NCBI GenBank assembly: GCA_947489135.1
Contig: CANLCU010000009.1
Location: 1 to 34,254 of the forward strand
Source: Micrococcales bacterium
GTDB lineage: Bacteria > Actinomycetota > Actinomycetes > Actinomycetales > Microbacteriaceae
Length of the DNA stretch: 34,254 bases
Reading direction: 5' to 3'
The position numbers and the translations under genes were made by a program. The notes under the pieces were generated by a model, which worked only from the letters and a program-made list of their open reading frames with translations, did not search any database and was not told where the DNA came from. Below, piece by piece: positions 1 to 34,254 of this stretch; within the stretch, counting starts at the first letter, position 1; every line of letters starts with the position of its first letter.

Positions 1-365
1 TTGACCGACTTAGGCCCCTGCTCACGGATGATTGCTGAAATCTTCTTAGCCTCAGGCTGTTCGATGCCATCTTTTAGTGTGGCTTCGATACGGAATTCTT
101 TACCTGAAGGAAAAGGCTTGCCGTCATCAAGGCTCTTTAGTGAGATGCCGCGCTTTACTAGCTTGCTCTGGAATACATCCAGAATTGCCTTTACGCGTTC
201 TTCGCTGTTTGCCTTCATCAGGATTTTGTCGCCTGACCATTCAATAGATGCACCAACACCTTTGAAGTCGTAGCGCTGTTCAATCTCTTTTTGAGCCTGG
301 GTTAGAGCGTTAGACGCTTCTTGCTTGTCAACTTTGCTGACTATGTCGAATGAGGAATCTGCCAT
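1..365 (-). CDS. yajQ: YajQ-family nucleotide-binding protein, 3' part missing
   Basis: The gene starts at ATG (365-363) and runs off the left edge after 121 codons of a family that is usually about 160-165 residues. The protein opens MADSSFDIVSKVD, matching the YajQ signature PSFDIVSxVD. It continues with RYDFKGVGASIEW near residues 31-43 and KRGISLKSLDDGKPF near 72-86, the expected order for the first ferredoxin-like domain and the beginning of the second. YajQ proteins (UPF0234) bind nucleotides, cyclic di-GMP in some bacteria, and have been linked to transcription regulation. Here the role is known only from the family. The gene lies 18 nt downstream of the LacI-type regulator on the same strand, so the two may share a transcript. 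I see no strong Shine-Dalgarno sequence. Confidence 0.9.
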   Translation of the reverse strand, partial: MADSSFDIVSKVDKQEASNALTQAQKEIEQRYDFKGVGASIEWSGDKILMKANSEERVKAILDVFQSKLVKRGISLKSLDDGKPFPSGKEFRIEATLKDGIEQPEAKKISAIIREQGPKSV

Positions 366-383
366 AAGAGTGATTCTAACTAA

Positions 384-1406
384 CTACTGGGCTGAAGCAG
401 CTCTGGCTGTGCTGCTACGAACAATTAATTCGATAGGCCACTCAGTCACATCAGGTACGGTCTGGTTTGGGTTATCCAATAGTTCAAGCATGGTCTTAGC
501 CATAAGCTCACCCTGACCCACAACATTCTGGTTGATTGTTGTAATGCCAAAGAAGTCTGCAAGCTCGTGGTTGTCCACCCCAACAATAGATAGATCAGCA
601 GGAACGCTTAGACCTAAGTCTTTAGCTGCTAGCAATACTCCCACTGCTAATTCATCAGAAGAAGCAAAGATAGCGGTTGGTGCATTGTGCGGATCACCTA
701 GAAGATTCTTTGCAGCCGCATAACCTTCGCTAATTGCATATCTAGGTACTGCTCTATACCAACCAGGTCGTGGCTCAATGCCGGCTTCTCTTAGAGCTTC
801 TTCGTAGCCAACTTTTCTAACGTCGAAGACTTTATAGAAGTTATCGGTTGATTCGCTCTGACCAATCATTGCGATCTTGGTGTGACCCATGGAAATCAAG
901 TGGTTGGTAGCAAGAGCACCTGCAGCATGGTCATTAATTCTGATTGTCTTTGCACCAACAACAGAACCACCTAATGAAACCAAAGGCTTGTTCACATTTG
1001 TAAGTGCAGCAATCTCTTCTTCACTCATCTTTACTGAAACACAGATAACAGCATCTACTCTCTTTCGAGGGAGTGACTTAGTGAAGATAGATTTACGGTG
1101 CTCATCTCCTGAGGAGAGGTTATAAAGAGTTACGTCATAACCAGCTGCAACTAGTTCTCTGTCGATAGCTTCTAGAACTGTTGCAAAGAACCAACGGTCA
1201 ACATAAGGAACTACAACACCAATGTTCTTAGTTCTACCAGTTACAAGTGTGTAGGCAGAAGCTGAAGGGACATAACCCATGCGATCAGCTACTGATTGAA
1301 CTAGTTCCTTGGTCTCGATAGAAACATAGTCCTTGCCACTTAGTGCTCTTGAAACAGTTGCTGTTGAGACCCCAGCCTCACGAGCAACATCAACTATGCC
1401 AGCCAC
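384..1406 (-). CDS. LacI-family transcriptional regulator
   Basis: This 340-residue protein has the full LacI layout. An N-terminal helix-turn-helix, IVDVAREAGVSTATVSRALS, spans residues 4-23. A hinge helix follows around residues 45-60, and then a periplasmic-binding-protein-like sensor domain (TKNIGVVVPYVDRWFF near residue 59, SIVGVDNHELADFF near 270). Length is typical. The start is GTG at 1406, preceded by AAAAGG on the minus strand at a normal distance. Such proteins bind palindromes with a central CG and respond to sugars or their derivatives. No transporter or sugar gene adjoins it. However, a LacI-type palindrome with TGTAA/TTACA arms lies between the GH13 genes at 24168-24185, and TGTAA/TTACA half-sites occur in this gene's own upstream region. 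Control of those GH13 genes is therefore a guess only. yajQ follows 18 nt downstream. Confidence 0.93.
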   Translation of the reverse strand: MAGIVDVAREAGVSTATVSRALSGKDYVSIETKELVQSVADRMGYVPSASAYTLVTGRTKNIGVVVPYVDRWFFATVLEAIDRELVAAGYDVTLYNLSSGDEHRKSIFTKSLPRKRVDAVICVSVKMSEEEIAALTNVNKPLVSLGGSVVGAKTIRINDHAAGALATNHLISMGHTKIAMIGQSESTDNFYKVFDVRKVGYEEALREAGIEPRPGWYRAVPRYAISEGYAAAKNLLGDPHNAPTAIFASSDELAVGVLLAAKDLGLSVPADLSIVGVDNHELADFFGITTINQNVVGQGELMAKTMLELLDNPNQTVPDVTEWPIELIVRSSTARAASAQ

Positions 1407-1548
1407 TTAAAACCTTTTCTGTAAATGTATGCAAATCCCTATGTAATCTATCTGCCCTTACACACCCTTACAGGTAAGAAGACCACATTGAGACCTATTC
1501 GTTGCATAAAGGCGATTAGCGGAGAAGACCAAATTTCAGGTATTGTTG

Positions 1549-1672
1549 AGAAGCACCCGTCCGGCTGATTACAGGCGGCCGGGAGCACTGGCTAGTTACC
1601 CAAGCGGCCAAAGGGATCTGACTGTAAATCAGCCGGCTCAGCCTTCGGGGGTTCGAATCCCTCACTAGCCAC
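1549..1672. repeat. Direct repeat, left copy (contains tRNA-Tyr 1)
   Basis: These 124 bp are identical to 5568-5691. The similarity extends leftward to 1535 with only two mismatches (138 bp in all, paired with 5554-5691). The repeat includes about 41 bp of tRNA upstream sequence, the whole 82-nt tRNA-Tyr, and a single base beyond the discriminator base. The flanks then diverge completely. It is either an attachment-site type duplication around an inserted island or the trace of a tandem tRNA duplication. Confidence 0.9.
1590..1671 (+). tRNA. tRNA-Tyr (GTA), copy 1
   Basis: The acceptor arms GGCTAGT (1590-1596) and ACTAGCC (1664-1670) pair, with A1671 as discriminator. The anticodon loop CTGTAAA gives anticodon GTA. 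A long variable arm makes it a class II tRNA, as expected for bacterial tRNA-Tyr, and the T-loop TTCGAAT is intact. CCA is not encoded. The gene is identical to copy 2 at 5609-5690. No T-rich terminator follows this copy. The chromosomal-type terminator lies after copy 2, and a hairpin without a T tract (1683-1711) stands here instead. Confidence 0.97.
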
Positions 1673-1682
1673 ACTGTTTTGA

Positions 1683-1711
1683 CTCGAGGCATGCTTCTTA
1701 CATGTCTCGAG
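1683..1711 (+). other. Hairpin just downstream of tRNA-Tyr copy 1
   Basis: CTCGAGGCATG (1683-1693) pairs with CATGTCTCGAG (1701-1711) over 11 bp with one G-T wobble and a 7-nt loop. There is no T tract after it, so it is not a typical terminator. It may aid 3'-end formation of the tRNA or mark the island edge. Confidence 0.5.
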
Positions 1712-1784
1712 ATCAGAACCTCATTGATCTAGATGCTGGAAAGTTGCCAATTCGAGGATCTCATTCACATTTCTTCTAAAATCT

Positions 1785-1813
1785 TTCACAAAACTTAAGA
1801 TCTGTGTAATACT
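1785..1813 (+). promoter_or_regulatory. Promoter of the structured RNA
   Basis: A -35 TTCACA (1785-1790), a 17-nt spacer and a -10 AATACT (1808-1813) preceded by an extended TG at 1805-1806. The predicted start, about 1819-1821, falls just before the outer stem of the RNA at 1825. Confidence 0.55.
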
Positions 1814-1819
1814 AAAAGC

Positions 1820-1897
1820 ACAAAGACCCGATTACCGAACTGTCACCGTATGGTGTGCGTGTCTCCCCGAGAGACTAGGTATCGGGTCGATTTCTTT
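1820..1897 (+). ncRNA. Small structured RNA (three-way junction) next to DUF3800 gene
   Basis: The outer stem GACCCGAT (1825-1832) pairs perfectly with ATCGGGTC (1881-1888). Two hairpins lie inside: CACC-GTAT-GGTG (1844-1855) and GTCTC-CCCGA-GAGAC (1861-1875). Together they make a three-way junction. A promoter sits immediately upstream, and the T-rich sequence GATTTCTTT (1889-1897) follows the outer stem, so the whole looks like an independent RNA of about 75-80 nt on the plus strand. It converges on the DUF3800 gene, whose stop is at 1907. From memory, a 2017 survey of structured RNAs named several distinct 'DUF3800' RNA motifs because they occur beside such genes; I cannot confirm a match. 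The same fold could also act as a terminator for the minus-strand gene. Confidence 0.6.
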
Positions 1898-1906
1898 AAC
1901 GGCTCC

Positions 1907-2572
1907 TTATGGCACCTTCCAAAAATCCGACTTCCCATGGCTCGAAAATGGAGCAAGCATGGCTTTGTAAGAAGCTTGGTTTTTGTCCGATGTGTCGCTT
2001 GAGCGTCTTATGCAACCGGCGAACATGTCAGCAACCTGAATCAAAGAGTCGGTGTGAGATTTTACATAACTAACTTTTCTAATGAATTCAGTACCAGATT
2101 TATTCACCTCTGCCAGCAAGTATTTTCTAGCCGCAGACCTGTATTCTCGACTGCCTGTTCCATCAATTTTTACAGTGGCACCTTGGATAGTTCCTCCCGA
2201 ATTGGTTAGGACAAGTTGAATCACGTAGTTGTAGAAGGACTCAGTGCCATTTTGAAAGACATGCCTATCAATTGTTCTTTTATCCACCACTATGGATCGG
2301 ATAAAGAATAATTCAGGATTTAGCGAACTGAAGAATCTTTTCTGCAATTCGAGCTTTGTCTTGGAAAACTTAAATTCACTGTGACTTGACCTGCCAAGCT
2401 CATTACGAAGCTGTTTCACCAGGTGAGCAGTATGTTCTGCGTTCTCCGCCGACTCGAAGACGCAGCAAGCGATGACAAATAGATGGCTTGAACCGCTCTC
2501 AAGCTTGAAACCCGCATCGCCTGAGTCATCGATGAACACATACATTTGCTCAAGTGTAGGCGAATCATGCAT
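1907..2572 (-). CDS. DUF3800 domain protein
   Basis: The 221-residue protein shows the DUF3800 hallmarks. YVFIDDSGDAGF stands near the N-terminus with acidic residues D15 and D16, HLFVIACCVFE follows at 30-40, KIDGTGSREYRS is at 135-146 (D137), and DSLIQVADMFAGCIRR is at 175-190, resembling the C-terminal DxxAG block. The scattered acidic residues suggest an RNase H-like nuclease fold, but the family's activity is not established to my knowledge. I chose ATG 2572 because GAAGG lies 7 nt upstream. A TTG at 2590 would add six residues and lacks a ribosome site. The gene starts 73 nt after the XRE-TPR regulator ends, on the same strand, so the pair may be co-transcribed. A structured RNA faces its 3' end. 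DUF3800 genes are common on mobile elements, which fits the island setting. Confidence 0.85.
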   Translation of the reverse strand: MHDSPTLEQMYVFIDDSGDAGFKLESGSSHLFVIACCVFESAENAEHTAHLVKQLRNELGRSSHSEFKFSKTKLELQKRFFSSLNPELFFIRSIVVDKRTIDRHVFQNGTESFYNYVIQLVLTNSGGTIQGATVKIDGTGSREYRSAARKYLLAEVNKSGTEFIRKVSYVKSHTDSLIQVADMFAGCIRRSSDTSDKNQASYKAMLAPFSSHGKSDFWKVP

Positions 2573-2645
2573 CGAACGGCCTTCGCCCAAGACGTATTGG
2601 GGACACCCAGAAACCAGATACTCTCAGCTGCGCAAGCAGCACTTC

Positions 2646-3902
2646 TTACGTAAGTTGTCTAGCAGCTTCACGCTTCAGACTTACGCCAGCGGCATCAACC
2701 GAGTTGCGGTAGCACTCTAAAGCGTGATCTGATTGATCTAGGCCCTCGTAAACCTCTGCCATCTGAGCCCAGATTTTGGCTGTTGCACGAGACTTATTGT
2801 TGTCTTTTAGAAGTGAGGCAGCTTCAAGAAGGAGGTTCAGCGGCCGTGATTCAACTTTGCAAGCCAGAAGTACTTGAGCGTTGTCAACCAATCGCTCAGC
2901 TTTTTCCAGTTTTGGTAAGTGATTGCAGTAACTCAACGATTCATTAGCCTTTGAAACAGAACTTTCAATTTCCCCTCTCAGGAGGTAGGCCATTGCGAGA
3001 GTGTTCAGGGTGTTGGCAAGGTCTGCATCGCTTTTCTCTAGACCAAAGAGTTCAATTATTTGAAGTAAGTCTGCGATGTCGCTGTCACTAGGAACTCTGT
3101 TTGTCAGGCATGAAATAAAAATGGACCCCTGGATAAGGCGGGCCTGGGACATCTTGCGATCGAGCCCTGCAATAAGTTGGCTCGCACCTACAATCTGTTC
3201 TCTTGCTTGAACGAAGTCCCCGCGCTCATATGAAACCTGGCTTGCAGACCAAAGACCTACAACTGCGTCCCAGGTTGTGTCTACTGAATCTGGTCTGGAT
3301 TTGATCAATTCACTAGCTTTGGTCAGATCTCCAACCGCTAGGTAAACAGAGGAAAGAGTTGCTTTAGTTTCAAGCTGTAGTGATGTGGTGTCGAAGTTTT
3401 GCTGAGCAAGGTGTTCAAGGTGCTGCTGACCCCAATATATTGCTGAATAGAAATCGCCGTGATTTCTTTCAAGCCTTATTAAGCCCAAGACTGCTCGCTG
3501 GAGAGACTTGACGGGAAGCGATTTATTTCTAGCAGCGGTCTCTAATGCTGAAATCGCTACCTGGTTGTCTCCATCTCTCACAGCGATCAAACCTTGAAGG
3601 AGTAGGGCTTCATTCTCATTCTTGAGGCGTGGTAGCCATAGCTTGGCAGCCCGAGAGGAGTTGTTTTGAAGCTCCAGGCATGCCTGAAGTAACTCGGTTG
3701 ACTCAGATTTGCTCGGAGCGTCTTCGTCTGAAATGCCTAGTCTGAGGTGGATGGCCCCCAAGATCTCAGGGCTAGCATTTCGTTGACCGCGTTCTATAAG
3801 GGATAGGAGGCTAACCGAGCAAATGCCTTTAGCAGTATCTTCAAGGGACCGCCCAGCCCGAAGCCTTGCCTGCCTCAAATATTGTTTGTCAAAGTCTTTC
3901 AC
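2646..3902 (-). CDS. XRE-HTH/TPR regulator, RRNPP-like
   Basis: This 418-residue protein has an N-terminal Cro/C1-type helix-turn-helix (about residues 8-58, including SLEDTAKGICSVSLLSLIERG) followed by an all-helical region to the C-terminus. That region has repeated 34-residue-like units, e.g. ETKATLSSVYLAVGDLTKASELI and LANTLNTLAMAYLLRGEIES, consistent with tetratricopeptide repeats. HTH plus a long TPR array is the architecture of the RRNPP family (Rgg, PlcR, PrgX, ComR), whose TPR groove binds short imported signalling peptides. The start is GTG at 3902. The gene is divergent from a 31-codon peptide gene, with a perfect inverted repeat at 3951-3975 between them. This is the typical setting of a pheromone receptor and its peptide. 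Peptide binding is inference. It could instead be a TPR regulator responding to something else, but the HTH and TPR calls are sound. Confidence 0.85.
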   Translation of the reverse strand: MKDFDKQYLRQARLRAGRSLEDTAKGICSVSLLSLIERGQRNASPEILGAIHLRLGISDEDAPSKSESTELLQACLELQNNSSRAAKLWLPRLKNENEALLLQGLIAVRDGDNQVAISALETAARNKSLPVKSLQRAVLGLIRLERNHGDFYSAIYWGQQHLEHLAQQNFDTTSLQLETKATLSSVYLAVGDLTKASELIKSRPDSVDTTWDAVVGLWSASQVSYERGDFVQAREQIVGASQLIAGLDRKMSQARLIQGSIFISCLTNRVPSDSDIADLLQIIELFGLEKSDADLANTLNTLAMAYLLRGEIESSVSKANESLSYCNHLPKLEKAERLVDNAQVLLACKVESRPLNLLLEAASLLKDNNKSRATAKIWAQMAEVYEGLDQSDHALECYRNSVDAAGVSLKREAARQLT

Positions 3903-3916
3903 AAGACAACACTATC

Positions 3917-3947
3917 TTGACAAAATAGCTCAGAGAGCGTGTATGCT
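3917..3947 (+). promoter_or_regulatory. Candidate promoter of the peptide gene
   Basis: TTGACA (3917-3922) and TATGCT (3942-3947) are separated by 19 nt, longer than optimal. The predicted start, near 3954, falls inside the inverted repeat at 3951-3975. Non-optimal spacing plus an operator over the start is compatible with tight regulation. Confidence 0.45.
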
Positions 3948-3950
3948 CTT

Positions 3951-3975
3951 CATGTGTCAAAAATATTGACACATG
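3951..3975. promoter_or_regulatory. Perfect inverted repeat, likely operator of the XRE-TPR regulator
   Basis: CATGTGTCAA (3951-3960) and TTGACACATG (3966-3975) are exact reverse complements around the 5-nt centre AAATA. The repeat is the most conspicuous palindrome in the 92-nt gap between the divergent regulator and peptide genes. A second, weaker repeat CAAGA-N8-TCTTG (3902-3919) covers the regulator's own start codon. Confidence 0.7.
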
Positions 3976-3994
3976 TGAAATACAAGGGGCCAAA

Positions 3995-4090
3995 ATGATC
4001 GAGTTTATTTACTTTCTCATCACTGGGGGACAATCGAGTCAATACGAAATCACGACAACAGGCACTCCTGTCTGCTGCGAGTTCGAATAA
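3995..4090 (+). CDS. Short peptide, candidate signalling (pheromone) precursor
   Basis: The 31-codon reading frame starts at ATG 3995 with a good ribosome site (AAGGGG about 7 nt upstream) and ends at TAA 4090. The product begins MIEFIYFLI, a short hydrophobic stretch, then GGQSSQYEITTTG and ends TPVCCEFE with two adjacent cysteines. It is encoded directly opposite an HTH-TPR regulator and downstream of a perfect inverted repeat, the usual place of peptide pheromone genes in RRNPP systems. The first gene for an exported protein follows 18 nt later, so the peptide probably heads a three-gene transcript. It is too short for similarity to be judged. Alternatives are a leader peptide, a small toxin or a ribosomal-peptide precursor (the T-rich C-terminus with CC would suit that), though no modifying enzyme is encoded nearby. 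Confidence 0.6.
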   Translation: MIEFIYFLITGGQSSQYEITTTGTPVCCEFE

Positions 4091-4108
4091 AAATAAAAAG
4101 GGGTAGCT

Positions 4109-4714
4109 GTGTCAAAAAAACAAATTGCACTGGCATTACTGATTCTAGGCATTGTGGGGTTTTCCGCCCAAGGTATCTATGCACAGGTGCAGAAATCAAA
4201 TTCAATCTCTCAATGGGACAATCTCAAGCCAAAACTAGAGGAAAGTCTTGCTGATGTCGGTGACGAGCAACTGGTCGAATCCTTGAGGGGAAGAATCGTA
4301 GAGCTCATGGAGGCAAGGGCTACTTTGTCGAACGTTGATGTGACAACTGCTCAAAGGACTGATCTGGAATCATCCTCAGAGATACGTCAGACCGTTGAAG
4401 AGCTGGTGTCAAAAGTTTGGACCTCCAGAAACCTAGCAAAAAGAACTGACGACATAGTAGCTGGTTGGAACATTGCAAAATTGCATCCAAACTATAGACC
4501 ATTTACAAACGCTAAGTACGTGTTGGATTCTTGGCAAGGAATACGAGTTGCGGAAGGCGGACTTTCAGCAGAAGCTATTGTGACAGGTACAATGACATAC
4601 GTTTACGACGACGGAGCTATCGCTGACAGCCTCGATCAAAGTCAAATTAAAGTTGTCAAAGAAAACGGAATTTGGCTCCTCGATGAAACTGTCATGGTGT
4701 ACGTGGGGCGATGA
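4109..4714 (+). CDS. Exported protein of unknown function, NTF2-like C-terminus
   Basis: The 201-residue protein starts at GTG 4109 with AAAAGGGG upstream. MSKKQIALALLILGIVGFSA followed by QGIYA is a signal peptide or membrane anchor (cleavage possible after residue 25). Residues about 30-110 are predicted helical, rich in E, L and R. The last 70 or so residues (FTNAKYVLDSWQGIRVAEGG, then AIVTGTMTYVYDDG, then IKVVKENGIWLLDE) read like the curved sheet of an NTF2/SnoaL-type domain, with the typical 'variable strand then KVVKENGIWLLD' ending. I do not recognise a named family. The stop overlaps the next start as ATGA (4711-4714), so the two are translationally coupled. It may assist or anchor the amidase encoded next, but that is only context. 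Confidence 0.8.
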   Translation: MSKKQIALALLILGIVGFSAQGIYAQVQKSNSISQWDNLKPKLEESLADVGDEQLVESLRGRIVELMEARATLSNVDVTTAQRTDLESSSEIRQTVEELVSKVWTSRNLAKRTDDIVAGWNIAKLHPNYRPFTNAKYVLDSWQGIRVAEGGLSAEAIVTGTMTYVYDDGAIADSLDQSQIKVVKENGIWLLDETVMVYVGR

Positions 4715-5406
4715 AATTGATGAAGAAGAGGACGGCCGTTCTAATTTCGGCAATTTTTGCCTTCCAGGCAGGGTGGGCTGGATCTTCGAGCGCAAGCACG
4801 TTGGGTTATACATACAACAGAGCAGCTGCAGTCGCCTATGCAAATAAGTGGTCATGCAATGGGAGCACATCATGTCGAAACGGCGATTACCAAAACCTTG
4901 GAGATGAAGACTGTACCAACTTTGTCTCTCAGGCTCTATTCGCCGGAGGCGTAACTGAAGTAAAAACTGGCCAGGGCTTCGAGCAGTGGTGGTACGACGG
5001 CTATGAAGGCCTATGGCTAATTGGACCCTTGAACCGCTCCCTAAGCTGGGGTCTGGTCACGAACCTTTCAACTCATCTACAAGCAACAGGAAGGGCCACC
5101 GGAGTTACTCTCACCAACATGACAACAAAGTACTCTGGAGCTCATTCCGCAGGCGGTGATATTTTTATGTATGACTGGGGGAAAGGCGAAGGCTATTCAC
5201 ACATGGCGTTATCTACTGGGCGTGAAACTTACTACCCGTATACAGATCCAATATACGGGTCTTACACAAACATCACCGGTGGTTCAGGAGATTCAATTTC
5301 CCAACATTCAACCGATAGGGATCATGCTCCTTGGAATTGGGGATATTGGACAACCACATTGGAATACCGCGCAAAATACAGGGTCAAGCTCCTAAAAATG
5401 AATTAA
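4711..5406 (+). CDS. Secreted amidase-domain protein (Amidase_6-like)
   Basis: The protein has 231 residues. Residues 1-29 form a signal peptide (KLMKKR, then the hydrophobic TAVLISAIFAFQAGWAG and SSSA). The mature part opens with YNRAAAVAYANKW, followed by GDEDCTNFVSQALFAGG at 64-80 with the probable catalytic Cys68, and GYSHMALSTG at 161-170 with the probable catalytic His164. This is the layout of the Amidase_6 family (PF12671), NlpC/P60-like cysteine hydrolases suggested to act on cell-wall or other amide bonds. The protein is short for multidomain members and appears to be the domain alone. It starts within the previous gene's stop (ATGA overlap). Being last in the peptide-headed operon, it may be the output of the circuit, for example wall remodelling, lysis or peptide maturation. 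The true substrate is unknown. Confidence 0.82.
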   Translation: MKLMKKRTAVLISAIFAFQAGWAGSSSASTLGYTYNRAAAVAYANKWSCNGSTSCRNGDYQNLGDEDCTNFVSQALFAGGVTEVKTGQGFEQWWYDGYEGLWLIGPLNRSLSWGLVTNLSTHLQATGRATGVTLTNMTTKYSGAHSAGGDIFMYDWGKGEGYSHMALSTGRETYYPYTDPIYGSYTNITGGSGDSISQHSTDRDHAPWNWGYWTTTLEYRAKYRVKLLKMN

Positions 5407-5531
5407 AACAACGATTCCCAGTACCTCAAACACTGTTCCTGATTCTGGGCATTCCAGTAATAGCAGCAGTTAGTTTCTTGGTTGGACCACCTAAGCGTTA
5501 CAAGTTCAACCCAAGGTTGGCTCTCGACTAG
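5331..5531 (+). other. Doubtful small reading frame with one membrane segment
   Basis: An open frame continues past the amidase stop in another frame and encodes one clear hydrophobic segment, TLFLILGIPVIAAVSFLVG, followed by PPKRYKFNPRLALD and a stop at 5531. Only TTG codons (5331, 5337, 5346) inside the amidase gene are available as starts, and none has a ribosome site. It is either a small overlapping membrane-protein gene or the 3' remnant of a larger one. I favour a remnant. Confidence 0.25.
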
Positions 5532-5567
5532 ACCAGCTAACTCGAAGAGGATATTCAGGTATTCTTT

Positions 5568-5691
5568 AGAAGCACCCGTCCGGCTGATTACAGGCGGCCG
5601 GGAGCACTGGCTAGTTACCCAAGCGGCCAAAGGGATCTGACTGTAAATCAGCCGGCTCAGCCTTCGGGGGTTCGAATCCCTCACTAGCCAC
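5568..5691. repeat. Direct repeat, right copy (contains tRNA-Tyr 2)
   Basis: Identical to 1549-1672 over 124 bp. With two mismatches the match reaches back to 5554. The mismatches lie just upstream of the tRNA (TATTGTTGAG in the left copy, TATTCTTTAG here), where promoter elements could be, so the two tRNA copies may differ in expression. Confidence 0.9.
5609..5690 (+). tRNA. tRNA-Tyr (GTA), copy 2
   Basis: An exact copy of the 82-nt tRNA-Tyr at 1590-1671, with the same GTA anticodon, class II variable arm and A discriminator. A strong terminator follows 6 nt later, so this copy retains what looks like the original chromosomal 3' flank. Confidence 0.97.
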
Positions 5692-5696
5692 GAATG

Positions 5697-5722
5697 CCCC
5701 AGCCCTCCACGGCTGGGGTTTT
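5697..5722 (+). terminator. Terminator of tRNA-Tyr copy 2
   Basis: CCCCAGCC (5697-5704) pairs with GGCTGGGG (5711-5718) around a 6-nt loop, followed by TTTTC. A classical intrinsic terminator. Confidence 0.9.
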
Positions 5723-5775
5723 CACTTTAATTAGGTCTATGCGACTTATGCGGAGTCCCGCTTAGTCTCTGGCGA

Positions 5776-5781
5776 TAGGTT
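5776..5781 (+). promoter_or_regulatory. -10 element of rarD, leaderless
   Basis: TAGGTT ends 6 nt before the GTG start at 5788, so transcription should begin at or next to the start codon. No ribosome site precedes the gene. Confidence 0.5.
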
Positions 5782-5787
5782 GTACTG

Positions 5788-6729
5788 GTGAGTAAAAGCG
5801 AAATACAAGAAAAGCCAGTGCACGTGAAGAACGTAGCCAAGGGTCTAGGGCTTGGGCTCACCGCTTACCTAATTTGGGGTTCTTTTCCACTGATCATCAC
5901 CGGGCTAGCTTCTTTTGCTAATCCTTGGGAGATTGTGGTTTGGCGAATAGTGTTTGGCTTTGCTACGGCTGTAGTTCTGATTTCTGTAACTCGTTCATGG
6001 GCCTCACTTCGAGCTGTATTTAGAAACCGCAGCATGCTTGGCTGGATTGGGCTCAGCTCAGTTCTGATCATGATCAACTGGCAAGTGTATGTAATAGGTA
6101 TCGCATCTGGTCGTGTGCTTGAAACCTCGCTCGGTTACTTCATCAATCCTTTGGTGACTATTGTGCTTGCTGTTTTCTTCTTGCGAGAGAAATTGAACCT
6201 AGTTCAGTGGATGGCTGTGGCTTTGGGAGCTATCGCTGTAACTGTCCTCAGCATCGATTACGGGCATCTGCCATGGGTGGCTTTGACTCTGGCTGCAACT
6301 TTTGGAGTTTATGGTTTGGCAAAGAACAAACTTGGGGGTCAGGTAACCCCATTGAACTCCTATGCCATTGAGTCGGGGGCACTATTGCCGGTGGCAATTA
6401 TTCAAGGGGCAATTGTCGCGAGCATCAGCCCAGGGCTTCAGATCACCTCACAAGGTTGGCAGGGTGTGGCTGGGTTAGCGTTCTTTGGAATAATGACTGC
6501 TATTCCATTGATCCTCTTTGGCACCGCTGCTGAGAATCTTCCATTGAGTTGGATCGGCTTCATGCAGTTCATGACCCCTAGCATCCAGTTCGTTTTAGGT
6601 CTAACGGTGTTCAAGGAGCAAATGTCACCGGCTAGGTGGGTTGGCTTCATTTTGGTCTGGTTGGCCTTGCTCATTCTGACCTCTGATGCGTTAAAGAGGA
6701 ATCAGGCAAATCGCAAGCTTCGTAGCTAA
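5788..6729 (+). CDS. rarD: EamA-family transporter RarD
   Basis: The 313-residue membrane protein has ten hydrophobic segments in two EamA halves. The family opening is clear: KGLGLGLTAYLIWGSFPLII near residues 18-37, then NPWEIVVWRIVFG, SLGYFINPLVTIVLAVFFLREKL and the second-half LSWIGFMQFMTPSIQFVLGLTVFKEQM. Length is normal (about 300). RarD belongs to the drug/metabolite transporter superfamily; the name comes from a chloramphenicol-sensitivity phenotype, and the natural substrate is not settled. The GTG start at 5788 has no ribosome site but a -10 hexamer 6 nt upstream, which suggests a leaderless mRNA. It is a single gene between the tRNA-Tyr terminator and the binding-protein gene. A small GGGC-TTTA-GCCC hairpin (6735-6746) follows its stop. 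Confidence 0.92.
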   Translation: MSKSEIQEKPVHVKNVAKGLGLGLTAYLIWGSFPLIITGLASFANPWEIVVWRIVFGFATAVVLISVTRSWASLRAVFRNRSMLGWIGLSSVLIMINWQVYVIGIASGRVLETSLGYFINPLVTIVLAVFFLREKLNLVQWMAVALGAIAVTVLSIDYGHLPWVALTLAATFGVYGLAKNKLGGQVTPLNSYAIESGALLPVAIIQGAIVASISPGLQITSQGWQGVAGLAFFGIMTAIPLILFGTAAENLPLSWIGFMQFMTPSIQFVLGLTVFKEQMSPARWVGFILVWLALLILTSDALKRNQANRKLRS

Positions 6730-6850
6730 ATAAAGGGCTTTAGCCCGAATGTTTCGTTCGTATAACTTTTCCTAGCCCAAGCAATAATAATTCGTAACAC
6801 TCTGTTTTACCCCGAATCCGTTGGCTATGCTTTACCCAAGCGTTTCAGAC

Positions 6851-6884
6851 TATGCTGGCGCGTGCCCGTTGATGTTGACGGGCA
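6851..6884 (+). promoter_or_regulatory. Promoter and 5'-terminal mRNA hairpin of the binding-protein gene
   Basis: A -10 TATGCT (6851-6856) predicts a start near 6863. A hairpin begins right there: TGCCCGT (6863-6869), an 8-nt loop, and ACGGGCA (6878-6884). No convincing -35 is visible. A stem at the very 5' end of an mRNA is a known way to slow decay of highly expressed messages. That function here is inference. Confidence 0.45.
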
Positions 6885-6909
6885 AAAACATTCTGAAAAG
6901 GACAAAATA

Positions 6910-8163
6910 ATGACCGTATTCTCAAAGAAGAAACTAGCGGGTGTTCTAGCAGTGGTTACCGCCACAGCACTGGCACTTACTGGTTGCTCAACTCCATCGC
7001 CGTACGCGGCTGGAGATGGTGTACTAAAGATTGGTGGAGTTCTTCCACTAACCGGTTCACTTGCTTTCCTATCACCACCTGAAATTGCTGGTGTTGACTT
7101 GGCTATTGCCGACATCAACGCAGCTGGTGGAGTTCTAGGTCAGCCAGTTGAATGGGAACTAAAGGACTCAAGCGACGGTGACAACCCTGCAATCGCACCT
7201 GCATCAGCAACCGAGCTACTTGACTCAGGTGTTGACGCAATCGTTGGTGCTGCTGCATCAGGTGTTACACGTTTGATCATCGACCAGGTCACAAAGGCTA
7301 AGGTTGTTCAGATTTCAATGTCAAACACTGCTCCTGACCTTTCAACATGGGACGATGGCGGATACTACTTCCGTACAGCTCCAAGCGACCTTCTACAGGG
7401 TGCAATTGTTGGAAACCAGATCGTTGCTGCAGGTAAAGAAAACGTAGCAATCATCTACCAGCAGAGCCCATACGGTGAAGGCCTTGTCGCTAAGGCTAAG
7501 GCAACTCTAGAAGCTGCTGGTGCAACCATCGTTTCAGAGCTATCTTTCCCTGAAGGCGAGTCAAACTTCGACACCATCGTTGACCAGACAGTAGCAGCAG
7601 GCGCTGACTCACTTCTAGTTATTTCATACGATGAGTTCAAGAAGATTGCTCCAGCTCTAGAGAAGAAGGGCTTCCCAGGAAGCGACATCTTCCTAGTTGA
7701 CGGAAACCTAGCTAACTACTCAGATCAGGGCTTCGCGTCTTATCTTGAGGGTGCTAAGGGAACTCTTCCTGGTGGCGAGCTAAACGAAGACCTAAAGGCT
7801 CGTGCATCTGCTCTTTTCCTAGACAACTACGGTGAAGAACTAATTGAGTTCTCATACCTATCTGAGACATACGATGCAGTTATGCTTCTTGCACTTGCTG
7901 CAGAGCAGGCTAAGAACGACTCAGGTGAAGCGATTGCTGCCAACATGATTTCAGTTTCAACCGGTGGCGAGAAGGTAACTAACTTCGCTGATGGTCTAGC
8001 TGCTATCAAGGCTGGTAAAGACATCGACTACGAGGGCTACTCAGGTCCAATCGAGTTCGATGAAAACGGAGACCCAACCGGTGCTTCAATCGGTATCTAC
8101 CAGTACGGCAAAGACGGAAACTACGTGTTCCTAGAAGCTGTTGCTGGTAACTCTGTAGAGTAA
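6910..8163 (+). CDS. livK: Branched-chain amino acid type ABC transporter, substrate-binding lipoprotein
   Basis: The 417-residue protein starts at ATG 6910 with AAAAGGA upstream. It has a lipoprotein signal (KKKLAGVLAVVTATALALTGC, acylated Cys26 in lipobox LTGC). The mature part begins with LKIGGVLPLTGSLAFLSPPEIAGV (a split match to the type I periplasmic-binding 'leucine-binding' fold) and contains GAAASGVTRLIIDQV and YGEGLVAKAKATLEAAG, all typical of the LivK/HAAT family. It should capture amino acids or related compounds outside the membrane and deliver them to LivH/LivM. The permease and ATPase genes lie on the opposite strand just downstream, convergent across a shared terminator, so binding protein and translocator are transcribed separately, which lets the binding protein be made in excess. 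The exact substrate cannot be told from sequence. Confidence 0.93.
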   Translation: MTVFSKKKLAGVLAVVTATALALTGCSTPSPYAAGDGVLKIGGVLPLTGSLAFLSPPEIAGVDLAIADINAAGGVLGQPVEWELKDSSDGDNPAIAPASATELLDSGVDAIVGAAASGVTRLIIDQVTKAKVVQISMSNTAPDLSTWDDGGYYFRTAPSDLLQGAIVGNQIVAAGKENVAIIYQQSPYGEGLVAKAKATLEAAGATIVSELSFPEGESNFDTIVDQTVAAGADSLLVISYDEFKKIAPALEKKGFPGSDIFLVDGNLANYSDQGFASYLEGAKGTLPGGELNEDLKARASALFLDNYGEELIEFSYLSETYDAVMLLALAAEQAKNDSGEAIAANMISVSTGGEKVTNFADGLAAIKAGKDIDYEGYSGPIEFDENGDPTGASIGIYQYGKDGNYVFLEAVAGNSVE

Positions 8164-8180
8164 CTCGCAATTCAAAACTA

Positions 8181-8222
8181 AAAAGAATCCCCCGAGCAAA
8201 TGCTCGGGGGATTCTTTTGTTT
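8181..8222. terminator. Strong bidirectional terminator between livK and livF
   Basis: GAATCCCCCGAGC (8185-8197) pairs perfectly with GCTCGGGGGATTC (8202-8214) around an AAAT loop. TTTTGTTT follows on the plus strand, and a run of A before it gives T on the minus strand, so it serves both converging genes. Confidence 0.95.
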
Positions 8223-8249
8223 ATAGACCTAAAGGCCATTCAAATGTTT

Positions 8250-8981
8250 TTAGAGTTCAGCTAGATTACCTAGATATAGCTCGACCATCTTTGGATCGTT
8301 TAGAAGGTCGCGACCAGTTCCTGTGTATGCATCTTTACCTTGGTCAAGAACATATGCGCGGTCACAAATTTGCAGACAACGACGAGCATTCTGCTCAACC
8401 ATGATCACAGTCACACCGGCAGCATTTACTTCTTTGACTCGAATGAAAGTCTCATCTTGTCTAACAGGTGACAGACCAGCTGAAGGTTCGTCCAGTAGAA
8501 GCACTGATGGGTCAGTCATAAGTGCACGACCCATTGCAACCATCTGACGCTCACCACCGGATAAAGAGCCTGCGCGCTGGTTCTTACGCTTGCCTAGGTC
8601 AGGGAATAGTTCTGTTACAAACTCAAAGCGTTCTTTGAATCGCTTTGGAGTTTGGAATACACCCATCTCGAGGTTCTCTTCAATGGTCAAGCTTGGGAAG
8701 ACGTTGTTTGTTTGTGGAACGAAGGCTACGCCTTTCTCCACTAACTTGTTTGCCTTTAGACCTGTGATGTCTTCACCCTTGAGGAGTACTCGACCAGATC
8801 TAATGTTTACCTGTCCAAACACTGCCTTTAGCAAGGTTGATTTACCTGCACCGTTAGGTCCAATAATTCCAATTAGTTCACCTTGGTAGGCAGTTAGGCT
8901 ACAGCCATTAAGAATGTTGATTCCAGGAAGGTAGCCAGCAACTAGATCTTCAGCGTGTACTACTAATTCGCGACTGCTCAT
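8250..8981 (-). CDS. livF: Branched-chain amino acid ABC transporter ATP-binding protein LivF
   Basis: The 243-residue ATPase has Walker A GPNGAGKST (residues 39-47), Q-loop FVPQTNNVFPSLTIEEN, signature LSGGERQM, Walker B VLLLDEPSAGLSP and switch histidine-type region TVIMVEQNARRCL. The VEQNARRCL ending and the absence of the LivG-specific insertion identify LivF rather than LivG. It powers uptake together with LivG, LivM and LivH. The ATG at 8981 overlaps the livG stop by 4 nt (ATGA), so translation is coupled. It is the last gene of the minus-strand operon livH-livM-livG-livF and ends at the bidirectional terminator. Confidence 0.95.
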   Translation of the reverse strand: MSSRELVVHAEDLVAGYLPGINILNGCSLTAYQGELIGIIGPNGAGKSTLLKAVFGQVNIRSGRVLLKGEDITGLKANKLVEKGVAFVPQTNNVFPSLTIEENLEMGVFQTPKRFKERFEFVTELFPDLGKRKNQRAGSLSGGERQMVAMGRALMTDPSVLLLDEPSAGLSPVRQDETFIRVKEVNAAGVTVIMVEQNARRCLQICDRAYVLDQGKDAYTGTGRDLLNDPKMVELYLGNLAEL

Positions 8982-9871
8982 TTAGTGTCGCCTTTCTTGG
9001 AACGAGTTGATGCAGGCTTTGACATGGTGCCAAGGTCAGTGTCGTGGTGAGCACCTAGGTAAGCATCAATCACAGCTTGGTCTTTCATAACTGTTGATGG
9101 TGGACCTTCGGCAACTACCTTGCCTTCAGCCATGACGATGACCCAGTCACTGATGTGGCGAACCATGTGCATATCGTGCTCAACGAATAGAACTGTTGTG
9201 CCATTAGATTTCAGATCTTTGATGTGATCTAGAAGACTTTGGGTAAGTGCTGGGTTCACACCTGCCATTGGCTCATCAAGCATGATCAGCTTTGGTTCGC
9301 TCATCAGTGCTCTTGCCATCTCTAGAAGTTTTCTCTGACCTCCAGAGAGGCTAGCTGCATAGTCTTCACGCTTTGCATCCAGTTTGAATCTCTTGAGCAA
9401 AGTGTCCGCTACTTCGGTGATTTCCTTTTCGCGACGAATCCAAAGAGGACGAATCAATGAAGTTAGGAAACTTTCACCAGGTTGCTTCTGAGCACCAAGG
9501 CGCATGTTCTCAATGACTGTTAGAAGGCTTAGGGCTTTGGTTAGCTGGAAGGTTCTAATCATTCCTAGGCGAGCAACCTTATAAGGAGACATACCAGCAA
9601 GGTTCTGTCCTTCAAATGACCAGTTACCCTGGTTCGGCTTATCGAAACCAGTTAGCAGGTTAAAGAATGTTGTCTTACCTGCACCGTTAGGACCAATAAG
9701 AGCAGTAATTAAACCTCTTGGGATTTCAACGTGAGCAACATCAACAGCAGTGAGTCCACCAAACTGACGCTTCACACCATCGGCAATAAGAATCGGATCT
9801 ACCTTGCGGCAACCTGGTGCTACTTCACCAATACAGATTTTGTCTATAGACACAGATTTAGAGTTAGACAT
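8978..9871 (-). CDS. livG: Branched-chain amino acid ABC transporter ATP-binding protein LivG
   Basis: This ATPase has Walker A GPNGAGKTTFFNLLTGF, signature LSGGQRKLLEMARALM, Walker B LIMLDEPMAGVNP and the histidine TVLFVEHDMHMV, all in LivG form. The sequence GMIRTFQLTKALSLLTVIENM is the LivG Q-loop region. I chose ATG 9871 (297 residues), which has GAGGGAGA about 9 nt upstream. A further upstream TTG would intrude 62 nt into livM and has no such site. The first about 30 residues and a Lys/Ser-rich C-terminal tail (ASTRSKKGDTK) exceed the core. It overlaps livM by 8 nt and livF by 4 nt, so the operon is tightly coupled. Confidence 0.94.
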   Translation of the reverse strand: MSNSKSVSIDKICIGEVAPGCRKVDPILIADGVKRQFGGLTAVDVAHVEIPRGLITALIGPNGAGKTTFFNLLTGFDKPNQGNWSFEGQNLAGMSPYKVARLGMIRTFQLTKALSLLTVIENMRLGAQKQPGESFLTSLIRPLWIRREKEITEVADTLLKRFKLDAKREDYAASLSGGQRKLLEMARALMSEPKLIMLDEPMAGVNPALTQSLLDHIKDLKSNGTTVLFVEHDMHMVRHISDWVIVMAEGKVVAEGPPSTVMKDQAVIDAYLGAHHDTDLGTMSKPASTRSKKGDTK

Positions 9872-10847
9872 TGAACTGGGTCTCCCTCTTGTTTCCAAAC
9901 AGACCCTGCGGTCTAAAGATGACAAGCAGCATCAGTGATAGACCGATGAGTAGCAAACGAATCTGAGCTATGTCTGGCTGAGTTAGGAATGGCAGTAAGC
10001 CAAGCTCTACTAATCCACCCATGATGCCCTGAGTGATGCTAATCAATGCGATGAAGATCATTCCACCTGCAATAGGACCAAGGATTGTTGCAGCTCCACC
10101 CAAGAGTAGAACTGACCAAATAGTGAATGTGAAGTTTGTAGTCCAAACCTGAGGCTGAACGTTTGAAAGGTTGAGCACGAAGATCATTCCACCGATGCTA
10201 GCGAACACACCACCAATCATCAGAGCCTGCAGCTTATAGAAGAAGACGTTCTTACCAAGGCTTCTAACAGCATCTTCGTCTTCACGGATACCTTTTAGTA
10301 CTCGACCCCAAGGTGAGCGCATAAGAAGACGCAAGATTAGAGCACCGATAATTACAGCACCCCAACCAACCATAAACACGTATAGCTGATCTGCTCGGTA
10401 TGAAACAAAGCCGAAGTTGTAGTTACCTTCTGGAATAGGGTTTAGTGCCCAGAATTCAGCACCAAACTGGCTCAGTCCGTTAGAACCACCAGTGACCTTA
10501 GAGAAACCAATAGTTGTCATGAAGTATCTGAATACTTCAGCTGTAGCAATCGTCACAATAGCTAGGTAGTCAGCACGAAGTCTCAGGGTTGGGATACCTA
10601 GAATCAAAGCAAAGATGATCGAACAAAGAAGACCCATAAGAACTGCCAAGAACAACGGCAGCTTCAAGGTGTCGATGCTGATAACCATTCCGTAAGCTCC
10701 AACAGCTGCGAAAGCAGCCTGCCCGAAGTTCAGAAGACCTGTGAAGCCGAAGTGCACTGCCAACCCTAAAGCACAAAGCACGAAGGTGATTGTGGTTGGA
10801 CTCAGCATTTCGCCTAAGGCGAGTTTCAATATGTTCAGAATGTCCAT
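9864..10847 (-). CDS. livM: Branched-chain amino acid ABC transporter permease LivM
   Basis: The 327-residue permease has about nine membrane segments. Family landmarks are GFTGLLNFGQAAFAAVGAYG near residues 34-53, LRLRADYLAIVTIATAEVFRY near 88-108 and the cytoplasmic loop SPWGRVLKGIREDEDAVRSLGKN, which contacts the ATPase. Length is normal for LivM. It pairs with LivH to form the membrane channel. The gene starts 4 nt after livH ends, and its stop lies inside the livG start region. Confidence 0.94.
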   Translation of the reverse strand: MDILNILKLALGEMLSPTTITFVLCALGLAVHFGFTGLLNFGQAAFAAVGAYGMVISIDTLKLPLFLAVLMGLLCSIIFALILGIPTLRLRADYLAIVTIATAEVFRYFMTTIGFSKVTGGSNGLSQFGAEFWALNPIPEGNYNFGFVSYRADQLYVFMVGWGAVIIGALILRLLMRSPWGRVLKGIREDEDAVRSLGKNVFFYKLQALMIGGVFASIGGMIFVLNLSNVQPQVWTTNFTFTIWSVLLLGGAATILGPIAGGMIFIALISITQGIMGGLVELGLLPFLTQPDIAQIRLLLIGLSLMLLVIFRPQGLFGNKRETQFNV

Positions 10848-10851
10848 TTAC

Positions 10852-12144
10852 CTATCCGATTCTCTGCTTTTTGCCTAGAACACCCTGAGGGCGAACAAGC
10901 AAGACAACGATGAGGATGATTAGAGCCGCTGCATACTTCAAGTCAATTGGGATGAACAGAGCTGATAGCTCCACAACAAAACCGATGATCATTGCACCTA
11001 CGGTTGCTCCAAGTGCCTTACCAAGACCACCTAGAGTAACGGCTGCAAACAAGAGGAGAAGAATTTGTGCACCTAGGAGGTAGTTGGCTTGGAACTGAAG
11101 TCCATAGAGGATACCGGCAAGACCGGTAAGGGCTCCAGCCATTACCCATACGATTCTGATGATGCGCTCCACGTTGATACCGGTGGCTGCTGCAAGAGAT
11201 GCGTTATCTGAAACAGCACGAGCAGCTTTACCGATTCTGGTTCTGGTTAAGAACCAAGCAACAAAGGCAAGGGCAACAACGCTTAGTCCCATTGACACCA
11301 GCGATGAGCTTGTTGTGTTAATTGGGCCTAGAACAACCAATTCGTATTCGCTAGACAGAACCTTGGTATCACCTTGGAAGAAGAGAATGTAGAGCTGGCG
11401 CAGCATTATGGATAGACCGATTGAAACAATCATGATCTGGTTTAGCCCCAGTCTTCGCTTTCGAAGAGGTTTCCATAAAGCAGAGTCTTGAAGCCAACCG
11501 AAACCGGCACTCAACACAATTGTTATGGCAGCTGCAACTAGAAGAGGCAACTTCAGTTCAACGTGGAATAGCCAGGTGAACAATGCACCAAAGGTAACCA
11601 TCTCACCGTGAGCGAAGTTATTAAGTCCCGTGGTTCCGAAGATCAATGAGATACCGATAGCAGCAACTGCTAGGAGAAGACCAAGGTTTAGACCAGCAAA
11701 GAGTCGAATGATTATCTGATCACCAATAGGTTGAATCACTCTGGTGTCTTTACCTAGAGGAAAGAGAACAGCAGCGGTGTTTGTGACAGTTAGGTTGGCT
11801 TCACGAATATTGGCTTCAGGATCGCGAAGGCCAACTCCTTTAGGCAAGGATTCAAGCAGAATCTCTACTTGGTAGATGCCTTTCTTTTGTACTTCTAGAA
11901 GCCATTTACCTTCAGAGTTTGATGTTGCAATCTCATCTATGCCGTTACCGGTGATTCGGAACTCAACGCCTTCAACCGGCTTCTTTTCGTTCTTAACAGT
12001 TCCTGTGATGATCAGTGCTGAGCCATCAGTTTGGGCAGCTGAAGCCTGAGAAAGGATTGGGGCACCAAAGATTGAGATGAGTATGGTGAACGCAGCTAAG
12101 AGACGACCGAATCGACCCATTACAGCTCTGAGGGCGATGTCCAA
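10852..12144 (-). CDS. livH: LivH-type permease with an extra exported N-terminal domain
   Basis: The C-terminal part (about 290 residues) is a standard LivH permease: GLNLGLLLAVAAIGISLIFG, then GTTGLNNFAHGEMVTFGAL, then the loop TRIGKAARAVSDNASLAAATG. In front lie about 140 extra residues. These are a signal-peptide-like segment (FGRLLAAFTILISIFGAP ending SQASA) and a beta-rich domain (ALIITGTVKNEKKPVEGVEFR, then TSNSEGKWLLEVQKKGIYQVEI) that reads as a carboxypeptidase-regulatory or similar Ig-like fold. LivH proteins are usually about 290-310 residues, so this is a fusion with a domain outside the membrane. I take TTG 12144 as the start (430 residues) because GGAGG precedes it by 5 nt. ATG 12156 has no ribosome site. 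It is the first gene of the livHMGF operon and is divergent from hrpA. Confidence 0.88.
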   Translation of the reverse strand: MDIALRAVMGRFGRLLAAFTILISIFGAPILSQASAAQTDGSALIITGTVKNEKKPVEGVEFRITGNGIDEIATSNSEGKWLLEVQKKGIYQVEILLESLPKGVGLRDPEANIREANLTVTNTAAVLFPLGKDTRVIQPIGDQIIIRLFAGLNLGLLLAVAAIGISLIFGTTGLNNFAHGEMVTFGALFTWLFHVELKLPLLVAAAITIVLSAGFGWLQDSALWKPLRKRRLGLNQIMIVSIGLSIMLRQLYILFFQGDTKVLSSEYELVVLGPINTTSSSLVSMGLSVVALAFVAWFLTRTRIGKAARAVSDNASLAAATGINVERIIRIVWVMAGALTGLAGILYGLQFQANYLLGAQILLLLFAAVTLGGLGKALGATVGAMIIGFVVELSALFIPIDLKYAAALIILIVVLLVRPQGVLGKKQRIG

Positions 12145-12313
12145 ACCAACCTCCATTTTTATCAGCGCATGTCGCGCTTCTTTTCACTATCCCTTGAGAT
12201 TACCCGAAAAACCCGCATTAGATTGGCCTGTAATAAGAAAGAGACAGAGCTAAACCCCTTACTGCAAGGGAAAACCTTGTCATCTAAGCCCTAAACACAA
12301 CGCATCTGCCAAA

Positions 12314-12319
12314 TACCAT
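12314..12319 (+). promoter_or_regulatory. -10 element of hrpA, leaderless
   Basis: TACCAT stands 7 nt before the GTG start (12327), with no ribosome site between. The same hexamer is used at the prlF promoter. Confidence 0.45.
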
Positions 12320-12326
12320 TGGTCTA

Positions 12327-15300
12327 GTGAACATCCAGAAGATTACCTACCCGCAAGACCTGCCGGTTAGTGCTCGCCGTAGCGAGATTCTGGAGGCCAT
12401 AAAGGACAACCAGGTGGTTGTTATAGCAGGAGCCACAGGTTCAGGTAAGACCACCCAGATTCCTAAGATGTGTCTTGAGTTGGGGAGAAGCAGCATTGCT
12501 CATACTCAACCAAGAAGAATTGCAGCCAGGGCTGTAGCGGAGCGAATTGCAGAAGAACTAAAGGTAGATCTTGGAGATCTAGTTGGCTACCAAGTTCGTT
12601 TCACTGACAAAGCAGGACCTAAGACCAAGGTCAAGGTGATGACCGATGGAATCTTGCTAAATGCTATGCAAAGAAACAGGAAACTTGAGCAATACGACAC
12701 CATCATCATTGATGAGGCTCACGAGAGAAGTCTTAACATCGACTTCCTGCTTGGCTACATAAAACAACTTCTTCCTAAGCGACCAGACCTTAAAGTAATC
12801 ATCACCTCAGCAACTATTGACCCTGAGTCATTTAGTAAGCACTTCAATGATGCTCCCATCATTGAAGTCTCTGGAAGAACATTTCCAATTGAAGTCAGGT
12901 ATCGTCCAATCAATCAGGATGAAGAAGACAATCCAGATCCAGATGCCAGCACAACTGCTAGAGATTACATCGACGGCATCTTGAGTGCTCTAGATGAACT
13001 AGCTACAGAACCTAAAGGTGATGTTCTTGTATTCCTCTCAGGTGAATCAGAAATCAAGGATGCTCAAGAAGCTATTCAAGGAAGAATCACTTCTGGTTCT
13101 CTAGGTAAAGGAACTGAAGTACTCCCTTTATATGGAAGGTTGTCTTCTGCTGAACAACACAGAGTATTTGAAACAAGCAAGCTTGCAGGACTGCAAAGAA
13201 GGATCATTCTGGCAACTAACGTTGCTGAAACGTCTCTTACTATTCCAAACATCAAGTATGTAATTGATGCTGGAACTGCTCGTATCTCTAGATATTCACC
13301 TGCAGCTAAAGTTCAACGACTTCCTATTGAAGCTATCTCTAAGGCAAGTGCTAACCAGAGAGCAGGTCGTGCTGGTAGAACTAGCCCAGGTGTTGTAATC
13401 CGCCTGTATTCAGAAGATGAGTATGAAGCTAAATCGGAATTCACGGATCCGGAGATTCTAAGAACCAACCTTGCATCTGTAATCCTTCAAGCAGCTCAAC
13501 TAGACCTTGGTGAGATAACAAAGTTCCCTTTCCTTCAAGCCCCTGAGCAAAGGGGAGTCAAAGACGGCCTTGCTCTTCTAGGGGAACTTGGTTGTCTGAA
13601 AGACCCGAAGAATAAGGTAGTTGAGCTGACTGCTGTTGGTAAGGACTTGGCTAGACTGCCTATCGAACCTCGCTTCGGTCGCATGCTGTTGGAATCGAAG
13701 AAGCACGACCTAGTTCGTGAAGTGATGATCATTGTTGCTGGTCTTACTATTCAAGACCCTAGAGAACGACCAGTAATCAAGAGACCTCAAGCAGATCAAG
13801 CTCATGCCAGGTTTACCGATGTGACCAGTGATTTTCTCACTCTTCTGAATCTATGGAACTACATAGAACAGAAACAGAAGTCTCTATCTTCTTCTGCATT
13901 TAGAAGACTCTGCAAAGCAGAGTTTTTGAACTACCTAAGAGTTAGAGAGTGGCAAGACTTAGTTAGACAGATTACGTCTATCGCTAAACCTCTTGGACTA
14001 ATTCCAGGGATTGCTAAATCGGATCCTGATGGCATTCATAAGAGCTTGCTTTCTGGTTTGTTATCTCAGATTGGTTTGAAACAACTAAGCGATAAGAAAG
14101 CAGGGGACTTAGTAAAAAAGAGTGACAAGCCAATCAAGACCAGTAATGAATATCTTGGTTCTAATGGCAAGAAGTTTGTTATCTTCCCTGGATCAGCGCT
14201 AGCTAAGAAACCACCTGTTGCTGTTATGAGTGCGGAACTAGTTGAAACCAGCAGAGTCTTTGCACGCATGAATGCTGCTATCAATCCTGAGTGGGCTGAG
14301 AATCTGGCTGGAGATTTAGTAAAGCGAAGCTTCAGTGAACCGCACTGGGAGAAATCGCAAGGATCAGTAGTTGCTTACGAGCGAGTAATGCTCTTTGGAG
14401 TTCCTATCGTCGTCTCAAGAAGAATGCAGTATTCAAGACTAGACATGAAACTCTGCAGAGAACTGTTTATTAGACATGCTCTAGTTCAAGGTGAATGGGA
14501 CTCCAAGCAAGCCTTCGATAGAGAGAACAAAGAGTTACTAAAGCGCTTAGAAGAACTTGCTGAGAATTCTAAGAAGCCTCTCTATGCTCCGGATGATGAA
14601 GATGTCTTCCGCTTCTACCAAACAAGAATTCCTCAAGAGGTTGTATCAACCAGAAGCTTTGAAGGTTGGTGGAAAAAAGCTCAGAGAGAAACCCCAGCTC
14701 TTCTAACCATGACTAGAGAAGATCTGCTTCCTCAAGAAACCACTGAACGTATCGAGATTCCAGATAGCTGGACCTTCGGAGAAGATACCTACAAGCTTGA
14801 ATACAAGTACCAGCCAGGCGAGATTGAAGATGGGCTGACAGTAGTTCTTCCTATTGAAGATCTGCCAACAGTATCTAGAGATGCCTTTGACTGGCTAGTT
14901 CCCCAGCTAAGGAAAGACCTAATCTCTGAACTGATTAGAACCCTGCCTAAAAACATTAGGAAGTATGTAGTTCCAGCAGCTGACTGGGCTAACAAGGCAC
15001 TGGCCACCCTTCCAGAGAACCCAACAGAACCACTTCTTGATACCTTGGCCAAGACACTTAGGACACTCAGCGGAAACCACATGACAGGTGCTGATTTCAA
15101 GTTAGAAGAACTGCCAGTCTCACTACGCATCACCTACAAGCTCATTGCTGAAAACAAAGAGGTTAAAGGTGTGAGCCTTGATATAGATGAACTAAAACAA
15201 AAGTTTGATCCTGCCTTCGTGAAACACAGGCCAGGTATGGCTAAAGTCCTAACTCCTAACGTAGATGCATTGAAGTTGAAACAGAAGTTTGTATCTGAAG

Positions 15301-15965
15301 TAGTGGCTTTAGTGAAAGCTCCCGTTGCTCAGGTAACTGAAGAACTTACTAAAGAGGAGAAGCTAGCAATTGTTTCGGTTGGCTATAGGAACATCGCTGC
15401 TTTTGTTGATGACGTGATTCTTGCTCTCATCCAAGGTGAGGTAGAGAATCAAACAAGTGCCAACCTAAACGCTCAAGAGATCAGTTCTAAGGTTTCAACT
15501 CAGGTTATTGAAGAGTGCAGAAATTGCATGAACTTAGTTTCTGAGATTGCTGTTATCTCACGAGATGCAAGCAAAGCCATCTCTAACATTCAAGACATCT
15601 CTTTGTTGTTTGTATTGGCTAACCAGAAGAAGCATCTTGCTCAGCTAATGACAAACAAACTAATCAGCACAACAACAATTCAGAGATTCGATCGTCTTCC
15701 TGTTTATCTCCAAGCAAACAAGATGCGAACAGCCAAGTTATTAGAAGATGTTGAAAGAGATAGACGACTAGAGATTGAACTCAATCAAGCGATTCTCTTG
15801 TTTGAGAATGCAGGTGGAGCAATCCCACTTAAAGATGGAATGCCAGAAAACATTGTTAATGCCAGATGGGCACTAGAAGAATTCAGAGTGAGCTTATTTG
15901 CTCAAAGCCTTGGAACTAAAGAACCAGTATCTCTAGAGAGAATCAAGAAGATTCTAAATTCTTAG
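12327..15965 (+). CDS. hrpA: ATP-dependent RNA helicase HrpA
   Basis: The 1212-residue DEAH-box helicase has motif I GATGSGKTT (35-43), Ia TQPRRIAA, motif II DEAH (129-132), motif III SAT (161-163), motif V near TNVAETSLTIP and motif VI QRAGRAGR. The winged-helix and ratchet (HA2) region follows. The long C-terminus from about residue 620 corresponds to OB-fold plus DUF3418 of bacterial HrpA. HrpA acts on RNA; in E. coli it was tied to fimbrial mRNA processing and to rescuing stalled ribosomes. Length is slightly below the usual 1280-1300. The GTG start has no ribosome site but a -10 hexamer 7 nt upstream. The stop codon overlaps that of the convergent DUF3817 gene (TTAG, 15962-15965). Confidence 0.95.
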   Translation: MNIQKITYPQDLPVSARRSEILEAIKDNQVVVIAGATGSGKTTQIPKMCLELGRSSIAHTQPRRIAARAVAERIAEELKVDLGDLVGYQVRFTDKAGPKTKVKVMTDGILLNAMQRNRKLEQYDTIIIDEAHERSLNIDFLLGYIKQLLPKRPDLKVIITSATIDPESFSKHFNDAPIIEVSGRTFPIEVRYRPINQDEEDNPDPDASTTARDYIDGILSALDELATEPKGDVLVFLSGESEIKDAQEAIQGRITSGSLGKGTEVLPLYGRLSSAEQHRVFETSKLAGLQRRIILATNVAETSLTIPNIKYVIDAGTARISRYSPAAKVQRLPIEAISKASANQRAGRAGRTSPGVVIRLYSEDEYEAKSEFTDPEILRTNLASVILQAAQLDLGEITKFPFLQAPEQRGVKDGLALLGELGCLKDPKNKVVELTAVGKDLARLPIEPRFGRMLLESKKHDLVREVMIIVAGLTIQDPRERPVIKRPQADQAHARFTDVTSDFLTLLNLWNYIEQKQKSLSSSAFRRLCKAEFLNYLRVREWQDLVRQITSIAKPLGLIPGIAKSDPDGIHKSLLSGLLSQIGLKQLSDKKAGDLVKKSDKPIKTSNEYLGSNGKKFVIFPGSALAKKPPVAVMSAELVETSRVFARMNAAINPEWAENLAGDLVKRSFSEPHWEKSQGSVVAYERVMLFGVPIVVSRRMQYSRLDMKLCRELFIRHALVQGEWDSKQAFDRENKELLKRLEELAENSKKPLYAPDDEDVFRFYQTRIPQEVVSTRSFEGWWKKAQRETPALLTMTREDLLPQETTERIEIPDSWTFGEDTYKLEYKYQPGEIEDGLTVVLPIEDLPTVSRDAFDWLVPQLRKDLISELIRTLPKNIRKYVVPAADWANKALATLPENPTEPLLDTLAKTLRTLSGNHMTGADFKLEELPVSLRITYKLIAENKEVKGVSLDIDELKQKFDPAFVKHRPGMAKVLTPNVDALKLKQKFVSEVVALVKAPVAQVTEELTKEEKLAIVSVGYRNIAAFVDDVILALIQGEVENQTSANLNAQEISSKVSTQVIEECRNCMNLVSEIAVISRDASKAISNIQDISLLFVLANQKKHLAQLMTNKLISTTTIQRFDRLPVYLQANKMRTAKLLEDVERDRRLEIELNQAILLFENAGGAIPLKDGMPENIVNARWALEEFRVSLFAQSLGTKEPVSLERIKKILNS

Positions 15966-16423
15966 TCAAACCAAGTTGTTGGTGAGCCAAGAGAAACAAG
16001 CAATACAAACAGTGCTGTAAGTCCAACAACAATCACAAGCACCAAAGTAATTGGTCTTGCTATGAACCAGCGGAATACACGATCAATAAAGCCCTTATCT
16101 CTTGGGTCATCAGAAGTAGTTGTTCTCCATGCACCTTCAAGAGAACCATTCTTCTTCACTGCCATTTCAAAAGGAATGGTTGCGAAAGGAACTATCGCTA
16201 GAGCTACAGCTAGAGCAGTCTTTCCAAAACCCCATCTCTGGTTCACACCAGTAAGAGCTGCTGTTACTGCGTACCCCAAGAACACTGCTCCGTGGATGCT
16301 TCCGGCAATAGCTACGGTTAGCGGATCTAGCCCTACTGCTCTAGCAATAAGAGCAGAGATAAGCAGTGTCCAGGTAACGGCTTCTGCTTTAGCGAATGTG
16401 TTGAATAGTTTCTTAGGGCTCAT
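15962..16423 (-). CDS. DUF3817 integral membrane protein
   Basis: The 153-residue protein has four hydrophobic segments. It matches the DUF3817 layout: FNTFAKAEAVTWTLLISALI at the start, GSIHGAVFLGYAVTAALT in the middle, and WGFGKTALAVALAIVPFATI with PFE after it. A basic, polar linker and a final segment (ITLVLVIVVGLTALFVLLV) follow. Function of the family is unknown; small YdzA-like membrane proteins of this kind are common in Actinobacteria. The ATG at 16423 has AGGAAG 6 nt upstream. It lies 28 nt after the first alpha-glucosidase on the same strand and could be its operon partner. Its stop overlaps hrpA's. Confidence 0.85.
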   Translation of the reverse strand: MSPKKLFNTFAKAEAVTWTLLISALIARAVGLDPLTVAIAGSIHGAVFLGYAVTAALTGVNQRWGFGKTALAVALAIVPFATIPFEMAVKKNGSLEGAWRTTTSDDPRDKGFIDRVFRWFIARPITLVLVIVVGLTALFVLLVSLGSPTTWFD

Positions 16424-16451
16424 GGTTACTTCCTGTTTGGGTACCTATCTA

Positions 16452-18122
16452 TTAAAGACCCTTGAGCCATAGAGTCTCGTTAGGGCGAACCTCGTCGCTT
16501 ACTCCCTCGAGGCTAGAGATCAGAACTTGGCCTTCAGGCATTGAGATTGCAACACTACCGAAGTTGTGAATTACAAGAATCCCATTGTTCCTAAAGGCAA
16601 GGGAACTATTGGTGCAGAGTTCTGTAACCCATTCAAATGAACCGTGGCCTAGATCTAGTTCTTTTCTAAGGGCTAAAACTGCTTTATACATCTCAAGAGT
16701 TGAACCTGCTTTGCCTTCTTGAAGATCTCTCGAGTAGTTCTTATAGATATCTGGTTGAGGTAGCCAGGCACTTCCAGTTGAAGAGAATCCGTTTGATGCG
16801 TTCACTCCAGCTTCCCAAGGAAGTGGAACACGGCAACCATCTCTTCCAACTCTTGCTCCATTGGTTCTAAAGAAGGTTGGGTCTTGTCTGAATTCATCTT
16901 CGAGAGTGGTGTGTTCAGGAAGACCTAGCTCTTCTCCTTGGTAAAGATACATAGAACCAGGAAGAGCGAGAGTGAATAGTGTCGCTGCTCTTGCTTTAGT
17001 TAGACCTAGCTCATTATCAGGTTGAGGATTCTTAGGACCAATGCCATCAGATGCTGTTGATCTTCCATAATCACCACCAAGTCTTGAAGCATGTCTAATC
17101 ACATCGTGATTAGAAAGCACCCAAGTGCTTGGTGCTCCAACACTGTCGAATGCTTCGAAGGATTCGTTGACTGTTTTGAAAATAGATTCAGCGGTCCAGA
17201 GTGAATCTAGATATCTGAAGTTAAAGGTTTGATGGAATTCATCTGGTCTAACCCATAGAGCCATAAACGAAAGAGGTAGAACATATGCCTCTCCACACAT
17301 CACTCGCTCACCTGGATAGCTATCTAGGATTGCACGCCATCTTCTAAAGATGGTGTGAACAGAATCTTGGAACCACATCGGAGGATTCTCTTCACCTTCA
17401 ATAAAGCCAGCACCTGCTCTATCAACATAAGGATGATCAGGCAGTCCTTTGGCTTTAGCCATGGCGTGTGGCTGGTCAACTCGGAAACCATCAACGCCTC
17501 TGTCTAACCAGAACTTGAGGACATCTTCAAAAGCTTCTTGAACTTTAGGGTTCTCCCAATTGAGATCTGGTTGAGATGAATCAAAGAGATGGCAGTACCA
17601 CTGGCCTAAAGAACCATCAGGGTTTGTGACTCTGGTCCAGGCAGGACCTCCAAACATAGACACCCAGTTGTTAGGCGGTAAATCTCCATTGCCATCTTTG
17701 AAGTGGTAGAACTCTCGCTCGGGTGAACCCTCAGGAGAGTTCAGAGCTGCTTGGAACCAAGCATGTTGATCACTTGAATGATTAGGAACAAGATCCACCA
17801 GGATCTTTAGTCCTAGTTCATGAGCTCTATTGAGCATCACATCAAAATCATCGAGAGTTCCAAATAGTGGATCAACCCCTCTGTAATCAGAGACGTCATA
17901 GCCAGCATCCTTTTGAGGGGATGGCATAAAAGGGGATAACCATATGGCATCTATCCCTAGAGAAGCAAGGGATTCAAGTCTTGAAGTAATACCTTTTAGA
18001 TCTCCCATGCCATCGCCATTGCCATCAGCAAATGACCTTGGATAAACCTGGTAGATAACTGCGGAACGCCACCAGTCTGCCTTTTTACTAGCTGGGTGAG
18101 TAACTGCTCCAAATAACTCCAT
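16452..18122 (-). CDS. GH13 alpha-glucosidase (paralogue 1)
   Basis: The 556-residue glycoside hydrolase family 13 enzyme has no signal peptide, so it is intracellular. Conserved regions in order: DLVPNHSSDQH (110-120), GFRVDQ with nucleophile Asp216, MCGEA with acid/base Glu278, and LSNHD with Asp340. The opening WWRSAVIYQVYPRSFADGNG is typical of oligo-1,6-glucosidase and maltase-like enzymes. Expected reaction: release of glucose from the non-reducing end of malto- or isomalto-oligosaccharides. It is about 60% alike by eye to the paralogue at 22391-24118, but region II reads VDQPHA rather than IDVAHG, which may change specificity. TAAAAT lies 7 nt before the ATG (18122), so the mRNA is probably leaderless. 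A perfect inverted repeat (18165-18180) stands upstream. DUF3817 follows on the same strand. Confidence 0.92.
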   Translation of the reverse strand: MELFGAVTHPASKKADWWRSAVIYQVYPRSFADGNGDGMGDLKGITSRLESLASLGIDAIWLSPFMPSPQKDAGYDVSDYRGVDPLFGTLDDFDVMLNRAHELGLKILVDLVPNHSSDQHAWFQAALNSPEGSPEREFYHFKDGNGDLPPNNWVSMFGGPAWTRVTNPDGSLGQWYCHLFDSSQPDLNWENPKVQEAFEDVLKFWLDRGVDGFRVDQPHAMAKAKGLPDHPYVDRAGAGFIEGEENPPMWFQDSVHTIFRRWRAILDSYPGERVMCGEAYVLPLSFMALWVRPDEFHQTFNFRYLDSLWTAESIFKTVNESFEAFDSVGAPSTWVLSNHDVIRHASRLGGDYGRSTASDGIGPKNPQPDNELGLTKARAATLFTLALPGSMYLYQGEELGLPEHTTLEDEFRQDPTFFRTNGARVGRDGCRVPLPWEAGVNASNGFSSTGSAWLPQPDIYKNYSRDLQEGKAGSTLEMYKAVLALRKELDLGHGSFEWVTELCTNSSLAFRNNGILVIHNFGSVAISMPEGQVLISSLEGVSDEVRPNETLWLKGL

Positions 18123-18129
18123 AGCCTTG

Positions 18130-18135
18130 ATTTTA
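18130..18135 (-). promoter_or_regulatory. -10 element of alpha-glucosidase 1, leaderless
   Basis: On the minus strand TAAAAT is followed by 7 nt and then the ATG at 18122. No ribosome site is present. Confidence 0.5.
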
Positions 18136-18164
18136 GGCTCAAAAAGGGGCGGGGCTAGTCTACA

Positions 18165-18180
18165 GGAACAGGGCTGTTCC
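18165..18180. promoter_or_regulatory. Inverted repeat upstream of alpha-glucosidase 1
   Basis: GGAACAG-GG-CTGTTCC has perfect 7-bp arms. It lies about 30 bp upstream of the predicted -10 of the minus-strand gene, so it could bind a regulator. It differs from the TGTAA-type operator at 24168. Confidence 0.45.
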
Positions 18181-18210
18181 GTGTATTTACCCGAAATTAG
18201 GCTATAAAAG

Positions 18211-18270
18211 AAGTAGTTACAAATAAATAACGAACATTTACAAAGTTTCCAAAATGGAACAAGTAGTTAC
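18211..18270. repeat. Short repeats ahead of the large membrane protein gene
   Basis: AAGTAGTTAC occurs exactly twice (18211-18220 and 18261-18270), 50 bp apart start to start, or nearly five helical turns. Between them is the inverted repeat TTCCA-AAA-TGGAA (18247-18259). The set could be an operator region for the gene starting at 18308. Confidence 0.35.
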
Positions 18271-18307
18271 TAATCTGAACATTAACCATTTCAAAGGGGG
18301 AGTTTGA

Positions 18308-21300
18308 ATGTCTAAGCAACCAGCCAGCGCAGGAAAAATTATTGGGATCACCTGTGGGTCTCTATTCGCTGTGTTTGTGATTTTACCCATAGCGGGCATG
18401 CTCTTATCCTTTGTAGGCTTCGACCTACTCTCATTCGTCATACCACTACTAGTAGTGGGTCTCGTCGTATTCCTAATCCTTCGGGATAGGAAGAAGAGGT
18501 GGGCACCTCTTATTGCTCAAGCTATGGAACCTGTTCCAAGTGTGAGCGCTCAAGCGGCACCTCAGCAGACATTTGTTGGCGGGGATATTCCAACGACTGT
18601 TTGTCAACACAGTTTCTCTGCTGAAGATCTGGCGGGTAAAGCTACCATTACTTGTCCTTGTGGTTACAAGTTCAAAACTAGAGATCTGCTTGACTACCAA
18701 ACTCTGAGCGCTAGCTATCTGCGCATTGAGAGAGATTTGATGGCGGTGCGTCAAAGACTAGTTGCGTCAACTAACGCAACTGCTCCTGCAACTTCTTCTC
18801 AAAGTGTTTCTCCAGCTGCTCCGGTTGTTAAGAAAGTTAGAAAAGCAAAGAGCTCTCTTTCACTTCAGCAGTGGTTGATCATGGGTGCTAGCGCAATCAT
18901 CGTTGTTGCCGGAAGCATATTTGTTTCCACCAACCTAGATACCTTCCCAGAGGAAGGGTTCCTAGCAGTAACTCTCGGCGTTGGTATAGGAACGGCAATC
19001 TTGGCTTTCTGGGGAAGAAAGTTCTCCGTCATGTTGGCAAACTTCATGGCAACATTCTCTTCCGCCATGTTGATGTTTGCGATTCTGGTAGCAGGAGATA
19101 TTTCTAGCCCAACCTTCACTTGGGAAACAGCACCCGCCTGGTACTGGACTGCAAACCTCTTTGTTGTTTCACTCGTTTCATTTGTGCTCGCGAGATTCAA
19201 GTCAAACTTCGGTTGGAAGATTATTTCTCTAGCTGGTCTAGGTGCTTCAGCACTTGTGTTCATGTTTGGCGAGCTAGTAAACCGATTTGAAATTGGCTCA
19301 GATTCATTCGCTTGGTTCTGCTCAACTGCAACTCTGGGAGCAGTTCTAGTTGCTCTTGCAAGTAAGCGAGTTGCTCTGATCAAGTTCAAGCTTGATAAGG
19401 GAACTCCTGATCTTGAGTATGAGAAGGACTTAGCAAAGCGTGAAGATGACGCTCTGCAGAAGTTCACACTGTTTAGCGTTGCTGGTTTTGCTTTGCTAGG
19501 TGTGGGTTACCTAGTTATGAACATGCTTCGTTTTGGTGAGACTCCAGAGCCTGTGTCATTCACTGTCTTTGCACTGGTAAGCGTTTTAGCTGTAGCCACA
19601 AGATCTGTGTGGGTTGAAGCTCTTGGCACAGAAGAGAAGGTAGTGGGCCGAATCAATACTTGGCTACACATCTACGCTTATTCTGCGGTAGCTCTTGCTC
19701 TGAATACTTGGATTGTATTCATCGATCCAAGTAACTACTGGCTAGGAGTGTTTGGAACCGCAGCAATCATGTTTGGTGCCGTAGCTGTTGGTTACTTTGT
19801 CAAGAGAATTGGCGAGCACCCTATTGCCATTCAGGTAGCCCACTTCACTGTGGCAGCATCCTGGGTTCTTTGGTACATCGGTGTTGAGAAGGAGATATTT
19901 GAATACCTTGCAGCCTTCGGTATCTTCTTTGTAGCCTTCGGTCTGTCTTTGGTTTACCAGAGCTTGCTAGGTGCCAGAAGAGGCTCAATGGTTGTGGCTA
20001 CGGTATTCCACTTCTTAGGTCTAGGTTCTCTATTCCTAAGTGTGACCGGTGGGTCAGGTGTGATCTTCAGCTCTATTGAAAGTCGCGTTACTTTCGATGT
20101 TTACACACTTGAGTATGCGCTAGTTGCTCTAGGTATCGTGCTTCTAGCTGCTGCTTACTCTCCTCTGACTGCTTTGGTGAATAAGAAGCTAGGCAAAGCA
20201 CTTGACTCTGGTTCTCAGATAGTCATCTTCATCTTTACTACTCTGCTTACTGTTTTACTCACCTTCCAGTTCGAGTGGGAGAGGCCGGTAACTCCACTAG
20301 ATGAGATTTACCTCGCAGGTACATTAGGTGGAGCAGCCCTTACAACCGGTCTGCTTGCTGCAAGATATGCAGTCAAAGCACAGGGTCTGAGCGCAGTAGT
20401 TCTTCGCTACTCATATGCTTTCCAGGGAGTTTTGGCTCTGAGATTGTTAGTTACAGATCGCAACAACGAAGATCTGTTTGTAACAGGACTGGCACTAGTT
20501 GCAATAGCAGTAGTGAACTATGGCATCTCATGGATTGGGAAGGTCAAGTCTTCTGTTTGGTTGGCTTATGGCTTCTCACTCCTTGGATTACTTATCGTTG
20601 CAATTGCACAAAGAGACGAACTCGAAGTAGCAGCCCACCTTGCTCTGGTAATTGTTAGTGCACTTGCTTTGAACCTCGTACTGAGAATTGTGGACAAGCG
20701 AGTATCAGGACGTTACACAACGTACTTCTCACTCATAAGTGTGTTTGGTCTATCAGTTACATCGATTTTGATGAACACCGTAGAGTGGACTCTTTATGCT
20801 GATTCAACTCAGGTATACCTAGGTCTAGGAATTCTAACGTTGGTAGCTGTTCTTTCAGCAGGGGCAGCCGAACTAAAGACAGTGTCTTCAGAGAGAGTTG
20901 CTATTGCTCTGAGAGTGACTGGTTTGGCATATCTATTCCTTGCCTTCTCAACACTGGCCGGATTCAACATCCTTGATGTTACAAAGGAAGAAGTTAGCTT
21001 TAGAAGTATTGCACTTTCTGCGATCTTTGCTGTCATTGTCTTTAGACAGCTCAACGTATCTAGTACTGCAAAGTCTCAAACTACATACGGTTGGTTTGCT
21101 CTTAGCTATCTAGCTCCAGTAACAGTTGCTCTGTTTGTTAGCGATTTGCTAAGAGACTCAATTGATCTAGATAAGTTCAACCTCGAACTTTACACAGTGC
21201 CTCTAGCTATTGCTATTGCTCTTCCAGCTTTGTTCAACAAGGCAGCAAGCCAGAGCCTTAGAAGATTAGCTGGCATGGATGTGCCACTGCTATTCCCAGT

Positions 21301-22324
21301 AGCAGCATCTGCTATCTACTCTCTAACTCAGAACGTAAATGAAGAAGCAACTGTTTATCGACTAGTTGCATCGACAGCAATTCTTGCTCTGTACTCCTGG
21401 TTTAGATTCTCTAAGGCACCTAACCTGCTTTGGGCAATTCTGGAATACACAGGTCTTGTAGGTCTAGGTCTATCGCTAGCTCAACTAGTTGAGGTACTAG
21501 CTCCAGATCTAATGGAAGGTCCTGAGCTGTTTGGTCTGGGAGCTGCAGCTGCAATCGTGGTTGGCAACATGAACCTGAAGAAGATTGTTGATTTCAAATC
21601 AACCCTGTTCAGTTACGGATTGCCTCTGTTCACACTGGTACTGCCTTCGATCATCCATACCTACACAACTCTGGATATCTCGATTGCGCTAACTAACCCA
21701 ACTCAGATCACTCGCATTGTTGGAGTGCTATTGATTGCTCTGGTTTCACTAATTCTTGGTATTAGAAACGGAAACCTTGGAACAGCAGTAGCTGGTGGAG
21801 CTGCGCTATCACTACTTATCTTGCCTATCACTTGGGCAAGTGCAGGTCAGAGTTCAGACTATGAAACAACAGTTGCTCTTAGAGCACTAGGTGTTTCACT
21901 GTTCCTATTCCTCTTCCTAGGTGGATTGAGAAGTATCAACAAGTTACCTGATAGCAGCTACATCTATCTAGGTATTCCATCTGTAGTAGCCCTAGGTCCA
22001 TCATTGTTCTTGACCTTTACTTCAATCGGGAACTCATCTCTGACTCAGGTTGACTGGTGGAGATTCGGAATCATGATGGTTGCAACAGTTACCTTGCTGG
22101 TAGTTGGAGCTCTCAGATCTCTAGGTGGATTGTTCTTCCCAGGATTAGTTGGAGTCATAGTTGGTGTCCTACCGTATGCCTTCCAGCCAATTGCTCGAGA
22201 GAGCTGGTTCCTATGGGTAGTGCTACTTCTAATTGCAGCGGTGATGGTTTGGATTGCTGTTCGTCTAGAGCAGTTACGCAAGCTAGGTAAGTCCGGTGCA
22301 TCTTGGATTAAGTCTCTAAAGTAA
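18308..22324 (+). CDS. Very large polytopic membrane protein, unknown function
   Basis: The 1338-residue protein starts at ATG 18308, 8 nt after AAAGGGGGA. Two membrane segments lie in residues 10-58. A cytoplasmic-looking part with a small metal-ribbon-like pattern follows (Cys99, His101, Cys116, Cys118: VCQHS, then TCPCGYKF), then a short helical stretch (about 128-152) and an A/P/S-rich linker. From about residue 187 to 1320 there are more than thirty hydrophobic segments with few long loops. This is reminiscent of DUF2339-type giant membrane proteins, but I do not recognise the family with certainty. Its neighbours are the two GH13 glucosidases, both on the opposite strand, so context says little. 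A shared terminator follows. Possible roles in envelope or polysaccharide handling are speculation. Confidence 0.85.
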   Translation: MSKQPASAGKIIGITCGSLFAVFVILPIAGMLLSFVGFDLLSFVIPLLVVGLVVFLILRDRKKRWAPLIAQAMEPVPSVSAQAAPQQTFVGGDIPTTVCQHSFSAEDLAGKATITCPCGYKFKTRDLLDYQTLSASYLRIERDLMAVRQRLVASTNATAPATSSQSVSPAAPVVKKVRKAKSSLSLQQWLIMGASAIIVVAGSIFVSTNLDTFPEEGFLAVTLGVGIGTAILAFWGRKFSVMLANFMATFSSAMLMFAILVAGDISSPTFTWETAPAWYWTANLFVVSLVSFVLARFKSNFGWKIISLAGLGASALVFMFGELVNRFEIGSDSFAWFCSTATLGAVLVALASKRVALIKFKLDKGTPDLEYEKDLAKREDDALQKFTLFSVAGFALLGVGYLVMNMLRFGETPEPVSFTVFALVSVLAVATRSVWVEALGTEEKVVGRINTWLHIYAYSAVALALNTWIVFIDPSNYWLGVFGTAAIMFGAVAVGYFVKRIGEHPIAIQVAHFTVAASWVLWYIGVEKEIFEYLAAFGIFFVAFGLSLVYQSLLGARRGSMVVATVFHFLGLGSLFLSVTGGSGVIFSSIESRVTFDVYTLEYALVALGIVLLAAAYSPLTALVNKKLGKALDSGSQIVIFIFTTLLTVLLTFQFEWERPVTPLDEIYLAGTLGGAALTTGLLAARYAVKAQGLSAVVLRYSYAFQGVLALRLLVTDRNNEDLFVTGLALVAIAVVNYGISWIGKVKSSVWLAYGFSLLGLLIVAIAQRDELEVAAHLALVIVSALALNLVLRIVDKRVSGRYTTYFSLISVFGLSVTSILMNTVEWTLYADSTQVYLGLGILTLVAVLSAGAAELKTVSSERVAIALRVTGLAYLFLAFSTLAGFNILDVTKEEVSFRSIALSAIFAVIVFRQLNVSSTAKSQTTYGWFALSYLAPVTVALFVSDLLRDSIDLDKFNLELYTVPLAIAIALPALFNKAASQSLRRLAGMDVPLLFPVAASAIYSLTQNVNEEATVYRLVASTAILALYSWFRFSKAPNLLWAILEYTGLVGLGLSLAQLVEVLAPDLMEGPELFGLGAAAAIVVGNMNLKKIVDFKSTLFSYGLPLFTLVLPSIIHTYTTLDISIALTNPTQITRIVGVLLIALVSLILGIRNGNLGTAVAGGAALSLLILPITWASAGQSSDYETTVALRALGVSLFLFLFLGGLRSINKLPDSSYIYLGIPSVVALGPSLFLTFTSIGNSSLTQVDWWRFGIMMVATVTLLVVGALRSLGGLFFPGLVGVIVGVLPYAFQPIARESWFLWVVLLLIAAVMVWIAVRLEQLRKLGKSGASWIKSLK

Positions 22325-22338
22325 ATCGATAAGTTAAA

Positions 22339-22372
22339 CAGAAGTGCCCGGCTTCTATGCCGGGAACTTCTG
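22339..22372. terminator. Bidirectional terminator
   Basis: CAGAAGT and ACTTCTG, then CCCGGC and GCCGGG, form a 13-bp stem with one G-A mismatch and a 6-nt TTCTAT loop, between the converging membrane protein and alpha-glucosidase 2 genes. The T content after it is modest on both strands. Confidence 0.75.
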
Positions 22373-22390
22373 CGTTAACCGCTTTCTTAT

Positions 22391-24118
22391 TTACAACTTT
22401 ATCCAAACTGTGTTGTCGTGCTCTAACTCACCCTCAATTGTTAGGTCGTGTTGAGTTGTTACGAGGATTTCACCAGCAGGTAGAACTACAGAGTTACCGG
22501 TGAAGTTTGAGAGAACCAATACGCCATTGTTTACGTAGGCAAGTGTTGATTCATCCATGAACTCAGGAGCCCAACGGAATTCACCGTTACCTAGATCATG
22601 AGCTTTACGCATCTTTAGTAGTTGCTTATAGAGCTCAAGGGTTGATCCAGCAACGCCTTCCTGCTCACTTCTTGCATATCTCTTGTATGAAGAAGGCTGA
22701 GGAAGCCAAGACTTTCCATTGCTTGAGAAGCCATTAGATTCGTTAGCTCCTGCTTCCCAAGGAAGTGGAACACGGCAACCATCACGGCCAACTCGCTCAC
22801 CATTGGTTCTAAAGAAGGTTGGGTCTTCACGGAACTTGTTGTCCAGAGTGGTGTGCTCAGGTAGACCTAGTTCTTCACCCTGGTAGATGTAAGCACCACC
22901 AGGGAGTCCAAGCATGAAGGCAGTAGCTGCTCTTGCTCTTCTTAGACCTTTAGCTTCATCTGGTTGTTCATACTTAGGGCCAATGCCATCACCTTGTTTA
23001 GGGATCTTGTCGTAAGCCATTCTTGTGGCGTGACGAATAACATCGTGGTTTGAAAGTACCCAAGTAGATGGAGCACCAACAGCACCAAACTCTTTTAGAG
23101 ATTCAGTAACTACGTTGTGTAGTTTGTCTTTGTCCCAAGGAGTTTCTAGATAACCGAAGTTAAAGGTCTGGTGGTATTCGCCAGGTCTAACCCAACGAGC
23201 CATTCTTGATAGTGGAAGCACCCATGCTTCACCACACATAGCTCTGTCATCGTATTCATCCAAGATTGCACGGAATCTCTTGTTGATTTCGTGAACACCG
23301 TTCTGGCCCCAGAAAGGATTCTCAACCTGAAGACGAGCAATAAGTTCTTCTTCTGTTTCTTGAGTCTTGATTGCATCAGGTGAATCTTGACCAGACATTG
23401 TTGAGTTGTTTGAAACAACATCAGGTAGTCCATCAACCTTGATCATTCCGTGAGCTACGTCAATACGGAAACCAGCAGCACCTCTGTCTAACCAGAATCT
23501 CAATACTGAATCAAACTCTGCTCTTACTTCTTCGTTCTGCCAGTCAAAGTCAGGCTGAGATGAATCGAAGATGTGTAGGTACCACTGACCTAGAGTTCCA
23601 TCTGGTTCTGTGATTCGACTCCAGGCAGCTCCACCAAATACTGACTCCCAGTTGTTTGGAGGTAGTTCACCGTTTTCACCCTTGCCGTCTCTAAAGATGT
23701 AGCGAGCACGTTCTTTAGAACCAGGAGCAGCCTCTAGAGCTTCCTGGAACCAAACGTGCTGGTCGCTTGAGTGGTTAGGAACTAGGTCAACAATGATCTT
23801 CAAACCAAGTGTGTTGGCTCTAGCCACCAATGCATCGAAGTCAGCAAGGTTTCCGAATAGCGGGTCAATGTCCTTGTAGTCAGCGACGTCATATCCAGCG
23901 TCTTTCTGAGGGGACTTGAAGAAAGGGCTGAACCAGATAGCGTCAATGCCTAGCTCAGCTAGGGATTCTAATCTCTGAGTAACACCCTTAAGATCTCCCA
24001 TTCCATCGCCATTGCCATCAGCAAAGGAGCGAGGGTAAATCTGGTAAATAACGCTAGTTCTCCACCATTCGGCGTCTTTTCTAGCGCTTGAGAGCACTTC
24101 GTTCGATATTCCAACCAT
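22391..24118 (-). CDS. GH13 alpha-glucosidase (paralogue 2)
   Basis: The 575-residue intracellular GH13 enzyme has DLVPNHSSDQH (111-121), GFRIDVAHGM with nucleophile Asp220, MCGEAW with acid/base Glu297 and LSNHD with Asp359, all catalytic residues of the oligo-1,6-glucosidase/maltase group. Compared with paralogue 1 it has an insert after region II (about residues 236-268, SNNSTMSGQDSPDAIKTQ) and canonical region II residues. It should hydrolyse malto-/isomalto-oligosaccharides to glucose. The ATG at 24118 is preceded by TAACTT and 7 nt, again suggesting a leaderless message. It is divergent from the neopullulanase-like gene, with a LacI-type operator between them (24168-24185), so both are probably controlled by the same sugar-responsive regulator. 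Confidence 0.94.
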   Translation of the reverse strand: MVGISNEVLSSARKDAEWWRTSVIYQIYPRSFADGNGDGMGDLKGVTQRLESLAELGIDAIWFSPFFKSPQKDAGYDVADYKDIDPLFGNLADFDALVARANTLGLKIIVDLVPNHSSDQHVWFQEALEAAPGSKERARYIFRDGKGENGELPPNNWESVFGGAAWSRITEPDGTLGQWYLHIFDSSQPDFDWQNEEVRAEFDSVLRFWLDRGAAGFRIDVAHGMIKVDGLPDVVSNNSTMSGQDSPDAIKTQETEEELIARLQVENPFWGQNGVHEINKRFRAILDEYDDRAMCGEAWVLPLSRMARWVRPGEYHQTFNFGYLETPWDKDKLHNVVTESLKEFGAVGAPSTWVLSNHDVIRHATRMAYDKIPKQGDGIGPKYEQPDEAKGLRRARAATAFMLGLPGGAYIYQGEELGLPEHTTLDNKFREDPTFFRTNGERVGRDGCRVPLPWEAGANESNGFSSNGKSWLPQPSSYKRYARSEQEGVAGSTLELYKQLLKMRKAHDLGNGEFRWAPEFMDESTLAYVNNGVLVLSNFTGNSVVLPAGEILVTTQHDLTIEGELEHDNTVWIKL

Positions 24119-24125
24119 GCTCTCA

Positions 24126-24131
24126 AAGTTA
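24126..24131 (-). promoter_or_regulatory. -10 element of alpha-glucosidase 2, leaderless
   Basis: TAACTT on the minus strand, 7 nt before the ATG (24118), with no ribosome site. Confidence 0.45.
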
Positions 24132-24167
24132 CGCTAGAAAAAAGGCTCAAACGCCAGTGTTTACCAA

Positions 24168-24185
24168 AATGTAATCGCTTACATT
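24168..24185. promoter_or_regulatory. LacI-family operator between GH13 genes
   Basis: AATGTAA-TCGC-TTACATT has perfect 7-bp arms and a central CG, the classic shape of a LacI-family operator. It lies in the 152-nt gap between divergent alpha-glucosidase 2 and the neopullulanase-like gene. The LacI-type protein at 384-1406 is one candidate binder. A second palindrome, GACAAG-A-CTTGTC (24220-24232), is nearer the plus-strand gene. Confidence 0.7.
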
Positions 24186-24270
24186 CTCTCTTGCTAGATT
24201 TGGTCTAAGCGTCAAATCTGACAAGACTTGTCTCTAGACCTAGCCCGCTAAGCCCAAGAACTGGATACTC

Positions 24271-26130
24271 ATGAAATCTGCTCTAGACCTTCTGCCAAGA
24301 GGGCTTTACCCTCACCATGATGGATCTGCTCTTTATGTTCCAAATCAGAAGCCGCAGGTTGGCGACAAGATCAAGCTCCGTATTCGAGTTCACTCTGCTC
24401 TAGGCAAGATCAAAGAGGTAAGAGTTCGATTCAGTGAATCAGGTGAAGCATTCCCATCTCCACCAGCCAAAGTAGTTTCAACTAAGAATGACTGGAGTTG
24501 GTTAGAAGCAGTTATCACCATGCATAACCCATACATGAACTACAGATGGTTTATTGAAATGACTGATGGCTCTAGCTATTGGCTAAACGCTCGAGGCTTA
24601 TCTGAACTTGAAATGCCTGATGTTGAAGATTTTAGAATCAATACTTTCTCTTCTGCTCCTGACTGGGGGAAGAAAGCTGTGATGTATCAGATCTTCCCTG
24701 ATCGTTTTGCTAAGTCAGAAAGATTGGCAAAGCAAAAAATTCCTAGTTGGGCAATAGCTAAACAATGGGGAGACAAAGTAATTGGGTCAGGTCCTGGAAC
24801 GAGCGAGCAGTTCTTTGGTGGAGACATCTATGGAATTACAGAACACCTAGATCACCTAAAGGCTTTGGGTGTGACATTGATTTATCTAACTCCAGTATTC
24901 CCAGCTAAGAGCAACCATAGATATGACGCATCTAGTTTTGATGAAGTAGATCCGCTCCTTGGTGGAGACAAAGCACTTATTGAGTTAGCGCAAGCTGCAC
25001 ATAAGAAGGGCTTCAAGATTATTGGCGATCTAACTTCTAATCACTCAGGAGCTGCTCATGAATGGTTCAAGGCTTCTTATAAGAAGCCAGGGGCCAAAGA
25101 GTCAGAGTTCTATTACTTCAGTAATAAGAACAAAGATTACGACTCTTGGTTTGGTGTTCCATCTTTACCTAAGTTCAACTGGAACTCACAGGAGCTAAGA
25201 AAGAGATTCATCACAGGTTCTAAGTCAATTGTGGCCAGATGGATCAAGAAGCCATTTGCTATGGATGGCTGGCGTATTGATGTTTCGAATATGACTGGTC
25301 GTATTCGTGAAGAAGATATGTATATGGAACTCCAGGTTCTTATTCGTGAATCTATGCAGAAGATAAATCCAGACACCATTCTTCTAGGTGAATATACCGG
25401 GGACGCTGCCTACCAAATTCAAGGTGAAGGTTGGCATGGAGCCATGACTTATTACAACTTCACTAAGCCTGTTTGGAGATGGTTCTACAACCCAAACGTT
25501 AAAGCTGAAGCTGGTTTCCTAGGTATTGGTAAGACAAAGATCAACGGTGTTGAGATGGTCAAACAGCATCTCGACTTTGCTGCTGGCTTCCCTTGGCATG
25601 TTCGTCTACACAACATGAACCCACTGGACACTCATGACATTCCTCGATTCAAAACCTTTGCAATGCCTGGAGCTCAGAAGGTAGCTGCAGGTATGCAATT
25701 CACATTCCCTGGTATGCCAGTTATCTGGGCTGGAGATGAGTTTGGTCTTGATGGTCATAACGGCGAAGAGTCAAGAACTCCTATTCCTTGGAATAACGAG
25801 AGACCTAACGATAGAACCATGCTTGTGAACTACAAGGCTTTCGCCAAGATCAGAAAAGAGAACAGTGCTCTGCACGATGGCTCTATGAGATTCGTTTATG
25901 TCTCCAACGAAGTCATCGCTTATGTTCGTGAGAACAAGAAGCAGACCATCTTGACTGTGGCTACCCGAGGCACAGACACCAATGCTGCTATTGCTTTGGA
26001 TGCTGTTGCTGGGTTGAAGCAGGCTGAGAATCTCTTTGGTGGAGCCAAGCTAACTTTTGATGGCAAGGTAGCCAAACTCCCTACAGATCCACTAACAATC
26101 AACATATATAGGCTTCCTGCGGCTATCTAA
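24271..26130 (+). CDS. GH13 neopullulanase/cyclomaltodextrinase-like enzyme
   Basis: The 619-residue protein has no signal peptide. Residues about 1-125 form a beta-rich N-terminal domain like those of neopullulanases (CBM34-type: PQVGDKIKLRIRVHSALGKI). The catalytic barrel starts at about 135 (KKAVMYQIFPDRFAKS). Region I is GDLTSNHSG, region II GWRIDVSNM with nucleophile Asp337, region III LLGEYTGDA with Glu374, region IV DTHDIPRF with Asp456. The MYQIFPDRF phrase and the N-domain point to the neopullulanase, maltogenic amylase and cyclomaltodextrinase group, which opens cyclodextrins, pullulan or maltodextrins and feeds the alpha-glucosidases nearby. The start is ATG 24271. There is no strong ribosome site. 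It shares the divergent control region, with a LacI-type operator, with alpha-glucosidase 2. Confidence 0.9.
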   Translation: MKSALDLLPRGLYPHHDGSALYVPNQKPQVGDKIKLRIRVHSALGKIKEVRVRFSESGEAFPSPPAKVVSTKNDWSWLEAVITMHNPYMNYRWFIEMTDGSSYWLNARGLSELEMPDVEDFRINTFSSAPDWGKKAVMYQIFPDRFAKSERLAKQKIPSWAIAKQWGDKVIGSGPGTSEQFFGGDIYGITEHLDHLKALGVTLIYLTPVFPAKSNHRYDASSFDEVDPLLGGDKALIELAQAAHKKGFKIIGDLTSNHSGAAHEWFKASYKKPGAKESEFYYFSNKNKDYDSWFGVPSLPKFNWNSQELRKRFITGSKSIVARWIKKPFAMDGWRIDVSNMTGRIREEDMYMELQVLIRESMQKINPDTILLGEYTGDAAYQIQGEGWHGAMTYYNFTKPVWRWFYNPNVKAEAGFLGIGKTKINGVEMVKQHLDFAAGFPWHVRLHNMNPLDTHDIPRFKTFAMPGAQKVAAGMQFTFPGMPVIWAGDEFGLDGHNGEESRTPIPWNNERPNDRTMLVNYKAFAKIRKENSALHDGSMRFVYVSNEVIAYVRENKKQTILTVATRGTDTNAAIALDAVAGLKQAENLFGGAKLTFDGKVAKLPTDPLTINIYRLPAAI

Positions 26131-26133
26131 GGT

Positions 26134-26162
26134 TTGCCTATGGTTTGCCTTGGTGGTAATCT
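26134..26162 (+). promoter_or_regulatory. Promoter of tRNA-Thr/tRNA-Met
   Basis: TTGCCT (26134-26139), a 17-nt spacer and TAATCT (26157-26162). The start would be near 26169, giving a 31-nt leader before tRNA-Thr. The transcript may continue into hadA, hadB and murB, as no terminator is seen after tRNA-Met. Confidence 0.6.
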
Positions 26163-26199
26163 CTAACGGTGCCTAAGCCTGTTTATTCAAGGTAGTCAC

Positions 26200-26271
<72 letters not shown>

Positions 26272-26275
26272 CTGC

Positions 26276-26352
26276 GGCGGGGTAGCTCAGGTGGTTAGAG
26301 CACACGACTCATAATCGTGGTGTCGCGGGTTCAAGTCCCGCTCCCGCTACCA
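26276..26352 (+). tRNA. tRNA-Met (CAT), elongator type
   Basis: GGCGGGG (26276-26282) pairs with TCCCGCT (26342-26348) with G-T at both ends. The anticodon loop CTCATAA in a CACGA/TCGTG stem gives CAT. The first base pairs with the last, unlike initiator tRNA. CCA is encoded (26350-26352). It closely resembles actinobacterial elongator tRNA-Met. Confidence 0.93.
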
Positions 26353-26388
26353 GGGCCCTTTGGGCTAAATATCTGCGAAACTTGACCC

Positions 26389-26829
26389 ATGGTAAATCCA
26401 AATGTTCAGGGTAAGAAATACCCAGAAACCAGTCCCTATTTAGTTGGTAGAGAAAAGGTTAGAGAATTCGCTAATGCTGTCTTCTCAACAAACCCAGTCA
26501 ACCTAGATCTCTTTGCTGCTCAAGCAGCTGGCTACTCAGATCTAGTTGCTCCTCCAACTTTCGCTGTTGTGATTCAAGAGCGAAGCCTTCCTGCTGTTCT
26601 TCAAGACCCTGAAGCAGACATCGACTTTTCTAGAGTTGTGCACGGGGACCAGAGATTCGTATCTGTCAGACCAATTGTCGCTGGTGACGAACTTACTTCT
26701 GTTCTAGAAGTTGCTTCAGTTAAATCACTCGGTGCTCACTCTATGGTTACTTTCAACACTGAAGTATTTGATGCTGAAAAGAAACTCGTTTGTACTGCAA
26801 TCAGCACACTAGTAGTGAGGGGAGAGTAA
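26389..26829 (+). CDS. hadA: MaoC-like dehydratase subunit (HadA type)
   Basis: The 146-residue protein is of the FAS1-like dehydratase / MaoC N-terminal family. It opens with GKKYPETSPYLVGREKVREFANAVF, has VAPPTFAVVIQ near 55-65 and VHGDQRFVSVRPIVAGDEL near 85-103. It matches the non-catalytic or substrate-binding partner (HadA/HadC, UPF0336) that pairs with HadB in (3R)-hydroxyacyl dehydratases of fatty-acid synthesis. It is placed, as in many Actinobacteria, between tRNA-Met and hadB-murB. In species without mycolic acids its substrate is uncertain. The stop shares one base with the hadB start (TAATG). No rpmG gene lies between tRNA-Met and this gene. Confidence 0.88.
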   Translation: MVNPNVQGKKYPETSPYLVGREKVREFANAVFSTNPVNLDLFAAQAAGYSDLVAPPTFAVVIQERSLPAVLQDPEADIDFSRVVHGDQRFVSVRPIVAGDELTSVLEVASVKSLGAHSMVTFNTEVFDAEKKLVCTAISTLVVRGE

Positions 26830-27251
26830 TGACTCACATCAATATTGCTTCTCTAGAAGTAGGTCAAGAAATTGGAAGTCACACCTTCCACTTCACTCGT
26901 GATTCTTTAGTTCGATATGCAGGAGCCTCAGGAGACTTCAACCCAATTCACTACCGCGATGACTTTGCTAAGTCTGTAGGTCTTGATGGAGTTCTAGCTC
27001 ACGGAATGTTGACTATGGGAGCAGCTGTTCAGGTAGCTGTCAACTGGGTTGGCGATGCAGGCAAAGTTATTGACTATGGAGTTCGTTTCACTAAGCCTGT
27101 ATTTGTTGATGCTGACAAGGGTGCTGATGTATTGGTTATTGGCAAAGTTGGAGCAATTGATCTTGAGAACAACACAGTTCGTATAGATCTATCTGCAAGT
27201 TCTGCTGAACTAGCAGTTCTTGGTAAAGCTCAGGCAGTTATCAAGTTATGA
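26829..27251 (+). CDS. hadB: MaoC-like dehydratase subunit (HadB type)
   Basis: The 140-residue protein starts at ATG 26829, preceded by GGGGAGAG. It has the hydratase-2 motif around FNPIHYRDDFAKSVGLDGV and LAHGMLTMG, where the Asp-His pair (D in GDFNPIHY and the following His) is the expected catalytic dyad. It should form the active subunit of a hot-dog-fold dehydratase with the HadA-like protein, removing water from 3-hydroxyacyl thioesters. Length is normal. It overlaps hadA by 1 nt and murB by 4 nt, so all three are coupled. Confidence 0.9.
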   Translation: MTHINIASLEVGQEIGSHTFHFTRDSLVRYAGASGDFNPIHYRDDFAKSVGLDGVLAHGMLTMGAAVQVAVNWVGDAGKVIDYGVRFTKPVFVDADKGADVLVIGKVGAIDLENNTVRIDLSASSAELAVLGKAQAVIKL

Positions 27252-28219
27252 GCCAACCGCTTAGTGAACTAACCACCATCCGTGTCGGTGGTAGTCCTAA
27301 GCACATCCACACTGCTTCAAGTAGAGATGAGCTCATTGCAATTGCTAAAGATGTTTGGGCAAGAACTGATAACTGGTTAGTTCTTGGTGGCGGCTCAAAC
27401 TTAGTTGCAGCAGATGATGTATCAGATCTAGAAGTTATTTGGGTAAGAAACCTAGGCGTTGAATACATAGGTCAAGGCAGAGTCAGAGTTCAAGCAGGCG
27501 AGAACTGGAGTGACTTTGTTATTCGCACTGCTAAACAAGGTTTAGCCGGTATTGAATCTCTTGCCGGTATTCCTGGAACTGTTGGAGCAGCACCTATCCA
27601 GAACATTGGTGCATATGGTCAAGAACTATCTCTTACCCTTCATTCACTTGAGTTTCTAGATTTTGAAACTAATGAAGTGCAGGTTTTGACTAAAGCTGAT
27701 TGTGTGTTTGGTTATCGAGACAGCATCTTCAAGCGAGGTAAAAGAGGAATAGTTACCTGGGTTGAATTCCAATTCTTTACTGATCTTCCAGCAGCACACA
27801 ATGAACTACTAGAGGCCAGAGTTGAAGAGGTAGTCGGACTCAGAGCTTCTAAGGGAATGGTCTTAGACGATAAAGATCATGACACCTGGTCTTGCGGATC
27901 TTTCTTTACTAACCCAATAGTTTCTGAGAGCTTTGCTAAAACACTTCCACTAGATGCACCACAGTGGCCAACAGAAGCAGACGATGGCCTAACTGTGAAA
28001 CTAAGTGCTGCCTGGCTTATTGAACAAGCAGGTATTCAAAAGGGATTTAGTTTGCCAGGATCTAATGCTGCTATCTCTACTAAGCATGCTCTTGCAATTA
28101 CTAATAGGGGATATGCAACAGCAGATGAAGTTGTTGAGTTGGCTAGATACATTCAGACTCAGGTATCAAACAAGTTCGGAATCAATTTGGTTCCAGAACC
28201 AAACCTGATTGGTTTCTAA
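27248..28219 (+). CDS. murB: UDP-N-acetylenolpyruvoylglucosamine reductase MurB
   Basis: The 323-residue protein is a cytoplasmic flavoenzyme of peptidoglycan precursor synthesis that reduces UDP-GlcNAc-enolpyruvate to UDP-MurNAc with NADPH. FAD-binding landmarks are TTIRVGG, WLVLGGGSNLV and GIESLAGIPGTVGAAPIQNIGAYGQEL (written here in pieces of the family pattern). FGYRDSIFK follows. The catalytic Ser is in CGSFFTNP and the terminal Glu in VPEPNLIGF. Length fits type I MurB of Actinobacteria, though slightly short. It starts 4 nt inside hadB, and its stop overlaps that of the convergent LysE-type gene by 4 nt. Confidence 0.95.
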   Translation: MSQPLSELTTIRVGGSPKHIHTASSRDELIAIAKDVWARTDNWLVLGGGSNLVAADDVSDLEVIWVRNLGVEYIGQGRVRVQAGENWSDFVIRTAKQGLAGIESLAGIPGTVGAAPIQNIGAYGQELSLTLHSLEFLDFETNEVQVLTKADCVFGYRDSIFKRGKRGIVTWVEFQFFTDLPAAHNELLEARVEEVVGLRASKGMVLDDKDHDTWSCGSFFTNPIVSESFAKTLPLDAPQWPTEADDGLTVKLSAAWLIEQAGIQKGFSLPGSNAAISTKHALAITNRGYATADEVVELARYIQTQVSNKFGINLVPEPNLIGF

Positions 28220-28821
28220 CCTAGATCTGCAACGGCTAAAGAAATAGCCAAGCTGAACATCACAGCAGCAATAAAGATGTCTAAGATTTTCCAGAATGAA
28301 GGCTTACTCACTAGTACCGATGCTTTTCTTGCACCAAAGCCCAAACTAAAGAACCAAATGAAACTTGCGGCTACCGCACCTATTACAAAGAACCACTTAT
28401 CTTCTTTGAACTGATTAGCAATGCCACCAATAAAGATGACTGTGTCGAGATATACGTGAGGGTTTAGGAAAGTGAGAGCCAAGACAGTTAGAACTGTTTG
28501 CTTTAGAGTTCCTGATCCAGCCTCAGCAGCCTTGAGCGATTCATTTTTCGCGAATCTTCTGAGAGAAGTCGATCCGTACCAAACAAGGAAGGCAACTCCC
28601 ACCCATCTGATTACCTCCAGAGCTCCAGGTAACAGGGAGATTAGAGACCCTAAGCCAAGCACCCCCAAGACAATCAAGGTCGCATCGCTTATTGCGCATA
28701 TAAGCACGATTGCCAGAACGTGCTTCTTGAGAAGCCCTTGTCTAAGAATGAATGCATTCTGAGCTCCGATGGCCACGATTAGTGAAAGACCGGTAAGTAG
28801 TCCTGGCAGGATGGCATTCAT
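28216..28821 (-). CDS. LysE/ArgO-family amino acid exporter
   Basis: The 201-residue membrane protein has six hydrophobic segments. MNAILPGLLTGLSLIVAIG with QNAFILRQG next, GVAFLVWYGSTSLRRF near 60-75 and LTFLNPHVYLDTVIFIGGIA near 110-130 are the LysE/ArgO signatures (including the NPxVYLDT motif). Such proteins export basic amino acids such as lysine or arginine. I chose ATG 28821. TATCCT lies 7 nt upstream on the minus strand, suggesting a leaderless start, whereas the longer TTG form (28851) has no ribosome site and extends past the family start. It is divergent from the aminotransferase and convergent with murB (4-nt stop overlap). Confidence 0.92.
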   Translation of the reverse strand: MNAILPGLLTGLSLIVAIGAQNAFILRQGLLKKHVLAIVLICAISDATLIVLGVLGLGSLISLLPGALEVIRWVGVAFLVWYGSTSLRRFAKNESLKAAEAGSGTLKQTVLTVLALTFLNPHVYLDTVIFIGGIANQFKEDKWFFVIGAVAASFIWFFSLGFGARKASVLVSKPSFWKILDIFIAAVMFSLAISLAVADLG

Positions 28822-28828
28822 GAGTTTT

Positions 28829-28834
28829 AGGATA
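28829..28834 (-). promoter_or_regulatory. -10 element of the LysE-type gene, leaderless
   Basis: TATCCT on the minus strand, 7 nt before ATG 28821. It supports the shorter start. Confidence 0.45.
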
Positions 28835-28865
28835 CTTGGCTCTCTCTTCAATGATGAGGTTTCGG

Positions 28866-28871
28866 TAGGCT
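28866..28871 (+). promoter_or_regulatory. -10 element of the aminotransferase gene, leaderless
   Basis: TAGGCT stands 6 nt before the GTG start (28878). No ribosome site is present. Confidence 0.5.
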
Positions 28872-28877
28872 AGTGCT

Positions 28878-30077
28878 GTGAATGAATTCCCAAGAATATC
28901 TCATCGAATTGGCGCTATTGCAGAGTCAGCGACTCTAAAAGTTGATGCCAAGGCTAAGGCTTTGCAAGCAGCTGGTAAGCCAGTTATTTCTTATGCAGCG
29001 GGTGAACCAGACTTCCCAACTCCTCAACACATTGTTGAAGCAGCAGTTCTAGCCGCTAGAGATCCTAAGAACCACCGCTACACACCAGCAGTTGGTTTAC
29101 CTGAACTTCGTGAAGCTATTGCTCACAAAACAAAGATTGATTCAGGAACTGAAGTAACAGCAGCTCAAGTAGTGGTTACTAACGGTGGTAAGCAGGCTTG
29201 TTATCAAGCATTCGCAGCTCTACTAGATCCAGGCGATGAAGTTCTTGTGCCAACACCTTTCTGGACAACTTATCCAGAATCAATTCATCTAGCTGGCGGT
29301 GTTCCTATTGAAATCTTCGCTGGTAGTGACCAGGGGTATTTAGTAACAGTAGATCAACTAGAAAAAGCTAGGACTCCTAGAACAAAAGTTCTACTATTTG
29401 TTTCTCCATCAAACCCAACCGGAGCAGTTCACTCTCGTGAAGAAGTTGAAGCTATTGGTAAATGGGCATATGAAAATGGTCTTTGGGTAATCACTGACGA
29501 GATTTACCAGAACCTCACCTATGACGGTTTGAAGGCATATTCAATTACTGAAGTTGTTCCAGAACTTATTGACAGAACCATCCTGGTTAACGGTGTTGCT
29601 AAGACTTATGCCATGACTGGTTGGCGTTTGGGCTGGATGGCGGGGCCGCTGGATGTAATGAAGGCAGCAGGAAACCTTCAGTCCCACCTTTCATCTAACG
29701 TCTCTAACATCAGCCAGAGAGCAGCTATCGCTGCTCTTACTGGCCCTCAGGACGAAGTTCTAGCTATGCGTGATGCATTTGATAGAAGAAGAACTGTCGC
29801 AGTTGAGGAACTAAACAAGATCCCTGGTTGGATTGCTCCAACTCCTCAGGGTGCCTTCTATGTTTACTCAGACGTCACTGGTCTACTAGGTAGAGAATGG
29901 GGCGGCAAGAGAATTGAAACTAGCCTCGAGCTTTGTGACTACATGCTTGATGCTGCTGAAGTAGCTCTTGTTCCAGGTGAAGCTTTCGGACCTTCTGGAT
30001 ATGTGAGATTGTCATACGCACTTGGCGATGCCCAGCTTCTCGAAGGTATTCAGAGATTACAAAAACTATTTAGCTAA
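28878..30077 (+). CDS. aspC: Pyridoxal-phosphate aminotransferase, aspartate type
   Basis: The 399-residue class I/II aminotransferase has [11 protein letters not shown] (39-49), the cofactor contacts [10 protein letters not shown] (101-110), SPSNPTG (176-182, Asn179), DEIY (207-210), and the Schiff-base lysine Lys242 in [17 protein letters not shown]. An arginine for the substrate carboxylate is near the C-terminus (GYVRLSYAL). It fits the Ib aspartate aminotransferase subgroup found before tRNA-Trp-secE in Actinobacteria. Expected reaction: transfer of an amino group between aspartate and 2-oxoglutarate. GTG start, probably leaderless. Its stop overlaps the convergent YhaV gene by 8 nt. Confidence 0.93.
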
Positions 30078-30516
30078 GTCGTTTCGATTCAGCAATTAGC
30101 TCATCCCAACTATTTGGCACTTTGCCTGATTCCAGCATTTTTCTAAAGACCAGATAAGCATCTGTTTTTGATCCATACGCACGTAGCGTGTCGTCGTTGT
30201 TCACCCAGGCGTAGACAATTGCTTGGCTGCGTGTGCTGTATCTAAAGAAGATTCTGTACTGCTGCAAGAATTTTGCTCTAAACCAATGTGTGTAGCTGGT
30301 TCCAAGTGAATCTCCTAGACGATACTCTGGGTTGCTTGGATCACTCGGAATGCTCTCTCGAACTTGTTTGTTTAGGGCAATAAATTTTTTACCGGCACGG
30401 GTCTTGAACCAATCTTCGCCAACTATTGACATAGCTTTAGCTGCGAGTTCCTTGTAGTTGTTGAACTCCAATTCGAAGGCTGGATGGATTTTGGTAGTCC
30501 ATTTAGTTTCAATCAA
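30070..30516 (-). CDS. yhaV: YhaV-type toxin
   Basis: The 148-residue protein resembles YhaV ribonuclease toxins of type II toxin-antitoxin systems (RelE-like): [13 protein letters not shown], then [19 protein letters not shown] and [21 protein letters not shown], then [20 protein letters not shown]. These include the GTDYRHWRRAKF-like and WVNDExTLR-like blocks of the family. The toxin cleaves mRNA when free of its partner. The start is TTG 30516, directly after the antitoxin stop, with GAGG in the antitoxin end as ribosome site, so translation is coupled. Length and motifs appear intact. It converges with the aminotransferase gene (8-nt overlap of stops). Confidence 0.88.
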
Positions 30517-30909
30517 CTACTTATCCTCGTCATCTTCGAGGGCCTCGTCCATATCAAATGGCAGGGGTTGAGCAATGAATTCAGCCAAAGTTGGTGGGAA
30601 ACCGGGGATACCAACTCCGCGTTCACCGGAGAGCTCAAAGACCATGTCTTCGTAGTGCTTTTCATCGAGAGGGATCAATCGCTCAGGATGTTCAAGCATG
30701 TCCCTTTCCAAGAAATCCAGCCATTGATCGAATATTGGGTCAGCGTGGTCTGATACTGGAGCTTTCTTGCTGACTCGGATACCTCCAGACTCATCGAGTA
30801 TCCACTCCAGCTTGTCTCTCTTGTTTAGACCAAGGAGTTTGCGTATTCTTGCTGGAACGGTGGTTTGGTACCGATCGGTAAGGCTTGATTCGAGTTCGTT
30901 ATCGTCCAT
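30517..30909 (-). CDS. prlF: PrlF-type antitoxin
   Basis: The 130-residue protein has an N-terminal AbrB/SpoVT-like swapped-hairpin DNA-binding domain (SLTDRYQTTVPARIRKLLGLN, in two parts SLTDRYQTTVPA and RIRKLLGLN, then DKLEWILDE). An acidic C-terminal part follows (DPIFDQWLDFLERDML, then DMDEALEDDEDK) that should wrap the toxin. It is the usual partner of YhaV. I start it at ATG 30909. The longer form from 30933 would read through the perfect palindrome (30918-30937) that is its probable operator. A -35 TTGTGT and -10 TACCAT 6 nt before the ATG fit a leaderless mRNA. The pair is transcribed away from tRNA-Trp. Confidence 0.88.
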   Translation of the reverse strand: MDDNELESSLTDRYQTTVPARIRKLLGLNKRDKLEWILDESGGIRVSKKAPVSDHADPIFDQWLDFLERDMLEHPERLIPLDEKHYEDMVFELSGERGVGIPGFPPTLAEFIAQPLPFDMDEALEDDEDK

Positions 30910-30915
30910 GCAGAT

Positions 30916-30944
30916 ATGGTAATGCATATGCATTACCTACACAA
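30916..30944 (-). promoter_or_regulatory. prlF-yhaV promoter overlapped by a perfect 20-bp palindrome
   Basis: On the minus strand TTGTGT (30944-30939), a 17-nt spacer, TACCAT (30921-30916), 6 nt, then ATG 30909. The palindrome GGTAATGCATATGCATTACC (30918-30937) fills the spacer and most of the -10. This is the expected place for antitoxin autorepression. Confidence 0.75.
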
Positions 30945-31081
30945 GAGCCAAGATCTCCCTTTGCATTTAGAGGGTCTCAGGGCTAAACTCGTTAGAGGTA
31001 GTTTGACAACTGCCCCAAGCCTAATCTGGCAAATTTAATCATTTTAGATATCAATCTATTAGTGTGCCCATTTGCCTCCTT

Positions 31082-31154
31082 AGGGCAGTGGCTCAATTGG
31101 TAGAGCAGCGGTCTCCAAAACCGCAGGTTGCAGGTTCGAGTCCTGTCTGCCCTG
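31082..31154 (+). tRNA. tRNA-Trp (CCA)
   Basis: AGGGCAG (31082-31088) pairs with CTGCCCT (31147-31153), discriminator G31154 as usual for Trp. The anticodon loop CTCCAAA gives CCA. The 3' CCA is not encoded. It lies just ahead of secE, a conserved actinobacterial arrangement. A TTGACA at 31003-31008 may belong to its promoter, but no -10 at proper spacing is evident. Confidence 0.96.
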
Positions 31155-31158
31155 CAAA

Positions 31159-31180
31159 CGATGTCACATTTGTGGCATCG
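31159..31180 (+). other. Hairpin between tRNA-Trp and secE
   Basis: CGATGTCAC pairs with GTGGCATCG (one G-T wobble) around ATTT. There is no T tract, so it is more likely a processing or stability element in a tRNA-secE transcript than a terminator. Confidence 0.4.
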
Positions 31181-31215
31181 AAGAAGTAACACCAGCACTA
31201 ACTGAAAGAAGAGAA

Positions 31216-31494
31216 ATGTCAGAAGAACTAGAGCAGGCATCTGAAGACTTAGTTGAAAAGTCCAATGTCAATAAAGCTGCTGCCCGCGGTCCTATCGGTC
31301 GCATCATTCTTTTCATTCAGCAGGTAATCGCAGAGCTTCGCAAAGTTAACAAGCCAACCTTCAGCGAACTTCGTAACTACACAGGAGTTGTTCTTGGTTT
31401 CGTAACTGTAGTTATGGTTATCATCTTTGGTTTTGACTTCTTGTTTGGATCAGGTGTTGCCTGGCTGTACACAGTCTTCGATACCACCAACTAA
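31216..31494 (+). CDS. secE: Preprotein translocase subunit SecE
   Basis: The 92-residue protein has a polar, acidic N-terminus, then the SecE pattern IILFIQQVIAELRKVNKPTF (amphipathic helix and hinge, about residues 31-50), RNYTGVV, and a single membrane helix (LGFVTVVMVIIFGFDFLFG, 59-77). It clamps SecY in the protein-export channel. It starts at ATG 31216 with GAAGAGA upstream and lies 29 nt before nusG. Position between tRNA-Trp and nusG is the standard bacterial order. Confidence 0.95.
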   Translation: MSEELEQASEDLVEKSNVNKAAARGPIGRIILFIQQVIAELRKVNKPTFSELRNYTGVVLGFVTVVMVIIFGFDFLFGSGVAWLYTVFDTTN

Positions 31495-31523
31495 TTTTTA
31501 GCAACAACTAACTAAGGAAACAC

Positions 31524-32381
31524 GTGACCGATTTCGAATCAGAGCAGAACCAGCCAGAAGAGATCAACCTAGAGGTTGAATCTTCTGATTACGCTGAAAC
31601 CGATCCTGCTTACATTGATGACACCAACGCTGACGAAGCATCAGCTGAGGAGCTAGCTCTTCATGTTGAGACTGACGTTGAGGTTGCTGCAGAATCTGAA
31701 ACAGCAGCAGCTGCAGATATTCACGAAGCAGCTTCGGAAGAAGCAGCTGTTGAAGAAGAAGACCCATACGCTGCATTCAAGAAGGAACTTCGCGAGCAGC
31801 CAGGTAAGTGGTTCATCATTCACTCATACGCAGGTTACGAGAAGCGTGTGAAGCAGAACATTGAAAACCGTATGCTCTCAATCGTTGGTGGAGACAACAT
31901 CTACCAGATCGAAGTTCCAATGGAAGAATCCATTGAAATCAAGAACGGTCAGAGAAAGCTTGTAACCAAGGTACGTATTCCTGGTTATGTTCTAGTTCGT
32001 ATGGACATGAACGAAGACTCATGGTCTCTAGTTCGCGGTACTCCAGCTGTTACAGGCTTCGTAGGTCACAGCGAATACCCAAGCCCACTGCGTCCTCAAG
32101 AAGCATTCGACATGCTGAAGACTCTTTATGTTCTACCTGAAGAAGCGGCAGCTAAGGCAGCAGCTAAGGGTGGAGCTAAGGGTAAGCAGAAGTCAATCCC
32201 TGTTAACGTCAACTACAAACTTGGCGAAAGCATCATGATCAAGGAAGGTTCGTTCGCGGGTCTTCCTGGAACCATCAGCGAGATCAAGGCAGAAAGCGGC
32301 AAGCTTATTGTTCTGGTTTCATTGTTCGAACGTGAAACTCCTGTTGAACTTGCCTTCGACCAGGTATCAGCTCTCGTATAA
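31524..32381 (+). CDS. nusG: Transcription termination/antitermination protein NusG
   Basis: The 285-residue protein has three parts. Residues 1-85 are a very acidic, low-complexity extension (E, D, A) typical of Actinobacteria. The NGN domain follows from about 92 ([19 protein letters not shown], then [14 protein letters not shown], then [12 protein letters not shown]), which binds RNA polymerase. A linker rich in Ala and Lys ([15 protein letters not shown]) leads to the KOW domain at the C-terminus ([20 protein letters not shown]), which contacts Rho or S10. GTG start at 31524 with AAGGAAAC upstream. It is in the operon secE-nusG-rplK-rplA. Confidence 0.96.
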
Positions 32382-32416
32382 AGATTTACAAACCTAAAAC
32401 CAAAGGAAACTAACAA

Positions 32417-32851
32417 ATGGCACCGAAGAAAAAAGTAACCGGCATGATCAAGTTGCAGATCCAAGCAGGAGCTGCTAACCCAGCCCCACCGATTGGTCCA
32501 GCTCTTGGTCAGCATGGTGTGAACATCATGGAATTCTGTACTGCATACAACAATGCAACTGCAGACCAGCGTGGAAACGTGGTTCCAGTAGAGATCACCG
32601 TGTATGAAGACCGTTCATTCACTTTCATCCTTAAGACTCCACCAGCAGCTGAGCTAATCAAGAAGGCAGCTGGAGTAGCTAAGGGTTCAGCAACCCCTCA
32701 CACAGTGAAGGTAGCAAAACTTACTCGCGAACAGGTTCTAAAGATCGCCGAGTCAAAGATGGCTGACCTCAACGCCAATGACGTTGAAGCAGCCGCAAAG
32801 ATCATCGCTGGTACTGCCCGCAGCATGGGTATCACAGTCGAAGGTTACTAA
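32417..32851 (+). CDS. rplK: 50S ribosomal protein L11
   Basis: The 144-residue protein is full length. It has [20 protein letters not shown] and [14 protein letters not shown] at the N-terminus, where the Pro-rich segment contacts thiostrepton-type antibiotics and the GTPase centre, and the RNA-binding C-terminal domain with [12 protein letters not shown] at the end. It is preceded by AAAGGAAAC. rplA follows after 88 nt that hold a hairpin element. Confidence 0.97.
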
Positions 32852-32873
32852 GCAACAAAAGAAACAAACGGAA

Positions 32874-32905
32874 GTGGGAGAGTCGCGCGCGACTCGTTCA
32901 ACCAC
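32874..32905 (+). promoter_or_regulatory. Probable L1-binding mRNA element
   Basis: GTGG (32874-32877) pairs with CCAC (32902-32905). Inside, GAGTCGCG and CGCGACTC (32880-32895) form a perfect 16-nt palindromic hairpin (the innermost bases must open to make a loop), leaving an asymmetric internal loop (GA opposite GTTCAA). A stem, internal loop and stem just before rplA is the kind of site used by L1 for feedback on its own mRNA. No T tract follows, so it is not a terminator. Confidence 0.45.
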
Positions 32906-32939
32906 AACTGTGACCAACTAAACAAGAAGGAAAAGCAGA

Positions 32940-33641
32940 ATGGCTAAGCGCTCAAAGGCATATATTGCCGCAGCAGAAAAAATCACTGAAGGTAAGTTCT
33001 ACACACCTGCAGAAGCAGTAACACTAGTAAAAGAAACTGGCACATCAAAGTTCGACTCAACTGTTGAAGTTGCAGTGAAGCTTGGTGTTGACCCTCGTAA
33101 AGCTGACCAGATGATCCGTGGAACCGTAGGTTTGCCTCACGGTACTGGTAAGACAGCACGCGTTATCGTATTCGCAACCGGTGCAGCTGCAGATGCAGCT
33201 CGCGAAGCAGGTGCTGACGAAGTCGGTGGCGACGAGCTAATCGAGAAGGTAGCAGCTGGTTGGACAGACTTCGACTCAGCGGTATCAACACCTGAACTTA
33301 TGGGTAAGGTCGGTCGTCTAGGTAAGGTTCTAGGTCCTCGTAACCTAATGCCAAACCCTAAGACTGGAACTGTTACTCCAGATGTAGCAAAGGCTGTTAC
33401 TGACATCAAGGGTGGAAAGATTGAGTTCCGCATTGACAAGCAGTCAAACCTTCACTTCATCATTGGAAAGATCTCTTTCACTAAGGAACAGCTTGGCGAG
33501 AACCTGGCAGTTGCTCTAGATGAAATCTTGAGACTAAAGCCTTCATCTTCAAAGGGTAAGTACCTATTGAAGGCATCTCTAGCAACAACCTTTGGTCCTG
33601 GTATCCCACTAGACACCAGCGTTACCAAAGTAGAGTTCTAA
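32940..33641 (+). CDS. rplA: 50S ribosomal protein L1
   Basis: The 233-residue full-length L1 has [20 protein letters not shown] (38-57), [12 protein letters not shown], the interdomain [16 protein letters not shown], and a C-terminal [13 protein letters not shown]. It is the stalk-base protein that binds 23S rRNA and often represses its own operon by binding mRNA. ATG at 32940 with GAAGG upstream. A strong terminator follows. Confidence 0.97.
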
Positions 33642-33678
33642 ATAGTTTTACCTAGCGTTCACTAAAGAAAGTTAGGCT

Positions 33679-33706
33679 GAAGGACCAGGAGAAATCCTGG
33701 TCCTTC
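33679..33706 (+). terminator. Terminator after rplA
   Basis: GAAGGACCAGGA pairs perfectly with TCCTGGTCCTTC over 12 bp around a GAAA loop, then ATCATCTTGTT. This is probably the end of the secE-nusG-rplK-rplA transcript. Confidence 0.85.
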
Positions 33707-33760
33707 ATCATCTTGTTAGCAGTTCGTAGAAATGCGAATGTAGATTGAAAGGTTGGGATA

Positions 33761-34254
33761 TTGCCAACAGAACCGTTTGGTGCAGCAACTCTGCTTGATA
33801 CAAAAGATCCAATGGGGCTAAGAGCAACAGCTCCTCTACTAGACGCGTGGATACGCGACATGGAGACAGACAGATCTCCTTTTCAAATCCCAGGCCATAA
33901 AGGCCGCACCAATCTAACCGGTCCCATCGTTGATGGCGACATTCCAGTTCTGCCAGGCAATCACCCATATCGAATCTCTCCATCCCTAATCCTTGAAGCA
34001 GAGAAACTAGCTGCTGATCTATGGGGAGCGGACCTATGCAGATTCGGTGTGAATGGGTCTTCAGGTTCTAACCACGCAGCTGTTATGGCGGTAGCCGGTC
34101 CTGGCGACAAAGTAATTGTTTCTAGAACTCTTCATAAATCAGTTCTTGTTGGAATGGTTTATGCAGGAGTAATCCCTGTCTGGGTAAGACCAGAGATTAA
34201 CCCAGCAACAGGACTACCTGAGTATCTACCTTCATCAAGGTTGAGAGAAACTCT
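33761..34254 (+). CDS. Orn/Lys/Arg decarboxylase family protein, 5' part
   Basis: The open frame begins at TTG 33761, the first start codon after an in-frame stop at 33746, with GAAAGG upstream, and runs off the right edge after 164 codons. The translation contains RSPFQIPGHKGRTN (residues about 39-52), WGADLCRFGVNGSSGSNHAA and VIVSRTLHKSVLVGMVYAG, which match the N-terminal part of the pyridoxal-phosphate fold of the Orn/Lys/Arg decarboxylase major domain (PF01276). The phrase PGHKGR and the GSSGSN cofactor loop are characteristic. Members decarboxylate basic amino acids to polyamines or amines. Substrate cannot be judged from the fragment. The wing domain of the largest inducible forms is absent at the N-terminus, so this is the short biosynthetic type. 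Confidence 0.85.
   Translation, partial: MPTEPFGAATLLDTKDPMGLRATAPLLDAWIRDMETDRSPFQIPGHKGRTNLTGPIVDGDIPVLPGNHPYRISPSLILEAEKLAADLWGADLCRFGVNGSSGSNHAAVMAVAGPGDKVIVSRTLHKSVLVGMVYAGVIPVWVRPEINPATGLPEYLPSSRLRET

Follow-up and report, generated by a model that had tools for sequence, protein, structure and literature searches.

A DUF3800-IX RNA beside a DUF3800 gene

The window, i.e. the whole stretch of 34,254 nucleotides that was analysed, carries at positions 1825-1892 of the plus strand an RNA that matches the Rfam family RF02968 (DUF3800-IX) over the full length of the covariance model, with 67.3 bits against a gathering cut-off of 36.8. The RNA converges on a DUF3800 gene on the minus strand (1907-2545), the stop codon of which sits 15 bp past the RNA and which encodes a protein of 212 aa from the ATG at 2545 (PF12686, E 6.5e-16); a longer ORF of 227 aa starts from a TTG at 2590. 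Several 'DUF3800' RNA motifs near such genes were reportedly described in a structured-RNA survey of 2017, and a sequence-only reading of this region, which had correctly recognised the convergent arrangement, proposed either one of these motifs or a new one. The first of these proposals holds and the second falls away: the window RNA is the same as RF02968 in sequence, fold and adjoining DUF3800 gene and, judged by these features, it is an ordinary member of a catalogued family, within which nothing distinguishes the window copy.

The RNA is a three-way junction made up of a closing helix, P1, two hairpins, P2 and P3, and a U-rich tail. P1 is an interrupted helix of 11 bp, the 5' strand (1825-1836) of which contributes 8 bp (1825-1832), a bulged U (1833) and another 3 bp (1834-1836) and pairs with the 3' strand (1878-1888); both strands are supported by the model match and by covariation. 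Hairpin P2 (1841-1859), with a GUAU loop, is nearly invariant in sequence and is likely, as a putative assignment, a protein-recognition element. Hairpin P3 (1861-1875) varies in length and sequence, its pairing being backed by covariation. The T-rich tail, TTTCTTT (1891-1898), was read from the sequence and, together with P1, is the probable, predicted end of transcription; a search for simple-hairpin terminators called none at the window RNA. The 8-bp closing stem, the two internal hairpins and the T-rich end described in the earlier reading are thus all present. The folding energy of the window RNA stands out only slightly (z -1.83) and is by itself weak support for an RNA here; the comparison of relatives is decisive.

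Upstream of the RNA lies a sigma-70-like promoter (1785-1813, plus strand) composed of the -35 box TTCACA (1785-1790), a spacer of 17 bp and the -10 box AATACT (1808-1813), which is extended by a TG at 1805-1806. It ends 11 bp before the RNA and has 9 of 12 matches, a score commonplace by chance (one such match found, 1.6 expected in shuffled sequences). The sister locus L057 carries the same boxes with the same spacing, and in most relatives boxes recur upstream with almost constant placement (best scores average 8.62 of 12, against 7.21 ± 0.11 in shuffles). The extended -10 promoter proposed before is in this way borne out, and the span 1785-1897 given for the unit correctly takes in both promoter and RNA. 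The predicted transcript probably runs from about 1820 to about 1900, i.e. some 80 nt, its start being placed by the promoter and its end by the T-rich tail. Across the aligned RNAs there are 182 G-U vs 37 A-C pair cells, and because G-U cells far exceed A-C cells the RNA lies on the strand given by Rfam. A mere terminator of the DUF3800 gene is excluded by this imbalance, by the upstream promoter on the opposite strand, and by the near-invariant loops, for which such a terminator has no need.

Conservation of the RNA and its link to DUF3800

Relatives were collected with a pattern of the conserved core, which matched bacterial genomes at 43 stretches and viral contigs at 11; extra patterns brought in additional viral stretches. 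Chance matches without the downstream fold were left out of the set; the pattern matches L015, L033, L042, L055, L065 and L072 failed as RNAs. A covariance search of 198 genomes recovered the RNA in seven, one of them the window genome. When 65 RNAs (62 distinct) were aligned, 86.7% of the pair cells were standard pairs, and the covariation score, for n = 65 and an alignment fitted to the structure, was 0.433; shuffles gave 0.148 ± 0.009, and slid controls never exceeded 0.131. P2 and the junction barely change among relatives; P1 and P3 change with compensation. At the level of sequence comparison the three-way-junction fold is therefore backed by covariation across the 65 RNAs, and the search for compensatory changes in homologues, suggested beforehand, came out in its favour. 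One locus, L043, holds three tandem DUF3800-IX RNAs behind one promoter; elsewhere the RNA is single. Another DUF3800-IX RNA (L073, 1514-1600) lies antisense inside a phage reading frame of 3355 aa, with promoter-like sequence upstream.

DUF3800 is found at 35 of the 40 cellular RNA loci, be it intact, decayed or cut by a contig end. In loci with the gene it converges on the RNA, its stop mostly lying 54-79 nt after the start of the core, and a few loci are farther apart or rearranged. A protein-first search over 397 genomes of the phylum gave a DUF3800 match in 17. DUF3800-IX is present in each of the four genomes, the window genome among them, whose proteins match best; of the six that rank next, three contain DUF3800-V RNA, and one genome with a weaker protein has DUF3800-VII. 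The class of the RNA tracks the clade of the DUF3800 protein. Moreover, RNA and protein distances are correlated (Mantel r 0.67; maximum of 5000 permutations 0.24), which common descent alone might produce. Among 113 neighbours no recurrent third gene accompanies the pair, and some neighbours are defence genes (restriction, ThsB-like, Schlafen AlbA_2), counted without a control set. Taken together, RNA and DUF3800 very probably form a functional RNA-protein partnership.

DUF3800-V (RF02964) and DUF3800-VII (RF02967) are likewise small RNAs that lie by another clade of DUF3800 proteins, but their folds and lengths differ from those of DUF3800-IX. DUF3800-VIII (RF03075) has CCGAA and GUAGG as in DUF3800-IX, again with a different fold and length, the elements common to both classes being CCGAA and GUAGG/UAGG. 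At L043 a DUF3800-VIII RNA and the three tandem DUF3800-IX RNAs (1522-1588 and 4825-5067) flank a large gene (1925-4762) that appears TIR-like by eye.

The AlphaFold2 model of the DUF3800 protein has a mean pLDDT of 92.1, and its best solved structural matches are RNases HII (1eke, E 1.6e-5, TM ~0.5, 13% identity); a search for solved sequence relatives found none. D21, E72 and D143 (numbering of the 227-aa ORF) are conserved without exception in 31 of 31 proteins, as is D188 in the 30 that extend far enough, so that DUF3800 is predicted to have an RNase HII-like fold with an RNase H-type acidic site, D-E-D-D. The likeness to RNase HII thus consists in the predicted fold and the four-acid pattern, whereas the TM score and identity given above, and the linked RNA, set DUF3800 apart. 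The gene product also resembles the PADLOC candidate defence protein PDC-M04A (E 2e-13), and two papers on CRISPR count DUF3800, as a nuclease of RNase H fold, among the accessory proteins of V-A2 and VI-F loci (PMC10910872, PMC12669027).

A partnership of this kind leaves room for the RNA to be an essential cofactor, i.e. for RNA and DUF3800 to form an active ribonucleoprotein nuclease, with phage copies that lack the gene competing for or redirecting the host protein. The invariant loops, the concordant RNA and protein distances and the RNase H fold would suit such a complex, as would the presence of DUF3800 in V-A2 and VI-F CRISPR loci, where RNA acts with protein (PMC10910872, PMC12669027). 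However, the RNA has no variable or guide-like segment, its loops being invariant and its ends paired, and in cells it outlasts the gene: it is kept where DUF3800 has decayed (L019, L044), and five of the 40 cellular loci have no recognisable DUF3800 (L007, L025, L031, L034 and L040, with only ~750 bases past the RNA available for L034). Persistence of the RNA once the gene is lost or has decayed fits an antitoxin better than a cofactor, and we consider the cofactor role unlikely.

RNAs without a DUF3800 gene in viral records

Five viral records with a true RNA contain DUF3800 and 14 of 19 lack it (PF12686), L064 being excluded from the count as its record stops just after the RNA. Orphan RNAs are accordingly far more frequent in viral records than in cellular loci (14 of 19 vs 5 of 40, Fisher p 6e-6), with the reservation that these record-wise counts are non-independent (e.g. 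L070 and L074) and that the records are often fragments. A recheck with profile A3 in 13 of the 14 viral orphan records found no DUF3800. Four orphans lie at or near genes for the terminase large subunit (L047, L049, L056, L067), and others neighbour a RecE-like exonuclease (L051), a DnaC-like loader (L071) or an integrase (L063). In L070 and its sibling L074 the RNA is placed within a replication cluster like that of T4 (clamp loader, RegA, Hsp20, RNA, MazG-like protein, DNA polymerase). Two orphan records look cyanophage-like, yet none of the 43 cellular pattern matches is in a cyanobacterial genome, and in some phage orphans (L047, L054, L063, L066) no promoter of their own was recognised; both observations count against the reading favoured below.

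In a cyanophage related to the L070 region the adjoining genes are present and the RNA is lacking. Among isolate relatives of orphan-bearing phages, DUF3800-IX RNA is absent from Pseudanabaena phages Pam1 and Pan3 and from a stretch of Synechococcus phage ACG-2014j, and a direct BLAST of the RNA against isolate phages gave nothing convincing; against plasmids there was one weak match, to an Acetobacter record. Single pattern scans of viral contigs found no orphans of DUF3800-V or DUF3800-VII. The sole pattern match for DUF3800-VII, L118, lies in coding sequence and was rejected as a viral orphan; the orphan pattern is therefore not shown as general for the DUF3800 motifs. The gene-less RNAs could also be remnants of decay.

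The phage copies may also be unrelated to any host nuclease and serve a function of the phage's own, e.g. as a terminator or processing signal in phage operons. The RNA of L070 ends in a stem and a U-run, a cyanophage relative carries a plain terminator-like stem at the corresponding place, and several orphans lie in line with their flanking genes. Yet a terminator would not preserve invariant loops and all three helices, the orphans occur in unrelated gene contexts, and relatives of two such phages are without the RNA, all of which renders this explanation quite unlikely. Slightly less probable still is that the RNA lowers DUF3800 expression as an antisense or transcriptional-collision regulator, its structure mainly terminating or stabilising it. 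Convergence, an RNA end near the stop codon and the T-rich sequence after P1 would be expected of such a regulator, but it would have no need of the invariant P2 and junction and leaves both the orphan phage RNAs and the tandem copies unexplained.

One of the cellular orphans, that of L031 (1325-5038, Brevundimonas), is a gene-less DUF3800-IX RNA near a small gene and a large gene that look by eye RelE/HigB-like and methyltransferase-like, respectively.

A possible RNA-restrained nuclease

We tentatively favour another reading, to which we give somewhat less than an even chance, in which the RNA acts like an antitoxin, binding the nuclease and restraining it, and phages carry decoys; binding, restraint, toxicity, anti-phage action and decoy role are all inferred. 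We arrive at it because the RNA comes with a promoter of its own, an invariant face and a nuclease as partner, because it outlives the gene, and because phages hold copies without the gene. The system would be a two-part unit. Its RNA, some 80 nt long, would be transcribed from a separate promoter in the direction of the end of the DUF3800 gene and folds as a three-way junction, the invariant P2 and junction (CCGAA ... UAGG) of which would be bound by DUF3800, a small RNase HII-like nuclease. During normal growth the RNA would restrain the nuclease, similar to the RNA antitoxins of type III toxin-antitoxin systems and of AbiF. Phage infection may then upset the balance of RNA and nuclease, so that the nuclease would be freed and infection halted, and phages may respond by carrying only the RNA, a decoy by which the host nuclease would stay bound.

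The nearest models with experiments behind them are AbiF with RCd22 and phage pseudo-ToxI. AbiF and its RNA RCd22/abiF (RF03085) resemble this arrangement in having a catalogued RNA of ~100 nt with its own promoter, located by a nuclease gene and with prophage examples (PMC12373285); RCd22 neutralises AbiF in trans (PMC12373285). AbiF is, however, a HEPN protein with the RNA upstream and co-transcribed, whereas for DUF3800-IX an RNase H fold is predicted and the RNA is convergent. ToxIN similarly combines a short RNA with a nuclease (in our case a predicted one), has phage-borne copies of the RNA, as illustrated by a phage pseudo-ToxI RNA that defeats ToxIN (PMC3475682), and has a parallel in the RNA array of L043. 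Unlike DUF3800-IX, usually one convergent three-way-junction RNA, ToxI consists of repeats arrayed upstream within the toxN operon. As DUF3800 is convergent with its RNA, in contrast to the downstream genes of ToxIN and AbiF, the two are not co-transcribed, which counts against restraint by the RNA, and single RNAs being the rule and arrays the exception counts against a ToxI-like reading. The layout that defines type III systems, an RNA antitoxin immediately upstream of the toxin and in one transcript with it, differs from the convergent one found here, and we therefore do not file DUF3800-IX as a type III toxin-antitoxin system, even though it may work like one.

More doubtful is the wider proposal that an RNase HII-like anti-phage toxin under a convergent, usually single-copy RNA represents a new layout of RNA antitoxins, and that diverse phages, T4-like ones included, carry counter-defence decoys. 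If a phage RNA does silence a bacterial nuclease, the orphan RNAs and the DUF3800 family would count among the defence systems controlled by RNA, and natural inhibitors could be sought in phage genomes. The DUF3800 RNAs are catalogued, and the literature searched, which did not extend to the original 2017 survey of the motifs, contained neither a function for them nor an account of orphan phage RNAs, the counts of which are new here. The tracking of RNA class and protein clade, the RNA outliving its gene and the gene-less phage RNAs make a functional test concrete and cheap.

In the window, RNA and DUF3800 are part of an island of 4019 bp (1673-5691) that also holds three further genes and is bounded by a 138-bp direct repeat, the left copy of which (1535-1672) contains a tRNA-Tyr at 1590-1672 and the right copy (5554-5691) one at 5609-5691. 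In a close relative, whose flanking EamA protein is 92% identical, the island is absent and the same flanks join at a single tRNA-Tyr; the island was therefore gained in the window genome or lost in the relative, and the duplicated tRNA favours a gain. This location, together with some prophage-like records and homing-endonuclease genes near some orphans, might point to a selfish mobile nuclease of the homing or OMEGA kind, travelling together with its RNA. However, the OMEGA systems (TnpB/IscB) derive a guide from DNA flanking the element, whereas DUF3800-IX has constant paired ends and its own upstream promoter, with no guide from flanking DNA, and the insertion is a 4-kb tRNA island with other genes rather than a unit ending at the RNA, making mobility of this kind extremely improbable.

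The repeat duplicates the whole tRNA-Tyr plus 55 bp upstream; usual tRNA integrations copy the 3' end only. No integrase was recognised among the scanned island genes. Apart from RNA and DUF3800, the island encodes a regulator with helix-turn-helix and TPR (2646-3902, minus strand), a perfect palindrome around TGTCAAAAATATTGACA (3955-3971), an ORF for a 31-aa peptide (3995-4090), an unknown ORF (4109-4714) and an Amidase_6 protein (4711-5406), and this part (2646-5406) looks like a cassette with a peptide-sensing (RRNPP-type) regulator.
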